Positions 1 to 64,000 of a DNA stretch of 64,000 bases are shown in pieces. The notes below the pieces were generated by a model. It was given only the letters and a program-made list of their open reading frames with translations, did not search any database and was not told the DNA's origin. The position numbers and the translations under genes were made by a program. The DNA lies in contig NZ_CP011773.1 in NCBI RefSeq assembly GCF_001021385.1, forward strand, positions 1,302,001 through 1,366,000, read 5' to 3'. The stretch is from Mycobacterium sp. EPa45 (GTDB taxonomy: Bacteria; Actinomycetota; Actinomycetes; Mycobacteriales; Mycobacteriaceae). The first letter of the stretch is position 1, and each line of letters starts with the position of its first letter.

Positions 1-480
1 CTTGTTGACCACCACCAGGGTCGCCGCGCCGTAGCGGGCGGGTGCCACGCCGCCGCAGTCGACGGTGTCGAAGTGCCGAACCGCGTCGACCACATCCACG
101 ACACCGCCGTCACGAACTCCGGCGATCTCGCTGAAGCCGATGATGCGGGCCAGCGCCGCCGGATCAGCCAGACCGCTGGCTTCCACGACGATGGCATCCA
201 ATTGGAGCCTGGGGTCGGCCAGCCGAGCCAGAGCGGTGTCCAGCTGCCCGTCATCGGGAAGACAGCAGATGCAGCCGCCGGCGATGGACGCAGGCTCGTC
301 GATCTGGCCGCTGATCAGACCGGCGTCGACGTTGATCTCACCGAAGTCGTTGATTACCACCCCGATCCGGGCCTGTGGGGTGCGCAACACATGGTTGAGC
401 AAGGTCGTCTTTCCTGCACCGAGATGACCGGTGAGCGCAATCACCGGGATCGTTGCACTGCTGACAGGCCGGGACACCAC
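1..480 (-). CDS. CobW/P47K-family (G3E) GTPase, partial
   Basis: A P-loop GTPase of the COG0523/CobW group, thought to act as a metal (often zinc) chaperone or cofactor-insertion protein. The 3' part of the gene lies beyond the left edge. Reading from a GTG at 480, the protein has a Walker A motif GHLGAGKTT (residues 18-26), the phrase VVINDFGEINVD, and the family's metal-binding GGCICC motif with Cys70, Cys72 and Cys73. The end of the visible part reads LVVVNK, the start of the guanine-specificity NKxD motif. The start is uncertain: the frame stays open upstream of 480 and I see no clear Shine-Dalgarno site; GTG at 477 is equally possible. The metal cannot be told from the sequence. Confidence 0.85.
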   Translation of the reverse strand, partial: MVSRPVSSATIPVIALTGHLGAGKTTLLNHVLRTPQARIGVVINDFGEINVDAGLISGQIDEPASIAGGCICCLPDDGQLDTALARLADPRLQLDAIVVEASGLADPAALARIIGFSEIAGVRDGGVVDVVDAVRHFDTVDCGGVAPARYGAATLVVVNK

Positions 481-808
481 CTGGAGATGGTGCCATAACT
501 CGCAACCGGGGACGCGACGCGCCGCACGCAGTTTGCTGAAAGCTGTGCAATCGCGCGTCGCAACCCACGAAGACCGAGGCCACTGAACCGGCGATTCAGC
601 AATCCGCAGCACGTTGTCCAGCCGGTTTGACGACCCAAACATTGCTACCCGAAACACCCTCATAGACAGTGGCTAACTCGTTGCACGCGGGCTACAGTGC
701 CTACGGCAATCGCATCTTCCCGGCCTGTCGCGCGTCGAACACGTACAGCGCCGTCGGATCATTCGCGCCACGACCGGTTCGATTCGTTTGCTGTGCAGGG
801 AATCAGTC
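481..808. other. intergenic region, no gene recognised
   Basis: This 328-bp stretch separates the divergently transcribed CobW-type GTPase and GH2 genes, so it should hold promoters for both. Short reading frames on either strand lack protein-like composition or a ribosome binding site. No clear -35/-10 pair, Zur-type operator or hairpin was recognised by eye. Confidence 0.4.
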
Positions 809-2824
809 GTGCGCGGCGCCGCGTGGGCCGCAATGAGATCTAGCTCGGGGGGAACAATCTTCACAGATCGCTCGGCGCCGGCGTCTGGTGGACGTCGCCG
901 CCACTCCCGTGTGTGGGCCGGCCGCGGTGCGCTGGTCGCCTTGGCCCTTCTGGTTTTCGCGATGGTCGGAAGCCCCTCGGCGAACGCCGTCGTGATGTGG
1001 CATCCGAAGGCTGCGCCGCTACCGACCCCGTGGACCAAGCTGGTCGGACCCGACAACGCGCTGCCCGACTACCCCCGCCCACAGATGGCGCGCTCCGCGT
1101 GGCTCAACCTCAATGGCGTGTGGAGCTACATGGGCCGGTCGGGCGCAACGGTGTTGCCCGCGCCTCCGGCGCCGAACGCCTACCGTGAGCAGATCCTCGT
1201 CCCGTATCCCGTCGAGTCGGCCCTCTCCGGCATCCAGCGTCACGACGACGAGATGTGGTACCGCAAGGTGGTCAAGCTACCGAGTAATTGGGTGGGACAA
1301 CATGTGCTGCTGCACTTCGGTGCGGTGGATCAGATCGCGACGATCTGGGTGAACGACCAAGAGGTGGCCCACCACGAAGGCGGCTACACCGAATTCAGCG
1401 CCGACATCACCAAAGCGCTGCGGTGGCCAGGGCCCCAGGAGATCACGGTGCGCGTCCAAGACCGCAACGACGCCAACCCTTTTCCGATCGGTAAACAGCG
1501 CAACCGAGCGAAGGGGCTGTTCTACACCGGCGCGTCAGGTATCTGGCAGACGGTCTGGGCCGAGCCCGTGCACGCCACCTACATCAACAAGGTGGACATC
1601 AGCACGGATCTGACCAGCCTGACCGTGACACCGCGGATCGCCGGGACGAGAGGCCAGCGCGCCGTAGTGTTCGCCGTCGAGCCCAACGGTGGCCGGGTGG
1701 TCGCAGTCGGCTCCGCCGGTGCGGGCGACACGATTCGACTGCCGGTCCGCAATCCGCATGTGTGGACACCCGACGATCCGTACCTGTACGACCTGAAGGT
1801 CGCGCTGCTGGACCCTTCGGGCAAGGTCGTGGACACCGTCTCCAGCTACGCCGGGCTGCGGACGATCGGCACGATGCCCGACCCGCAGGGCAGACCGCGA
1901 ATCGCGTTGAACAACAGAATCACGTTCCTGCACGGCCCGCTGGACCAGGGTTACTGGCCGGACGGCATCTACACCGCACCCACCGACGACGCGCTGAAGT
2001 CGGACCTGGTGCGCATCAAGGATCTCGGCATGAACTTCGTGCGCAAGCACGGCAAAGTGGAGCCGGCACGCTGGTACTACTGGGCGGACAAGCTGGGATT
2101 GATGGTGTGGCAGGACATGCCGTCACTGGATGTGTCGCTGGACATTCCGGTCGGCCCGGCCCCCGAGCCGCCTCCCGCCGCGAAAGCCAACTTCGAAAAA
2201 GAGCTGCTGTCGATGATCGACCAGCTGCGCAGCGTTACCTCGATCGTCGGCTGGGTGCCGTTCAATGAGGGCTGGGGTGAGTTCGACACTGCCAGGATCG
2301 CCGGCGTCGTGAAGACCGCGGACCCGACCCGGATGGTGAACGCCAACAGCGGGGTGAACTGCTGCAAGTCACGTGGCGATACCCTGACCGGCGATGTGTA
2401 CGACGATCACACCTATGTCGGTCCCGGTGAGCCCCAAATTCACGACGACCTGATGAAGGCCCACTCGAAAGGCCCGGTCCCGGTGGACAATCGGGTGCGC
2501 GTCGACGGCGAATACGGCGGCCTGGGACTGGTACTCGATAAGAACCGCTGGCCGGGACGACCGGAAGCCTATGAAATGGCCGACAGCCCGGCACGGCTGA
2601 CCGATCGGTATGTCCAAGTCAGCCGCGCTCTGGAGGACATCGTCCGCAGGACCGGCTTGTCCGGCGCCATCTACACCCAGACCACCGATGTCGAGAACGA
2701 GGTCAACGGCTTCCTGAGCTACGACCGCTGGCAGATGAAGATGCCGGTTCCCATTGTCGCCGAACGCAACCGCGCGGTCATCGCCGCCGGTACACCGGGG
2801 ATGGCGCCGCAAGATCGCCGGTGA
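809..2824 (+). CDS. secreted glycoside hydrolase family 2 protein
   Basis: A GH2-type beta-glycosidase (beta-galactosidase/beta-glucuronidase superfamily) that appears to be exported. After an Arg-rich N-terminus there is a hydrophobic stretch GALVALALLVFAMVG followed by a signal-peptidase-like site at SANA. Then come a jelly-roll sugar-binding domain (about residues 60-190), an Ig-like domain (about 200-310) and a TIM barrel. The barrel carries the family acid/base in VPFNEGWGEF (Glu about 487) and a nucleophile candidate in VDGEYGG (Glu about 568). Start choice: GTG at 809 has AGGGA about 8 nt upstream; TTG 788 and ATG 833 are alternatives. The substrate is unknown; cell-wall arabinogalactan or environmental glycans are possible. 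Few mycobacterial GH2 proteins are characterised. Confidence 0.85.
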   Translation: MRGAAWAAMRSSSGGTIFTDRSAPASGGRRRHSRVWAGRGALVALALLVFAMVGSPSANAVVMWHPKAAPLPTPWTKLVGPDNALPDYPRPQMARSAWLNLNGVWSYMGRSGATVLPAPPAPNAYREQILVPYPVESALSGIQRHDDEMWYRKVVKLPSNWVGQHVLLHFGAVDQIATIWVNDQEVAHHEGGYTEFSADITKALRWPGPQEITVRVQDRNDANPFPIGKQRNRAKGLFYTGASGIWQTVWAEPVHATYINKVDISTDLTSLTVTPRIAGTRGQRAVVFAVEPNGGRVVAVGSAGAGDTIRLPVRNPHVWTPDDPYLYDLKVALLDPSGKVVDTVSSYAGLRTIGTMPDPQGRPRIALNNRITFLHGPLDQGYWPDGIYTAPTDDALKSDLVRIKDLGMNFVRKHGKVEPARWYYWADKLGLMVWQDMPSLDVSLDIPVGPAPEPPPAAKANFEKELLSMIDQLRSVTSIVGWVPFNEGWGEFDTARIAGVVKTADPTRMVNANSGVNCCKSRGDTLTGDVYDDHTYVGPGEPQIHDDLMKAHSKGPVPVDNRVRVDGEYGGLGLVLDKNRWPGRPEAYEMADSPARLTDRYVQVSRALEDIVRRTGLSGAIYTQTTDVENEVNGFLSYDRWQMKMPVPIVAERNRAVIAAGTPGMAPQDRR

Positions 2825-2903
2825 CGTCGAACGGTCCCGGTTACGGCCCGGTGTGGTCTAACGTGGTGCGATTACTGGACTCTGCGGAACGGGGGGTGTG
2901 TCG

Positions 2904-3239
2904 ATGACGAATCGACCCTGCTTCGGAATGGCTGCCGGCGTTGCCGCCGTGCTGATCGCCGGTGCGACGGGCACTGCGCATGCCGCACCGCCGCCGCCGG
3001 CCCCGGATCAGGCGAGCGCCGAATGGACCATCACCGACGGCTATTTCGTCAAACAGATCGGATGCACGCCCGAGACTCCGGGCGATCCGCGATCCATCAC
3101 GTGGGATCCGCCCGGCTTCATCCCCGGAGTCGGTGGGCAGGGCATGATCAACGACGCCAATTCCGCGCTGGGCGGCCATTTCTCGGCGTGGTGGAACCCG
3201 GCGCCCGGCTTCTGGGATGTTCAGTACGAATTCTGCTGA
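2904..3239 (+). CDS. small secreted protein of unknown function
   Basis: About 111 residues with a typical Sec signal peptide (hydrophobic GMAAGVAAVLIAGATG, then a cleavage site at AHA/APP). The mature part is about 80 residues, rich in Gly, Pro and Trp, with two cysteines (in IGCTPE and the last residue) that could form one disulfide. I chose ATG 2904 because the G-run at 2891-2896 is at a suitable distance; GTG 2898 is an alternative. It resembles the many short exported mycobacterial proteins of unknown role. No domain is recognised. Confidence 0.75.
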   Translation: MTNRPCFGMAAGVAAVLIAGATGTAHAAPPPPAPDQASAEWTITDGYFVKQIGCTPETPGDPRSITWDPPGFIPGVGGQGMINDANSALGGHFSAWWNPAPGFWDVQYEFC

Positions 3240-3274
3240 GCCAGTAGCCGATCGGTCCGGATGCCCGCGTCCCG

Positions 3275-3547
3275 CTATTGGTCGCGCGAGGCCAGGCCGG
3301 CGGGGGCGTGCCCGATCGCCCGATGGATGGCATCGGCCAGTGCAAGCGCGCTCTCCTCGGTCAATTCCAGCGCCACCCGAGCCGCGGGCCCCAGCGCCGG
3401 ATTGAGCACATCGATGTTCACGGTGTGGGTGTACGGCGCATGCACGGGGTGGTCGACGTAGACCGTGGCCCGGTCGGCGCCGAACCACCCAGTGGCGCCC
3501 TTGCCGCTGCCCTCGATGACCACACGTTCGGTGAGATAGGTGCACAT
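3275..3547 (-). CDS. DUF6295-type small protein
   Basis: A 90-residue cytoplasmic protein with the pattern I associate with DUF6295: it begins MCTYLTE, has GSGKGATGWF, the HPVHAPYTHT segment, NIDVLNPALGP and a closing helix rich in Ala/Glu. No catalytic motif or signal peptide is seen and no function is known to me. It lies 12 bp before the start-distal end of the neighbouring dienelactone-hydrolase-like gene, is transcribed in the same direction as it, and could be its co-transcribed upstream... partner only if read-through from 4315 occurs, since that gene is upstream on this strand. Confidence 0.75.
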   Translation of the reverse strand: MCTYLTERVVIEGSGKGATGWFGADRATVYVDHPVHAPYTHTVNIDVLNPALGPAARVALELTEESALALADAIHRAIGHAPAGLASRDQ

Positions 3548-3559
3548 GGGTTGGCGGAC

Positions 3560-4315
3560 CTAGCCTTTCAAGTGGGTCGCAAAGAACTCGTCGATGTGCC
3601 GCCAGCCGTCCACGGCGGCCTCGACGCGATACGCGGGCCGGTCGACGGAGAAGAACGAATGGCCCGCGCCCGCATAGCTGTGGAACTCGTGCGGCTTGCC
3701 CAGTCGCGTCAGCTCCGTGCCGAGGGTGGCCACCGCCTCAGGCGTCGGGAACCTGTCCTCGGCCCCGAACAGCCCCAGCATCGGGGCACTCAGGTTCGGC
3801 GCCAAGTCGAGGATCGGCTTCATCGTCTTCGGCATCCCCTCGGGCGGATCCTCGACGATGAACGCGCCGTAACAATTCACCGCGGCATCGAACGGCAACG
3901 AGCATGCCGCCAGAAACGCGTGACGCCCACCCGAGCAGTGACCGATCACGCCGAACTTCCCATTCGCCCCCGGCAACCCGCCGAGGTGGGTGACCGCACC
4001 GGCGACGTCGCCGACGAGTCGCTCGTCAGGCACACCGCCGGCGGCCCGGGAGGCCGCGGCGGCATCGTCGGGATCGGCGCCGGGCGCTTCCCGTGAATAC
4101 AAATTGGGGCAGACCACGTGATAGCCGCTGACGGCCAGCCGTCTCACGAACTCCTTGGTCTCGCGGTCGTAGCCGGGCATGTGGTGAATCCACACGATTC
4201 CGCCCCTGGACCCGGTGGTCAACGGTCCGGCCCAGTACGCCTCGATCTCGTCACCGCCGCGTCCGCTGATCGTGATCGTCTCCGCACGGATCGCGTCGGA
4301 ACCCGCTCGTGTCAT
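3560..4315 (-). CDS. dienelactone hydrolase family protein
   Basis: An alpha/beta hydrolase of the dienelactone hydrolase (DLH) family, about 251 residues. The family uses a Cys-Asp-His triad, and all three are visible: Cys127 in GHCSGG, Asp in GAEDRF, His in AGAGHSFF. The N-terminal part carries the strand IVWIHHMPGY that usually supplies the oxyanion hole. The reading frame stays open far upstream, but ATG 4315 has AAGGAC at a good distance and gives a normal family length, so a longer fusion is rejected. DLH members hydrolyse lactones and esters in aromatic degradation; the actual substrate here is not known. Gene 3275-3547 follows 12 bp downstream, probably in the same transcript. Confidence 0.88.
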   Translation of the reverse strand: MTRAGSDAIRAETITISGRGGDEIEAYWAGPLTTGSRGGIVWIHHMPGYDRETKEFVRRLAVSGYHVVCPNLYSREAPGADPDDAAAASRAAGGVPDERLVGDVAGAVTHLGGLPGANGKFGVIGHCSGGRHAFLAACSLPFDAAVNCYGAFIVEDPPEGMPKTMKPILDLAPNLSAPMLGLFGAEDRFPTPEAVATLGTELTRLGKPHEFHSYAGAGHSFFSVDRPAYRVEAAVDGWRHIDEFFATHLKG

Positions 4316-4420
4316 GTACACCGTCCTTGTCTGACCACCGGCCGCGGCCGCTGCTGGATTACCCGCCCCGCCGCTCGTCATGATGGAAGGTGACGTGATC
4401 CACGGCAAGGGAGTCCCATC

Positions 4421-5203
4421 GTGAATACCGCATCCGGGCAGCCGGCGACTGACTATCCGCAACTGGCTGCGGTCCGCGGCAGGGTCGAACCGTCGCCCCG
4501 CCGGGTCCGCGGCTTCCTGGGCAGCGAGCTCGTCTTCGACACCACCGCGGCGCGGTATGTGTGGGAGGTCCCGTATTACCCGCAGTACTACGTTCCGCTG
4601 GCTGACGTGCGGATGGAGTTTCTGCGTGACGAGGACCATCCACAGCACGTGCAGTTCGGCCCCTCGCGCACGTTTGCCTTGGTCAGCGGCTCGCAGACGC
4701 ATGCGGCGGCGGCGCGGGTGTTCGACGAGGGGGAGGGCCCGGTCGCGGGCCTGGTGCGCTTCGAGTGGGCGGCGCTGAGCTGGTTCGAGGAGGACGAGCC
4801 GATCTATGGCCATCCCCGCAACCCGTACGCGCGGATCGATGCGCTGCGTTCCCATCGCCACGTCCGAGTCGAACTCGACGGTGTGGTGCTGGCGGACACC
4901 CACAGCCCGGTGCTCTTGTTCGAGACCGGTTTGCCGACAAGGTATTACATCGACCGCACTGATGTCGCGTTCGAGCACCTCGAGCCGTCGGACACCCAGA
5001 GTCTGTGCCCCTACAAGGGCGTGACGTCGGGGTACTGGTCGGTGCGGTCGGGCGATACGGTCCACGCCGATCTGGCCTGGACCTACAACACCCCGCTGCC
5101 TGCCGTCGCGCCGATCGCGAACATGGTGGCCTTCTACAACGAGAAGCTCGATATCAGCGTCGACGGGGTTCAGCTGCCGCGGGCGCACACTCACTTTTCG
5201 TAG
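4421..5203 (+). CDS. DUF427 tandem-domain protein
   Basis: A 260-residue cytoplasmic protein with two successive DUF427 domains: the first (about residues 25-130) includes FLGSELVFDTTAARYVWEVPYYPQYYVP, described here only by its key residues, and the second (about 140-250) includes VELDGVVLADT, LPTRYYIDRTDV and the CPYKG signature. DUF427 is widespread in actinobacteria; its function is not established. Start GTG 4421 is preceded by AAGGGAG at 4407-4413. It is divergent from the DLH gene (105-bp gap) and followed by the cyclic-di-GMP gene. No enzymatic residue can be named. Confidence 0.85.
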   Translation: MNTASGQPATDYPQLAAVRGRVEPSPRRVRGFLGSELVFDTTAARYVWEVPYYPQYYVPLADVRMEFLRDEDHPQHVQFGPSRTFALVSGSQTHAAAARVFDEGEGPVAGLVRFEWAALSWFEEDEPIYGHPRNPYARIDALRSHRHVRVELDGVVLADTHSPVLLFETGLPTRYYIDRTDVAFEHLEPSDTQSLCPYKGVTSGYWSVRSGDTVHADLAWTYNTPLPAVAPIANMVAFYNEKLDISVDGVQLPRAHTHFS

Positions 5204-5324
5204 GTTCGTGCGGTTGTCCGCTCTGGGAGATGGAGGGGGCTTACAATGACCAGCAAGGACCGGACCGCCAAGCCAGGACATGACTTGCCCTGTGGCGGTA
5301 CGGCGGGGGTCGCCGGAGGTGCAC

Positions 5325-6395
5325 ATGACTGCTGATCTAGCGAACGATGCCACCGACTACACACGTGGCATGGAACGGCTGCTGCAGGCCGTGCAAGAGC
5401 TGTCGTTGGCCCGCAGTCTCGACGATGTCCAGGCCATCGTGCGTACCTCCGCCCGTGAGTTGACCGGCTGCGACGGCGCCACCTTCGTGCTTCGGGACGA
5501 CGGATACTGCTACTACGCCGACGAAGATGCCATCGCGCCGTTGTGGAAGGGCAGCCGCTTCCCGATGGAGATTTGCGTCAGCGGCTGGGCGATGAACCAT
5601 CGCGAATCGGTGGTGATCCCGGACATCTACAACGACGAGCGCGTGCCGACCGAGGCCTACCGGCCGACGTTCGTGAAAAGCATGGTCATGGTCCCGATCC
5701 GCAAGGTCGACCCGATCGGGGCGATCGGGAACTACTGGGGCCAGCAGCACCAACCCACCGACCAGGAAGTTTTCCTCCTGCAGGCGCTGGCCGACTCGAC
5801 CTCGATTGCGATGGAGAACGTCGGGCTCTACTCCGAGCTGGAACAGCGGGTGCGCGATCGCACCTCCGAGCTGGAAAAGGCCAACGAGGAGATCCACAAG
5901 CTATCGATCACCGATGAGCTGACCGGGTTGAACAACCGACGCGGATTCTATCTGCGCACCGAGGCAGCGCTGCGGACCGCGCGCAGGCAGGGGACCAGCT
6001 GCCTGCTGGTGTTTCTGGACGTGGACGGTCTCAAAGCGGTCAACGACAAGCACGGACATGACATGGGCGACGGTCTGCTGGCCGATGTCGCCGCCGTGCT
6101 GCAAAAGAACCTGCGCCGGTCCGACGTGCTGGCCCGCGTCGGAGGCGACGAATTCTGCGCCTTCGTCGTTGAACCCGACTGCGACGCGACGCGGCTGCGC
6201 GAACGCATCTGCGAAGGATTCGACAGGTTCAACGACACCCACGACCGGCCGTACACACTGTCGGCCAGTATCGGTCTGGTCCAGGTGCCGGTGCACATGG
6301 CCGACAACGCCACCGTCGACGAACTGTTGGTCCGCGCCGACGAGCTGATGTACGAGGAGAAGAAGGGCAAGCCGGATTCGCGGCGCCCGGCCTGA
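5325..6395 (+). CDS. GAF-GGDEF diguanylate cyclase
   Basis: About 356 residues. An N-terminal GAF sensor domain (about residues 15-175) is joined through a short coiled coil (SELEQRVRDRTSELEKANEE region) to a GGDEF domain (about 190-350). The GGDEF active-site motif is intact at residues 273-277, and RRSD lies five residues before it, matching the RxxD inhibitory (I) site of product-inhibited diguanylate cyclases. The protein should therefore make cyclic di-GMP from two GTP, under control of a ligand or redox signal bound by GAF. Start ATG 5325 follows GGAGG; the in-frame ATG 5280 has no such site. No transmembrane segment is seen. Confidence 0.92.
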   Translation: MTADLANDATDYTRGMERLLQAVQELSLARSLDDVQAIVRTSARELTGCDGATFVLRDDGYCYYADEDAIAPLWKGSRFPMEICVSGWAMNHRESVVIPDIYNDERVPTEAYRPTFVKSMVMVPIRKVDPIGAIGNYWGQQHQPTDQEVFLLQALADSTSIAMENVGLYSELEQRVRDRTSELEKANEEIHKLSITDELTGLNNRRGFYLRTEAALRTARRQGTSCLLVFLDVDGLKAVNDKHGHDMGDGLLADVAAVLQKNLRRSDVLARVGGDEFCAFVVEPDCDATRLRERICEGFDRFNDTHDRPYTLSASIGLVQVPVHMADNATVDELLVRADELMYEEKKGKPDSRRPA

Positions 6396-6398
6396 TCC

Positions 6399-6821
6399 TC
6401 AGTCGTCGGTGACGGTCAGCTTCACGTCGATATTGCCGCGGGTGGCATTGGAGTACGGGCACACCTGGTGAGCCTTGTCGGCGAGCGCGACGGCCGTCTC
6501 GTGATCGACATTGGGCAGCACGACCTCTAGCTCGACCGCCAACACGAAGCCACCGGCATCATTGCTTCCGAGCGAAACCTTGGCTCCGACAGCCGAATCC
6601 GTGACGTCAGCCTTCTCCTGCCGGCCGACCAACCGCAGGGCGGAGTGATAGCAGGCCGCATATCCGACGGCGAACAGTTGCTCGGGGTTGGTCCCGGTGC
6701 CCGTGCCACCGAGTTCTTTTTGAATGCTCAGGTCGACATCCACTTTGCCGTCCGAGGTGCGGCCGTGGCCATCGCGGCCGTCGCCGGTGGCCAGTGCCTC
6801 AGCGGTGTACAGAACCTTCAT
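6399..6821 (-). CDS. ohr: organic hydroperoxide resistance protein Ohr
   Basis: A 140-residue OsmC/Ohr-family thiol peroxidase that reduces organic and fatty-acid hydroperoxides. The two catalytic cysteines are present, Cys57 in YAACYHSAL (peroxidatic) and Cys121 in QVCPYSNATRGN (resolving), with the Ohr-type N-terminal strand segment KVLYTAEALATG. ATG 6821 has AAGGG about 9 nt upstream; the longer frame to 6845 lacks one. The gene starts 20 bp after the ohrR stop on the same strand, so the two form an ohrR-ohr operon. The 3' end is 3 bp from that of the diguanylate cyclase gene. Confidence 0.95.
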   Translation of the reverse strand: MKVLYTAEALATGDGRDGHGRTSDGKVDVDLSIQKELGGTGTGTNPEQLFAVGYAACYHSALRLVGRQEKADVTDSAVGAKVSLGSNDAGGFVLAVELEVVLPNVDHETAVALADKAHQVCPYSNATRGNIDVKLTVTDD

Positions 6822-6841
6822 GTCGGAATCCCTTCGTGTTT

Positions 6842-7267
6842 TCACTGGTCGAGAGTCTCGGTCAGGCGCAGCACCGCGTCCCGCAACGTGACGATCTCGT
6901 CGAGCGTCATGTCCGAGGCTGACAGGAGTCGCTCCGGAACGCAGGAAGCCTTGGCTTGCAGGCGATCACCGGCTGGGGTGAGAACGATGTCGACCCGGCG
7001 CTCATCGTGTTGGCTGCGCTCTCTCGTCACATAGCCCACCGCCTCGAGCCGTTTGAGCAGAGGCGAGAGTGTGCCTGAATCAAGGTGTAACCGTTGGCAG
7101 AGTCGTCCGACGCTGGCGCGGCCTTCCTCCCACAACACCAGCAGGACCAGATACTGCGGGTAGGTGAGGCCGAGTTCGGCAAGCAACGGGCGGTATGCCG
7201 CCGTGACCGCGCGCGAGGCGGAATACAGCGCGAAGCACAGCTGGTCATCCAAGCGCGGGGCGGTCAC
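6842..7267 (-). CDS. ohrR: MarR-family peroxide sensor OhrR
   Basis: A MarR-type winged-helix repressor of about 141 residues. The redox-sensing cysteine typical of OhrR is present near the N-terminus (Cys11 in LDDQLCFALYSASRAVT), and the DNA-binding segment SGTLSPLLKRLEAVGYVTRERS with the wing DERRVDIVLT is clear. Family members release DNA when that cysteine is oxidised by organic peroxide, inducing ohr. I chose GTG 7267 (MTAPRLDD...) because it gives the usual N-terminus and leaves the palindromic operator (7277-7310) outside the coding region; the longer frame from TTG 7288 would overlap it. It heads an operon with ohr and probably represses itself. Confidence 0.93.
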   Translation of the reverse strand: MTAPRLDDQLCFALYSASRAVTAAYRPLLAELGLTYPQYLVLLVLWEEGRASVGRLCQRLHLDSGTLSPLLKRLEAVGYVTRERSQHDERRVDIVLTPAGDRLQAKASCVPERLLSASDMTLDEIVTLRDAVLRLTETLDQ

Positions 7268-7276
7268 GACCACAAC

Positions 7277-7310
7277 AATAGGGCACAACTAGATTGTGCA
7301 CAACCTATTT
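7277..7310. promoter_or_regulatory. candidate OhrR operator
   Basis: A nested inverted repeat just upstream of the ohrR start. Outer arms AATAGG (7277-7282) and CCTATT (7304-7309) enclose the perfect palindrome TTGTGCACAA (7294-7303) and a second GCACAAC half-site at 7283-7289. Being AT-rich, palindromic and directly before ohrR-ohr, it fits an OhrR binding site. The exact promoter elements were not assigned. Confidence 0.65.
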
Positions 7311-7341
7311 GATCGCTGCCCCTTTTCGCCGGGGCGGTCGG

Positions 7342-8115
7342 TCACAGCACCTTCGACAAGAAGTCTTGCAGCCGTTCGCTTTTCGGATTGCCGAATACCT
7401 CGTCGGGGGAATCGTCCTCCACGATGTTCCCGTCCGCCATGAACAGCACCCGCGACGACACCTCCCTGGCGAAGCCCATCTCATGGGTGACCACCACCAT
7501 CGTCATGCCGCCCTCGGCAAGATCACGCAGGACCGCAAGCACGTCACCGACCATTTCCGGGTCCAGTGCGCTGGTTGCCTCGTCGAACAGCATCACCGAC
7601 GGATCCATCGCCAGTGCACGTGCGATCGCCACGCGTTGCTTCTGCCCGCCCGACAACGTGGCGGGCTTCACGTTGGCCTTGTCGGCCAGACCCACCTGCG
7701 CAAGCAAATCCATTGCCTTCTTCTCGGCGGCGGCCTTGTCCATTTTCTTGGTGGTCACCGGCGCCAGCGTCACGTTCTGCAGCACCGTCATGTGCGGGAA
7801 GAGGTTGAAGTGCTGGAACACCATGCCGATGTGCTGACGGACCCTGTCCAAGTCCACCTTCCGGTCGGTGAGGTCGAAATCACCGACCACGACCTTCCCC
7901 GCGGTGATGTCCTCCAGCTTGTTCAGGCATCGCAGAAACGTCGATTTTCCCGACCCGGACGGGCCGATGACGCACACCACCTCGCCCTGTTTGATGTCGG
8001 TGGTGATGCCGTCGAGGACGACGAGTTCGCCGAACGACTTCTTCAGGCCGTCGATGTGGATCATGACGGTGCCGGCGGGCCCCGCCTCGGCGGACTCGGG
8101 AACGAGGCTGGTCAT
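7342..8115 (-). CDS. polar amino-acid ABC transporter ATP-binding protein (GlnQ type)
   Basis: The ATPase subunit of a polar amino-acid importer, about 257 residues. Walker [11 protein letters not shown]-loop [11 protein letters not shown], signature LSGGQKQR and Walker [15 protein letters not shown] are all intact, followed by the switch His in [10 protein letters not shown]. The start codon overlaps the stop of the upstream permease fusion in an ATGA (8112-8115), so translation is coupled. The sequence is closest to the GlnQ/ArtP/HisP group; glutamine, glutamate or arginine are likely cargoes. It is the last gene of a two-gene operon. Confidence 0.95.
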
Positions 8116-9581
8116 TTCACGATCCTTTTCTCGACGCGGTCGGAGAGTTTGGTGAGCGCCATGATGACGATGAAGTAGATGATGCCGATGATCAGCCACA
8201 TCTCGAACGACTTGTAGTTGCCCGCGATGATGATCCGCCCGGTCTGGGTCAACTCCGCGATGCCGATCACCGACAGGATCGAGGTGTCCTTCAACGTGAT
8301 CACGAACTGGTTGATGTAGGACGGAATCATCGTCCGGATTGCCTGCGGCAGAATCACTTTCCGCATCGTCGGCAGGTATCCGATGCCGAGGCTGCGGGCG
8401 GCCTCCATCTGCCCCTTGTCGACAGACTGGATACCGCCGCGGACGATCTCGGTCATGTAGGCGCCGGCGTTGAGCGACAGCGTGATGATGCCCGCCGTCA
8501 GCGCACTCATCTGGAATCCCAGCGCCGACGGAATACCGAAGTAGATGAAGAATGCCTGCACCAGCAATGGTGTGCCACGGAATATGTCGACGAAAGTGGT
8601 GCCGATGGCACGGAGCCAGATCGCTCGAGACACCCGGAAGAGTCCGAAGATGACGCCGAGAACCAACGCGATGGCGATCGAGATGACCGTCAGGATGACG
8701 GTCATCTTCAGGCCCTGCAGCAGCAGCGGGTAGGTGCTCTTGAGCAGGCCGAGGTACGAGGTGTCGTCGGTGTTGGCCTTGTCGCTGAGGTAGGTGTTGG
8801 TGATCTCGTCGTAGCGGCCTGACTTCTTGAGGTTGTCCAAGCCGGCGTTGAACTTCTTGATCAGCTCGGCGTTGCGGCCCTTGTTCACCGCGAACCCGTA
8901 GCCGGTCGGCTCCTCCTTGGGCCCCACGGTCTTGAACCCGCTGCCCTGCGCGATGTTGTACAACAGCACCGGATAGTCCTCGAATACGGCCTGGGAGTTA
9001 CCGGTCTTCACCTCGTCGAACATCGACGACGAGTCCGCGAACGAGACGACCTGGAAACCGTACTTGTCCTTGATGGAGTTCGCGAAGGTGGCGCCCTGGG
9101 TGCCATTCTTGACGGCCACCTTCTTGCCACGCAGGTCGTCATAGGACTTGATGTCGTTGTTGGTCTTCAGTACCGCCATCTGAATGCCGGACTCGAAGTA
9201 CGGCTCGGAGAAGTCGAAGACCTGCTTGCGCTTGTCGGTGATGGACATGCCGGCGATCACGCCGTCGACCTGGTTGGCCTGCACGGCCTGCAGTGCGGCG
9301 TCGAAGCCGAGTGGTTTGATGTCGACCTTGAACTTCTGGTCCTCGGCGATCGCGCGGATGAGATCCATGTCGATTCCGACGAAATTGCCTTGCTTGTCCT
9401 GGAATTCGAACGGGGCGAAGGTGGTGTCGGTGGCGATCAGATAGGTCTCGCCGTCGGCCGATGCCTGCGCGGGGGTGAACAGTCCCGATGTGAGCATTGT
9501 CAAGGTGGCGACCGCGGCGACTGCGGCCAGCGCTCGCGCGGCACCTCGGTGAGAATTTCGGCGTAACCATCCGGTCGGCAT
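8112..9581 (-). CDS. fused substrate-binding protein/permease of a polar amino-acid ABC transporter
   Basis: One 489-residue polypeptide joins two usually separate subunits. After a signal-like hydrophobic segment ([19 protein letters not shown]) comes an SBP_bac_3 periplasmic-binding domain (about residues 40-270, with [24 protein letters not shown] start and [10 protein letters not shown]), then a HisM/GlnP-type permease (about 285-489) with several membrane helices and the EAA loop [12 protein letters not shown] that contacts the ATPase. Start ATG 9581 follows GGGAGGG at 7 nt; upstream ATGs (9596, 9623) are weaker. With the ATPase at 7342-8115 it forms a complete importer in which the receptor is tethered to the pore, as in the lactococcal GlnP type. 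Confidence 0.93.
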
Positions 9582-9677
9582 GCGCTGCCCTCCCATTTCG
9601 GTGCTTGTGCGCGTGAACTTCACGCTAACGTCACACTCGCTGCGTGTCCGGGTAACCGCCCATCAACGAGGAGTGTC

Positions 9678-10127
9678 ATGACTGTGCGACTGCTGACCGC
9701 CGCCCAGATCGTGCTTGTGTTGTGCGCGGCCATGCCCGGCGCGACCGCTGTGGCGACGCCACCGGACGGAGACGCGGCGCGCACCGACATCGCCAAGGGC
9801 ACCACCGAGACTCCGATATCCATCACCACCGACGGCCCAACGACGCTTGTGGTGCAGAGCCTGGTCATGCAACCGGGCGCAGGCAGCGGATGGCACAGCC
9901 ATCCCGGGACGGAACTGTCGGTCATCAACAGCGGGTCGGTGTCGTTGCAGACGGCGACCGCATGCGCTCCGGTGACTTACGGTGCGGGACAGGCGGTGTT
10001 CATTGCGGCGGGCGTGCCGCACCGGGTCGTCAACGACTCGGGCACCGAAGCGCAGATCGTCCTCACGTACACGCTTCCCGCTGACGCCCCGGTTCGCGCG
10101 GATGCTCCGGACGCGTGCCCGAACTAG
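9678..10127 (+). CDS. exported cupin-domain protein
   Basis: A 149-residue protein with an N-terminal signal peptide (LTAAQIVLVLCAAMPGATAVA) and a single small cupin barrel. The metal-binding cupin motifs are visible: WHSHPGTELSVINSG (His-x-His ... Glu) and PHRVV (last His), a set compatible with Fe, Mn or Ni. Two cysteines (TACAP, DACPN) may pair in the oxidising exterior. ATG 9678 follows GAGGAG. The gene is divergent from the amino-acid transporter operon across 96 bp. The reaction, if any, is unknown; secreted cupins often act as sugar- or hormone-like ligand binders or dioxygenases. Confidence 0.82.
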   Translation: MTVRLLTAAQIVLVLCAAMPGATAVATPPDGDAARTDIAKGTTETPISITTDGPTTLVVQSLVMQPGAGSGWHSHPGTELSVINSGSVSLQTATACAPVTYGAGQAVFIAAGVPHRVVNDSGTEAQIVLTYTLPADAPVRADAPDACPN

Positions 10128-10225
10128 TGGATCGCATACAGCGCCCGATGCCTCGGCGCGCAACCTCTGCGGTGCAACCGAATCGCTGTCCACGCCGGGG
10201 ATGAGGCGATCCCGCCGCGCTGCCC

Positions 10226-10891
10226 TCAGCCCTGCTCGACGGTGTTCGAGAAGCCGGATTTGTCGACCTCCGGCGAGCCGCCGTGATAGGTGACCTTGTT
10301 GTCCATCCCGGACGCTTCGATGGTGTCAGCCGCGTCGACGGTCACCACATTGTTCATGCCCGACACCTGAACGTGCCTGCAGTGTCCGGTGATCACCACG
10401 GTGTTGTCCATACCGCTGATGGTGACCACGCTGTCGTTACAGGCGAGCCGCTTGTTCTCGTTGACGCCCGAGACGCTGAGGTTGCTTCCCGGTACCGGCG
10501 GCGCCACGGTGGCGGCCGAGTTCGATGGGGGAGTCGGGGTGTTTCGGCTGGGCCGGGTGGCCGTGGTGAACGTGCCACCGCCACCGGAGATGGTCGGCAG
10601 GCCCGGTGAGGTCCGGCTGGCGTTGAGGTGGTTGGCGACCAAGATCGCGCCACCGCCGACGGTGAGCCCAAGTATCAACAGCACGAACACAATCCAACCG
10701 AGGCGAAGTCCCGGTGCGGATGGGACCGACGGCGGCGGCATCGGTGGTCCGTAGTACGGCGGTGGGGGCGGCGGGGGTGGCGACCAACTGCCCGGTGGGA
10801 CGGTGGTTCCCAGCTCGCTGGTGTGCGCCTGTTCGGTCAACGGACGCTCGAGTTGCTGAATCCGCTTTTCGGGATCGTCTTCGGGGTTCAT
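10226..10891 (-). CDS. membrane-anchored DUF3060 protein
   Basis: 221 residues: an N-terminal charged helix (DPEKRIQQLERPL), a Pro-rich cytoplasmic linker with a run of eight prolines, one transmembrane helix (LGWIVFVLLILGLTVGGGAIL), a Ser/Thr/Pro linker, and a C-terminal DUF3060 repeat domain (about 145-221). The latter has the repeated SGMDN / VSGMNN / ASGMDN phrase, a beta-solenoid-like pattern with two Cys (ACND, GHCR). DUF3060 proteins are surface or secreted in mycobacteria; function unknown. No strong neighbour relation is evident, though the flanking TetR gene is on the same strand. Confidence 0.85.
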   Translation of the reverse strand: MNPEDDPEKRIQQLERPLTEQAHTSELGTTVPPGSWSPPPPPPPPYYGPPMPPPSVPSAPGLRLGWIVFVLLILGLTVGGGAILVANHLNASRTSPGLPTISGGGGTFTTATRPSRNTPTPPSNSAATVAPPVPGSNLSVSGVNENKRLACNDSVVTISGMDNTVVITGHCRHVQVSGMNNVVTVDAADTIEASGMDNKVTYHGGSPEVDKSGFSNTVEQG

Positions 10892-10989
10892 CGCGTGGCG
10901 CTCCTCGTTCCGGTTACCGACAGAATATTGCCCATCGGTGCCTGTCCGGTGGGGTTAGGCCGCATCCGATCGTCCGGTCATCGCGGCGG

Positions 10990-11586
10990 TCAGGCCGGCA
11001 GCAGTAGCCGAACGGCATGGGCGACCACGGCGTCGACATCGTCGCCGAGAGTGCCTGCCAGCCACTGCTGGGCCAGCTCGGCCATCGCACCCGCATACAT
11101 CGCGGCCCCGACTTCGGTTGCCACCCGGTCGGATTCGGGCGCGGCGCGGCGATGCTCCTCGAGGACGAGCTCGCGGACGTGGTCCTGGGCCAATGTGCGT
11201 CGTGCGGCCAGGACCGGGTTGCTGCGAGCCTCCGTGAACAGGATCTTGCCGCGCCGCGGGTCGGCGGAGCTGAAGTCGAGCACCGCCCGGATGCCGGCCT
11301 GCAACCGGGATCGTCCGTCGCGGGCGCTGGCCATCACCGAAATCAGGATTGCGCCGAGTTCTCCTGCCACCTCGTCATACACGGCGCCCAGGAGTGCGTC
11401 GGTGTCAGCGAAACTTTCGTAGAAATATCGGGTGTTGAGTTCGGCCGCCCGGCACACCGATCGCACCGACACGGCGGCTTCGCCGCCGTCCCCGAACAAG
11501 GCGAAGGCGGCGCGGACCAGAAGAGTCCGCCGCTCGGCCTGTCGGTCTGCGGCGGACAATCCTGCCCACCGGGTGGCACTCGGCAT
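10990..11586 (-). CDS. TetR-family transcriptional regulator
   Basis: A 198-residue TetR repressor. The N-terminal helix-turn-helix runs from RRTLLVRAAFALFGDGG through VSVRSVCRAAELNTRYFYESFADTDALL (recognition helix LNTRYFY). The C-terminal ligand domain is typical of mycobacterial TetR proteins, with TEARSNPVLAARR. It is transcribed away from the DUF2236 oxygenase gene (11679-12683), and the 92-bp gap between them holds a perfect 16-bp inverted repeat (11629-11644), so it very likely controls that gene and itself. The inducing ligand is unknown. Confidence 0.92.
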   Translation of the reverse strand: MPSATRWAGLSAADRQAERRTLLVRAAFALFGDGGEAAVSVRSVCRAAELNTRYFYESFADTDALLGAVYDEVAGELGAILISVMASARDGRSRLQAGIRAVLDFSSADPRRGKILFTEARSNPVLAARRTLAQDHVRELVLEEHRRAAPESDRVATEVGAAMYAGAMAELAQQWLAGTLGDDVDAVVAHAVRLLLPA

Positions 11587-11628
11587 GGGCTGAGGATATA
11601 CACCGCCGGGCTGATGCCGTGTTATTTT

Positions 11629-11644
11629 GGTTACGGGCGTAACC
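11629..11644. promoter_or_regulatory. TetR operator candidate
   Basis: A perfect inverted repeat with 7-bp arms and a 2-bp centre: GGTTACG-GG-CGTAACC. It is the only strong palindrome in the divergent TetR/DUF2236 intergenic region and lies 35 bp upstream of the oxygenase start. Size and symmetry fit a TetR dimer site. Confidence 0.75.
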
Positions 11645-11678
11645 AGAACCGCACGCTCGCTGAAAGGAGCCGGCCGAG

Positions 11679-12683
11679 ATGAAACTGCTGCTGCCGCACC
11701 AACTTCTCGAACGCAAGATCAGGGGCGACTTCGACAAGAACATCCGCGGGCAGTTCTTTCGTGGCCTGGAGTTCGCCGAACCCGAGGGCGACCCGGGGTG
11801 GTTCGGACCCGGCAGCGCCGTCTGGCATGTCCATTCGCACACCTCCGCGCTGATCTTCGGATTGCAGTGCGCCGCGTTCATCGAACGCTTCGACCCGAGC
11901 ATCTTCTGGATGGGGTCCGACCATTCCCGGGTCGTCGAGCACGACGAGGATGGCAATCCCACCGGCCGGCTGGACCTCAAGGGATCGGGTGTGCGGCTGG
12001 CGCATTCCGTCGCGTTCTTCATCGGAACCGCCTACGGCTCGACCGCCACGGCCGAACGAGTCGCCCAGACTGTGCGGGCCATGCACCACACCATCAAGGG
12101 GGTCCGGCCGGACGGCCTGCCCTATGACGCCGACGACCCGGATTGGCTGCGCTGGAACTACGCCACCGTGGTGTGGGGGATCGCAACGGGCCACGAGCTC
12201 TACCACCCGACGCCGCTGCGCAACATCGACCGGTACTACGGCGAGTTCGTCCGGGTCGGCCATGCGCTCGGCGGTACCGACCTGCCGGCGACCAAGGCCG
12301 AGACGCTCGAGTGCCTGCGCTCGTACCTGCCGAAGCTGGCGCTGACCCACGGCGCGGCCATGTTCACCGGCCCTAATCTGCAGAACAACCCGGATGTCCC
12401 GCAGGAAGCCAAGTTCTTCGACTGGGCGATCCGCGACAGCATGCCGGACTGGGCAGCGCAGATGCTCGGTCACCAGCCGCCGCATCCGGTCGAACGTGCC
12501 GCCCGGCGCGCGGCTACCTGGGCCGCGCTCAACGGCGCGCATCTCGCACTGGACCCGCTGCCAGAGTTTCGGCAGGCGTGCCGACGCGTCGCCAAGGGCA
12601 CAGCCGTCGACCACACCGAACCGTCCTACGTGTTGGGCAGCGATCCGGTCCGCAGCCGGGAGACCGTCGAACAGATGGTGTGA
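11679..12683 (+). CDS. DUF2236 (oxygenase MpaB / latex-clearing-protein-like) family protein
   Basis: A 334-residue predicted all-helical b-type heme oxygenase of the DUF2236 family, related to MpaB'/Lcp. Recognisable segments are GPGSAVWHVHSHTSALIFG, the FIGTAYGS loop, MHHTIKGVRPDG and WNYATVVWG with conserved His/Arg positions near the presumed heme. ATG 11679 has AAGGAG at 11665-11670. It is divergent from a TetR gene with an operator between them, which suggests induction by a small hydrophobic substrate. Several mycobacterial paralogues of this family exist; the substrate cannot be named. Confidence 0.85.
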   Translation: MKLLLPHQLLERKIRGDFDKNIRGQFFRGLEFAEPEGDPGWFGPGSAVWHVHSHTSALIFGLQCAAFIERFDPSIFWMGSDHSRVVEHDEDGNPTGRLDLKGSGVRLAHSVAFFIGTAYGSTATAERVAQTVRAMHHTIKGVRPDGLPYDADDPDWLRWNYATVVWGIATGHELYHPTPLRNIDRYYGEFVRVGHALGGTDLPATKAETLECLRSYLPKLALTHGAAMFTGPNLQNNPDVPQEAKFFDWAIRDSMPDWAAQMLGHQPPHPVERAARRAATWAALNGAHLALDPLPEFRQACRRVAKGTAVDHTEPSYVLGSDPVRSRETVEQMV

Positions 12684-13173
12684 CCTGAACCACTGGCGAA
12701 TTGCTGAGATTCACTCGCTAACCACGCCGATCAGCGAACATGCTCGTGTTCAAGATCGGCGATCGGCCCGGCAGGTCGTGCCGGACCTCCGCGGGCGTCA
12801 ATTTCTTAAGGAATTTCCTTAAGAATTTAGACGCGACTGAGGCATTGTGATCTCTGCCTCTTTCGGGTTCGCGCCGGTAAGAATTTCTAAGCCCGCGTCA
12901 TGTTCGGTTGCTCGTTTTGTGATCTTGAATCACAGTGAAGACGCAGCGCAGACAGTGTTTTTGCGTGGGCGCCGGGCTATTGCAACAAATTGATAACGAT
13001 CCCTGCCTAAGCGTCTGCTGAGATCTTCGGGGCGCTTCGTAATGGGTTCTGAAAAGCCGCGAATTCTCTATGAATTGACTCGCTACACTCGATCAAGGCA
13101 GTTACCGGCAGGTAACGCGAAAACGACTAAAGACAATGTGCGGCGTAGTACAGGCCGCCGGAGGTGCGAGACC
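12684..13173. other. 490-bp intergenic region with AT-rich palindromes
   Basis: No gene is seen here. The region is markedly more AT-rich than its surroundings and holds a large perfect inverted repeat (listed separately), a weaker related site TAAGAATTTCTAA (12878-12890), a second inverted repeat TGTGAT-CTTGA-ATCACA (12918-12934), and a good -10 hexamer TACACT (13084-13089) about 85 bp before the start of the beta-propeller gene. The open frame that extends that gene upstream to 13042 has non-coding composition. Confidence 0.55.
12795..12834. repeat. long AT-rich inverted repeat
   Basis: Perfect 11-bp arms TTCTTAAGGAA (12803-12813) and TTCCTTAAGAA (12815-12825) around a single T, flanked by further complementary arms GCGTC (12795-12799) and GACGC (12830-12834) with short AT spacers. 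In a genome of this GC content such a block is improbable by chance. It may be an operator, a phage or plasmid-like site, or a hairpin ending the DUF2236 transcript; it lacks the T-tail of a classical terminator. Confidence 0.8.
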
Positions 13174-14313
13174 ATGGCAAACACAACGGGAGTTACGGAA
13201 GGGTCGAATGTCACCGGTGTTGCGGTGGCGGAGCGGGTCGCCGCTGAACACTCTTTGTGGCTGTCGTCGCTGCCGACGATCCGTCGCGCGCCGATCAGTG
13301 ACATGCTGCCGCAACTGCTGGGCAGCGCCGGTTTGGAGCCGCTGACCGACCCGATCGCCGCGCCGGTCATGACCGTCGCGCGCACGCTTTCGGTCGGGCA
13401 CGGACCCGTCAGTGACATCGCCGTCAGCTCCGACGGCCGCTATCTCGTCACTGCCCACTACGGCGCCGACGTGGTGTGCGTCATCGACACGGCGACGCTG
13501 TCGGTGACTGCGACGATCGACGGGCTCAGCGAGCCCTATTCGGCAGTCATCGTCGGTGACCGCGCTTACGTGAGTGCGGCCTCCAACGCCGAGGACGCCG
13601 TCGTTGCCGTCGACACCCGCGCTGCGGCACCGTTGGCCGCCAAGACATTCGACCTGACCATCTGCGGCCTGGCCGTCAGCCCGGTCGGCGATGTGCTCTA
13701 CGTCGGAAGAACCGGGGACGACACGGTCGACATCGCTGTCATCGACATCGAGTCCGGCTCCGTCAGCAGCATCGCGATTCCCGCCGCGCCGGGCGCCGCC
13801 ATCGAGACGGTCCGAATCAACGCCGACGGCAGCCGCCTGTTCGCCGCGCTGACCACGCCGGTGGGGGGCATGCTCGCGATTGTGGACACCAAGACCCGCA
13901 CGGTCAGAGCCGGCATTCCGATCGCCGGATCGATCGGTGACATCGCCGTTATGCCCAACGGCCGCACCGTGTTCGCCACTGGTTGCGACGCCGAGCTCGG
14001 TGGCGCCATCCATGTCATCGACGTCGCCCGCGCCCGGGTCGCCGACACCATCGATATGGGCGGCGTCCCCACGCAGCTGGTGCTCGGCCGCGGAGGCGCC
14101 TGCGCCTACATCGTCGACCGTGACGAGATCGTCGTGATGTGCACCGCCACCACCGAGATCGTGGACAGTGTCGTCATCGGCCCGCAGCTCTCCTGCCTGG
14201 CCGCCGACCCCGTCCGCAACCGGTTGTACGCAGCGGACTACACGGGCGCGATCACTGCGGTTCGGCTGGATCCGCCGGCTCAGCAGCCGCAGTTGGCCGT
14301 CGCGGCCTCCTGA
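13174..14313 (+). CDS. YVTN/cytochrome-D1-like beta-propeller protein
   Basis: A 379-residue protein. After an N-terminal helical part (about residues 1-75) it has six to seven 40-45-residue beta-propeller blades with the typical pattern ISDIAVSSDGRYLV...YGADVVCVIDTATLSV, repeated as LAVSPVGDVLYVGR, VRINADGSRLF, IAVMPNGRTVFATG and CLAADPVRNRLYAADY. No signal peptide or transmembrane helix is evident. ATG 13174 follows GGAGG (13160-13164). Such propellers usually bind partners or small ligands; no catalytic site is visible. Its unusually long, palindrome-bearing upstream region suggests tight regulation. Confidence 0.85.
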   Translation: MANTTGVTEGSNVTGVAVAERVAAEHSLWLSSLPTIRRAPISDMLPQLLGSAGLEPLTDPIAAPVMTVARTLSVGHGPVSDIAVSSDGRYLVTAHYGADVVCVIDTATLSVTATIDGLSEPYSAVIVGDRAYVSAASNAEDAVVAVDTRAAAPLAAKTFDLTICGLAVSPVGDVLYVGRTGDDTVDIAVIDIESGSVSSIAIPAAPGAAIETVRINADGSRLFAALTTPVGGMLAIVDTKTRTVRAGIPIAGSIGDIAVMPNGRTVFATGCDAELGGAIHVIDVARARVADTIDMGGVPTQLVLGRGGACAYIVDRDEIVVMCTATTEIVDSVVIGPQLSCLAADPVRNRLYAADYTGAITAVRLDPPAQQPQLAVAAS

Positions 14314-14334
14314 TCCGCCTGCCACGATGGAGTC

Positions 14335-14721
14335 ATGACCTCGACTCCACGGCAGCGCGTCGTCAACTTCGTTCAGCGGCGGTTCGCCAATCCGATGATG
14401 CGGCTGATCCCGATCCAGACCCTGCTGGAAACCACCGGGCGGAAATCGGGACAACCGCGGACCACCCCGATTGGCGGGCGGCTGGACGGAGACAAGTTCT
14501 GGCTGGTCTCGGAATTCGGTGATCGATCGCAATACGTGCGCAATATCGCGGCCAACCCGCGGGTGCGGGTCCGCGTTCGCGGACGCTGGCACACCGGCAC
14601 CGCAGTTGTCCTACCCGAGGACGACGCGCGGGCGCGGCTGGCCGAACTTCCGCGGATGAACAGTGCTGCGGTACGCGCGATGGGAGACAACCTGCTCACC
14701 ATCCGCGTCGATCTCGACTAG
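14335..14721 (+). CDS. DDN-type deazaflavin (F420)-dependent nitroreductase family protein
   Basis: 128 residues of the flavin/deazaflavin-dependent oxidoreductase-A (DDN) family, a split beta-barrel fold that binds coenzyme F420. The family pattern LLETTGRKSGQPRTTPI, WLVSEFGDRSQYVRNIAANPRVRVRVRGRW and the late MNSAAVRAMGDN are present. Members reduce quinones or nitro compounds with F420H2; the substrate is not predictable. It follows the beta-propeller gene on the same strand (21-bp gap) and may be co-transcribed. Confidence 0.9.
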   Translation: MTSTPRQRVVNFVQRRFANPMMRLIPIQTLLETTGRKSGQPRTTPIGGRLDGDKFWLVSEFGDRSQYVRNIAANPRVRVRVRGRWHTGTAVVLPEDDARARLAELPRMNSAAVRAMGDNLLTIRVDLD

Positions 14722-14725
14722 CGCG

Positions 14726-15040
14726 CTAGTGGGCGCTGCAGTCCAGTGACACCGAGATCGTCTGGCTGGTGACGACCGGCACCAGGATGGTGCGATCGTT
14801 GCCGCGGCCGGGCCCCGTGTACGGCACCCACTGGGTGACGGTCTGCGGGTTGCGCACGTTGGTGACGACGCACTTCGACATGGGACCGGTGCCGATGCGG
14901 TCGATGTTGACGGTGTACCCCTGGCTCTGCAGCTGGCTGATCGTGGCCTGAGCGCCGCTGTCGGCCAAGGCCGTCGCGGCCGGTCCGGCGATGATGCCAC
15001 CCACTGCCGCCACCGCGGCGAGCGCAAATGCGGTCCGCAT
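14726..15040 (-). CDS. small exported protein of unknown function
   Basis: 104 residues with a signal peptide ([26 protein letters not shown]). The mature part begins with the phrase GAQATISQLQSQGYTVNIDRIGTG, common in short exported mycobacterial proteins, and has two cysteines (KCVV and LDCSAH) likely to form a disulfide. ATG 15040 follows GGAGG at 7 nt; a longer frame to 15142 has no such support. It ends 4 bp from the end of the DDN-like gene, tail to tail. No function is known to me. Confidence 0.85.
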   Translation of the reverse strand: MRTAFALAAVAAVGGIIAGPAATALADSGAQATISQLQSQGYTVNIDRIGTGPMSKCVVTNVRNPQTVTQWVPYTGPGRGNDRTILVPVVTSQTISVSLDCSAH

Positions 15041-15288
15041 GATCGCGCCTCCTCTTGTCCGACCCAATGATCCACCTCTTACATCGTCGTTGCTGTCGAA
15101 AACGTTCCCGCCGCCGCTCCGGCCTGGGGTTTGTTTAGCCACTGCGGTGCCGGGAACCCGAACCCCCGGACGGGCGTGGGGCGACGGTCAACGAAGATCG
15201 GCGCCGCAAGGTGCGCCTGCTCGCGCGGGATGCGTCGGCGCGCATGCGCCTCATCCCGCATCGCATCAACAGTCATCGAGGAGGACCC

Positions 15289-15519
15289 ATGGGCAACAGT
15301 GGACCCGAAGAGGGCATCAAGGGCGTCGTCGAAGACGTCAAGGGCAAGGCCAAGGAAGCCGTCGGCACCGTGACCGGCCGCGGCGACCTCACCGAAGAGG
15401 GCAAGGCCCAGCAGGACAAGGCCGAAGCGCAGCGTGACGCTGCCGCCAAGGAAGCCGAGGCCGAGAAGGCCCGCGGCGAGGCCAAGACCCAAGAGAAGCG
15501 ACAAGAGTCGCACCAGTAA
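15289..15519 (+). CDS. CsbD-like stress-response protein
   Basis: A 76-residue, highly charged and probably disordered/helical protein of the CsbD family: GIKGVVEDVKGKAKEAVGTVTGRGDLTEEGKAQQDKAEAQ region with its Lys/Glu/Ala repeats. In other bacteria csbD genes are general-stress (alternative sigma factor) regulated and of unknown function. ATG 15289 is preceded by GAGGAGG. A strong intrinsic terminator follows at 15531-15559, so it appears to be a single-gene transcript. Confidence 0.92.
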   Translation: MGNSGPEEGIKGVVEDVKGKAKEAVGTVTGRGDLTEEGKAQQDKAEAQRDAAAKEAEAEKARGEAKTQEKRQESHQ

Positions 15520-15530
15520 CACATCCGCAG

Positions 15531-15559
15531 AGGCCCGGCCGACGGTGTTGGCCGGGCCT
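15531..15559 (+). terminator. intrinsic terminator after csbD-like gene
   Basis: A perfect 10-bp stem, AGGCCCGGCC (15531-15540) with GGCCGGGCCT (15550-15559), a 9-nt loop, followed by TTGTG. It lies 11 bp after the csbD stop codon. Confidence 0.85.
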
Positions 15560-15673
15560 TTGTGCGCTCCGCCTCAGGCAGTGAGTCGCGACGAAACTGC
15601 AAGCGCGCCAGGCGAGTTGCTCACACCCACGTCGAGCAGTTGCCAACGCCACAGTGTGCCAACCGGTTTTGCG

Positions 15674-16705
15674 GTGAATTCCACCCCGGTGACGACCACA
15701 GAACTGCCGTCGCGCACGCGCGTGCGGCTCCGGCACGAGGTCCTGCGCCTCGATGACGGCCACCGCGTCGGCATCTCGATCGGCGGACGGGGCGTGCCGC
15801 TGGTGTTTCTGCACGGCTACGGCCTCAACGCGCGCGCATACCTGCGGCTGCTGAGCCGCCTGGGCGGTCTCGGATTCACCGTCATCGCCTTGGACGCTGC
15901 GGGTCACGGGGGAACGCCGACGCTGCCCGCCGAGGCCACCCTCGAAGGCCGGGTGGATCTGACGCTGCGTGCCCTGGATGCGCTGGGCATCGGCAAGGCG
16001 GTGTTCCTCGGTCACTCGATGGGTGGCCGGATGATCGTCGACCTCGGCGCCCGCGCGCCCGAACGGGTGTTGGCCGCGGTATTGCTCAACGCTGCCGCGG
16101 GCGCACCGTTCGACGAATCGATCTCGCCCGGGCGCCGCTCGCCGCGCGCGCTGGCCGAACGCCTGCTCGCTGTCGCTGTCGACGCGCAGGGCGATCCGAG
16201 ACGATTACCGATCAACGAACTGGCCGGCTATATGCGGCTGATGGCGGGCGCACTGGCCCGCAACGCCCGTGCGCCGCTCGGACTGACCGGGTCGTTGCGG
16301 GCGCTGCTCGGCTCCGGTGACTTCACGACCAAGTTGGCGGCAATGCGCGACAACGATGTGGCGACGATCGTCGTGCACGGCGAAAAGGATCGGGTAGTGC
16401 CGTTCGAGAACGCCGTCGACATGGCCGAGCGGGCCGACGCAGCCCTTTACCGCGTTCCGGGCGCACACCATTCCTGGATGCTTGCCCACCCGCGCCAGGC
16501 CGCCGACATGATGCGCCAATTGCTCGACGCCGACCTCGGCCGAGTGCTCGCGCATCGGAGCACACCGCAATTGGCTGCCGACGAACTCGATCCCGTCGAG
16601 CTCGAGCTACTCCGGTCGCCGGCTCCGCGCCGTCGGCCGCCGCGCCGCCGGTTCGCCTTCCGGTGGCCGACGCGCCGCCGGTCGCCGATGGCATTGACCG
16701 GGTAG
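15674..16705 (+). CDS. alpha/beta hydrolase
   Basis: An alpha/beta-fold hydrolase of about 343 residues. The catalytic triad is visible: Ser in GHSMGG, Asp in EKDRVVP, His in PGAHHSW; the oxyanion-hole segment is FLHGYGLNA. The C-terminal tail of about 30 residues is very rich in Arg and Pro (PAPRRRPPRRRF...), probably disordered. The start is uncertain: GTG at 15656, 15674 and 15689 are all possible and none has a good ribosome site. Substrate unknown; the location just before an acyl-CoA synthetase hints at lipid or ester metabolism. Confidence 0.85.
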   Translation: MNSTPVTTTELPSRTRVRLRHEVLRLDDGHRVGISIGGRGVPLVFLHGYGLNARAYLRLLSRLGGLGFTVIALDAAGHGGTPTLPAEATLEGRVDLTLRALDALGIGKAVFLGHSMGGRMIVDLGARAPERVLAAVLLNAAAGAPFDESISPGRRSPRALAERLLAVAVDAQGDPRRLPINELAGYMRLMAGALARNARAPLGLTGSLRALLGSGDFTTKLAAMRDNDVATIVVHGEKDRVVPFENAVDMAERADAALYRVPGAHHSWMLAHPRQAADMMRQLLDADLGRVLAHRSTPQLAADELDPVELELLRSPAPRRRPPRRRFAFRWPTRRRSPMALTG

Positions 16706-16751
16706 GCGATCCCAGACCTGCCGGGTGGTCCGTCGCGCTAGATTCGGGCGT

Positions 16752-18379
<1,628 letters not shown>

Positions 18380-18383
<4 letters not shown>

Positions 18384-19576
18384 CGCTCGGCGCGCTGGTA
18401 GGCGGTGACGACCGCCGCGCCCCCCAAACCGATGTTGTGCTGCAGCGCCGCAGAGACGTTGTCCACCTGCCGCTTGTCGGCGGTGCCGCGCAGCTGCCAG
18501 GTCAGCTCGGCGCACTGCGCCAGGCCGGTTGCGCCGAGGGGGTGCCCCTTGGAGATCAGCCCACCGGACGGGTTCACCACCCACCGTCCGCCGTAGGTGG
18601 TGTCGTTGTCGTCGATCAGCTTCGGCGCCTCACCCGCACCGCACAGGCCCAGGGCTTCGTAGAGCAGCAGCTCGTTGGCCGAGAAGCAGTCGTGCAGCTC
18701 GATGACCTGGAAATCGGCAGGACCGAGACCGGATTGCTCGTAAACCTGTTGTGCCGCTTTGACATTCATGTCATAGCCGATGATGTTGGCGGCGGTGCCG
18801 TCGAAGGTGGACTCAAAGTCGGTGGTCATCGCCTGTCCGACGATCTCGACAGCCTGACCGGCGAGGCCGTGCTGGTCGACGAACTCCTCGCTGGCCACGA
18901 TCGCGGCGCCCGAGCCGTCCGAGGTCGGCGAGCACTGCAGCTTGGTCAGGGGATCGGAAATCATCTTCGCGCCCAGGATGTCGTCGAGGGTGTACTCCTC
19001 CTGGAACTGCGCGTACGGGTTGTTCACCGAATGCTTGTGGTTCTTGTAGCCGATCTTCGCGAAGTGCTCGGCGGTGGTGCCGTACTTTTTCATGTGCTCG
19101 CGGCCGGCCGCACCGAACATCCACGGGGCCACCGGAAACGTCATCGAGTCGGTCTCGTTGAGAGCGACGATGTGACGCATCAGCGGTGACTCGCGGTCCT
19201 CTGCGCCGCCGCCCAGCGAGCCGGGCTGCATCTTCTCGAAACCCAGGGCGATCGTGCAGTCGGCGAGTCCGCCGCGGATAGCCTGCGCGGCCAGGTACAA
19301 CGCGGTCGAACCCGTCGAACAGTTGTTGTTGACGTTGACGATCGGGATGCCGGTCATGCCGAGCTCGTAGAGCGCGCGCTGTCCGGACGTGGAGTCACCC
19401 GAGCAATAGCCGACATAGCCCTGCTGCACGTCCGCGTAGTCGATGCCCGCGTCGGCCAGCGCCTTGTTGCCCGACTCGTTGGCCATCTGGGGGTAGTCCC
19501 AGCCTTCACGGCGGCCCGGCTTCTCGAACTTCGTCATCCCGACCCCGATGACGTAAACGCGTCCCTTCGACCCCAT
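18380..19576 (-). CDS. SCP2-type thiolase / lipid-transfer protein
   Basis: A 398-residue thiolase-fold enzyme of the SCPx (sterol-carrier) type. The nucleophilic Cys is in [11 protein letters not shown], the active-site HDCFSANE motif of SCP2 thiolases is present, and the terminal GHPLGATG loop carries the other His. Such enzymes cleave 3-ketoacyl-CoA, including branched or steroid side chains. ATG 19576 follows AAGGGA. It converges on the acyl-CoA synthetase gene with overlapping stop codons in the tetramer CTAG (18380-18383). Confidence 0.92.
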
Positions 19577-19783
19577 GCGGAAATTCCCTTCAGCTTGTCT
19601 GCACCCGCAGCGTAACCGGACCGATTGCCGGCGGCGCCGACCCGACACAACGGCCCACATGGCGGGGACCGACGGCGGGGATACCCGTGTCCAAAGTCCC
19701 TAGGTCCGAATTGACGGGTTGGGCAAATTCGAATTAGCCGATTTCGGTGGCCGGCAGAGGTCGCCAGGACAGGGGGTCCCACC

Positions 19784-20899
19784 ATGGCTGACAAGATGGC
19801 CAGGCGCGCCGTGGCCGTAATCGCAGGCGTGGCTATCACCGCCTCGGTGACGGCCGGTGTGACCGGCCCACTCCATCGCATCGCGGCGGTCACATCCGAG
19901 GTGGCGTTGACCACCACGGTGCTGGCCATGGGCGGCCTGGGCTATGAGGACGTCGACCCGGCTCTGATCAGAACGGTGCTGGGCGGTTACTTCGCCAACG
20001 TGGACGACGTGATCGGTTTGCCCTGGCCGGGCCAGATGGCGCCATGGAACGGCACGCTGACGTTGGGTGAGTCGGCCGCAGTTGGCCTCACGATCATGGA
20101 CGACGCGATTCGACATACAGCAGGGCCGAAAATCGTCATCGGTGCCTCGGGCACCACGGTCGTTGTGGACCAAGAGATGCAACTGCTCGCCAATGACCCG
20201 ACCGCTCCGCCCGCCAACGAACTCTCGTTCGTGGTGATGGGAGACGCCAACCGCGGAGCGTTCAAAGGGTTTCAGGGAGTCAAACTGCCGATCTTCGACT
20301 ACACCCCCGTCGTTCCGGAGACCAAGTACAACGTCATGGTGATCAAGGGCGAGTACGACGGCATCGGAGACTGGCCCGACCGCTGGTGGAACGTGCTGGC
20401 CGATCTCAACGCGATGGCGGGCACCGGGTTGCTCCAGCAGATCATCCCCGAAGAGATCGTGAATCAGTACGCACTCGAGGAGTGGGGCTCGGTTCACTAC
20501 GACGCCATGTTTGCCGATCTCTCCAAAGTTCCACCGCAGAACATCACCTCCACCACTAATGCGCTGAACGGAACCACCACCACCTACCTGATCCCGACCG
20601 CCGATCTCCCGCTGCTGCGGCCTCTCAAGAAGTTGGGTGTGCCACAGAACGTCATCGACGGTCTCACCGGGGTGCTGCGACCCATCATCGACTCGGCGTA
20701 CTACCGCAATGATCGGCGCCAGGGGACCAGCGGCCGGCCGGCCGAGGCGACGGTCGACACGGTGGACACGCCGACAGCGAGAAGCGGACGAGCCGCGGCG
20801 CAGGCGGCAACCAAGGTCTCACCGGCGAAGCAGAAGCTGATGAAGCCGGCGAGCGCGAAGGCGACGGGCACGGCCGGCAGTAAGCGTCACCCGCGCTGA
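19784..20899 (+). CDS. exported PE-PPE-domain esterase-like protein without a PE/PPE module
   Basis: A 371-residue protein with a signal-like N-terminus (AVAVIAGVAITASVTAGVTG) followed by a PE-PPE alpha/beta-hydrolase domain (about residues 60-290) and a basic Ala/Lys-rich tail (about 310-371). Matching segments are the VDDVIGLPWPG region, IVIGASGTTVVVDQEM around the nucleophile, and VHYDAMF with a late His/Asp set. The serine motif is G-A-S122-G-T rather than strict GxSxG. It lacks the PE or PPE secretion module, so the signal peptide probably substitutes. ATG 19784 has AGGGGG at 19769-19774. Likely substrate: short-chain esters or lipids at the cell surface. Confidence 0.85.
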   Translation: MADKMARRAVAVIAGVAITASVTAGVTGPLHRIAAVTSEVALTTTVLAMGGLGYEDVDPALIRTVLGGYFANVDDVIGLPWPGQMAPWNGTLTLGESAAVGLTIMDDAIRHTAGPKIVIGASGTTVVVDQEMQLLANDPTAPPANELSFVVMGDANRGAFKGFQGVKLPIFDYTPVVPETKYNVMVIKGEYDGIGDWPDRWWNVLADLNAMAGTGLLQQIIPEEIVNQYALEEWGSVHYDAMFADLSKVPPQNITSTTNALNGTTTTYLIPTADLPLLRPLKKLGVPQNVIDGLTGVLRPIIDSAYYRNDRRQGTSGRPAEATVDTVDTPTARSGRAAAQAATKVSPAKQKLMKPASAKATGTAGSKRHPR

Positions 20900-20956
20900 G
20901 GATCCAGCTACTGTAGAGCCGCTGGTAACACGTTCTCGTTTTCCCGAGGAGCACCA

Positions 20957-22015
20957 ATGGCGTTGCGGGTCGTGCAGTGGGCTACCGGGTCGGTCGGGAT
21001 AGCCGCCATCAAGGGTGTGCTGGAGCATCCCGACCTCGAACTGGCCGGCTGCTGGGTGCATTCCGGGGACAAAGCCGGCAGGGACGTCGGCGAGATCATC
21101 GGCACCGAGCCCCTTGGAGTCAGGGCGACCAACAGCATCGAGGAGATCCTGGCCCTGGACGCTGACGCGGTGATCTACGCGCCGCTGCTGCCGAATCTCG
21201 ACGAGGTGACCGCGCTGCTGCGCTCAGGAAAGAACGTCGTCAGCCCGGTTGGCTGGTTCTACCCGAGCGAATCCGAGGCTGCCCCACTGGAAGCCGCCGC
21301 CCGCGAGGGCAACGCCACGCTGCACGGGGCCGGCATCGGACCGGGTGCGGCCACCGAGTTGTTTCCGCTGCTGCTGTCGGTGATGTCCACCGGGGTGACG
21401 TACGTGCGTGCGGAGGAGTTCTCCGATCTGCGTACCTACGGAGCACCTGACGTGCTGCGTCACGTGATGGGCTTTGGCGGCACCCCGGAGAGCGCGCTGA
21501 CCGGCCCCATGCAGAAGCTGCTCAATGGCGGCTTTTTCCAGTCGGTTCGGCTCATCGTCGACCGCCTGGGCTTCGCCGCCGAGCCCCTGATCCGGACCTC
21601 CCAAGAGGTGGCCGTGGCGACTGCGCCCATCGACTCGCCGATCGGGGTGATCGAACCGGGCCAGGTCGCCGGACGCCGGTTCCACTGGGATGCGGTGGTG
21701 ACCAACACGGTCGTCGTTCGCATCACCGTCAACTGGTTGATGGGCGAGGAAAACCTCGATCCCGCATGGTCTTTCGGACCGGCGGGTGAACGCTACGAGA
21801 TGGAGGTGCGCGGCAATCCGAACACCTTCGTCACGGTCAAGGGCTGGCAGCCGGAGAGTGTCGAGGAAGGGCTGGTGAGCAATCCGGGCGTGGTGGCCAC
21901 CGCCGCGCACTGTGTCAACTCCATCGCGGCGACGTGTGCGGCCGAGCCCGGCATCGCGAGCTTCTTCGACCTGCCGCTGATCACCGGACGGGCGGCGCCG
22001 CAGCTCGCGCGCTGA
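20957..22015 (+). CDS. Rv1059-like NAD(P)-dependent dehydrogenase
   Basis: 352 residues with an N-terminal Rossmann fold (VVQWATGSVGIAAIKGVLEHPDLELAG, dinucleotide-binding GSVG) and a C-terminal part like dihydrodipicolinate-reductase/diaminopentanoate-dehydrogenase family proteins. Mycobacterial members are annotated as Rv1059-like and have no proven substrate. ATG 20957 follows GAGGAG. The next gene (22030) starts 14 bp downstream. Confidence 0.88.
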   Translation: MALRVVQWATGSVGIAAIKGVLEHPDLELAGCWVHSGDKAGRDVGEIIGTEPLGVRATNSIEEILALDADAVIYAPLLPNLDEVTALLRSGKNVVSPVGWFYPSESEAAPLEAAAREGNATLHGAGIGPGAATELFPLLLSVMSTGVTYVRAEEFSDLRTYGAPDVLRHVMGFGGTPESALTGPMQKLLNGGFFQSVRLIVDRLGFAAEPLIRTSQEVAVATAPIDSPIGVIEPGQVAGRRFHWDAVVTNTVVVRITVNWLMGEENLDPAWSFGPAGERYEMEVRGNPNTFVTVKGWQPESVEEGLVSNPGVVATAAHCVNSIAATCAAEPGIASFFDLPLITGRAAPQLAR

Positions 22016-22029
22016 CTAACATCGACGAG

Positions 22030-22506
22030 ATGGCTCACCCCGTCGTCGTTCAGCAGTCCCGCGCCATTCCCGTCGCGGTACCGGACGCGTTCGCCAAGAC
22101 GCTGCCGATGCCGCTGCCCACCTTGTTCAACCGCTGGTATGGACCGATTCCGCCGATCAAGGCCGTGCACGACCAGACCGGCGACTGGTCGGCGGTGGGG
22201 CAGACCCGTCGGATCGCCCTGACCGGGGGAGGGGGCATGCGGGAGACGCTGACCCGCGTCGATGCGCCACATGCCTTCGGCTACACCCTCACCGACGTCA
22301 AGGGTGCGATGGCGCCGCTGATCGACCACGTCGAAGGACTCTGGCAATTCAGCGAGCACGGCAGCGCCACCGTGGTGACGTGGCGGTGGACTCTGCACCC
22401 GAAGTCGGCGCTGACCGCTCCGGCGCTGCCGGTGTTCGCCCGAATCTGGCGCGGCTATGCCAGTCAGGCGCTGGGCACCCTCTCCGACTACCTGCTGAAG
22501 TCGTGA
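22030..22506 (+). CDS. SRPBCC-fold protein
   Basis: A 158-residue START/SRPBCC-like protein: HPVVVQQSRAIPVAVPDAFAKTLP opening, a hydrophobic cavity fold with GQTRRIALTGGGGMRETLTRVD and VVTWRWTLHP, and the closing helix ARIWRGYASQALGTLSDYLLKS. Such proteins bind or modify hydrophobic ligands. A -10-like TAACAT (22017-22022) ends 7 nt before ATG 22030, so the gene may also have its own leaderless transcript. Function unknown. Confidence 0.82.
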   Translation: MAHPVVVQQSRAIPVAVPDAFAKTLPMPLPTLFNRWYGPIPPIKAVHDQTGDWSAVGQTRRIALTGGGGMRETLTRVDAPHAFGYTLTDVKGAMAPLIDHVEGLWQFSEHGSATVVTWRWTLHPKSALTAPALPVFARIWRGYASQALGTLSDYLLKS

Positions 22507-22605
22507 CCGGAGCAGCGTCGACGGGCTGAATTGGGCTGGAGCCCTTGGGGTTTCAGGGCACCGAGCTCGAAGCCCATCATCGATGAATCTGCCTCGGGCC
22601 GATGT

Positions 22606-22625
22606 GATTGACTGACTGTTCAATC
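22606..22625. promoter_or_regulatory. candidate TetR operator
   Basis: Inverted repeat GATTGA (22606-22611) / TCAATC (22620-22625) around CTGACTGT, 60 bp upstream of the TetR gene start. The TGACTGAC core resembles known TetR sites of lipid-gene regulators. Probably an autoregulatory site. Confidence 0.5.
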
Positions 22626-22684
22626 TGGTTGAGTATTAGGTTCTCGTCGCAGGAGCCGGCGCCGCAGAGGGGGAGTACGACGAG

Positions 22685-23332
22685 ATGGCAGATCCCGCAC
22701 CCGCGAACGACAACAACGAGGCCAGGCGCACCCAGATGTTGCGCGCGGCAGCGGAGCTCATCTGTGAACGGGGCTTCTCCGAAACCCGAATCTCCGATGT
22801 CGCCAAGCGGTCCGGAGTCAGCTCGGCGTTGGTCATCTACTACTTCGGCACCCGGGACAGGCTGCTCGTGGACGCGCTGAGGTACTCCGAGGATTCGTTC
22901 TACGCAGCGGCCGAACGGATGCTGTGTGAAGTGCCCGCAGTGCGGGAACGGATCTCCCTGCTGATCCAGTGGACGTGTGTTGCCGAGGTGGAGGACGAGA
23001 TCCCCGGCGCGTGGGGTCTGTGGTTCGACCTGTGGGCGCAGGCATTCCGGGACGAGGAAGTCAGGGCAGGCCGGGTCGAACTCGATGCGCGCTGGCGCCG
23101 GATGATCGTCGATGCTGTGCAGTCACCCGAACTGGACTCCGGCGTGGACGTACGGATGTTCGCCCTGGAGTTCTCCGCATTGCTCGACGGCTTGTCGATC
23201 CAAGTGGCGCTCGACGATCCGGAAGTGGACTCGACGGCGGCCTACGAGATAGCGATGCGGTTCGCCGAGCGGGAACTGAACCTGCCACGCGAGAAGCAGG
23301 CGGTAGCGGGCACCGGCCGCCGGTCTCGCTGA
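22685..23332 (+). CDS. TetR-family regulator
   Basis: A 215-residue TetR/BetI-like regulator. The HTH runs from RRTQMLRAAAELICERGFSETRISDVAKRSGVSSALVIYYFGTRDRLL (named only by its key residues SSALVIYYF as recognition helix). The C-terminal domain is of the mycobacterial TetR_C_6 type, with a conserved Trp pair in GLWFDLWAQAFRDEEV. ATG 22685 follows GGGGGAG. An inverted repeat 60 bp upstream may be its operator. Neighbouring Rv1059/SRPBCC and patatin genes are candidate targets. Confidence 0.92.
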   Translation: MADPAPANDNNEARRTQMLRAAAELICERGFSETRISDVAKRSGVSSALVIYYFGTRDRLLVDALRYSEDSFYAAAERMLCEVPAVRERISLLIQWTCVAEVEDEIPGAWGLWFDLWAQAFRDEEVRAGRVELDARWRRMIVDAVQSPELDSGVDVRMFALEFSALLDGLSIQVALDDPEVDSTAAYEIAMRFAERELNLPREKQAVAGTGRRSR

Positions 23333-23382
23333 ACGACCCTCGGCGATAAGCACTTACGACTCAGCTGGCAGACTCGCACGTT

Positions 23383-24234
23383 GTGACCACGAAACGGGCC
23401 CTGATATTGGCCGGCGGCGGCATTGCCGGCATCGGCTGGGAGACCGGCATTCTGCGCGGGATCGCCGATGAATCCCCGGCGACCGCGCAGGCCCTGCGGA
23501 TGTCAGACGTCCTGGTCGGGACGTCGGCCGGCTCGACGGTCGCCGCCCAGATCAGCAGTTCGCTGTCGCTGGAGGAACTCTTCGAACGCCAGACGGCCGA
23601 GACCTCCTCGGAGATCGACTCGGGCGTCGACATCGATGCGATCTCCGCGCTGTTCCTGACGGCGATGGCACAACCCGGTGAGTTGACGGAGAAACTGCGT
23701 CGAATCGGCACCATCGCCCGGGATACGCCCACCGTCAGCGAGCCGATCCGCAGGCGTGTCATCGAAGCGCGGCTTCCCGAACATCGTTGGCCGCAGCAGG
23801 ATCTGCGCGTCACCGCGATCGACACGGCAACCGGCGAAATGGTGGTGTTCAAGTCGTCGTCGGGGGTGGACCTCGTCGACGCCGTGGCCGCCAGTTGTGC
23901 GGTGCCCGGCACGTGGCCGCCGGTGACGATCGGCGACCGGCGCTACATGGACGGCGGCGTCAGCAGTTCGGTGCATACCGGGGTGGCCGCCGACTGCGCG
24001 ACGGCGGTGATTTTGGTGCCGGCAGGCGAATCCGCGCCGTCACCGTTCAGTAGCGGCACTGCCGCCGAGATCGCCGCGTTCGGCGCGCGAACCTTCACCG
24101 TCTTCGCCGACGACGCGTCGCTGGCCGCATTCGGGCCCAATCCGCTGGACCCCCGCTGTCGGATCCCGTCGGCACTGGCCGGCCGCGAACAGGGCCGCCG
24201 GGTGGCGGCGGCGGTCAGGGAGTTTCTGGGGTGA
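23383..24234 (+). CDS. patatin-like phospholipase (Rv1062-like)
   Basis: 283 residues of the patatin fold. The catalytic Ser lies in VGTSAGSTVAA (GxSxG), the oxyanion-hole Gly-rich loop is LAGGGIAGIGWETG, and the dyad Asp is in MDGGVSSS. It should hydrolyse acyl ester bonds of lipids. Start GTG 23383; no good ribosome site is seen. It converges on another patatin gene with a 20-bp tail overlap (24215-24234). No signal peptide, so cytoplasmic. Confidence 0.9.
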   Translation: MTTKRALILAGGGIAGIGWETGILRGIADESPATAQALRMSDVLVGTSAGSTVAAQISSSLSLEELFERQTAETSSEIDSGVDIDAISALFLTAMAQPGELTEKLRRIGTIARDTPTVSEPIRRRVIEARLPEHRWPQQDLRVTAIDTATGEMVVFKSSSGVDLVDAVAASCAVPGTWPPVTIGDRRYMDGGVSSSVHTGVAADCATAVILVPAGESAPSPFSSGTAAEIAAFGARTFTVFADDASLAAFGPNPLDPRCRIPSALAGREQGRRVAAAVREFLG

Positions 24235-25276
24235 TGATGATCTCCGGACCGGTGTGGCGGTAGCCGTCCAACGCTTTTGCGGCGAGCTCGCGACCGAGGG
24301 CGATCATCTCGGCGGCGCGGTGAAAATCCAAACTGCGACAAGCGGTTCGGGGAACCTCGATGAGCAGGTCGGGTGGGTAGGCCGCCATCTGATGGCGGGC
24401 CAGTGCCGCCTGCGCGATGTCGATGGTGCGGTTCATCACCGCGAAGCTGCCGAGTTTGGGGATCGAGACTTCCCGCGAACTGTCGATCAGCTGATCAGCA
24501 CTGCTGGGCTCCACGTCCTCGCCGTCGTCGGTGACCGAACTGGTGCCGAACCGGCTCAGCATCGACCGGGCCGCGGGTGTGTCGAGGATCGAGCGCGCTG
24601 CATTGGTGTCCAGCAGAGCCGAGGTGCTGCGCAGCAATCGGCCCAGCCATTCGCTGCTGGCTCCCGGTTCGGGGGTCTCGGTGGTGTCCTCGGGTCCGCC
24701 GGGGTCAGGGCCGGACAGGCTGATCGCAATGGTCAGATCGGCGTTGACCGCGGCGATCGGAGCCAGCGGCAGGGGGTCGAGGATTCCGCCGTCGGCCAGC
24801 AGCCTGCCATCGAGCACATGGGGGATGATGACGCCCGGGATGGCGATGGAGGCGCGGATCGCAGCATCGACCGGCCCACGTTGCAGCCACACCGATTTGC
24901 CCGCGATCAGGTCGGTGGCCACCGCGGTGTAGGGAATCGGCAGATCCTCGATGGTGACATCGCCGAGGATGTCCCGGACCGCGTCGAGGATCTTCTCGGC
25001 GCGCAGCACGCCCGCGGCGGTGATCGACGGATCGAGCAGCCGCAACACGGCCCGCTGCGTCAAAGTCTGGGCCCACTCCGAGAATTCGTCGAGTTTGCCG
25101 GCGGCATGCAGGCCGCCGACCAGAGCGCCCATTGACGAGCCGGCGATACCGACGATGTCGTAACCGCGGCCCCGGAGTTCAGTGATGACGCCGATGTGGG
25201 CGTACCCCCGTGCGCCGCCGCTGCCGAGCGCCAGTGCGACCCGGCGGCTAGGGGGGTGATCGGCCATGGGTTCCAT
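24215..25276 (-). CDS. patatin-like phospholipase (Rv1063c-like)
   Basis: A 353-residue patatin-family protein, bacterial RssA-like. The Gly-rich loop ALGSGGARGYAHIG, nucleophile GSSMGALVGG and catalytic Asp in LLADGGILDPLPL are all present. The C-terminal part (about 230-353) is a family-specific extension. ATG 25276 has GGTGAG 4 nt upstream, ATG 25267 is an alternative. Tail-to-tail overlap with the Rv1062-like patatin suggests a conserved convergent pair. Substrate unknown. Confidence 0.9.
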   Translation of the reverse strand: MEPMADHPPSRRVALALGSGGARGYAHIGVITELRGRGYDIVGIAGSSMGALVGGLHAAGKLDEFSEWAQTLTQRAVLRLLDPSITAAGVLRAEKILDAVRDILGDVTIEDLPIPYTAVATDLIAGKSVWLQRGPVDAAIRASIAIPGVIIPHVLDGRLLADGGILDPLPLAPIAAVNADLTIAISLSGPDPGGPEDTTETPEPGASSEWLGRLLRSTSALLDTNAARSILDTPAARSMLSRFGTSSVTDDGEDVEPSSADQLIDSSREVSIPKLGSFAVMNRTIDIAQAALARHQMAAYPPDLLIEVPRTACRSLDFHRAAEMIALGRELAAKALDGYRHTGPEIIITPETP

Positions 25277-25294
25277 TCTGCTCACCGAAAGCTG

Positions 25295-25320
25295 AAGGGC
25301 ACCCCTTTCGGGATGCCCTT
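25295..25320 (-). terminator. hairpin terminator for the small secreted gene
   Basis: Stem AAGGGCA (25295-25301) with TGCCCTT (25314-25320), extended by CCC/GGG across one mismatch, loop CTTTC. It lies 28 bp after the stop of the minus-strand gene 25348-25533. No long T-run. Confidence 0.65.
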
Positions 25321-25347
25321 CTCCGGTGCGCGTCACCGCGCCCACGC

Positions 25348-25533
25348 TCAGTCGCGCTGGATCACGTCGATGGTGCCGAGCTTCTCGCTCCCCACCGTGT
25401 ATCCCAGCGAGTCGAATGTGGTGTGGCGGGTGTCACCGGACCCGCTAGGGGCGGCCGCCGCGGGAGCGGCCAAGCCGATGACGAGCGCGCTCATCGCGGT
25501 GCCGAGCAGGCCCGCGACCGCGTACTTGGTCAT
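25348..25533 (-). CDS. small exported peptide
   Basis: 61 residues. A signal peptide (YAVAGLLGTAMSALVIGLAAPAAAA/PS) leaves a mature peptide of only about 33 residues ending GTIDVIQRD, without cysteine. ATG 25533 is preceded by GAAGAGG at about 10 nt. A hairpin follows downstream. It belongs to the type of very short exported mycobacterial proteins for which no function is known; composition and context support a real gene. Confidence 0.7.
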   Translation of the reverse strand: MTKYAVAGLLGTAMSALVIGLAAPAAAAPSGSGDTRHTTFDSLGYTVGSEKLGTIDVIQRD

Positions 25534-25697
25534 GATGATCTGCCTCTTCTTCGTTTCCTCGTCCGAGCGGCTCTCGCCGATCGATTACAACGGGGTAAAC
25601 CGCGAGGTCAGACAAATAATTCCACTGGCAGCAACTGAGTGCCTGCTGGCAGTAATCCGACGCGGTGGCGGACTTTTGCTACCCGTGATTGCAACGC

Positions 25698-26138
25698 TCA
25701 GCAGCCGCCCTCGGCGGCCGCCTTCACCGCGACGATGACCGCGGCCTGCTGCGCCGTCGACAGCTGCCCCCACGTGCTGTTGAACGTCGCCGGCCCGGGG
25801 GTGGCGTTGCTCTGCACTTCTTTGAGGAACGGTTCGACCAACGCCGCCGGGTCGCCGCCCTTGGCGTCCATCCACTTCTTCGTGGCCATGCAGGCCTGCG
25901 CATATTGTTCTTCGGTCGATTCAGCGGGCGCGTCAATCTGGGTGGTGACTCCGCCCGGCGACACGCCGATCGTGCCCGACGGTGACGCCGCTGCCGTCGA
26001 CATCCCGCTGCCCGACGGCGCTGGGGCCGAGGCCGGGGTATGTCCGCCGCCACCCGACGAGCAGGCCGTCAGCACGGCGGCAACGGCCGCAGCGCACGCC
26101 GCGACGACGGACAGGGAGCGACATCGGTGGGCGCGCAT
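25698..26138 (-). CDS. lpqV: lipoprotein LpqV
   Basis: A 146-residue lipoprotein. The signal peptide ends in a lipobox VLTAC (Cys26), followed by a Ser/Gly/Pro/Ala-rich linker and a small helical domain with STEEQYAQACMATKKWMDAKGGDP and a final GGC, likely a disulfide. Gene order next to Rv1063c and Rv1065 homologues matches M. tuberculosis lpqV. A -10-like TAGATT (26145-26150, minus strand) lies 6 nt before the ATG, so transcription may be leaderless. Function unknown. Confidence 0.85.
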   Translation of the reverse strand: MRAHRCRSLSVVAACAAAVAAVLTACSSGGGGHTPASAPAPSGSGMSTAAASPSGTIGVSPGGVTTQIDAPAESTEEQYAQACMATKKWMDAKGGDPAALVEPFLKEVQSNATPGPATFNSTWGQLSTAQQAAVIVAVKAAAEGGC

Positions 26139-26166
26139 GATTTCAATCTATGCAACACTGGCGGCC

Positions 26167-26208
26167 ATGACGGAGCGCAGTGGGTTTCGGGAGTGTTGTC
26201 GGCGTTAG
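26167..26208 (+). CDS. 13-codon upstream ORF with Cys-Cys, leader of the cysteine dioxygenase operon
   Basis: A short frame, MTERSGFRECCRR, ends 45 bp before the cysteine dioxygenase start. It contains consecutive Cys codons (TGT TGT) near its end, the feature of the polycysteine leader ORFs that act as cysteine-responsive attenuators in mycobacteria. It lies in the 115-bp gap between lpqV and the dioxygenase, where no other coding is possible on this strand. A weak -10-like AACACT (26154-26159) ends 7 nt before the ATG, which would make it leaderless. The C-rich stretch after its stop (26209-26233) could pair with the dioxygenase ribosome site. Translation is not proven. Confidence 0.5.
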   Translation: MTERSGFRECCRR

Positions 26209-26253
26209 CCGCCCCCCGATCTGCCCCTGCAATTCTGCCGAAAGTCACCTGTC

Positions 26254-26811
26254 ATGCCGTATTCGGGCGCCGCCCTTTCCCTTGCCACGTTCCCATCCGT
26301 CGCACCAGCCGTTTCCGCACCCACTCGGCTGCGGTTGCCCGACCTGATGCATGCCACCGACCAGTACGCCGATGACGTACTGCGTGGTCGATTCGATCAA
26401 CTGCTGCCGGCTGGTGGTCCGCCGACCGACGAACGGTGGTACACCCGCTTGCACGCCGACGACGAGCTCGATGTCTGGCTGATCAGTTGGGTCCCCGGCC
26501 ACACCACCGAGTTGCACGACCACGGTGGATCCCTCGGTGCGCTCACCGTGCTCTCTGGCGCGCTGCACGAATACCGTTGGGACGGTGAGCGATTGCACCG
26601 CCGACGTCTCGATGCCGGAGACCAGGCGGCCTTCCCGCTCGGCTGGGTGCACGACGTGGTCGGCGCGCCGGCCGTCGCGGCGCCCCCGTCGGAGACCCTG
26701 AGCGTGCACGCCTACTCGCCGCCGTTGAGCGCGATGTCGTACTACGAAGTGACCGAACGCAACACACTGCGGCGGACCCGCACCGAGCTGACCGACGGTC
26801 CTGAAGGATGA
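26254..26811 (+). CDS. cysteine dioxygenase type I family protein (Rv1065-like)
   Basis: A 185-residue cupin of the cysteine dioxygenase family, which oxidises cysteine to cysteine sulfinate with Fe(II) and O2. The iron-binding motif TTELHDHGGSLGALTVLSGALHE is present (two His in HDH, and the third His in LGWVHDVV). The Ser/His region SVHAYSPPLSAMSYYE matches the conserved SxHxYxPP element. The mammalian Cys-Tyr crosslink Cys is absent, as in most bacterial forms. The rhodanese gene follows 7 bp downstream, so the two form an operon for cysteine-sulfur handling. Confidence 0.88.
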   Translation: MPYSGAALSLATFPSVAPAVSAPTRLRLPDLMHATDQYADDVLRGRFDQLLPAGGPPTDERWYTRLHADDELDVWLISWVPGHTTELHDHGGSLGALTVLSGALHEYRWDGERLHRRRLDAGDQAAFPLGWVHDVVGAPAVAAPPSETLSVHAYSPPLSAMSYYEVTERNTLRRTRTELTDGPEG

Positions 26812-26818
26812 TGAAGTC

Positions 26819-27220
26819 ATGACCAGCCGAATCGACCGCGTCCTCGACGACGCCAGGGGCGGGCTGCGCCGGCTGGCAGCCGAGGAGATTCCGTCGGCGC
26901 TGCGCCGCGGCGCGATCCTGGTGGACATCCGCCCGGCCGCGCAGCGCGCCGCCGAGGGCGAGACGCCGGCCGCTCTGGTCGTCGAACGCAATGTGCTGGA
27001 GTGGCGGTGCGATCCGACCAGCGACGCCAAACTGCCCCAGGCTAAGGACGACGACGTCGAGTGGGTGGTGCTGTGTTCGGAGGGATACACCTCCAGCCTG
27101 GCCGCGGCCGCGCTACAGGGCCTCGGGCTGCACCGGGCCACCGACGTCGTCGGGGGCTACCACGCGCTGGCCGAGGCCGGCGTGCTCGCCGAACTGAGTG
27201 AGCTCACTCCGGCGCGGTGA
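26819..27220 (+). CDS. rhodanese-like sulfurtransferase (Rv1066-like)
   Basis: A single rhodanese domain of 133 residues. The strand ILVDIRP and the active-site loop VVLCSEGYTSSLAA carry the persulfide-forming Cys; the loop CSEGYTS is six-to-seven residues, typical of small sulfurtransferases. Located 7 bp after the cysteine dioxygenase gene. Together they suggest removal or relay of excess cysteine sulfur. Its 3' end overlaps the convergent membrane hydrolase gene by 17 bp. Confidence 0.9.
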   Translation: MTSRIDRVLDDARGGLRRLAAEEIPSALRRGAILVDIRPAAQRAAEGETPAALVVERNVLEWRCDPTSDAKLPQAKDDDVEWVVLCSEGYTSSLAAAALQGLGLHRATDVVGGYHALAEAGVLAELSELTPAR

Positions 27221-28916
27221 CGAGTGCGCGCAGCCGGTCGGTCTTCTCCGGTGTCCACCCCGGCGGCTGCAGGATCGCCGCCCAGGCGTTGACGACGTCA
27301 CGCACGTAGCGGTGCCCGTGCCCGTCGGGCACATCGACGGCCACCGCCATGTCCGCCGACACCTGCAGGAACGTCACGATCGGGATCCAGTACATGTCCG
27401 GCGACACGTCGTATCCGCGGGTCTCCCGAAGCCAATCCGGTTCGGCGAACAGCAGATTGGGGTTCCACCACGAGATGGGATCGGACGCGTGCTGTAGGTA
27501 GACGATGCGCGGATAGCCCCACGGCTTGTCGGGGCGGCCCAGGTTGTCCGGGCGCGCCGCGAACCGGATGTTCTGCCCGTCATCGAAGATCGGCAGCCAC
27601 ATCGGGGAGCCGGCATCGCGGTTGACGGTGACGTCGTCCCACATCGTGTTGTTGAACGTCGGGCCGGAGAACAGCGCCCCGTCGGTACGGGCGATGATGT
27701 TGTTCGGGCTCAGGAACGGCGCCTCACCGCCGAAGGACCCCAGGCTCTCGCCGAACACCACGATCTTGGGCCGCTGCGCCTCGGGCATCGCGCGCAGCCG
27801 CGCATCGACCGCTTCGAACAAGGCCTGGCCGGCCTGGCGGGCGTTCTCCTTGTCCACCAGGAACGACAGCCAACTCGGCAGGAACGAGTACTGCATGCTG
27901 ACGATCGCCGTGTCGCCGTTGTACATGTACTCCAGTGCGGAAGCTTCGGCCTCGTTGATCCAGCCGGTTCCGGTCGTCGTCGCGACGGCGATGACCTTGC
28001 GCTTGAACCCACCGGCGCGCTCCAGCTCTCGGGCGGCGAGCTCGGCGGCGGCCTTGATTCCCTCGGCGGAGTTCTTTCCTGCGTACGCCCGGATCGGTTC
28101 GACCGCCGGAGCGCCGTTGAATGTGGTGAGCTTCTGCACGGTGGGTCCGCCGGCGACGAAGGTGCGACCCTGATGACCGATGGTGTCCCAGGCGACCAGC
28201 GAGCCGGGGCCGCCGGAGCGCAGGGGCGTGGTGGGTGCGGGGTTGTCGGGATCCATCTCGTCGTTGACCGAGGCGAATGTGCTGTTCAGAAAGCTCATTC
28301 CGCCTCGGACCACCACGCCGTTGAGGATCGCGATCGTCAGGCTCAGCAGTATCGCGACCACGACCACGAATGAAACGCGCGGTGGGGCATAGCGATTCAG
28401 CAGACGCACCAGATATCTGACGAGTTTGCCTACCAGCTGGCCGATTTCGACGAACAAGAACAGCACGACCACGCCGATGATCCCGGCCTGCGGGTAGTTG
28501 TACCACTGCAGCCGAGGCACGCCCATCAGGTCGCGGACGTGGTCCTGCCAGACGTGGAACCAGTAGATGGTGAGGACCAGCCAGATGACTCCGACGACGA
28601 CCAGCACCGGCCACGCCCACCGCGGCGGGTGCGGGCTGGCGGGCCGCGACAGCATGAAGCGCACCAGCCAGACGGCGAAAACGCCGAGTCCGTAACCGAC
28701 CGCACCGGCGGCGCCGCTGACCAGTCCCTGGAACAGCGGCCCGCGCGGCAGCAGCGACGGACTCAGGGACAGGCCGAGGAAGGCCAGGCCGACAGCACTA
28801 CCGGTGAACGTGTAGCGCCGTTGCCACCAGTCCGGTTTGAACTCATCTTCCGGCTCGGTGGCGGCCGCCTCCGGGTCGGCGGCGGCTTCGGTCGGCTCCG
28901 ACTCGGCGACGCTCAC
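27204..28916 (-). CDS. membrane alpha/beta-hydrolase (Abhydrolase_9, Rv1069c-like)
   Basis: A 570-residue protein with about five to six N-terminal transmembrane helices (residues about 35-220; for example VLVVVGVIWLVLTIYWF) and a C-terminal alpha/beta-hydrolase domain (about 260-560). The serine nucleophile is in VFGESLGSFGG; a catalytic Asp and His are suggested by HASDPISWWNP and GHGHRYVRD. This architecture is specific to actinobacteria and includes Rv1069c. Substrate unknown, probably a cell-envelope ester. Start GTG 28916. The echA8 gene lies 9 bp upstream on the same strand, so it may be co-transcribed with echA9-echA8. Confidence 0.88.
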   Translation of the reverse strand: MSVAESEPTEAAADPEAAATEPEDEFKPDWWQRRYTFTGSAVGLAFLGLSLSPSLLPRGPLFQGLVSGAAGAVGYGLGVFAVWLVRFMLSRPASPHPPRWAWPVLVVVGVIWLVLTIYWFHVWQDHVRDLMGVPRLQWYNYPQAGIIGVVVLFLFVEIGQLVGKLVRYLVRLLNRYAPPRVSFVVVVAILLSLTIAILNGVVVRGGMSFLNSTFASVNDEMDPDNPAPTTPLRSGGPGSLVAWDTIGHQGRTFVAGGPTVQKLTTFNGAPAVEPIRAYAGKNSAEGIKAAAELAARELERAGGFKRKVIAVATTTGTGWINEAEASALEYMYNGDTAIVSMQYSFLPSWLSFLVDKENARQAGQALFEAVDARLRAMPEAQRPKIVVFGESLGSFGGEAPFLSPNNIIARTDGALFSGPTFNNTMWDDVTVNRDAGSPMWLPIFDDGQNIRFAARPDNLGRPDKPWGYPRIVYLQHASDPISWWNPNLLFAEPDWLRETRGYDVSPDMYWIPIVTFLQVSADMAVAVDVPDGHGHRYVRDVVNAWAAILQPPGWTPEKTDRLRALVTAPE

Positions 28917-28925
28917 GTCAGCACC

Positions 28926-29711
28926 TTAGCGGTGCGTGAAGTTCGCAGGGCGCTTCTCGGTGAAGGCGGCCATCCCCTCGGTCTGGTCGTCGGTGGCGAA
29001 CGCCGAATGGAACAGCCGGCGCTCGTAGAGCAGGCCCTCGGTCAGGGTGGATTCGAAGGCCCGGTTGACGGCTTCCTTGGCCATCCGGGCTGCCGAGCGC
29101 GACATCTGCGAGATCGTCGTCGCGACGGACTTCGCCTCGGTGAGCAGGTCGTCGGCGGGCACGATCCGCGACACGAGACCGCTGCGCTCGGCCTCGGCGG
29201 CGTCGATGGTCCGGCCGGTCAGGATCAGATCCATCGCCTTGGCCTTTCCGATGGCGCGGGTCAGCCGCTGCGAGCCGCCCATCCCGGGCAGCACGCCGAG
29301 CTTGATCTCGGGCTGGCCGAACTTCGCGGTGTCGGCGGCGATCAGGACGTCGCATATCATCGCCAGCTCGCACCCGCCGCCCAGGGCGTAACCGGCGACC
29401 GCCGCGATGGTCGGGGTGCGGACCGCGGCCAACTTGCCCCAGGCCGCGAAGAAGTCGGAGTCGAAAACCTCGGAGAACGAGAGGCCGGCCATCTCCTTGA
29501 TATCGGCGCCGGCGGCGAACGCCTTTTCATTGCCGGTGATGACGATGGCGCCGATCCCCGGGTCGGCGTCGAATTCCGCAGCGGCCGTGGTGACCTCGAC
29601 CATCACCTGGCTGTTGAGAGCGTTGAGCGCCTTGGGCCGGTTGAGCGTGATGGTGCCGACCCGCTCGTCGCGATCGACCAGGATGGTTTCAAAGCTCGAT
29701 TGGGGGCTCAC
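28926..29711 (-). CDS. echA8: enoyl-CoA hydratase EchA8
   Basis: A 261-residue crotonase-family enzyme that hydrates 2-enoyl-CoA in fatty-acid oxidation. The CoA-binding [11 protein letters not shown], oxyanion-hole [15 protein letters not shown] and the two catalytic Glu (in GCELAM and [13 protein letters not shown]) are intact. The start codon overlaps the stop of echA9 in GTGA (29708-29711), so GTG 29711 is chosen over the longer open frame. Gene order with echA9 and the Rv1069c homologue is conserved in mycobacteria. Confidence 0.95.
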
Positions 29712-30760
29712 TTGTCCTCCTCGAAGGTCAGGTCCGGGTCCGCCGGCGCGAAGTACTGTTCCACATCCTGCTCGGTCACCGCTGCCAGTGACGGCGGATT
29801 CCATTTCGGGTTGCGGTCCTTGTCGACGATCTGTGCGCGGATGCCCTCGACAAAGTCGTGGGACTTCAGCGATGCCGACGACACTCGGTACTCCTGCACC
29901 AGAACGTCTTCGAGGGTGTTGAGCCGCGCGGCGCGGCGCACCGACGCGAGGGCGACGGATGCTGCGATCGGGGAGCGGGAGGCGATGAGGTCGGCGGCTT
30001 TCTTGGCGTCTTCTTCCTCGCGGCCGCGCAGGGCGTCGATGATGGCGGATACGGTATCGCCCGCATAGCACTCGTCGATCCAATACTGTTGCGTCAGAAG
30101 CTGACTCGGCGGTGGATCGATCGCGAAGGCCTTGACGGCGGCGTCCACGCCGTCCTCGACGATCGCGGCGACGAGTCCCTCGAGCTGCACCTGCGGGACG
30201 TAGTGGTCGGCGAACCCGAGCGCGATGGCGTCCGCTCCGGAGAACGGCGCGCCGGACAGTGCGGCGTGCAACCCGAGGTGTCCGGGCGCCCGGGACAACA
30301 GATAGGTGCCGCCGACGTCGGGGACGAAGCCGATGCCGACTTCGGGCATGGCGATCTTCGAGGTGTCGGTCGCGACGCGGACGCTGCCGTGGGCCGCGAC
30401 GCCGACGCCGCCGCCCATCACGATGCCGTCCATGATCGCCACGTACGGCTTCGGGTAGCTGCCGATCTGGGCGTTGAGCCGGTACTCGTCGAGCCAGAAG
30501 CGGCGCGCTTCGGAGCCGCCGTCGGCACGAGCACTGTCGTAGATCGCCACCACGTCACCGCCGGCGCAGAGGCCGCGTTCGCCGGCACCGGCGAGGACCA
30601 CCGCCCGGACGTCGTCGTCGTCGGCCCACTGATCAAGGGCGCCGGCGATGATCGTGACCATGTTGTGGGTCAGCGAGTTGATGGCCTTTGGGCGGTTCAG
30701 TGTCAGGAAGCCGACACCACCGTCGACACGGGTCAAGACTTCGTCGGATTCGGCCGTCAC
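29708..30760 (-). CDS. echA9: EchA9, 3-hydroxyisobutyryl-CoA hydrolase-like
   Basis: 350 residues of the crotonase superfamily, longer than EchA8. The segments [29 protein letters not shown] and [20 protein letters not shown] match the 3-hydroxyisobutyryl-CoA hydrolase branch (Glu and Asp of EVGIGFVPD), which serves valine degradation, rather than plain hydratases. GTG 30760 has GAAGGA at a workable distance. It is translationally coupled to echA8 through the 4-bp overlap. The name follows M. tuberculosis; the hydrolase activity is inference. Confidence 0.9.
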
Positions 30761-30922
30761 GGGTGCGAGGTCCTTCCGTCCATGAAATTGGTTGGATGTC
30801 CTACTAATCTCAGCGGCAAAAGTACCAGTCGGCAAAAGATCATCACCCGCCGGATGCCCCTCACAGGTAAGGTCAGGCTTCGTAGCGCCGGACACGCCGG
30901 GAAGAACATTGTGGACTTCCTG

Positions 30923-30952
30923 GGAACCGGTTCCGGCAGCCGTTCGTTGACG
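30923..30952 (+). promoter_or_regulatory. candidate ECF-sigma promoter / palindrome
   Basis: GGAAC (30923-30927) is followed after 17 nt by CGTT (30945-30948), matching the GGAAC-N16-20-CGTT shape of SigE/SigH-type promoters. GGAACC also forms the 12-bp palindrome GGAACCGGTTCC (30923-30934). It lies about 40 bp upstream of the Bax-inhibitor-like gene start. Confidence 0.35.
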
Positions 30953-30987
30953 GTGTGTTACGCGACTTCCACGAGAGGATTCCGACG

Positions 30988-31836
30988 GTGCGGGAGACCA
31001 GCAACCCGGTATTTCGTTCGCTGCCCAAGCAGCAGGGCGGATACGCACAATTCGGTACCGGTGTCGCCGGTGCCCAGCAGGTGGCTTACCAGACCGATCC
31101 CTACGCGGGCGCCTACCAGCCGCAGACCGGTGTCTCGCGGCCCATGACGATCGACGACGTCGTCACCAAGACCGGCATCACCCTCGGTGTGCTGTCCGTC
31201 GTCGCGGTCATTTCCTACTTCCTGGTGTCGGCCAACCTGGCGCTGGCCATGCCGCTCACCCTGATCGGTGGGCTCGGCGGACTGGTGCTGGTGCTCATCG
31301 CCACCTTCGGCCGTAAGCAGGACAACCCGGCCATCGTGCTGAGCTACGCGGCGCTCGAAGGGCTGTTCGTCGGCGCGGTGTCGTTCATCTTCGCCAACGT
31401 CGTGGTGTCCGGCGCCAACGCCGGGGTGTTGATCAGCCAGGCGGTGCTCGGCACCATCGGCGTGTTCTTCGGCATGCTCGTCGTCTACAAGACCGGCGCC
31501 ATCCGGGTGACGCCCAAGTTCACCCGCATGATCGTCGCCGCCATGGTCGGCGTGCTGGTGCTGATGCTCGGCAACTTCGTGCTGGCGATGTTCGGTGTCG
31601 GTGGCGGCGAGGGCCTCGGCCTGCGCAGCGGTGGTCCGATCGCGATCGCCTTCTCACTGTTCGTGATTGCGCTCGCGGCGTTCAGCTTCCTGATCGACTT
31701 CGACGCCGCGGACCAGATGATCCGCGCCGGCGCGCCGGAGAAGGCAGCCTGGGGCGTGGCGCTCGGCCTGACCGTGACGCTGGTATGGCTGTACATCGAA
31801 ATCCTGCGACTGCTCAGCTACTTCCAGCAGCGCTAG
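30988..31836 (+). CDS. Bax inhibitor-1/YccA family membrane protein (Rv1072-like)
   Basis: 282 residues: a Gln/Tyr-rich cytoplasmic N-terminus (about 1-65) followed by seven transmembrane helices. The family features GLFVGAVSFIF, MLVVYKTGAIRVTPKF and the last LIDFDAADQMI with paired Asp residues that form the pH-sensing, Ca2+-leak site in bacterial BI-1 homologues. GTG 30988 has GAGAGG upstream. A strong bidirectional terminator follows. Probable role: ion homeostasis under stress; a SigE/SigH-like promoter may drive it. Confidence 0.9.
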   Translation: MRETSNPVFRSLPKQQGGYAQFGTGVAGAQQVAYQTDPYAGAYQPQTGVSRPMTIDDVVTKTGITLGVLSVVAVISYFLVSANLALAMPLTLIGGLGGLVLVLIATFGRKQDNPAIVLSYAALEGLFVGAVSFIFANVVVSGANAGVLISQAVLGTIGVFFGMLVVYKTGAIRVTPKFTRMIVAAMVGVLVLMLGNFVLAMFGVGGGEGLGLRSGGPIAIAFSLFVIALAAFSFLIDFDAADQMIRAGAPEKAAWGVALGLTVTLVWLYIEILRLLSYFQQR

Positions 31837-31850
31837 CAGCTCTCTGCGTG

Positions 31851-31880
31851 CAAAGCCCCGGCCTGATGGCCGGGGCTTTG
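31851..31880. terminator. strong bidirectional terminator
   Basis: A perfect 13-bp stem, CAAAGCCCCGGCC (31851-31863) and GGCCGGGGCTTTG (31868-31880), with loop TGAT. A- and T-tracts at the stem ends make it work on either strand. It closes the BI-1-family gene. Confidence 0.9.
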
Positions 31881-31899
31881 TCGTATGCGGGGAGTCCTC

Positions 31900-31916
31900 C
31901 ATCGAGTCAGACCTCA
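31900..31916 (+). repeat. REP-like repeat copy 1
   Basis: CATCGAGTCAGACCTCA. Its exact reverse complement occurs at 32886-32902 on the far side of the DUF559 gene, and a copy with one mismatch at 32841-32857. Confidence 0.85.
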
Positions 31917-31937
31917 CGGCAGTGCGCGGGGCTTTCT

Positions 31938-31962
31938 CATCGCAGCCAGTTCTGGCTCGATG
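31938..31962. repeat. related hairpin between repeat copy 1 and the DUF559 gene
   Basis: CATCG-C-AGCCAG (31938-31949), loop TT, CTGGCT-CGATG (31952-31962). The right half, read on the other strand, is CATCGAGCCAG, one base different from the first 11 bases of the flanking repeat, so it looks like a diverged member of the same family. Confidence 0.6.
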
Positions 31963-32014
31963 GGCTGTGGATGGGTGAACACCGGAATGCGCCGCATGCG
32001 TGACGCTCTCATGA

Positions 32015-32866
32015 ATGCAACGGGTGTTCATCGGGAGTGCGGCGGTCGCTGCGGGTGAGCTGACCAGGTACCAACTTCGCGCTCACTGTCGCCGGATCTT
32101 TCCCGACGTGTACGCCTATGGCAGCGGCGAACTCTCGATTCGAGATCGCGCGGTCGCGGCGGTTCTCTGGTCTCGGGGTCGCGCGGTCGTGACGGGCTTG
32201 GCGGCATCCGCAGTGCACGGAGCGAAATGGATCGACGCGTCAACTCCGATCGAGCTCAACTATCCGAACAATAAGGCGCCGCGGGGGATCATCAGCCGCG
32301 CCGAGACCCTGCTCGACGACGAAGTGCACCCCATACCGGGTCTACCGGTCACCACCGTGCCACGCACCGCGTTCGACCTCGCGCGGCTCGGGACGATGAG
32401 GCAGGCGGTGACCCACGTCGATGCACTGGCGAATGCCACCCGGTTGTCCGTCGACGACGTACTGGGGCTGCTGCCGCGTCATCCCAACGTGCGAGGTGTC
32501 CGCCGAGTCCCCGCGGTCCTAGACCTCGCAGACGCCGGCTCGCAGTCCCCGCGAGAGACCTGGTTGCGGCTACTGCTGATAGCCGCCGGATTCCCTCGCC
32601 CCGAGACCCAGATACCGGTGCTCAGAGCCGACGCGCGCTCGTACTACTTCCTGGACATGGGCTGGCGCGATGTGATGGTCGCGGTCGAATACGACGGCGA
32701 GCAGCACCGCCTGGATCGCGGCATCTATCGCGACGATCGGACCCGATCGGAATACATCGCCGACGTCGGGTGGCGGCGGATCCGGGTGATCGCCGGCGAC
32801 CGAACGCCCGACATCATCGAACGGGCCAGGCGTGCATGGACATCCAGTCAGACCTCAGGGCGATGA
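32015..32866 (+). CDS. DUF559 endonuclease-like protein with AbiEi-type N-terminus
   Basis: 283 residues. The N-terminal half resembles the winged-helix/AbiEi antitoxin-type domain (ELTRYQLRAHCRRIFPDVYAYG, then VTGLAASAVHGA). The C-terminal half is DUF559, a PD-(D/E)xK nuclease fold related to very-short-patch repair enzymes: DMGWRDVMVAVEYDGEQH supplies the Asp and the ExD pair, followed by YRDDRTRSEYIADVGWRRIRV. ATG 32015 gives a normal length. The gene has no co-oriented partner and its last codons lie inside a large hairpin built of the flanking repeats. Such genes occur in many copies in mycobacterial genomes; function unproven. Confidence 0.82.
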   Translation: MQRVFIGSAAVAAGELTRYQLRAHCRRIFPDVYAYGSGELSIRDRAVAAVLWSRGRAVVTGLAASAVHGAKWIDASTPIELNYPNNKAPRGIISRAETLLDDEVHPIPGLPVTTVPRTAFDLARLGTMRQAVTHVDALANATRLSVDDVLGLLPRHPNVRGVRRVPAVLDLADAGSQSPRETWLRLLLIAAGFPRPETQIPVLRADARSYYFLDMGWRDVMVAVEYDGEQHRLDRGIYRDDRTRSEYIADVGWRRIRVIAGDRTPDIIERARRAWTSSQTSGR

Positions 32867-32902
32867 AGTCGAGCCACCGTCGCCCTGAGGTCTGACTCGA
32901 TG
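32841..32902. repeat. large hairpin of REP-like repeats at the 3' end of the DUF559 gene
   Basis: Perfect 18-bp arms: AGTCAGACCTCAGGGCGA (32846-32863) and its complement (32880-32897), loop of 16 nt; with one mismatch the arms extend to 22-23 bp. The left arm encodes the last residues and reaches the stop codon of the DUF559 gene. The whole structure sits between convergent genes and could also stop transcription. Confidence 0.9.
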
Positions 32903-32911
32903 CGAGGAGGC

Positions 32912-34129
32912 CTAGCTGAGCCGCTCGATGACCATGGCCATGCCCTGGCCGCCGCCGACGCACATCGTCTCGATGCCGAACGTCTTGTCGTAGGTCTGCA
33001 GGTTGTTCAGCAGTGTGGCCGTGATGCGCGCGCCCGTCATGCCGAACGGGTGCCCGAGCGCGATCGCGCCGCCGGAGACATTGAGCTTGTCCTCGTCCAT
33101 GCCCAACGCCCGCGCCGAGCCGAGCACCTGGACCGCGAAGGCCTCGTTGATCTCGTAGAGGTCGATGTCGTTGATCGACATCTTCGCCTGCGCGAGCGCC
33201 TTCTTCACGGCCTCGATCGGGCCCAGGCCCATGATCTCCGGCGACAAGCCGGAAACGCCGGTCGCCACGACACGCGCCAACGGGGTCAACCCCAGCTCCT
33301 TGGCCTTGGTGTCCGACAGGATCACCAGCGCGGCGGCGCCGTCGTTGAGCGGGCAGGCATTGCCCGCGGTGATCGTGCCGTTGGGCCGGAAGACCGGCTT
33401 GAGCTGGCTGATCTTCTCGTAGCTGGTGCCGGCGCGCGGGCCGTCGTCCTTGGCGACGACGGTGCCGTCGGGCAGCGTGACGGGCACGATTTCGCGCTCG
33501 AAGAAGCCGTTGTTGATGGCCTCCTCGGCCCGGTTCTGGGAGCGGACGCCCCAGTGGTCCTGGTCTTCCCGGCTGATTCCGGTGTGCAGTGCGACGTTCT
33601 CTGCGGTCTGGCCCATCGCGATGTAGACGTCAGGCAGCAGGCCGTCCTCGCGCGGGTCGTGCCACTCGTCGGCACCGGCGGCGGCTTGCTCCGACCGGGA
33701 CATGGCGTCGGCGAAAAGGGAGTTCTTGGTGTCCGGCCAGCCGTCGGCGTTGCCCTTGCCGAAGCGCGACACGGTCTCGACGCCGGCCGAGATGAACGCG
33801 TGGCCCTCGCCGGCCTTGATCGCGTGGAACGCCATTCGCGTGCTCTGCAGCGACGACGAGCAGTACCGATTCACCGTGGTGCCGGGCAGGAAGTCGTAGC
33901 CCAGCTCGACGGCGACAGCGCGGCCGATGTTGAACCCCGACTCACCGCCGGGCTGGCCACAACCCATGATCAGGTCGTCGATCTCACGCGGATCGAGCGC
34001 GGGCACCTTGTCGAGTGCAGCACGCACCATCTGGGCGGCCAGATCGTCGGGACGAATGTCGACCAGCGACCCCTTCATCGCGCGACCGATCGGCGAGCGG
34101 GCAGTGGACACGATGACGGCTTCGGGCAT
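32912..34129 (-). CDS. fadA3: acetyl-CoA acyltransferase FadA3
   Basis: A 405-residue thiolase. Catalytic Cys in VNRYCSSSLQS, His in GHPFGMTGAR and the second Cys in METMCVGGGQG-type C-terminus (METMCVGGG reads IETMCVGGG here) are present. It cleaves 3-ketoacyl-CoA to acetyl-CoA and a shortened acyl-CoA. ATG 34129 follows AAGGAG. The M. tuberculosis gene in the same position is fadA3. It ends 15 bp from the repeat hairpin of the DUF559 gene. Confidence 0.95.
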   Translation of the reverse strand: MPEAVIVSTARSPIGRAMKGSLVDIRPDDLAAQMVRAALDKVPALDPREIDDLIMGCGQPGGESGFNIGRAVAVELGYDFLPGTTVNRYCSSSLQSTRMAFHAIKAGEGHAFISAGVETVSRFGKGNADGWPDTKNSLFADAMSRSEQAAAGADEWHDPREDGLLPDVYIAMGQTAENVALHTGISREDQDHWGVRSQNRAEEAINNGFFEREIVPVTLPDGTVVAKDDGPRAGTSYEKISQLKPVFRPNGTITAGNACPLNDGAAALVILSDTKAKELGLTPLARVVATGVSGLSPEIMGLGPIEAVKKALAQAKMSINDIDLYEINEAFAVQVLGSARALGMDEDKLNVSGGAIALGHPFGMTGARITATLLNNLQTYDKTFGIETMCVGGGQGMAMVIERLS

Positions 34130-34177
34130 GACGACTCCTTGGTGTGCAGCTTGGGTGCAGCGAGACTGCACACGAAC

Positions 34178-35143
34178 CTAGCTCGCGGTCGCAACGATCG
34201 GTGCGGGGACCCCAGTCGTTTTACGACGGAGGAGCCGCGTCAGCGGCCCGAGCCGGTCGGTCAGCGCCCGGGCCTCCGATTTGGTCAGCCACGGCAGGTC
34301 CGGCACCGTCGCTCCCGTCCACTCGCCGAGCGCGTGGCACAGCGCCGGCATCAACTGGTTGGCCGCCAACGCATACCCCGCCGCCGACGGGTGGTAGCGG
34401 TCCTCGGAGAACATCACGTCGGGCGCCTGCAGAAAATTCGGCGAGAGCAGGTCGGCCAGCGGCACCGGCACCCCGCCCGCGGTGCGCACCGCGGCGGCCT
34501 GGGCGCGGGCCAGGCGCAGTCCACGGTTTCGGGCGGTCCACCGCAGCGGCTGCGGGATGTCTTTGATGACACCGAAATCCGGGCACGTCCCGACGACCAC
34601 CACCGCACCGGATGCGCGCAGGCGTTGCACCGCCGCGCCGAGCCGGCGCGCCGACGGGCCGATGCCATTGAGGGCGGTGATGTCGTTGGCGCCGATCATG
34701 ATCACCGCCGCATCGGGGGGTGGACCGGCGACGAACATCGCGTCGACCTGACCGGACAGGCCCTTGGACGTCGCGCCCACGATCGCCTTGGTCGACAGCC
34801 GGATCAGCTTGCCGGACTCCTCGGCGAGGCCGCGGGCGAGCAAAACGCCGGGCACTTCGTCGGCGGAACGGCAGCCGTACCCCGTTGCCGTCGAGTCGCC
34901 GAACACCATCAGATGCAGGTCGAACTCCACGCCGCGTTCCCAGCGGTGGACCGGGCCGCCGCCCGGGGCGTAGACGCCGTCGGCGCGCGGCGGCATGTCC
35001 CATGACTTGGGGATCACGTTCCGAACCTGGTCCGCCTGTCCGGTGAGCAAACTGCGTGCACCCAGTACGGCGGTCCCGGTCGAGGCCAGTAATCCCGCCG
35101 CCGCCAGCGCGGCTGTCGACTTCCGCGTCGCGCGTATCCCCAC
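34178..35143 (-). CDS. exported SGNH/GDSL esterase (Rv1075c-like)
   Basis: 321 residues with a signal-like N-terminus (ALAAAGLLASTGTAVLG). SGNH hydrolase motifs are all visible: block I FGDSTATGYG (Ser), block III GANDI (Asn), block V DRYHPS (Asp/His). Homologue Rv1075c is a cell-envelope carboxylesterase/thioesterase by literature recollection. The frame shift-neighbour reading on the same strand is only a shadow. A 48-bp gap separates it from fadA3 on the same strand. Confidence 0.92.
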   Translation of the reverse strand: MGIRATRKSTAALAAAGLLASTGTAVLGARSLLTGQADQVRNVIPKSWDMPPRADGVYAPGGGPVHRWERGVEFDLHLMVFGDSTATGYGCRSADEVPGVLLARGLAEESGKLIRLSTKAIVGATSKGLSGQVDAMFVAGPPPDAAVIMIGANDITALNGIGPSARRLGAAVQRLRASGAVVVVGTCPDFGVIKDIPQPLRWTARNRGLRLARAQAAAVRTAGGVPVPLADLLSPNFLQAPDVMFSEDRYHPSAAGYALAANQLMPALCHALGEWTGATVPDLPWLTKSEARALTDRLGPLTRLLRRKTTGVPAPIVATAS

Positions 35144-35334
35144 GCCGCCAGTTTAGGTGCTGTTCGGGCGGGACTTCGAGTCCCAACAGTGGCCCCGCGA
35201 TTACGGACAGATATCAGATCCGGTAAGAAATCAGATCGTTAGTTGTTGTAGGTAATGCAGGTGGCAAGCTAAGTTACCGGGCTTCGCTCGATGGTCCGGG
35301 ACACGTATCTACATTGGCGTAGGGAGTGTTGACG

Positions 35335-36387
35335 ATGACCGCACCCAGTAAAGTCCGGGCCTCTGCCCCTCATCATGTTCATGCTGGCAGCGGTGGTCGT
35401 CCGCGCCGGTACCCGGTCTCCGACGGCGCACCGGTCGAGGTTGTCGAGAGCGGCCCCAGTATGGCCGCGCGATTGGTCTCGATGGGAACCCGAGTCACCA
35501 TGTGGCCCACCTTGGCCGTGCTCAGCCATGTGCCGCACTGGCCGTGGCCGTTCGGCGTGGTCGACTTCGTCGCACGCGCGTTGCTTCCAACCCCCGGCAC
35601 CGTCCGCGCCACGGTCGGTCTGCCGAACGCCTCCGCGCAACTGGTCCGTGCCCCCGGCGTCCTGCCCGCCGACGGCAACCGTCGCGTTGTGCTGTACATG
35701 CACGGCGGAGCCTTCCTGACGTGCGGCGTGAACTCGCACAGCCGGATCTCCGTCGCGCTGTCGAAGTACGCCGACTCGCCGGTGCTCGTGGTCGACTACC
35801 GGCTGATCCCCAAGCACTCGATCGGCAACGCGGTGGACGACTGCTACGACGCCTACCAGTGGCTGCGGACGCGCGGTTACGAGCCCGATCAGATCGTCCT
35901 GGCGGGCGACTCCGCGGGCGGCTACCTGGCGCTGACGTTGGCGCAGCGGCTGCAGGCCCTCGGTGAGGAGCCGGCCGCGTTGGTCGCGATCTCGCCGCTG
36001 CTGCAGCTCGACCACGAGCAGAAGCTGGCCCATCCGAACATTCACACCGATGCGATGTTCCCGCCCAGGGCCTTCGACGCCTTGGTCGCGCTGGTGGCCC
36101 GGGCGGCGGCCAAACAGATCGTCGACGGCGAGCCCGAGGGCGTCTACGAGCCGCTCGACCACATCGAGCCCGGCCTTCCGCGCACGCTGATTCACGTGTC
36201 CGGATCGGAGGTCCTGCTGCACGACGCCCGGCTGGCGGCGCGCCGGCTCGCCGCCTCCGGTGTGCCCACCGAAGTGCGGGTGTGGCCGGGTCAGATTCAC
36301 GACTTCCAGCTGGCCGCCCCGATCATCCCGGAGGCCAAGCGCTCGCTACGGCAGATCGGGGAGTACATCCGCGAAGCCACCGGCTGA
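35335..36387 (+). CDS. lipU: HSL-family lipase/esterase LipU
   Basis: 350 residues of the hormone-sensitive-lipase family. Oxyanion motif HGGAF, nucleophile GDSAGG, and late Asp/His region EVLLHDARLA ... GQIHDF. Cleaves short- to medium-chain esters. ATG 35335 follows AGGGAG at 8 nt; GTG 35326 is less likely. Position before cbs matches M. tuberculosis lipU. Confidence 0.93.
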   Translation: MTAPSKVRASAPHHVHAGSGGRPRRYPVSDGAPVEVVESGPSMAARLVSMGTRVTMWPTLAVLSHVPHWPWPFGVVDFVARALLPTPGTVRATVGLPNASAQLVRAPGVLPADGNRRVVLYMHGGAFLTCGVNSHSRISVALSKYADSPVLVVDYRLIPKHSIGNAVDDCYDAYQWLRTRGYEPDQIVLAGDSAGGYLALTLAQRLQALGEEPAALVAISPLLQLDHEQKLAHPNIHTDAMFPPRAFDALVALVARAAAKQIVDGEPEGVYEPLDHIEPGLPRTLIHVSGSEVLLHDARLAARRLAASGVPTEVRVWPGQIHDFQLAAPIIPEAKRSLRQIGEYIREATG

Positions 36388-36420
36388 ACGTCGACGCGCG
36401 CGGCCTGACACGATGTAGGT

Positions 36421-37815
36421 ATGCGAATCGCGTCGCACATCAGCGAGCTGATCGGGAACACCCCACTGGTCCAACTGAACTCTGTCGTGCCCGAGGGTTC
36501 GGGGATCGTCGCGGCCAAGATCGAGTACGTCAATCCCGGCGGTAGCGCCAAGGACCGCATCGCCGTGAAGATGATCGACGCCGCGGAGGCCAGCGGCGAA
36601 CTGAAGCCCGGCGGAACGATCGTCGAACCCACCTCCGGCAACACCGGCGTCGGCCTGGCCCTCGTCGCGCAGCGGCGCGGTTACAAGTGCATCTTCGTCT
36701 GCCCGGACAAGGTCAGTGAAGACAAGCGGAACGTGTTGCGCGCCTACGGCGCCGAGGTCGTCGTCTGCCCGACAGCCGTGGCCCCGGACGATCCGGACAG
36801 CTACTACAGCGTCTCCAACCGGCTGGTCACCGAGATCGAGGGCGCGTGGAAGCCCGACCAGTACTCCAACCCGATGGGGCCGGCCAGCCACTACGAGTCG
36901 ACCGGCCCGGAGATCTGGGCCGATACCGACGGCAAGGTGACGCACTTCGTCGCTGGCGTCGGCACCGGCGGCACCATCACCGGCGCCGGGCGGTACCTCA
37001 AGGAGGTATCCGGCGGGAAGGTGAAGATCATCGGCGCCGACCCGGAGGGCTCGGTCTACTCCGGCGGCACCGGACGCCCCTATCTGGTGGAGGGTGTCGG
37101 CGAGGACTTCTGGCCCGCTGCGTACGACCCGGCTGTGCCGGACGAGATCATCGCGGTCTCCGACGCCGACTCCTTCGACATGACCCGTCGGTTGGCCAGG
37201 GAAGAGGCCCTGCTGGTCGGCGGCTCCTGCGGCATGGCCGTCGTCGCCGCGATCAAGGTCGCCCAGGAGGCCGGGCCCGATTCGGTGGTCGTGGTGCTGC
37301 TGCCCGACGGTGGCCGCGGCTACCTGTCGAAGATCTTCAACGACGGCTGGATGTCGTCCTACGGGTTCCTGCGCAGCCGCCTGGACGGTTCGGTGGTCGA
37401 GCCGACCGTCGGCGACGTGCTGCGCGGCAAATCGGGGGCGCTGCCCGACCTGGTGCACACCCACCCGTCGGAAACCGTGCGCGACGCCATCGGCATCCTG
37501 CGCGAGTACGGCGTCTCCCAGATGCCCGTCGTCGGTGCCGAACCTCCGGTGATGGCCGGCGAAGTGGCCGGCAGCGTGTCGGAGCGGGAGCTGCTCTCCG
37601 CGGTGTTCGAGGGACGGGCCAAGCTTGCCGACGCGGTGTCGGTGCACATGAGTCCGCCGCTGCCGCTGATCGGCGCGGGGGAGTTGGTCAGCGCGGCAGC
37701 CAAGGCGCTCGGCGAACGGGATGCGCTGATGGTCGTCGAGGAGGGCAAGCCCGTCGGCGTCATCACCCGCCATGATCTGCTGGGCTTCCTGTCCGACGGG
37801 CCGCGCCGACGGTGA
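36421..37815 (+). CDS. cbs: cystathionine beta-synthase
   Basis: 464 residues. The PLP-dependent domain (about 1-320) has the Schiff-base Lys in GGSAKDR, the substrate loop EPTSGNTGVGLA and the phosphate loop GTGGTITG. Two CBS motifs follow (about 340-460). It condenses serine (or O-acetylserine) with homocysteine to give cystathionine, the first step of reverse transsulfuration. Unlike human CBS there is no heme-binding N-terminus. metB lies 1.4 kb downstream on the same strand. Confidence 0.96.
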   Translation: MRIASHISELIGNTPLVQLNSVVPEGSGIVAAKIEYVNPGGSAKDRIAVKMIDAAEASGELKPGGTIVEPTSGNTGVGLALVAQRRGYKCIFVCPDKVSEDKRNVLRAYGAEVVVCPTAVAPDDPDSYYSVSNRLVTEIEGAWKPDQYSNPMGPASHYESTGPEIWADTDGKVTHFVAGVGTGGTITGAGRYLKEVSGGKVKIIGADPEGSVYSGGTGRPYLVEGVGEDFWPAAYDPAVPDEIIAVSDADSFDMTRRLAREEALLVGGSCGMAVVAAIKVAQEAGPDSVVVVLLPDGGRGYLSKIFNDGWMSSYGFLRSRLDGSVVEPTVGDVLRGKSGALPDLVHTHPSETVRDAIGILREYGVSQMPVVGAEPPVMAGEVAGSVSERELLSAVFEGRAKLADAVSVHMSPPLPLIGAGELVSAAAKALGERDALMVVEEGKPVGVITRHDLLGFLSDGPRRR

Positions 37816-37838
37816 AGTAGTTACTCGGGCAAATTCTT

Positions 37839-37920
37839 TAAAGCGGCATATTGCGCTCAGATGAAGATTGCGCTTTGCCGCGATACGCAGGTTTCTCTCA
37901 GGTACATTTAGGCCGCTTTA
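37839..37920. promoter_or_regulatory. inverted and direct repeats upstream of pra
   Basis: TAAAGCGGC (37839-37847) and GCCGCTTTA (37912-37920) are perfect 9-bp inverted arms 64 nt apart, and ATTGCGCT occurs twice between them (37850-37857, 37867-37874). TACATT (37903-37908) is a good -10 hexamer. They fill the gap between cbs and the RDD gene. Confidence 0.5.
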
Positions 37921-37953
37921 TCCCAGGTGATCTCCGTCGAACTGGAAGGCGCC

Positions 37954-38601
37954 ATGACCGAACAACCGCCAGGTCCCCCGCCGGGGAACTACCCGCCGCC
38001 GCCTGCCGGGAACTACCCGCCGCCACCGCCGCCACAGGGCGGTTACGCACCGCCGCCGCCTGGCGCCGGTTTCGGCGGCCCGCCCGCGCCCGGCCAGCCG
38101 GTTCCCCAGCTGCCGCAGAGCGCCTACACGTCGTGGTTCACCCGCGTCGTCGCGTGGCTCATCGACTACATCCCGGCGTACATCATCCTGGGCATCGGCT
38201 ATGGCGTGGTGATCGGCACGACGGACACCGAATGTGTGACCGACACGTCGGAGTACGACACCGGCGCCTACTGCGCGTCGGGGACCTCGACCGCAGGCAC
38301 CGTGGCCCTGATCGTCGCCGGTCTGATCGCGGTCGCGTTCGTGGTCTGGAACCTCGGTTACCGCCAGGGCACCACCGGCTCGAGCATCGGCAAGTCCGTG
38401 ATGAAGTTCAAGGTGGTCAGCGAAAAGACCGGCCTGCCAATCGGTTTCGGCCTGTCGTTCGTGCGCGAGATCCTGTACCTGGTGGCGTCCTACATCTGCC
38501 TCGGCGTCGTGTGGTTGATCGCCGTGCTGTTCCCGCTGTGGGACAGCAAGCGCCAGACCCTGGCCGACAAGATCATGACCACCGTCTGCCTCCCTCTGTA
38601 G
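37954..38601 (+). CDS. pra: proline-rich RDD membrane protein Pra
   Basis: 215 residues. The N-terminal third is Pro/Gly-rich with repeated PGNYPPPP-type blocks; the rest is an RDD domain with about three to four membrane helices. The conserved phrase YRQGTTGSSIGKSVMKFKVVSEKTG and the ending KRQTLADKIMTTVCLPL are typical. ATG 37954 has GGAAGG just upstream. Mycobacterial Pra is known as a proline-rich surface antigen; its biochemical role is not known. The next gene is its tandem duplicate. Confidence 0.9.
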   Translation: MTEQPPGPPPGNYPPPPAGNYPPPPPPQGGYAPPPPGAGFGGPPAPGQPVPQLPQSAYTSWFTRVVAWLIDYIPAYIILGIGYGVVIGTTDTECVTDTSEYDTGAYCASGTSTAGTVALIVAGLIAVAFVVWNLGYRQGTTGSSIGKSVMKFKVVSEKTGLPIGFGLSFVREILYLVASYICLGVVWLIAVLFPLWDSKRQTLADKIMTTVCLPL

Positions 38602-38614
38602 ACAAGGACTTTCG

Positions 38615-39205
38615 ATGACGCAGCCTCCTCCTCCCCCCGGCAACTACCCGCCCCCTCCGCCGGGCAACTATCCGCCGCCGCCTCCGCCGGGCAGCTACCC
38701 GCCGCCGCCTCCGCCGGGCGCCGGTGTGCTGTCCAAGGAGGCCTACACACCGTGGATCAAGCGGGTCGGCGCCTGGATCATCGACGTGATCCCGATCGCG
38801 ATCCTGTCCGGAGTAGGACAGGGCCTGATGGTGGCCACCGGTGAGAACAACTGCACCTCGAGCAGCGTCGACAACAGCTATGGCGTGTACTGCACGTCGC
38901 AGCCGTCGACGCTGGGGCTGATCCTGTCGTTCGTGTTCGGCCTCGCCAGCCTGGCGTTCGCGCTGTGGAACTACGGCTACCGCCAGGGCACCACCGGGTC
39001 GAGCATCGGCAAGTCGGTCCTGAAGTTCAAGGTGATCAGCGAAAAGACCGGTCAGCCGATCGGTTTCGGGTTGTCGATCGTGCGCCAGATCGCGCACTTC
39101 GTGGACGCGATCATCTGCTACATCGGCTACCTGTTCCCGTTGTGGGATGCCAAGCGGCAGACGCTCGCCGATAAAATCATGACGACGGTGTGCGTGCCGC
39201 TCTGA
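38615..39205 (+). CDS. second RDD protein, tandem paralogue of Pra
   Basis: 196 residues, starting 13 bp after pra. It begins with a run of Pro/Gly/Tyr blocks (GNYPPPPPG repeated), then an RDD domain whose segment YRQGTTGSSIGKSVLKFKVISEKTGQPIGFGLSIVRQI is nearly the same as in Pra, with the first helix and extracellular loop (ENNCTSSS...YCTSQPS) more diverged. A recent tandem duplication is likely. AAGGAC precedes ATG 38615. Confidence 0.92.
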   Translation: MTQPPPPPGNYPPPPPGNYPPPPPPGSYPPPPPPGAGVLSKEAYTPWIKRVGAWIIDVIPIAILSGVGQGLMVATGENNCTSSSVDNSYGVYCTSQPSTLGLILSFVFGLASLAFALWNYGYRQGTTGSSIGKSVLKFKVISEKTGQPIGFGLSIVRQIAHFVDAIICYIGYLFPLWDAKRQTLADKIMTTVCVPL

Positions 39206-39232
39206 CGTCGCGAGCCGATAGGCTCGAAACCG

Positions 39233-40405
39233 ATGAGTGAGCAGCGCAGCGCAGCCGACCGGCACCGGGCACAGGGGTTCGCGACCAGGGCCATCCACGC
39301 CGGGTACCGTCCCGACCCCGCGACCGGTGCGGTCAACGCGCCGATCTACGCCAGCAGTACGTTCGCCCAGGACGGCGTCGGCGGCCTTCGTGGTGGATAC
39401 GAGTATGCGCGGACCGGGAACCCGACCAGGGCGGCGCTGGAGGCGGTGCTCGCCGCGGTCGAAGACGGCACGTTCGGGCGGGCGTTCAGTTCTGGCATGG
39501 CCGCCACCGACTGTGCGTTGCGCGCGGTGCTGCGTCCCGGTGACCACGTCGTCATTCCCGACGACGCCTACGGCGGCACGTTCCGGCTCATCGACAAGGT
39601 GTTCACCCAGTGGGGAGTCGCCCATACCCCGGTGGCGTTGTCCGACCTCGGCGCGGTCCGCGCGGCGATCACTCCCGACACCAAGCTGATCTGGGTGGAG
39701 ACCCCCACCAATCCGCTGCTGTCGATCGCCGACGTCACGGCGATCGCTGAAATCGCGGCGGCCGCCGGCCAGAAAGTCTTGGTGGACAACACCTTCGCCT
39801 CACCGGCGCTACAGCAGCCGCTGAACCTCGGTGCCGACATCGTGCTGCACTCGACGACGAAATACATCGGCGGGCATTCCGACGTCGTCGGTGGCGCGCT
39901 GGTCACCAACGACGAGGAACTCGACACCAAGTTCGCCTTCCTGCAGAACGGTGCCGGCGCGGTGCCGGGCCCGTTCGATGCGTATCTGACCATGCGCGGT
40001 CTGAAGACCCTCGAGTTGCGGATGCAGCGGCACAGCTCCAACGCCGCTCGGGTGGCGGAATTCCTGTCCGAGCATGACGCGGTAAGCCAGGTCCTCTATC
40101 CCGGTCTGTCGTCGCATCCCGGCCACGCGGTGGCCGCGCGGCAGATGAGCGGATTCGGTGGCATGGTGTCGGTGCGGATGCGCGGCGGTATCGAGGCGGC
40201 GCGCCGGTTGTGCTCGCGCACTGAGGTTTTCATTCTCGCGGAGTCGCTGGGCGGGGTCGAGTCGCTGATCGAACATCCCGGTGCCATGACGCACGCGTCG
40301 ACGGCGGGATCGCAGCTCGAGGTGCCCGACGATCTGGTTCGCCTCTCGGTGGGGATCGAGGATCCGGCAGACCTGCTCGGCGACCTCGAGCAAGCCCTAA
40401 ACTAG
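39233..40405 (+). CDS. metB: cystathionine gamma-synthase
   Basis: 390 residues of the Cys/Met-metabolism PLP-dependent family. The PLP Lys lies in the HSTTKYIGGHSDVVGG region, with AFSSGMAATDC and WVETPTNPL loops conserved. It joins O-succinyl- or O-acetylhomoserine to cysteine, or cleaves cystathionine in the reverse path. TAGGCT (39219-39224) lies 8 nt before the ATG, so a leaderless transcript is possible. Its end overlaps the convergent GPP34 gene by 9 bp. Confidence 0.95.
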   Translation: MSEQRSAADRHRAQGFATRAIHAGYRPDPATGAVNAPIYASSTFAQDGVGGLRGGYEYARTGNPTRAALEAVLAAVEDGTFGRAFSSGMAATDCALRAVLRPGDHVVIPDDAYGGTFRLIDKVFTQWGVAHTPVALSDLGAVRAAITPDTKLIWVETPTNPLLSIADVTAIAEIAAAAGQKVLVDNTFASPALQQPLNLGADIVLHSTTKYIGGHSDVVGGALVTNDEELDTKFAFLQNGAGAVPGPFDAYLTMRGLKTLELRMQRHSSNAARVAEFLSEHDAVSQVLYPGLSSHPGHAVAARQMSGFGGMVSVRMRGGIEAARRLCSRTEVFILAESLGGVESLIEHPGAMTHASTAGSQLEVPDDLVRLSVGIEDPADLLGDLEQALN

Positions 40406-41056
40406 CGCGTACCGCACTGCGGCGGTGGTCACCGCCAAATTGACCTCAGCCATCTTGGTGTCGTCCACCCATGTGCCGCTTGCGATTTCGCTTGCCCGGT
40501 CAACGACCCAGTGCCAGCCGCGGTCGTTGAGGCTCAACACCGCGCCGAGCCCGCCGATGGTGTGCAGCAGCGAGACGATCGTCGCCGTCGCGGGATCGGG
40601 ACAGGTGCCGTCGAACAGCGTCGACAACATCGCCGACCGGGCCGCATCCACCCGCGCGCGGCTGGCCAGCGGCCAGGCGTAGGAGTTGCGGCGAAACCGA
40701 TTCTGCGACAACGCAATCTGATGCACCTGGCCGGTGCGCAGCAACTGATCGATGACCCGGTCCTCGGTGTGCTTGCGCAGCTTGTTGATCGCGGCGCTGG
40801 GCGTCACCGGTGCCTCGTGGAGCAGGCTCAGCGCTGGACGCACCACGGGATCCAGTGGTGGCGGCCCGGCGAGTGCGACCAGGTGATCGGGCGGGACCGG
40901 TTCACCCGGCAGCGCAGGCCGGACCCGGCAGTCGTAGGCCAGATCCAACAAGACCGCGGCGGCCAGTAGCCGTTGCAGCAGGCTCGGCTCCACGGCCGGC
41001 TGTGCCGCACCGTTGTCGAGCAGCAGCAGTAGAAGGTCTTCTGCGATGCGCGCCAC
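40397..41056 (-). CDS. GPP34 (GOLPH3/Vps74-like) family protein
   Basis: A 219-residue all-helical protein of the GPP34 family, known in yeast and animals as the phosphoinositide-binding Golgi protein Vps74/GOLPH3 and widespread but uncharacterised in actinobacteria. Supporting segments: MARIAEDLLLLLLDNG opening helix, LLQRLLAAAVLLDLA, INKLRKHTEDRVIDQLLRTGQV, RRNSYAWPL and the final VNLAVTTAAVRYALV. No signal or membrane segment. It lies between metB and greA. Role unknown. Confidence 0.85.
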   Translation of the reverse strand: MARIAEDLLLLLLDNGAAQPAVEPSLLQRLLAAAVLLDLAYDCRVRPALPGEPVPPDHLVALAGPPPLDPVVRPALSLLHEAPVTPSAAINKLRKHTEDRVIDQLLRTGQVHQIALSQNRFRRNSYAWPLASRARVDAARSAMLSTLFDGTCPDPATATIVSLLHTIGGLGAVLSLNDRGWHWVVDRASEIASGTWVDDTKMAEVNLAVTTAAVRYALV

Positions 41057-41067
41057 GCGCGAGGGGG

Positions 41068-41562
41068 TTACGAGTGGTAGGGCTCGGCGCTGACCAGCGT
41101 GACCTTGACGGTCTTGCCGCTGGGTACCGCGTACTCGCGGGTGTCGCCGACCTTGGCGTTGAGCAGAGCAGCGCCCAGCGGGGAGTTGGGCGAGTAGACC
41201 TCGAGCTTGTCGTGGTCGATGCCCTCCTGGCGGGTGGCGATCAGGAAGGTCTCGGTATCGGACTCGTCGCCGTCGTAGTAGACCTTGACCACCGAGCCGG
41301 GCAGCGCGACACCGGACTGCTTGGGTGCTTCGCCGACCTTGGCGGTGTTGAGCAGCTCCTGCAGCTGGCGGATGCGCGCTTCCTGCTGGCCCTGCTCCTC
41401 GCGCGCGGCGTGGTAGCCGCCATTCTCGCGCAGGTCGCCTTCTTCGCGACGGTCGTTGATCTCGGCGGCGATGACCGGACGATTGGCGATCAACTGATCC
41501 AGCTCGGTCTTGAGCCGGTCATACGACTCTTGGGTAAGCCAAGTCACCTGGGTGTCGGTCAT
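41068..41562 (-). CDS. greA: transcription elongation factor GreA
   Basis: 164 residues: an N-terminal coiled coil (about 1-80, [21 protein letters not shown]) whose tip carries the acidic pair (EEGDLREN) that stimulates RNA polymerase to cleave backtracked RNA, and a C-terminal FKBP-like GreA/B domain ending [11 protein letters not shown]. The GPP34 gene follows 11 bp downstream on the same strand, so the two may be co-transcribed. Confidence 0.96.
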
Positions 41563-41691
41563 CTGGTCGCGCTCCTCATTCGTTGGTTCCGCGCATGTTG
41601 GCGTTGCAGTCTGTTGTTGCTGCCGGGAAAGTGCGGATCACTCCGCGTGTATTGCCGTCGAAGAGCTGCGAGCAAACGCGCTAATGAAGCA

Positions 41692-41720
41692 ATACACGGC
41701 TCCCAGCAGGAACCGTGTAT
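41692..41720. terminator. imperfect hairpin between DUF4307 and greA
   Basis: ATACACGG (41692-41699) with CCGTGTAT (41713-41720), plus an inner TCC/GGA pair after one mismatch; loop CAGCA. It lies downstream of the DUF4307 gene on the minus strand, and may end that transcript before greA. Confidence 0.5.
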
Positions 41721-41794
41721 CGACCAAGTCTACCACCGCGAGGACAGCCGCCCTTCATGCTTTCGCAGTTCCGTGTTAGTGGTTCGGTCGCCGG

Positions 41795-42229
41795 TCAGGG
41801 CGCGACGAGATAGCCGGGAACGTCGTTTCCGCAGCCGTAAATATCGCCGACGAACGGTCGTTTGTACGACTTCACAACGGTGGTGACCTGCACGGTCTCC
41901 TCCGACGACGGCGGCACCAGAATTTCTCGCCGGCCGGTTTCGGCGCCGTCGTGAGAACGAACTCGGACGATGCAGTGCGCCGGCTGGGACGGGTCCTTTC
42001 GGGTCACGCTGATCGTCACCGAGACGGTGTGGTCGTCAGTGACCTGATACGCGGCGATCTTGCCTTCCACGTCGTTGCCCTCGAAACGCTGGTAAGCGAT
42101 CAGAGCGAGTACGACGCCGGCGGCCAGAACCAGGACACCCAGCGCGAACGCCACCCGCCGCCGGGCGGCCGGCGCCAGGCGGGTGCGCCCGTAGCGCGAC
42201 TCGGGGAGCTGCGGCGGGCTGGCGGTCAT
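41795..42229 (-). CDS. DUF4307 membrane protein (Rv1081c-like)
   Basis: 144 residues. One transmembrane helix near the N-terminus (VAFALGVLVLAAGVVLALIAY) and an extracytoplasmic beta-rich DUF4307 domain with two Cys (AHCIVRVR, IYGCGNDVPGY). It is the usual neighbour of mca and greA in mycobacteria. Function unknown. ATG 42229 chosen for normal length. Confidence 0.88.
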   Translation of the reverse strand: MTASPPQLPESRYGRTRLAPAARRRVAFALGVLVLAAGVVLALIAYQRFEGNDVEGKIAAYQVTDDHTVSVTISVTRKDPSQPAHCIVRVRSHDGAETGRREILVPPSSEETVQVTTVVKSYKRPFVGDIYGCGNDVPGYLVAP

Positions 42230-42369
42230 GAGTTTGGGATGAGTCTCTCGTCGGCAGGCATCGATTGGGGGTATCCACACCCCGAATGGAACTATTGGAC
42301 TATAGGGCGCGCCGCAGCTGTTACATCAGCAGGTAAGCCCGATGACGACACAGTGAGTACAGGGGAGAA

Positions 42370-43242
42370 GTGACCGAACTGCGGTTGATGGCCGTGCACG
42401 CCCACCCGGACGACGAGTCCAGTAAGGGCGCCGCCACCCTTGCCCGTTACGCCTCCGAAGGCCACCGGGTCATGGTGGTGACCCTGACCGGCGGCGAGCG
42501 CGGCGACATCCTCAATCCGGCGATGGACCTGCCCGAGGTGCGGGGCCGGATCGCCGACATCCGTCGCGACGAGATGGCCCGGGCCGCGGAAATCCTGGGA
42601 GTGGAACACAAGTGGCTTGGGTTCGTGGATTCCGGGCTGCCCGAGGGGGACCCGCTCCCGCCGCTGCCCGACGGCTGTTTCGCGCTGGTTCCGCTGGAGC
42701 AGCCGGTTGGCGAACTGGTGAAGCTGATCCGAGAATTCCGCCCGCACGTCGTGACCACCTATGACGAGAACGGCGGCTATCCGCACCCGGATCACATTCG
42801 CTGCCATCAGGTTTCGGTGGCCGCCTACGAAGCTGCCGCCGACCACCGGCTGTATCCGGACGCCGGCGAGCCCTGGGCGGTGAGCAAGCTCTACTACAAC
42901 CACGGCTTCTTGCGCGCCCGGCTGCAGCTGCTGCAGGACGAGTTCGCCAAGCACGGCCAGGAGGGTCCGTTCGCCGACTGGCTGAAGAAGTGGGATCCCG
43001 AGATCGACATCTTCTCGGGGCGGGTGACCACCCGGGTCCTGTGCTCGGAGTACTTCAACCAGCGTGACGAGGCGCTCAAAGCGCACGCCACCCAGATCGA
43101 CCCCGGCGGATTCTTCTTCGCGACGCCAATAGAGTGGCAGCAGCGGTTATGGCCTACCGAGGAGTTCGAATTGGCTCGTTCGCGGGTGCCCGTCAATCTT
43201 CCTGAAGACGACCTGTTCACCGGAATCGAGATCTTCGAGTGA
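42370..43242 (+). CDS. mca: mycothiol S-conjugate amidase
   Basis: 290 residues of the LmbE/PIG-L zinc amidase family. Zinc motif HAHPDDES near residue 10 and the third ligand in [13 protein letters not shown]. Mca cleaves mycothiol S-conjugates of toxins to a mercapturic acid and GlcN-Ins; MshB is its paralogue for mycothiol synthesis. GTG 42370 lies right after AGGGGAG. Its last base pair overlaps the start of the next gene (GTGA), a conserved arrangement with Rv1083. Confidence 0.95.
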
Positions 43243-43515
43243 GAGACCTGTTCACGACGGCCGTGTCGATACTGGCCGATCCGCCCAAGAACACCGGCCC
43301 GGATTTCGGCAAGGCCAGCCCGTTCGGCCTGCTGATCGTCGTGATCCTGCTGATCTGCGTTTTCGTCCTGGTGTGGTCGATGAACAAGCACCTCAAGAAA
43401 CTGCCGGAAAGTTTCGACGCGACGCCTTCGCAGGACGCCGAGTCCACCGACCATCCGGTGAGCGCGACGACAGACGAGGGGGCGGCACACGAGGGTGAGG
43501 CCAAGAGACCCCCGC

Positions 43516-43532
<17 letters not shown>
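43239..43532 (+). CDS. small membrane protein (Rv1083-like)
   Basis: 97 residues with one transmembrane helix ([21 protein letters not shown]) and an acidic, disordered C-terminal tail. Starts in GTGA overlap with mca, so translation is coupled. No function known; constant neighbour of mca. Confidence 0.88.
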
Positions 43533-45516
<1,984 letters not shown>

Positions 45517-45526
45517 CGTTCCGGCC

Positions 45527-45892
45527 ATGAGCGATGCCCTCGATCTGGAAGCCCTGGTCAACCGTTACCTGAGCACCGTCGCCGCGGGCAAGGCGGCCGA
45601 CGTCGCGGCGCTGTACGCCGAGGACGCCACGCTGGAGGATCCGGTGGGGTGCGGCGAGGTCCACATCGGCAGGCAGGCCATCGAAGGCTTCTACAAGACG
45701 ATCGAGGGCGCCGAGGTGTCCTCGGAGCTGCTGGAGTTCCGCGCCGGCGGCAGCGAGGCGGCGTTTCTCTTCGCCCTGACGGTCGCCGGCGCCATGCGGA
45801 TCGACGTCATCGAGGTGATGACGTTCAACGGCGACGGTCTGGTGACGTCGATGAAGGCCTACTGGGGCCCGGAGAACGTCACGCAGCTCTGA
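45527..45892 (+). CDS. ketosteroid-isomerase-like protein (SnoaL fold)
   Basis: 121 residues. The pattern ATLEDPVGCGEVHIGRQAI matches the Asp38 region of delta5-3-ketosteroid isomerases, and MRIDVIEVMTF matches the second acidic (Asp99) segment. A Tyr in LVNRYLSTVAAG may be the third catalytic residue. It could shift a steroid double bond, in line with mycobacterial sterol use. ATG 45527, 10 bp after the previous stop, has no strong ribosome site. Confidence 0.85.
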   Translation: MSDALDLEALVNRYLSTVAAGKAADVAALYAEDATLEDPVGCGEVHIGRQAIEGFYKTIEGAEVSSELLEFRAGGSEAAFLFALTVAGAMRIDVIEVMTFNGDGLVTSMKAYWGPENVTQL

Positions 45893-45932
45893 GCGGTCCC
45901 AACGCCGGGTCGCTTCGCTCCTGCCCGCCGAG

Positions 45933-46673
45933 CTAGAAGACCGCGAACCACATCGCGATGTAGTGGCAGATCGCGGCTACCGCGGTGCAGGCGTGGAAGA
46001 ACTCGTGATGGCCGAACGTCGTCGGCCACGGGTTGGGCCACTTCAGCGCGTAGAGCACCCCGCCGACGCTGTACAGCGCGCCGCCGACGATCAGCAGCAC
46101 CAGCGCGGCAACCCCCGCGCCGTTCATGATCGGCACGATGAACCAGGCGGCCACCCACCCCAGCAGTAGATACAGCGGCACCCCGACCCACCGCGGGGCG
46201 GACGGCCAGAACATCTTGAGCAGTACGCCCGCCAGCGCCCCACCCCACACGATGCTCAGCAGGATGAGGCCGCTGCGCTCGGGCAGCGCCAGCATCGCGA
46301 ACGGGGTGTAGCTGCCCGCGATGAAGATGAAGATCATCGAATGGTCGGCGCGCTTCATCCACTTGCGCGCCGTCGCCGACTTCCAGTTGACCCGGTGGTA
46401 CGTGCCGCTGACGGCGAACATCGCGACGATCGTGATCGTGTAGACGAACGTCGAGAGCCCTGCCCGCAGACCTTCCAGCGCCCATGACACCGAGATGAGC
46501 GCGGCGCCGGCGATGAAGGCCACGACGGCGGCGTAAACGTGGATCCACCCGCGGGCGCGGGGCTTGCCGAGGAATTGGGCGGCGGCGTCGACCACCGCTT
46601 CGGGGAAGTCTTCGGCGTAATCGCGGGGCGATGGCTGCTGAGCCTCGTCGGCGGCCTCGACTCTTGCGGTCAT
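45933..46673 (-). CDS. hemolysin III / PAQR family membrane protein (Rv1085c-like)
   Basis: 246 residues, seven predicted transmembrane helices. Zinc-site residues of the PAQR superfamily are present: SGTYHRVNW (His), [10 protein letters not shown] (Asp/His) and [10 protein letters not shown] (two His). The proteins are probably membrane hydrolases or ceramidase-like; the hemolysin name is historical. ATG 46673 follows GGAGG. Confidence 0.9.
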
Positions 46674-46728
46674 GTCACCTCCAATTCGCGACCGGGGGTA
46701 CCTGCTCGTCACAGTAGTCTGGTTTGTC

Positions 46729-47526
46729 GTGGAGATCATTCCGCCTCGCCTCAAGGATCCGGCCTACCGGCTCTACGAGATGCGGCTGCGCCAGGAGTTG
46801 GCGCGCTCCAAATCCCAGCTGCCCCGGCATATCGCCGTGCTGTGCGACGGCAATCGGCGCTGGGCTCGTGATGCTGGTCACGACGACGTCGCGTACGGGT
46901 ACCGGATGGGCGCGGCCAAGATCGCCGAAATGTTGCGCTGGTGTGCAGAATCCGGCATCGAGATGGCCACGGTCTACCTGTTGTCGACCGAGAACCTGCA
47001 GCGCGATCCCGACGAACTGTCGTCGCTGATCGAGATCATCACCGACGTCGTCGAACAGATCTGCGCGCCGGCCAACCGCTGGAGCGTGCGCACGGTGGGT
47101 GATCTGGAGCTGCTCGGCGAGGAGCCCGCGAAGCGGCTGCGCGACGCCGTCGACAGCACCACGCCGCTGGCGTCCACCGCCGTCTTTCACGTCAACGTCG
47201 CCGTCGGTTACGGCGGGCGGCAGGAGATCGTCGACGCCGTGCGGGCGCTGTTGAGCAAGCAGCTGGCCAACGGCGCCACCCCGGAACAGCTGATCGAAGC
47301 CGTCACGATCGAGGGCATCTCGGAGAACCTCTACACCTCGGGGCAGCCCGACCCCGATCTGGTGATCCGGACGTCGGGGGAGCAGCGGCTGTCCGGATTC
47401 CTGTTGTGGCAGAGCGCCTATTCGGAGATGTGGTTCACCGAGGCGCACTGGCCGGCGTTCCGGCGGGTGGACTTCCTTCGCGCGCTGCGCGCCTACAGCC
47501 GCAGGCATCGGCGATTCGGGATGTGA
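46729..47526 (+). CDS. short-chain Z-isoprenyl diphosphate synthase (Rv1086-like)
   Basis: 265 residues of the cis-prenyltransferase family. Catalytic Asp in [10 protein letters not shown], the [13 protein letters not shown] and [31 protein letters not shown] segments are complete. Rv1086 makes omega,E,Z-farnesyl diphosphate, the precursor used by Rv2361c for decaprenyl phosphate. Start GTG 46729 matches the Mtb N-terminus (VEIIPPRL). TAGTCT (46715-46720) lies 8 nt before it, so the mRNA is probably leaderless. The next gene overlaps its stop codon (TGATG). Confidence 0.92.
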
Positions 47527-48896
47527 TGGCTGCGCTGTCGGCGGTGGTCTTCACGCTCAGCTGGTGGCTGGGCCTCTATCTGCTGGCGCGCGATCCGCGC
47601 AAGCCCGTGCTGGTGCTGGCCGCCGTCGGACTGTGCGGCTTCGCCGGCGTGGTGGCGCTGGATGCGGTGCGGCTGGTCAGTGTCGGGAACGCCGAGCTGC
47701 TCGGGCAGATCGAGATCTACCTCGTCGCGGTGCCGGGGGTGGCCTGGTTTGCCGTGGTCCTCGAGTTGGCCCGCCCGATCGACACCTGGCGCAGCCGCGT
47801 CGTCGAGCTGACCCTGATCGGCGTCGTCGCGGCGCTCACGCTCGTCGGCGCAGTGCTGGCCGGCTCGGTGGTGGGCCCGCTGCGCACCGGTCATTGGGTG
47901 ATGTTCGCGGTGATCTCGGTGTCCACGCTGGGTGCGATGCTGGCCGCCGTCCGCCGGGCCGCGCAGCCCGGTCGGGTGGCCGGTGTGGTGGTTATCGCGA
48001 CGCTGTTCTTCGCGTTGGGCAACGCGATCCTGGTGATTCCGTTGGGGTTGGTACCGAGCTGGTTGGCGTTGGCCTCCACCGGTTTTGACGTGTTGCTGCT
48101 GGGCCTGGCGGTCGCGTTGTGGGATGCCTTCGACGAGGGTCAGGCGCTGCGGGCCGACATGCTGCGGTCCTTCATCGCGACCGTGGTGGTGGCGGTGCTG
48201 TTCGGCGGGCAGGCGCTGATCGGGATGTCGGTCACCGGTGCCGACGGGTCCGGCCGTACCGCGCTGACCGTGCTGCTGTTCACCAGCCTGGCCGTCGCGA
48301 TCGCCATCAATGTGCTGGCCGACCCGCTGGCCGGGTTGTTGGACCGGCTGGCCTTCTCGCGCTCACCGCGCCTGCGCGCCGACCGCGCCGCGCTGCGCGG
48401 CGCGGAAGCCGCGCTTCCGCTGGTCGCCGCCAACCCGCTGGACGCCCTCGACGACGAGGCCTTCGCGCGGCTGACCCGCCGTGCGCTGGGCCACTACGGC
48501 GATCTGTCCAAACTTGTCGCCAGTCCGCTGACCCAGTTGCCCGTCATCGATGAGCGGTTGGCCGCCCGCGGGGCGCCCGACCAGCCGCTGGAGCGGGCCA
48601 ACGAACTCAAGGCCGTGCTCGCCGAGCACATCGCCCGCCTGAAGCCGCGCAGCGGCGAACCGTTCGGTACCACCGAGCACTGGCGCTACTACAACGCGCT
48701 GTACTTCCCCTACGTCGTCGGCGTGCGGGCGTACGCACAGAACGCCACCGCCGCCGGCCTGGATCCGGTGGCCCGGCAGGCCTGGCAGTGGTTCGTCACC
48801 GAGGTGCCACAGCGCTCGCTGCACAACTGGCAGAACGCTGCGGCGCGATTGATCGCCGCAGACCTGCGCGGACGCGTAGCCGTATCACAGCCCTGA
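47526..48896 (+). CDS. polytopic membrane protein of unknown function
   Basis: 456 residues. The N-terminal part (about 1-290) has eight to nine hydrophobic helices with a 7TM-like arrangement, followed by a soluble helical region (about 300-456) including LVASPLTQLPVIDERLAARG and HWRYYNALYFPYVVGVRAYAQNA. I recognise no family. Its start shares one base with the prenyl synthase stop (TGATG), so translation is coupled and a functional link to prenyl lipid or its membrane handling is possible. An alternative start at 47406 would bury it in the previous gene. Confidence 0.8.
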   Translation: MAALSAVVFTLSWWLGLYLLARDPRKPVLVLAAVGLCGFAGVVALDAVRLVSVGNAELLGQIEIYLVAVPGVAWFAVVLELARPIDTWRSRVVELTLIGVVAALTLVGAVLAGSVVGPLRTGHWVMFAVISVSTLGAMLAAVRRAAQPGRVAGVVVIATLFFALGNAILVIPLGLVPSWLALASTGFDVLLLGLAVALWDAFDEGQALRADMLRSFIATVVVAVLFGGQALIGMSVTGADGSGRTALTVLLFTSLAVAIAINVLADPLAGLLDRLAFSRSPRLRADRAALRGAEAALPLVAANPLDALDDEAFARLTRRALGHYGDLSKLVASPLTQLPVIDERLAARGAPDQPLERANELKAVLAEHIARLKPRSGEPFGTTEHWRYYNALYFPYVVGVRAYAQNATAAGLDPVARQAWQWFVTEVPQRSLHNWQNAAARLIAADLRGRVAVSQP

Positions 48897-48904
48897 GCTG
48901 CACC

Positions 48905-48946
48905 CTGGCAGTGCTTGGCAGTGCCAGGCGTCGATCTGGCAGTGCC
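48905..48946. repeat. three phased copies of TGGCAGTGC
   Basis: TGGCAGTGC occurs at 48906-48914, 48916-48924 and 48937-48945, with starts 10 and 21 bp apart, close to one and two helical turns. The middle copy is part of palindrome TGGCA-G-TGCCA. They lie in the 70-bp gap before the small membrane protein gene. Confidence 0.8.
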
Positions 48947-48966
48947 TTCTGAGCAACCTCGACACC

Positions 48967-49380
48967 ATGACCGCCATCACTCCCAGGACCCACCCGTTCG
49001 CTGATTCAGGAGACTCACTACTGCGTTTCGCGATGCGTGTCGACGCCACCGGAACCGGTGTGCTCGGCTTGGCCATCGCAGCGATGGCCGACCCGCTGGG
49101 CCGGCTGACCGGACTCACCGCCGCGCAGGGTTACATCGCCGGAGCGGCCTTCGTGCTCTGCGGACTCGTCGTCTATGCGCTGGCCGCCGCGCCCGACCTG
49201 CGTCGGGTCGGCACGGGGCTGGTCGTGTTCAACAGCGTCGGGACCGTCGGCTTCGTCGTCCTTGCTGAGGCCGGCGTGTTGCCGCTGACCACTTTCGGAT
49301 CCCTCACCGCACTGGCCGGCGCCCTCTACACCGCCACCTTCGCCGTCCTGCAGTACCTCGGAGTGCGCCGTCTGGCGTGA
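48967..49380 (+). CDS. small four-helix membrane protein, copy A
   Basis: 137 residues with about four transmembrane helices. It shares with the next gene the phrase SLLRFAMRVDA near the start and AVLQYLGVRRLA at the end, so they are tandem paralogues. No known family. Upstream lie three phased 9-bp repeats which may be operators. ATG 48967 is not preceded by a clear ribosome site. Confidence 0.78.
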   Translation: MTAITPRTHPFADSGDSLLRFAMRVDATGTGVLGLAIAAMADPLGRLTGLTAAQGYIAGAAFVLCGLVVYALAAAPDLRRVGTGLVVFNSVGTVGFVVLAEAGVLPLTTFGSLTALAGALYTATFAVLQYLGVRRLA

Positions 49381-49427
49381 TTCGCCACGGCACCGGCACT
49401 TCACAACCCCCCACGAAAGGAACAGTT

Positions 49428-49820
49428 ATGACCACCACCCTGTCGACCACCACGTCGGACTCGCTGCTGCGGATGGCCATGCGGGTCGACGCCGTCCTGT
49501 CCGGTCTGTGCGGCATCGTTTTGATGGCCGCCGCCGGACCGATCTCCGGTTTCACCGGCTACCCTAAAGCGGCCGAGTTCGCCACCGGCGCAGTGTTCGT
49601 CGTCTACGCCGTCGTGGTGTTCCTGGCGGCAGGCCTGCAGCGGGTGCGCACGGCTGGCATCGCCACCGCGATCGCCAACCTGGTCTTCACCGTCGCGGCC
49701 GTGGTGGCCGTGATCGAGTTCGATATGACGACTGCGGGCGTGGTTGTCACTCTGGCCAGTGGGGTGTACACGCTGGTGTTCGCCGACCTGCAGTACCTGG
49801 GTGTGCGCCGCATCAAATAG
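49428..49820 (+). CDS. small four-helix membrane protein, copy B
   Basis: 130 residues, paralogue of the preceding gene (SLLRMAMRVDA at residues about 12-22, ADLQYLGVRRIK at the end), four membrane helices. ATG 49428 follows AAAGGA at a good distance. The pair is probably an operon. Function unknown. Confidence 0.82.
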   Translation: MTTTLSTTTSDSLLRMAMRVDAVLSGLCGIVLMAAAGPISGFTGYPKAAEFATGAVFVVYAVVVFLAAGLQRVRTAGIATAIANLVFTVAAVVAVIEFDMTTAGVVVTLASGVYTLVFADLQYLGVRRIK

Positions 49821-49830
49821 GGTTTGCGGC

Positions 49831-50253
49831 ATGCATGTCGTAGCGTTCGCCGCCGCGCGCAAGGCGGTCCTGGAAGAGGCTGGCGGGGTAACCGCCGAAG
49901 GCTTCCCGATGACGAGCTGCTACGTGGAGAGTTTGCCTTCGCAGATCACCGTGCCGCTGGTGCTGGCCGTCCACGCGCCGGGCGGCAGCGACTACGAGCC
50001 GCGCCGCTACATCGTCGCGAAATCGCCCGAGGGAGAGCGGGTCGGTCTCCTGGAGTTCGCCTGGCAGTGGCCGGACAACCCCGGGGTGCCGGTCAAGTTC
50101 CGGGTCTTCGCCCACCATCTGCCGATCACGGTGTACTCCGCAGGCGTCTACAGCGTCGGTATCTACTCCGATCCGGACGCCGGGGAGGCGGAGTTCGCGT
50201 TCCCGCTGCCGGTGCTGCGGCTCAACCCGCTCACCCGAGTGCCGCAGAACTAG
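49831..50253 (+). CDS. conserved hypothetical protein
   Basis: 140 residues, probably cytoplasmic and beta-rich ([63 protein letters not shown]). No motif is recognised. ATG 49831 gives the natural start; an upstream frame to 49744 overlaps the previous gene. It converges on coaA, the two stop codons overlapping in CTAG (50250-50253). Confidence 0.72.
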
Positions 50254-51188
50254 AGCTTGCGCAGCCGCAACCGGTTGATCGCGTGGTCGGCGTCCTTGCG
50301 CAGCACCAACGTCGCCCGAGGCCGCGTCGGCAGGATGTTCTCGATCAGGTTGGGCCGGTTGATCGAGCTCCAGATGTCGCGGGCGGCGGCGACCGCCTGA
50401 GTGTCGGTCAGGCCGGCGTAGTGGTGGAAGTGCGAGGCCGGGTTGGCGAATGCGCCTGCCCGCATCGCCAGGAAGCGGTCGACGTACCACTGCTCGATGT
50501 CCTCGATGCGGGCGTCGACGTACACCGAGAAGTCGAACAGGTCCGACACCATCAGGGTCGGACCTGTCTGCAGGACGTTGAGCCCTTCGAGGATCAGGAT
50601 GTCGGGATGGGTGACGACGTGTTTCTCGCCAGGCACGATGTCGTAGATCAGGTGTGAGTAGACCGGAGCGCACACCTGGTCGGCGCCGGACTTCACCGTC
50701 GTCACGAACCGCATCAGTGCCCGGCGGTTATAGCTCTCCGGGAAACCCTTGCGGTGCATCAGATTTCGACGGGTGAGCTCTGCGTTCGGGTAGAGAAAGC
50801 CGTCGGTGGTGACCAGGTCGACGCGCGGGTGGTGCTCCCAGCGGGCCAGCAGCGCCTGCAGCACGCGGGCGGTGGTGGACTTGCCGACGGCCACGCTGCC
50901 TGCGACGCCGATGATGAACGGCACCGGCCGATCCGGATTCTGCTGCGGCTCACCGAGGAACTCCGAGGTGGCGGCGAACAGTCGCTGGCGCGCGGCGACC
51001 TGCAAATGGATGAGCCGGGCCAACGGCAGGTAGACCTCTTCGACCTCGAGCAGATCGACCTGCTCGCCCAGACCGCGCAGCCCAACCAGTTCGTCCTCCG
51101 TCAGCTTCAACGGAGTCGACATGCGCAGGGAACGCCATTGACTCCGGTCGAACTCGACGTAAGGGCTGGGTTCGCTCAGCCGCGCCAT
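50250..51188 (-). CDS. coaA: pantothenate kinase (type I)
   Basis: 312 residues of the type I PanK (P-loop kinase) family, first step of CoA synthesis. Walker [16 protein letters not shown], the [11 protein letters not shown] catalytic strand (Asp), [11 protein letters not shown] and the pantothenate-site ending [17 protein letters not shown] are all intact. Position and sequence match mycobacterial coaA. Divergent from the DUF885 gene (30-bp gap). Confidence 0.96.
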
Positions 51189-51218
51189 CGTGCCAGTCTT
51201 GCAGTTAGCTTGGTTGAC

Positions 51219-52436
51219 ATGCAGCCCGGCACCCTCATCCGCGATTACTTGACCCTCGGCTTGCGGTTCGACCGTATCGAGGAAGGCTACGTCGACTCCT
51301 TCACCGGCGATCCCGAACTGCGTCGCGCGGTGGCCGACGAGCCCGCCCCCGAACCGGCTGACCTGGCGCGGCAGGCCGACCGGTTACTGACCGAATTGCC
51401 GCAGGTTCCCCGCGAAGCGGGCTTCACCGATCAGCGCGCCGACTTCATCGGCGCGCATTTGCGGGCCCTGCAGTTCTCGGCGCGCAAGTTCGCCGGCGAG
51501 GAAGTCGGCTTCGTCGACGAGGTGCGCAACTACTTCGACGTCGAGATCAGCCGCGGCGACCCCGAGCGCTACCGCGCCGCCCACGCCCGCATCGACGAGG
51601 TGCTCGGCGGCAGCGGGCCGTTGGCCGACCGGATGGAAGCGCACCGCCGCTCCGACGAGATCCCGCCCGATCGGCTCGAGGAATGCATCCACGCGTTCTC
51701 CAGCGCGCTGCGCGACAAGGTGCGCGCGACCTATCCGCTCCCGGACGCCGAGACCATCGTCTACGAGGTGGTCACCGACAAGCCGTGGTCGGGCTTCAAC
51801 TACTACAACGGCAACTACACGTCGACGGTCGCGGTCAACGCCGACCTCAAGCAGCAGATGGCCAACCTGCCCCGGCTGGTCGCACACGAGTCCTATCCCG
51901 GCCACCACACCGAGCACTGCCGCAAGGAGGCCGGGCTGGTGGCCGCCGGAGACCAGCAGGAGCAGACCATCTTCCTGGTGAACACCCCGCAGTGCCTGAT
52001 GGCCGAGGGTTTGGCCGACCTGGCCCTGTACGCCGCGGTGGGGTCCGGGTGGGGGAGTTGGGCGACGGAGATCTACGCCGACCTGGGACTGCGGTTCGAC
52101 GGCGCGCGTGCTGAGGCGCTGTCGGAGGCGACGGCGGCGCTGGCCGACGTACGCCAGGACGCGGCGCTGATGCTGCACGACGAACACCGTGACGTCGACG
52201 ACGTCGTCGCGTTCCTGCAGCGCTGGCTGCTGGTCGACGACACCCGGGCGCGGCAGATGCTGCGGTTCCTGTCCTCGCCGCTGTGGCGGGCCTACACCAG
52301 CACCTACGTCGAGGGATACCGGTTGCTGCGTGGCTGGCTCGACGACCGGCCGGCCGGGATGGGGCTCACCGAACGGTTCGGCCGGCTGCTCGACGAGCCG
52401 CTGATCCCGTCTGCGCTGCGGGTGGACGCGGCCTGA
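51219..52436 (+). CDS. DUF885 putative metallopeptidase-like protein
   Basis: 405 residues. The DUF885 signature [20 protein letters not shown] carries an HExxPGHH zinc-like motif, with downstream Glu in [11 protein letters not shown]. The fold is gluzincin-like and the activity is unproven. ATG 51219 lies 7 nt after TAGCTT (51206-51211) without a ribosome site, so leaderless. A much longer frame extends upstream through coaA and is rejected. Confidence 0.88.
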
Positions 52437-52459
52437 ACAGCGGCGGATAGGCTTGGGGC

Positions 52460-53926
52460 ATGACCGCAGACTCGACGATCTCGCCTTCGACCGTCGCCCC
52501 GGGCGCCGACTACGCCGCCACCGCCAGTGAGGCCTACCGTGCGGCCCTGGCAGTCATCGAAACCGTCGAGCCGCGGATCGCCGATGCGACCCGCAAAGAG
52601 CTTGCCGATCAACGGGATTCGCTCAAACTGATCGCCAGCGAGAACTACGCGTCGCCGGCTGTGCTGCTGACCATGGGCACCTGGTTCTCGGACAAGTACG
52701 CCGAGGGCACTGTCGGGCATCGCTTCTACGCCGCCTGCCAGAACGTCGACACCGTCGAGTCGCTGGCCGCCGAGCACGCGCGCGAGCTCTTCGGCGCCCC
52801 GTACGCCTACGCCCAGCCGCACTCCGGGATCGACGCCAACCTGGTCGCGTTCTGGGCCATCCTGGCCACCCGGATCGAGGCGCCTGCGCTGACCGATTCC
52901 GGGGTCAAGCACATCAATGACCTGTCCGAGGCCGAGTGGGAGCGGCTGCGCGCGCGGCTGGGCAGCCAACGGCTGCTGGGCATGTCGCTGGATGCGGGCG
53001 GCCACCTCACCCACGGCTTCCGGCCCAACATCTCCGGCAAGATGTTCCACCAGCGCAGCTACGGCACCAACCCGGAGACCGGCCTGATCGATTACGACGC
53101 CGTCCGGGCCACCGCCAAGGAGTTCAAGCCGCTGATCCTGGTGGCCGGTTATTCGGCGTACCCGCGGCGGGTCAACTTCGCCACGATGCGTGAGATCGCA
53201 GACGAGGTCGGCGCCACCCTGATGGTCGACATGGCACACTTCGCCGGGTTGGTCGCAGGCAAGGTCTTCACCGGCGACGAGGACCCGGTGCCGCACGCCC
53301 ACGTCACGACCACGACCACGCACAAGTCGCTGCGCGGGCCGCGCGGGGGCCTGGTGCTCGCCACCGAGGAATTCGCGCCCGCCGTCGACAAGGGCTGCCC
53401 GATGGTCCTCGGCGGCCCGCTGTCCCACGTCATGGCGGCCAAGGCCGTCGCGCTGGCCGAGGCACGGCAGCCGTCGTTCCAGGCCTACGCCCAGCGGATC
53501 GCCGACAATGCCAAGGCTTTCGCCGAGGGTCTGTCCAAGCGCGGCGCCACGCTGGTCACCGGCGGCACCGACAACCACTTGGTGCTGCTCGACGTCCAGT
53601 CCTACGGACTGACCGGTCGCCAGGCCGAGTCGGCGCTGCTGGATTCCGGTGTGGTCACCAACCGCAACGCGATCCCGTCCGACCCGAACGGCGCCTGGTA
53701 CACGAGCGGGATCCGGTTCGGCACCCCGGCGCTGACCACCCGCGGGTTCGGCCCGGACGAGTTCGACCGGGTCGCCGAACTGGTGGTCGAGGTGCTGTCC
53801 AACACCGAGGCCGAGGGTTCGTCGAAGGCGAAGTACAAGCTGGCCGACGGCACCGCTGACCGGGTCCACGCCGCCGCCGCCGAGCTGCTGACGGCCAACC
53901 CGCTGTACCCGGGATTGACTCTGTAG
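52460..53926 (+). CDS. glyA: serine hydroxymethyltransferase, long form
   Basis: 488 residues, against about 415-430 for most bacterial enzymes. PLP site Lys in [36 protein letters not shown], and [11 protein letters not shown] are present. Extra sequence lies between [11 protein letters not shown] and GHLTHGF (about 30 residues more than usual, [19 protein letters not shown]...), plus a longer N- and C-terminus. It makes glycine and methylene-THF from serine. TAGGCT (52448-52453) is 6 nt before the ATG. Confidence 0.93.
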
Positions 53927-53954
53927 CGACACGAAACGCCGGGTGGCAGATTTT

Positions 53955-53982
53955 TTGAACACCCGTGTCTTTGAGTTACAGT
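53955..53982 (+). promoter_or_regulatory. desA2 promoter
   Basis: -35 TTGAAC (53955-53960) and -10 TACAGT (53977-53982) with a 16-bp spacer. The -10 ends 6 nt before the ATG at 53989, predicting a leaderless mRNA. Confidence 0.7.
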
Positions 53983-53988
53983 TACTTC

Positions 53989-54816
53989 ATGGCACAGAAA
54001 CCTGTCGCGAATGCGCTGACGCTCGAACTCGAGCCGGTTGTCGCTGACAATCTGGTTCGCTATCTGGCCACCGCCGACGAGTGGTATGGCCACGACTACG
54101 TCCCGTTCGACCAGGGCGAGAACTTCGCCTTCCTGGGCGGCAAGGACTGGGATCCCTCCCAGGTGACGTTGCCCGCCGAGGTCGTCGACGCCTTGGAGAT
54201 CCTGCTGATCACCAAAGACAACCTCGCCGGATACCACCGCGAGCTGGTCGAGCACTTCATCCTCGATGAAAAATGGGGTCGCTGGCTGGGCCGCTGGACC
54301 GCCGAGGAGAACCTGCACGCGATCGCGCTGCGGAACTACCTCGTGGTCACCCGAAACTTCGACCCGACCGCGAATGAGGACGTCCGCGTCAATCACGTCA
54401 TGCGCGGCTACCGGGCCAAGAGCTTCACCCAGATCGAGACGCTGGTGTTCATGGCGCTCTACGAGCGCGCGCACGCGGTGTTCGCGCGCAACCTCGAGGC
54501 CAAGATCGACGAGCCGGTACTCAAGGGACTGGTCGGCCGAATCGCCACCGACGAGGAACGGCACGAAGAGTTCTTCGCCAACCTCGTCGCGCACTGCCTG
54601 CAAACCCACCGCGACTCGACGATCAACTCGATCGCCCGGCGCGCGGCCGGCTTCGGTCTGGTCGGCGGCGACATCTGGGAGTACCGGGACAAGCTGCAGA
54701 ACGTGGCCGAGGCCGGCATCTTCGACTACGAGACCTCGCGCAAGGTGGTCACCGATCGCATCGCGGCCTGGGGCCTGGGCGACGAGCCGACCTTGAAGAA
54801 AATCGTTCGCTCGTAA
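53989..54816 (+). CDS. desA2: acyl-ACP desaturase DesA2
   Basis: 275 residues of the soluble di-iron acyl-ACP desaturase family. Iron ligand motifs WTAEENLHAI (ExxH) and TDEERHEEFF (DExRH) are present, each with flanking Glu in a four-helix bundle. It introduces double bonds into acyl chains for mycolic acid synthesis; DesA2 of M. tuberculosis has a unusual coordination. The inner ATG 53989 is chosen since the promoter ends 6 nt before it. Confidence 0.95.
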   Translation: MAQKPVANALTLELEPVVADNLVRYLATADEWYGHDYVPFDQGENFAFLGGKDWDPSQVTLPAEVVDALEILLITKDNLAGYHRELVEHFILDEKWGRWLGRWTAEENLHAIALRNYLVVTRNFDPTANEDVRVNHVMRGYRAKSFTQIETLVFMALYERAHAVFARNLEAKIDEPVLKGLVGRIATDEERHEEFFANLVAHCLQTHRDSTINSIARRAAGFGLVGGDIWEYRDKLQNVAEAGIFDYETSRKVVTDRIAAWGLGDEPTLKKIVRS

Positions 54817-54871
54817 CACGCCCGCGCGCCTGATCGGCGCGCACGCCGCTACCGGAGTAGCGTCACTTTCG

Positions 54872-54985
54872 ATGGCTAGCGACATGCTCTGCTGTCCGGG
54901 CGGTACCTATCGTTTCGACTACGACAGGACCGGTCCCGGTCCTGGTGCCGCAGTGTCCGCCGAGGGGTTCGCGGGGACCGCGTGA
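54872..54985 (+). CDS. phoAT: small ORF upstream of phoH2 (PhoAT antitoxin candidate)
   Basis: A 37-residue frame starting [11 protein letters not shown] and ending with TGA 16 bp before the phoH2 start. TAGCGT (54858-54863) lies 8 nt before its ATG, so it may head a leaderless phoAT-phoH2 transcript. In mycobacteria a short gene, phoAT, precedes phoH2 and acts as the antitoxin of the PIN-helicase toxin; position and size match, but the sequence was not compared to the known one. It also has adjacent Cys codons. Confidence 0.55.
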
Positions 54986-55001
54986 GCCTGAGGAGCGCCC
55001 A

Positions 55002-56321
55002 GTGACCGATTCGCAGTCGCCCATTCGGACGTATGTGCTCGACACCTCAGTCTTGCTGTCCGATCCGTGGGCGTGCACCCGGTTCGCCGAACACGAAGTG
55101 GTGGTACCGCTCGTGGTCATCAGTGAACTGGAAGCCAAGCGCCACCACCACGAGCTGGGCTGGTTCGCCCGGCAGGCGCTGCGGCTGTTCGACGACCTCC
55201 GCCTGGAGCATGGTCGCCTGGATCAGCCGATTCCCATTGGGACAGAAGGCGGAACGCTCAATGTCGAACTCAACCACAGCGATCCGATGGTGCTGCCGTC
55301 CGGCTTCCGCACCGAGAGCAACGACACCCGGATCCTGACGGTCGCGGCCAACCTCGCGGCCGAAGGCAAGCGAGTCACGTTGGTCAGCAAGGACATTCCG
55401 CTGCGGGTGAAGGCCGGCGCGGTAGGCCTGCTGGCCGACGAGTACCACGCCCAGGACGTGATCACCTCCGGCTGGACCGGCATGACCGAGCTCGACGTCG
55501 CGAGCGAGGATGTCGACACAATCTTCGCCGAGGGCGAGATCGATCACGAGGAAGCGCGTAATCTGCCGTGCCACACCGGGGTTCGGCTACTCGGCGCCAA
55601 CTCCAGCGCGCTCGGTCGGGTGAACGCGGACAAGAAGGTACAGCTGGTGCGCGGCGATCGCGAAGTGTTCGGCCTCCGGGGAAGGTCCGCCGAACAACGC
55701 GTCGCGCTTGATCTGCTGCTCGACGAGTCGGTGGGCATCGTGAGCCTCGGCGGCAAGGCCGGCACCGGCAAGTCGGCGCTGGCGCTGTGCGCGGGCCTCG
55801 AGGCGGTGCTCGAGCGGCGCACCCAGCGCAAGGTTGTCGTGTTCCGGCCGCTGTACGCCGTCGGCGGGCAGGACCTCGGCTACCTGCCGGGCAGCGAGAG
55901 CGACAAGATGGGCCCGTGGGCGCAGGCTGTCTTTGACACGCTCGAGGGCCTGGCGTCGCCGGCCGTGCTGGAAGAGGTGCTCTCCCGCGGGATGCTCGAA
56001 GTGCTGCCGCTGACCCACATCCGCGGTCGTTCGCTGCACGACTCGTTCGTGATCGTCGACGAGGCGCAGTCGCTGGAGCGCAACGTGCTGCTGACGGTGC
56101 TCTCGCGGCTGGGCAGCGGGTCGCGGGTGGTGCTGACCCACGACGTCGCGCAGCGCGATAACCTGCGCGTCGGGCGTCACGACGGTGTGGCGGCGGTCAT
56201 CGAGAAACTCAAGGGTCACCCGCTGTTCGCGCACATCACCCTCATGCGTAGCGAACGTTCGCCGATCGCCGCGCTGGTCACCGAGATGCTCGAGGAGATC
56301 AGCCCCGGCGCCTTGCCATGA
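55002..56321 (+). CDS. phoH2: PhoH2: PIN domain fused to PhoH ATPase
   Basis: 439 residues. N-terminal PIN ribonuclease domain (about 1-150) with acidic residues in [18 protein letters not shown] and SNDTRIL; C-terminal PhoH P-loop domain (about 215-439) with [13 protein letters not shown] and Walker [11 protein letters not shown]. The mycobacterial protein is an RNA helicase/RNase toxin, PhoAT the antitoxin. GTG 55002 follows GAGGAG (54990-54995). Confidence 0.95.
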
Positions 56322-56329
56322 GCCGCCGG

Positions 56330-56335
56330 TAAACT
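56330..56335 (+). promoter_or_regulatory. -10 element of the deacetylase gene
   Basis: TAAACT ends exactly 7 nt before the GTG start at 56343, the spacing expected for leaderless transcription. There is no ribosome site. Confidence 0.55.
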
Positions 56336-56342
56336 CACTGGC

Positions 56343-57224
56343 GTGCCGCGCCGACCCGACAGCCTGTCCTGGTCCTATCTGCGGACCGCGATCGGGGTCT
56401 GCGCGGGTGTCGCGGTCGTCGTGATCGGCGGTTTCACCGGGCACGTCAAGGTGGCCAAGGCCGACTCGGTCGACTGCTCGGTCGTCAAGTGTGTGGCGCT
56501 GACGTTCGACGACGGGCCGTCGCCGTACACCGACCGGTTGCTGGGCATTCTCGAGAAGGCTGACGCCAAGGCGACGTTTTTCGAGATCGGCAACAAAGTG
56601 GCCGCCAACCCGGCCGGCGCCAAGCGGGTCGTCGACGCCGGGATGGAACTGGGCAGCCACACCTGGGAACACCCCAACATGACGACGATCCCGCTGGAGG
56701 ACGTGCCGGCCCAGTTCAGCAAGGCCAACGACGCGATCAAGGCCGCCACCGGACAGACGCCCGTGCTGTGGCGGCCGGCCGGCGGGCTGACCGACCACGC
56801 GGTCAACAAGGTCGCCGCCCAGTACGGGCTGGCCGCGATCCTGTGGGACGTGATCCCGTTCGATTGGATGAATGACTCGAACACCAACGCCACCCGCTAC
56901 ATGCTCATGACTCAGATCAAGCCGAACTCGGTGGTGCTGTTCCACGACACCTACTCGTCCACGGTCGATCTGGTCGAACAGTTCATCCCGGTGCTCAAGG
57001 CCAACGGCTATCACCTGGTCACCGTGACCCAGATGCTGGGACCGCGCGCACCGGGCAGCGTGTACGGATCACGCGACAACGGCCCGCCGGCCAATCAGCT
57101 GCAGGACATCCCGGCTTCCGACATCCCCACCCTGCCGAATACTCCGTCGCCCAAGCCGATGCCGAACATCCCGATCACCGACATCCCGGGGGCCAATTCC
57201 GGCGGCTCCAACAACGGTGCCTAG
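56343..57224 (+). CDS. polysaccharide deacetylase (NodB domain, Rv1096-like)
   Basis: 293 residues. N-terminal membrane anchor/signal (IGVCAGVAVVVIGGFTG), then a carbohydrate-esterase-4 domain (about 45-230) with LTFDDGPSPYT (Asp pair), SHTWEHP (His-x3-His zinc site), RPAGG and LFHDTY. A Pro/Asn-rich disordered tail follows. Rv1096 is a peptidoglycan N-deacetylase by literature recollection. Leaderless start at GTG 56343. Confidence 0.92.
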   Translation: MPRRPDSLSWSYLRTAIGVCAGVAVVVIGGFTGHVKVAKADSVDCSVVKCVALTFDDGPSPYTDRLLGILEKADAKATFFEIGNKVAANPAGAKRVVDAGMELGSHTWEHPNMTTIPLEDVPAQFSKANDAIKAATGQTPVLWRPAGGLTDHAVNKVAAQYGLAAILWDVIPFDWMNDSNTNATRYMLMTQIKPNSVVLFHDTYSSTVDLVEQFIPVLKANGYHLVTVTQMLGPRAPGSVYGSRDNGPPANQLQDIPASDIPTLPNTPSPKPMPNIPITDIPGANSGGSNNGA

Positions 57225-57237
57225 CGCTGGCCCCTAG

Positions 57238-58449
57238 TTGCACACCGCCACCTCGTTCGTCCTGACGCTGCTGGTCCTGGGCTACGCCGTGATGTCCGGC
57301 CTGGTCGCCCGGTGGTACGTTGCCCCGGCGTTGATCTTCGTCGGATTGGGAATGTTGTTTGGGCCCTTCGGTTTCAACCTGCTGCAGGCCGGCCCGGGCA
57401 CCGAGGGCTACACCCTCCTAGCTCAGCTCGCGCTGACCGTCATCCTGTTCAACCAGGCGGCGAAGCTGGACCCCGCCAAGGTCTTTCGGCGTGGGCATGT
57501 CACCTTTCGCCTGCTGGTGATCGGGATACCGCTGACTCTGGTGCTGGGCACGCTGACGGCGGCGGTGCTGCTGCCGGTGTTGCCGTGGTGGGAGGCGGTG
57601 TGCCTGGCGGCGATCGTGGCGCCCACCGAGGTGGCCCTCATCGAAGCGCTGATCGAGGATCGCCGGGTTCCGGAGCGGGTGCGCAACGCCCTCTCGGTGG
57701 AAAGTGGTTTCTACGACGGCTTTGCGCTCGCGGTGTTGTTGGCCGCGCTCGCGCTGGCGTCGGCGCAGACCGATGAACGCCCCCGCGACTGGACCTGGTT
57801 CGTCGTGCGCACCGAGCTGGTGTCGCTTGTCATCGGTGCAGGCGTCGGGCTGCTCGGTGCGGTGCTGATCGCGTGGTCGCGGCGGCGCGAATGGATGAAC
57901 GACACGTGGGCGCAGCTGGCCACGCTGGCCGTGGCGCTCATCTGCTTCGAGTTCGGGGAACGTGTGCACGCCAGCGGATTCGTTGCCGCGTTCACCGGAG
58001 GGCTTGCGTTCGCAGTGGTGGCGCGCCGCAGCAATACCGAAGTGTCCAACCAGGTAACCGATGCCACCGCGCAGCTGCTGGAGCTCTTGGTGTTCGCGAT
58101 GTTCGGCGCGTTCGCGGTGATCGACGCCTGGCAGCACGCCACTTGGCGAGTTGTGCTGTTCTGCGTCGTGGCCCTGTTCGGGGCGCGTCTGATCGCGGTG
58201 CTGGTGGCGTTGATCCGCACCGACCTACCCGCCTACAGTCGCGTCTTCATCGGCTGGTTCGGGCCGAGAGGGATCGGCACCGTGGTGCTCGGGCTCTTGG
58301 TGATCGAACGCGGTGAAATCCAGCATCCCGACGTCCTCACCCAGGCCGGGGTCATCGCGGTGACCCTCAGCTTGGTGGTGCACAGCCTCACCGCGCCGCT
58401 GGGGATCCGCCGCTACGGCTCAATTGGAACGGCCCCGGCTGTGCCGTAG
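57238..58449 (+). CDS. CPA-type cation:proton antiporter
   Basis: 403 residues with about twelve transmembrane helices. The region APTEVALIEALIEDRRVPERVRNALSVESGFYDGFAL aligns with the core of NhaP-like antiporters, where the ion site is usually APTD...VESGLND. Here it is E131 and Y159-D160. The ending GPRGIGTVVLGLLVIERGE is typical. Start TTG 57238 is the only one that keeps helix 1 intact; no ribosome site is seen. Probably Na+ or K+/H+ exchange. Confidence 0.85.
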   Translation: MHTATSFVLTLLVLGYAVMSGLVARWYVAPALIFVGLGMLFGPFGFNLLQAGPGTEGYTLLAQLALTVILFNQAAKLDPAKVFRRGHVTFRLLVIGIPLTLVLGTLTAAVLLPVLPWWEAVCLAAIVAPTEVALIEALIEDRRVPERVRNALSVESGFYDGFALAVLLAALALASAQTDERPRDWTWFVVRTELVSLVIGAGVGLLGAVLIAWSRRREWMNDTWAQLATLAVALICFEFGERVHASGFVAAFTGGLAFAVVARRSNTEVSNQVTDATAQLLELLVFAMFGAFAVIDAWQHATWRVVLFCVVALFGARLIAVLVALIRTDLPAYSRVFIGWFGPRGIGTVVLGLLVIERGEIQHPDVLTQAGVIAVTLSLVVHSLTAPLGIRRYGSIGTAPAVP

Positions 58450-59475
58450 CTTGCGGCCCTCCTCGATCAGGGCGTTGTCTTTGGCCTCGTTCTTCTCCAC
58501 CATCCTGGTGTCGCGGGGAGGCAGCTGCAGTTCCCGCTCGGCGGGCAGCCCGGCCTGTAGTTGGCGCCCGCGCTCCAGTTCCGCATCGAGTTCGGCGCCA
58601 AACAGCAAGGCCAGGTTGGTGATCCACAGCCACAGCAGAAACACGATGACCCCGGCGAGCGTGCCGTACGTCTTGTTGTAGCTGGAGAAGTTCGCGACAT
58701 AGACGCCGAACAGTACCGAGGCCAGGATCCACACCAGGATGGCCAGTGCGGCCCCGACGCTGATCCACCGGAAGCGGGGCTGCCGGATATTCGGCGACGC
58801 GTAGTAGAGCATCGCCACGGCGCCGACGACGAAGATCAGCATCACCGGCCAGCGCAGGATCGTCCACAGGGTGACGGCGAGGTCCCCGGCGCCGATCAGG
58901 TTGCCCAGTGACTTGGCCACCGGTCCGCTGACCGCGAGCATGAAGGTGACGGCGGCGGCCATCACCAGTCCGGCCAGGGTGAGCACCAGCTGCAACGGGC
59001 GCAGCTTCCAGATCGGCCGGCCTTCCTCGATCTCGTACATCCGGTTCATGGCACGACCGAACGCGCCGACAAACCCCGACGCCGACCACAGCGCACCGAG
59101 GATGCCGAGCACCAGCGCCACGCCCGCCGACGGGTTCTCGACCAGTTGCTGGATGGTCGGGCGCAGCGAGTCGACCGCCGAGGCGGGCAACACGTCGTCC
59201 ACGATGCCGAGGACCGCGTCGGTGGTGCGCCTGCCCTGGCCGAAGACGCCGAGCAACGACACCACGACCACCATCGCCGGGAACAGCGACAGCACCGCGT
59301 AAAAGGTGAGCGCCGCCGCGAGGTCGGTGCACTGGTCGGCGGTAAACTCCCGCGCCGTCTTGCGCAGCACGTAGAACGCCGACGGTTTGGTCAGGTCGGT
59401 CGGGGACTCGGGCTTGCGAGGGTCGTCGGGATCGACCTCGGGCGGGGCCGTCGTCGTCGACGTGTCATGGTCCAT
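58420..59475 (-). CDS. YihY/UPF0761 (virulence factor BrkB) family membrane protein
   Basis: About 351 residues with six transmembrane helices. The family pattern AAALTFYAVLSLFPAMVVVVSLLG, LWSASGFVGAFGRAMNRMYE, YYASPNIRQPRFRW and FLLWLWITNLALLFGAELDAELER is clear. Function unknown (lipid or metabolite export is discussed). Starts ATG 59475 and ATG 59499 are both inside a perfect palindrome; 59475 has the GGGTGGG run before it. The 3' end overlaps the antiporter gene by 30 bp. Confidence 0.87.
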   Translation of the reverse strand: MDHDTSTTTAPPEVDPDDPRKPESPTDLTKPSAFYVLRKTAREFTADQCTDLAAALTFYAVLSLFPAMVVVVSLLGVFGQGRRTTDAVLGIVDDVLPASAVDSLRPTIQQLVENPSAGVALVLGILGALWSASGFVGAFGRAMNRMYEIEEGRPIWKLRPLQLVLTLAGLVMAAAVTFMLAVSGPVAKSLGNLIGAGDLAVTLWTILRWPVMLIFVVGAVAMLYYASPNIRQPRFRWISVGAALAILVWILASVLFGVYVANFSSYNKTYGTLAGVIVFLLWLWITNLALLFGAELDAELERGRQLQAGLPAERELQLPPRDTRMVEKNEAKDNALIEEGRKLRHSRGRSN

Positions 59476-59500
59476 GCCCACCCGTACCCGGGTGGGCATG
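59473..59500. repeat. 28-bp palindrome covering the YihY start region
   Basis: Perfect 12-bp arms CATGCCCACCCG (59473-59484) and CGGGTGGGCATG (59489-59500) around TACC. Each arm contains one of the two in-frame ATGs (59475, 59499). As RNA it would hide both start codons; as DNA it could be an operator. Confidence 0.85.
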
Positions 59501-59564
59501 GCAGCAAACGATTTCTAGTCGCCGTCTTCATCCAAAAGCGCTCCGGGCTCGTTCGCGCAAGCGC

Positions 59565-60980
59565 TCACTCGCCGTCGCGGACCTTCGCCATGGCGAGAAC
59601 GTCGAGGCGTTTGTCGAGTTCGGCCTCCGTGAGCTTGTCGCCGATCAGGCCGCGGTCGATGACCGTCTGCCGGATCGTCTTCTTCTCCTTCAGGGCCTGC
59701 TTGGCGACCTTCGCGGCCTCCTCGTAGCCGATCGCGGAGTTCAGCGGCGTCACGATCGACGGGGAGGACTCGGCCAGCTCGCGCAGGTGCTCCTCCTTGG
59801 CGATCAGGCCGTCGATGCACTTGGTGGCGAACAACTTCGAAACGTTGGACAGCAGCGTGAACGACTCCAGCAGGTTGCGGGCCATCATCGGGATGTACAC
59901 GTTCAGCTCGAATGCCCCCGACAGTCCGCCGACGGTGATGGCGGCATCGTTGCCGATGACCTGGGCAGCCACCTGGGTGACGGCCTCGGGGATGACCGGG
60001 TTGACCTTGCCCGGCATGATCGAGCTGCCCGGCTGCAGATCCGGAAGCTGGAGCTCGCCCAGCCCGGTCAGCGGACCCGATCCCATCCACCGGATGTCGT
60101 TGGCGATCTTGGTCAGCGACGCCGCGATGGTCTTCAAGGCGCCCGACGCCTCGACCAAGCCGTCGCGGGCGGCCTGGGCCTCGAATGAGTCCTTCGCCGT
60201 TCGCAATTCGGCCAGGCCGGTCTGCTCGACGAGCACATCGACGACCTTGGCGCCGAAGCCGTCGGGAGCGTTGAGGCCGGTGCCGACCGCGGTGCCGCCG
60301 ATGGCCAGCTCACCGAGGCGAGGCAGGGTCGCCTTCACTCGTTCGATGCCGGCCTCGACCTGACGGGCGTAACCGCCGAACTCCTGGCCCAGGGTGACCG
60401 GGACCGCGTCCATCAGGTGGGTGCGACCGCTCTTCACGACGGTGCGCCACTGACGGGCCTTGCCGGCCAATGACTCGTGCAGCACTTCGAGTGCCGGAAT
60501 CAGGTGGCGCACAGCGGCTTCCGTCGCCGCGATGTGGGTCGCGGTGGGGAAGGTGTCATTGGAGCTCTGCGACATGTTGACGTCGTCGTTCGGGTGTACC
60601 GTCACGCCATTGCGCTCGCAGATCGACGCGATGACCTCGTTGGCGTTCATGTTGGAGCTGGTGCCCGAGCCGGTCTGGAACACGTCGATAGGGAACTGGT
60701 CGTCGTGCAGCCCGTCGGCGATCTCGCCGGCGGCGGCGATGATTGCATCGGCCTTCTCGGCGGAGAGCTTGCCGAGGTCCTTGTTCACCTGTGCGCACGC
60801 GGCCTTCAGCAAACCGAGCGCGCGAATCTGGGTGCGCTCGAGACCGCGGAAGGAGATCGGAAAGTTCTCGACGGCACGCTGGGTCTGGGCGCGCCACAGG
60901 GCGTCCTTCGGTACCCGGACCTCGCCCATGGTGTCGTGCTCGATGCGGTATTCGCCCTCGACCACACTGTCGGTGCTCAT
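59565..60980 (-). CDS. fumC: class II fumarate hydratase
   Basis: 471 residues of the fumarase/aspartase superfamily, TCA cycle. Signature [11 protein letters not shown] with the catalytic Ser, [10 protein letters not shown] and the [11 protein letters not shown] substrate loop are intact. No iron-sulfur motif, so class II. glpX lies 18 bp upstream on the same strand, the usual mycobacterial pair (Rv1099c-Rv1098c). Confidence 0.96.
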
Positions 60981-60998
60981 GTGCTCCCTTTTGTTCGG

Positions 60999-62030
60999 TT
61001 ACGGAAGTGGATATGCGGCGGTCTTGTCCCCGGTGAAATCCACCGCGGAGTACTCGTTGAGCTTCGAAAGCCGGTGGTACGCCTCGATCATCCGGACGGT
61101 GCCGGACTTGGACCGCATGACGATCGACTGCGTGGTCGCACCGCCGCCGGAGTACTGGACGCCCTTGAGCAGGTCGCCGTCGGTGACGCCGGTTGCGGAG
61201 AAGAAGACGTTCTCCCCGGAGACCAGATCTTCGGTCTGCAGCACCCGGTCCAGGTCGTAGCCGCGGTCCAGTGCCTTCTGCCGCTCATCGTCGTCGGTGG
61301 GGGCCAGCTGGGCCTGGATGGCACCGCCCATACAGCGGATGGCCGCGGCGGCGATGATGCCCTCCGGGGTGCCACCGATGCCGACGAGCAGATCGGTGCC
61401 CGAACCGGGACGGCAGGCGGCGATCGCGCCGGCCACGTCACCGTCGGAGATCAACCGGATCCGGGCGCCGGCCTCGCGGACATCGGCGATCAGCTGCGCG
61501 TGCCGGGGCCGGTCCAGGATGCAGACGGACAGATCGGCGACGCTGGACTTCTTCACCTTGGCCACGCGCTTGATGTTCTCGGCGATGGGGGCGGTGATGT
61601 CGATGACGTCGGCAGCGTCCGGGCCGACGGCGATTTTGTGCATGTAGAACACGGCGGACGGGTCGAACATCGCACCGCGCTCGGCGACCGCGAGCACCGA
61701 GATGGCGTTGGGCATGCCCTTGCTCATCAGGGTGGTGCCGTCGACCGGGTCGACCGCGAAGTCGCAGTCCGGCCCGTCGCCGTTGCCCACCTCTTCGCCG
61801 TTGTAGAGCATCGGGGCGTTGTCCTTCTCGCCCTCACCGATGACCACGACGCCGCGCATCGACACCGAGTTGACCAGCTGGCGCATGGCGTCGACGGCCG
61901 CGCCGTCACCACCTTCTTTGTCGCCTCGGCCGACCCATCGGCCGGCGGCCATCGCACCTGCTTCGGTGACCCGAACCAGTTCGAGGGCGAGGTTGCGGTC
62001 GGGCGCTTCACGGCGGCGGGCGTCTGGCAT
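60999..62030 (-). CDS. glpX: class II fructose-1,6-bisphosphatase
   Basis: 343 residues of the GlpX family, the only FBPase of mycobacteria and essential for gluconeogenesis. Metal-site motifs GEGEKDNAP and [15 protein letters not shown], plus [22 protein letters not shown], are intact. ATG 62030; fumC follows 18 bp downstream, likely an operon. Confidence 0.96.
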
Positions 62031-62085
62031 GGCTGAGATTGTCCCAGAAGCCGGTCAGCGGTCCAGACCTGGGATACTGGCGGGC

Positions 62086-62727
62086 GTGAGCACCCCGTCC
62101 GAGACCGGCATACCGCCCAGGGAACCCAAGCCCCGGCTGCTCCAGGACGGTCGCGACATGTTCTGGTCACTGGCCCCGCTGATCGTGGCCTGCATCGCGC
62201 TCGCCGGGCTGGTGGGGATGTGCTCGGCCCGGCCCAACAGCCCCCGCGACGGAGTGCCACCCCCCTTTGACGCGGTCGCCGCCCTGCAGGCCGACGCCGA
62301 GGCGCTGCCCATCCCGATTCGGTTGCCGCAGGTCCCCAGCGGGTGGCAGGCCAATTCCGGCAGCCGGGGCGGGATCGATGCCGGGCGCACCGACGCCAAC
62401 GGGCAGCGCCAGCGCGCCGTCACCGCGACCGTCGGCTACCTGGCCGCGTCCAAGCTGTACGTGAGCCTCACCCAGAGCAACGCCGACGAGCAGCCGCTGG
62501 TCGACTCGATCCACCGGTCGATGTATCCCACCGGTGCCCAAGACGTCGACGGCGTGAAGTGGATCGTCTACGAGGGCGGCGAGGACACCGAACCGGTGTG
62601 GACCACCCGTCTGGACAGCCAGGCAGGCCCTGCTCAAGTGGCCATCACGGGTGCCGGAAGCACCGCCGACTTCCGTACGCTGGCGCTTGCCACACAGACG
62701 CAGAAGCCCCTGCCGCCTGGCCGTTAG
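62086..62727 (+). CDS. DUF4245 membrane protein (Rv1100-like)
   Basis: 213 residues: short cytoplasmic N-terminus, one membrane helix (LAPLIVACIALAGLVGM), and an extracytoplasmic DUF4245 domain (about 60-213). No function known. GTG 62086 lies 7 nt after GATACT (62073-62078), a -10-like hexamer, so leaderless translation is possible. A long open frame upstream through glpX is a shadow. The next gene starts 9 bp downstream. Confidence 0.88.
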   Translation: MSTPSETGIPPREPKPRLLQDGRDMFWSLAPLIVACIALAGLVGMCSARPNSPRDGVPPPFDAVAALQADAEALPIPIRLPQVPSGWQANSGSRGGIDAGRTDANGQRQRAVTATVGYLAASKLYVSLTQSNADEQPLVDSIHRSMYPTGAQDVDGVKWIVYEGGEDTEPVWTTRLDSQAGPAQVAITGAGSTADFRTLALATQTQKPLPPGR

Positions 62728-62736
62728 GAGACGTCG

Positions 62737-63534
62737 ATGCCCGGACCTGAAGCCGACCTGACCGGATGGACCGAGGCGCCGTTCACGGCGGCCGGGATCA
62801 CCCATGATGTCTACCGCAAGGGCAACGGCCCGGGCGTGGTGCTGATTCCGGAGATCCCGGGCATCCACCCCGGCGGACTGGCGTTGGGAAACTATCTGGT
62901 GGACAACGGCTTCAGCGTCGCGATGCCGTCTTTGTACGGCACACCGGGGGCGCCGGCGATGAAACCGTCGATGCTGCCGGTCCTGGCGCGCGCCTGTGTG
63001 GCGCGGGAGTTCGCCGCGTTCGCGACGAACAAGGATCGGCCCGTGTCGCACTACCTGCGGGCGTTGGCACGCGATGTGAAAGAGAAGACCGGTAGCAAGG
63101 GCGTCGGTGTGATCGGCCAGTGCTTCTCCGGCGGCTTCGCTCTCGCGGCCGCTGTCGATGACAGTGTGCTGGCCTCGGTGCTGAGCCAGCCGTCGGTGCC
63201 GATCGCGCTGACGCCCAGGCACAAGCGCGACCCCGGAATGAGTGAGGGGGAGCTGAAGGTCATCGAGAAGCGGGCGGCCGAGGAGGGCCTGTGCGCGTTG
63301 GGCCTGCGGTTCAGCGAGGATCCGATGGCGCCCGCCGAGCGGTTCAAGACGCTCAAGGACCGGCTCGGTGACGCGTTCGAGGTCATCGAGATCGACTCGT
63401 CGCGGGGTAACGCCGGGGGTTTCAACCGGATCGCCCACTCGGTGCTGGCTCTGGAGGTGCGCGAGCAGGACGGGCATCCGGCCTACGAGGCGCGCAAGCG
63501 GGTGGTTCAGTTCCTGAAAGAGCGGCTCACGTAG
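62737..63534 (+). CDS. dienelactone hydrolase family protein, second copy
   Basis: 265 residues. Nucleophile Cys129 in GQCFSGG, the strand [12 protein letters not shown], and late Asp/His in RFSEDPMAP and RIAHSVLAL form a DLH-like triad, though spacing differs from the copy at 3560-4315 and the lid region is longer. AGGAG precedes ATG 62737. Probably co-transcribed with the DUF4245 gene. Substrate unknown. Confidence 0.87.
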
Positions 63535-64000
63535 CGACGGCGAACAGCCGCCACTCCCCGGGCACGCCCTTGAGGACGTGAGCGCCGCGCTCGTCGAACT
63601 TCAGGCCTGACCCGATCACCAGGTCCCGCAGCGTGCTGGACACCAATACATCGTCAGGGCCGGCCAGTGCGCTCACGCGTGCGCCGATGTGGACGCCGAT
63701 GCCGCCGATGTCCTCGCCGCGGACCTCACATTCGCCGGTGTGCAATCCGGCCCGGACCTCGATGCCGAGGGTATGCACGGCATCGCGAATTGCCATGGCG
63801 CAGCGGATCGCTCGCTGCGGGCCGTCGAACATCGCGAGGAATCCGTCGCCCGAGGTGTTGACCTCGCGGCCGCGGAAACGGGTGAGCTGTGCGCGCACGA
63901 TCGCATCGTGCGCATCGAGCAAGGCATGCCAGTCCCGGTCACCCATGTCGGCGGCTCGCCGCGTGGAGTCCACGATGTCGGTGAACAGCACGGTGGCAAG
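63527..64000 (-). CDS. class III adenylate/guanylate cyclase domain, partial
   Basis: The C-terminal cyclase domain of a protein whose N-terminal part lies beyond the right edge. Visible are [17 protein letters not shown] (first metal Asp), [24 protein letters not shown] (second metal Asp), [28 protein letters not shown] and the closing [13 protein letters not shown]. The position usually occupied by the substrate-purine Lys (before the TxGDG) is Asn. In mycobacteria this sequence type is often joined to an alpha/beta hydrolase or HAMP domain. It overlaps the DLH gene end by 8 bp. Confidence 0.88.

Follow-up and report, generated by a model that had tools for sequence, protein, structure and literature searches.

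Hairpins that frame a DUF559 nuclease gene and stand alone at gene ends suggest an undescribed actinobacterial family of short mobile hairpins with a helper enzyme

Organization of the locus

The window, i.e., the whole 64-kb stretch of DNA that was analyzed, contains a gene for a DUF559/MTES_1575 protein that lies between two convergent genes and is flanked on either side by a copy of a hairpin, here called type A. The gene to the left encodes what we take to be a BI-1-like membrane protein, and the gene to the right, on the opposite strand, presumably encodes an acetyl-CoA acetyltransferase (thiolase). The bit scores given below are those of R1, a covariance model built from six copies of the type A hairpin; both window hairpins are among these six, and their scores are not independent of the model.

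30955 to 31836, plus strand: open reading frame of the upstream, presumably BI-1-like membrane gene; left-hand gene at the convergent junction
31851 to 31880, plus strand: terminator-like hairpin of the upstream gene; outside the element, marks the junction
31897 to 31966, plus strand: left bracket hairpin, type A, diverged copy, upstream of the DUF559 start codon (R1, 67.1 bits)
32015 to 32866, plus strand: open reading frame of the DUF559/MTES_1575 gene, 283 amino acids
32838 to 32906, plus strand: right bracket hairpin, type A, intact copy, overlapping the last codons and the stop of the gene (R1, 77.8 bits)
32912 to 34171, minus strand: open reading frame of the presumed thiolase gene; right-hand gene at the convergent junction

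The arms of the right hairpin (32841-32863 and 32880-32902) are 96% complementary (22/23) and enclose a loop of 16 nt, and this is the sole hairpin within the 64-kb window that reaches the set stem score. The arms of the left hairpin (31899-31914 and 31948-31963) are 88% complementary. The initial annotation, which was made from the sequence alone, had described CATCGAGTCAGACCTCA at 31900-31916 with its exact complement at 32886-32902 and a one-mismatch copy at 32841-32857 that pairs with the right-hand copy; all of these are present, and the pairing comprises 18 consecutive perfect positions. It had also noted a diverged hairpin on the left, which exists but extends over 31897-31966 rather than 31938-31962, and had placed the last eight codons and the stop of the gene within a hairpin arm. 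The left arm of the right hairpin does contain the eight codons (32840-32863), whereas the TGA stop (32864-32866) forms the first three bases of the loop.

The hairpins are located at gene ends, and inspection of the sequence revealed no T run after either of the two window copies. Rfam models gave sub-threshold matches over positions 31000-34000 and none at the gathering score. Beyond the two copies, the next R1 match in the window is at 55481; it scores 17.8 bits, lies inside a coding frame, and resembles a chance match. An R1 match is found upstream of the gene in all 11 loci of relatives with 74-90% identity (L102-L106 and L129-L134, some of which are one genome met twice), 10 of them at the same junction and one (L134) at a different site. 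When the junction is compared among relatives, a comparable terminator-like hairpin follows the BI-1-like gene in most of those that have no element. We consider it probable that 31897-32906 constitutes a single element made up of a hairpin, a DUF559 nuclease gene, and a hairpin.

Bracketing repeats in the DUF559 family

To score bracketing, the 250 nt preceding the start codon were aligned locally with a stretch around the stop codon, and the best alignment counted as a bracket when its score exceeded a threshold of 30. The 106 loci taken (10 from this genome, 27 named loci, and 69 from a genus search) yielded 98 with sufficient match length and flanks, and 60 remained after proteins at least 75% alike were dropped; close kin are over-represented among them, because the loci were chosen by similarity to the window protein. 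Upstream and downstream repeats exceed the threshold at 47 of these 60 nonredundant DUF559 loci, compared with 2 of 211 control genes drawn both from the window and from the named loci (Mann-Whitney p 1e-23), and 13 of the 60 are unbracketed at this threshold. Both control matches are coding duplications (window 38614-39205 and 49376-49820), and in this control comparison no hairpin brackets were found at the other genes of the same loci. The median alignment score is 46 for flank pairs within a locus versus 21 for pairs across DUF559 loci. Bracketing is found both at the junction of the window (14 of 16 loci) and elsewhere (33 of 44). At the 45 loci with scores above 33, the direct orientation gives the better alignment for 26 pairs and the inverted orientation for 19, and the upstream copy in family loci is situated approximately 120 to 35 nt ahead of the start codon.

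The claim of the initial annotation that no other gene in the window is bracketed holds for the window; elsewhere in this genome, other DUF559 genes are framed as well, by stems unlike the window type, and eight of the nine DUF559 genes measured in this genome are bracketed. Beyond the genus, brackets are present at 11 of the 14 loci that were measurable (16 tried, with slightly wider windows and no separate control), including L318, which is in the same family, and L323, which scores just 35. The bracket repeats of L318, from another genus of that family, are tandem CCGTTGACCGTGCGTC-like units.

Type A hairpins across the genome

R1 detects 16 distinct sites in the 6.18-Mb genome, and 15 have an E-value below 1e-3. 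Scoring covered 150 of the 4388 candidates from a first look, so that copies with greater divergence may have escaped detection. Two of the sites flank the window gene. In a MITE, the terminal repeats correspond to those of a classical IS of the genome; here, the repeats correspond to the DUF559 element. The other 13 strong sites are solos, i.e., hairpins that stand alone, and are located between convergent genes in 10 cases and between same-direction genes in 3, against a background of 54 convergent junctions among 267 counted over the window and named loci (orientation from a simple gene caller, with the L077 site read separately). Solos between convergent genes are mostly a few nucleotides from the stop codons. 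Each solo unit is a single hairpin of 55-75 nt; those of another type, type B, mostly measure 55 nt in the searched core. No full element was seen in near-identical multiple copies in this genome. The similarity of its other DUF559 genes to the window gene does not exceed 46%, so that recent whole-element copying is not seen here.

Two plain-pattern searches were discarded. The 13-nt core with 2 mismatches is uninformative as a copy count, with 63 matches versus 60 in the reversed control, and a six-base core palindrome pattern was found at 14 places versus 12 in the control.

Hairpin types and enzyme subfamilies

Several stem types are distinguished, namely, GAGTCAGAACTCAG (type A, as in the window), TTGACTCTGCG (type B), GTAACGCCACGGCG, and more. 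Stem similarity tracks protein similarity over 45 loci (Mantel r 0.45, p 5e-4), with a correlation of 0.44 for the N-domain and 0.34 for the C-domain. Each of the seven genomes that carry an ortholog with at least 74% identity, the source genome included, has 14-28 R1 matches on the two strands combined. Across 118 genomes of the genus, at least one match with E <= 1e-5 is present in 57 and none in 61. The 10 genomes that have at least five R1 matches and no ortholog of at least 74% identity were followed up; they contain 76 distinct type A sites, 15 of which are no more than 60 nt away from a DUF559 gene, compared with about 0.03 expected (by hand arithmetic). In nine of these 10 genomes, a DUF559 gene (41-64% identical, one a fragment) is flanked by a type A hairpin, on both sides in G105, G084, G103, G073, and G098 and on one side in G041, G008, G043, and G017; the four type A sites of G047 are not beside a DUF559 gene. 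Because the genomes are related, these genome counts are not independent. Repeats at this locus only, or repeats without association with DUF559 genes, were two of the three outcomes that the initial annotation had set against its own reading, and neither was observed.

Type B was found by a plain-pattern search in 42 of the 118 genomes, at up to 15 places in each, and the reversed control gave zero in each. Covariation was assessed with 19 copies, all 63 nt long, that were selected by hand from 31 loci on the basis of length and a readable loop. Covariation is seen in the inner stem, with 31 cells changed on both sides versus 16.5 in shuffles (reached by 0 of 500) and 12 pairs with a both-side change versus 7.5 (reached by 2 of 500); the outer stem is fixed by the search pattern and carries no evidence on covariation. 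The 30 classified type B copies comprise 14 between convergent, 13 between tandem, and 3 between divergent genes, and some flank DUF559 genes. At L241 (~1480-1575), the outer flanks CCTTGGATT and AATCCAAGG of a type B solo extend the palindrome, as if it had been inserted in the tip of an older hairpin.

The BI-1/thiolase junction across the genus

The 76 loci with both flanks, some of them met twice, reduce to 59 distinct spacers, of which 36 contain a DUF559 gene (33 with paired repeats) and 23 do not. One of these 23 spacers is 1363 nt long; the other 22 measure 60-202 nt and mostly hold an upstream terminator-like hairpin, alone or with a solo of one of several types. The folds of L356/L359 and L372 can be read as apparent hairpin-within-hairpin insertions.

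The 33 junction genes require nine label changes on a quickly built tree of 97 proteins, and their placement in one clade is rejected (p-AU ~1e-40, with L344, labeled as lying elsewhere but located at a contig end, and L086, on a long branch, left out of the single-clade test). The idea that the DUF559 gene of this junction is one ancient ortholog was rejected by this test. Since the junction genes do not form one clade, the junction has been refilled or exchanged repeatedly. In G009, the closest gene (74%) is located at another convergent junction and is bracketed by type A hairpins, and the junction of the window is occupied by another DUF559 gene (48%), whose hairpins are of a different stem type.

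Empty, solo, and full sites in relatives

The joined flanks of 12 sites were aligned as queries with six relatives, several of which align straight across. The initial annotation had proposed a search for empty sites in relatives, and these were found for six solo sites. The hairpin is absent at base level at L074 in G093; L072 in G004; L070 and L073 in G053 and G024; L067 in G024, G004, G053, and G093; and L076 in G009. Other relatives are filled at L072, L073, L070, and L067. Some of the empty-site alignments are poor in the spacer, and the empty L076 copy has lost neighboring bases as well. No target-site duplication is fixed among the compared insertions, which are old and have drifting edges; AGCC is a possible one at the L074 site. 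A target preference for CTAG was set aside: overlapping convergent stop codons alone yield this tetranucleotide.

The L069 site occurs in both solo and full states. It holds a solo in the source genome and in G004, with an R1 match in each, and the arrangement of hairpin, DUF559 gene, and hairpin in G093, G024, and G053; G018 has a short spacer at this site with no R1 match. The DUF559 copy of G093 (L271, G093:C5:29800-31300) is interrupted by a stop codon at match residue 93, which indicates that full elements can decay in place. The corresponding genes of G024 and G053 have no internal stop; the TGA in G024 is the gene end, and G053 has none within the alignment. At another site, L066, approximately 570 nt separate the flanks in G024 (L276, G024:C67:5400-6450) and in G053, instead of one hairpin.

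Domain structure of the protein

The 283-residue protein consists of an AbiEi-like N-domain (residues ~1-173), which matches the PADLOC AbiEi model at 2.3e-8, and a Vsr-fold nuclease domain (residues ~176-280). Its match to PF18741 (Pfam) has an E-value of 1.3e-4, short of the curated cutoff, and the same family is matched by 43 of 48 aligned homologs at E 0.001. Scans of the window protein and the 48 homologs with Pfam returned MTES_1575, DUF559, AbiEi_1, and a sub-threshold DprA_WH and no Y1/HUH family. The AlphaFold2 model (mean pLDDT, 92.1) predicts an AbiEi-like N-domain joined to a Vsr/I-Bth0305I-like nuclease with candidate catalytic residues. Its fold matches by VIA-align include 6y8q, 3r3p, 3hrl, and 1cw0, and the best Foldseek E-value is just 3.8e-3. 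No RAYT or TnpA chain is among the 50 rows of the VIA-align table, which in itself proves nothing. In the 48 homologs, Glu181, Asp214, Gly228, and His231 are invariant and Glu225 and Asp227 nearly invariant; these include the candidate catalytic residues. The conserved acidic residues and the PF18741/PF04480-type domain place the protein among the DUF559/MTES_1575 Vsr-like nucleases. The dN/dS values of 0.10-0.19 against seven relatives indicate purifying selection, which fits a host function as well. No toxin-like gene, as expected next to the antitoxin gene in an AbiE type IV toxin-antitoxin system, adjoins the DUF559 gene, whose neighbors are the BI-1-like and thiolase genes.

Interpretation of the hairpins and their nuclease

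The hairpins could be bidirectional terminators that are kept alike by gene conversion, with the DUF559 genes as passengers that entered convergent junctions via recombination between terminators. The preference of the strong solos in this genome for convergent junctions (10/13 versus 54/267) and the stable, covarying stems agree with this explanation, which we nevertheless consider unlikely. The BI-1-like gene has a terminator-like hairpin of its own beside the left copy, other genes in the same loci have no hairpin brackets, and 13 tandem and 3 divergent placements accompany the 14 convergent ones of type B; moreover, passengers would not be expected to share a stem type within a protein subfamily. 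Proof that the repeats are terminators and nothing more was the third outcome that the initial annotation had set against its reading; such proof was not obtained, and termination alone does not account for the second matching copy ahead of the start codon, the stems specific to subfamilies, the empty sites, or the solo and full states. The hairpins are nonetheless likely to act as terminators as well.

Two other explanations assign the hairpins to the regulation or the protection of the cell. In the first, the hairpins would serve an AbiEi-like regulator as operators or RNA targets, with the inverted repeats being bound for autoregulation and the solos forming its regulon. The AbiEi-like N-domain and an upstream copy located ~120 to 35 nt ahead of the start codon would be compatible with this, and AbiEi binds inverted repeats of its own promoter. 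We regard this as very unlikely, since it does not account for a second copy at the stop codon, solos that lie between convergent genes rather than at promoters in 10 of 13 cases, the conservation of candidate catalytic residues, or the gain and loss of solos between relatives. A defense or toxin-antitoxin module, in which a hairpin RNA guards the nuclease or is cut by it and the solos are decayed remnants, would be in line with the PADLOC matches of the N-domain, the presence of 1 to 12 such genes in each of 117 out of 118 genomes of the genus, and purifying selection. On the other hand, no toxin-like partner is found beside the window gene, the family is nearly absent from phages (1 weak match in 50,697 records) and plasmids (6 in 72,556), and the stem sequence within one type, not the fold alone, is shared; we give this explanation very little credence.

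In our assessment, the hairpins and genes probably form a REPIN/RAYT-like system in which a Vsr-fold PD-(D/E)xK nuclease takes the place of the HUH Y1 transposase and each DUF559 subfamily has its cognate hairpin, actinobacteria-wide; the hairpins also occur on their own, often at the 3' ends of genes. The initial annotation had put forward a REP system that lacks RAYT and has a PD-(D/E)xK protein as partner; as far as sequence comparison can tell, this proposal is supported by the solos, their association with DUF559 genes, and the recurrence of the bracket. The simplest account is that the protein moves the hairpins. The AbiEi-like domain would recognize the hairpin, and the Vsr-like domain would nick at or near it, either as duplex or in an extruded form; repair or replication might then copy the hairpin into another site, rarely together with the gene. 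Convergent junctions would tolerate the hairpin, since it can provide stop codons and probably terminates transcription in both directions. Deletion between the two bracket copies could leave a solo behind, and the solos may be such deletion remnants, separately moved copies, or both; if they are remnants of full elements, independent movement of the hairpin would be unnecessary.

Relatives of the DUF559 gene are present in 117 of the 118 sampled genomes of the genus and in 171 of 246 genomes of a class sample. On balance, we favor the broader view of a transposon-like family throughout the class Actinomycetes, in which a nuclease of the Vsr/homing-endonuclease fold with an AbiEi-like DNA-binding domain recognizes its cognate palindrome, has a copy of it on each side of its own gene, and spreads solos to gene ends. 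This would represent an independent invention of the REP/RAYT lifestyle, with many codiversified pairs per genome. DUF559 relatives have so far had no assigned function past their domain number, and they would gain one if they are hairpin helpers. The palindromes at gene ends in these genomes would acquire an origin, and the REP/RAYT principle would prove to be independent of HUH chemistry. The family would also offer many natural nuclease-hairpin pairs for testing sequence-specific cutting and a route to asking how short repeats turn into terminators.

Comparison with known systems

The portions of the literature covered by our search hold no description of a hairpin-bracketed DUF559 system. 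A mycobacterial CGAAA(N)19TTTCG pair of unknown role is reported in PMC5217627. The protein differs from each of its structural relatives: unlike the AbiEi antitoxin (6y8q), it has a nuclease domain and no toxin-like neighbor; unlike the Vsr mismatch endonuclease (1cw0), it belongs to a family with several diverse genes per genome, hairpin brackets, and a fused N-domain; and unlike the Vsr-like homing endonuclease I-Bth0305I (3r3p), it is encoded by an intergenic gene with hairpins at both ends and no intron or intein host seen, and it carries an AbiEi-like N-domain.

In IS608 of the IS200/IS605 family, the enzyme recognizes flanking imperfect palindromes, as described in PMC3116915. The element in the window likewise has one gene between two imperfect palindromes, although its nuclease has a different fold and is not a TnpA HUH transposase, its right hairpin overlaps the last codons of the gene, and solos are abundant. 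The same paper describes REPIN/RAYT systems, including the insertion of one hairpin into or beside another, and proposes that hairpin and gene coevolve. In place of a Y1/HUH enzyme, the window gene encodes a nuclease of the Vsr fold that carries an AbiEi-like N-domain, one hairpin lies on each side of the gene, several different such genes are found per genome, and the solo unit appears to be a single hairpin of 55-75 nt; the mobile unit of a REPIN is an inverted doublet of two REPs. On the other hand, the two systems have in common, as described for REPIN/RAYT in PMC3116915, short palindromes dispersed over extragenic sites, a hairpin flavor of its own beside each distinct nuclease gene, and one gene copy per flavor.
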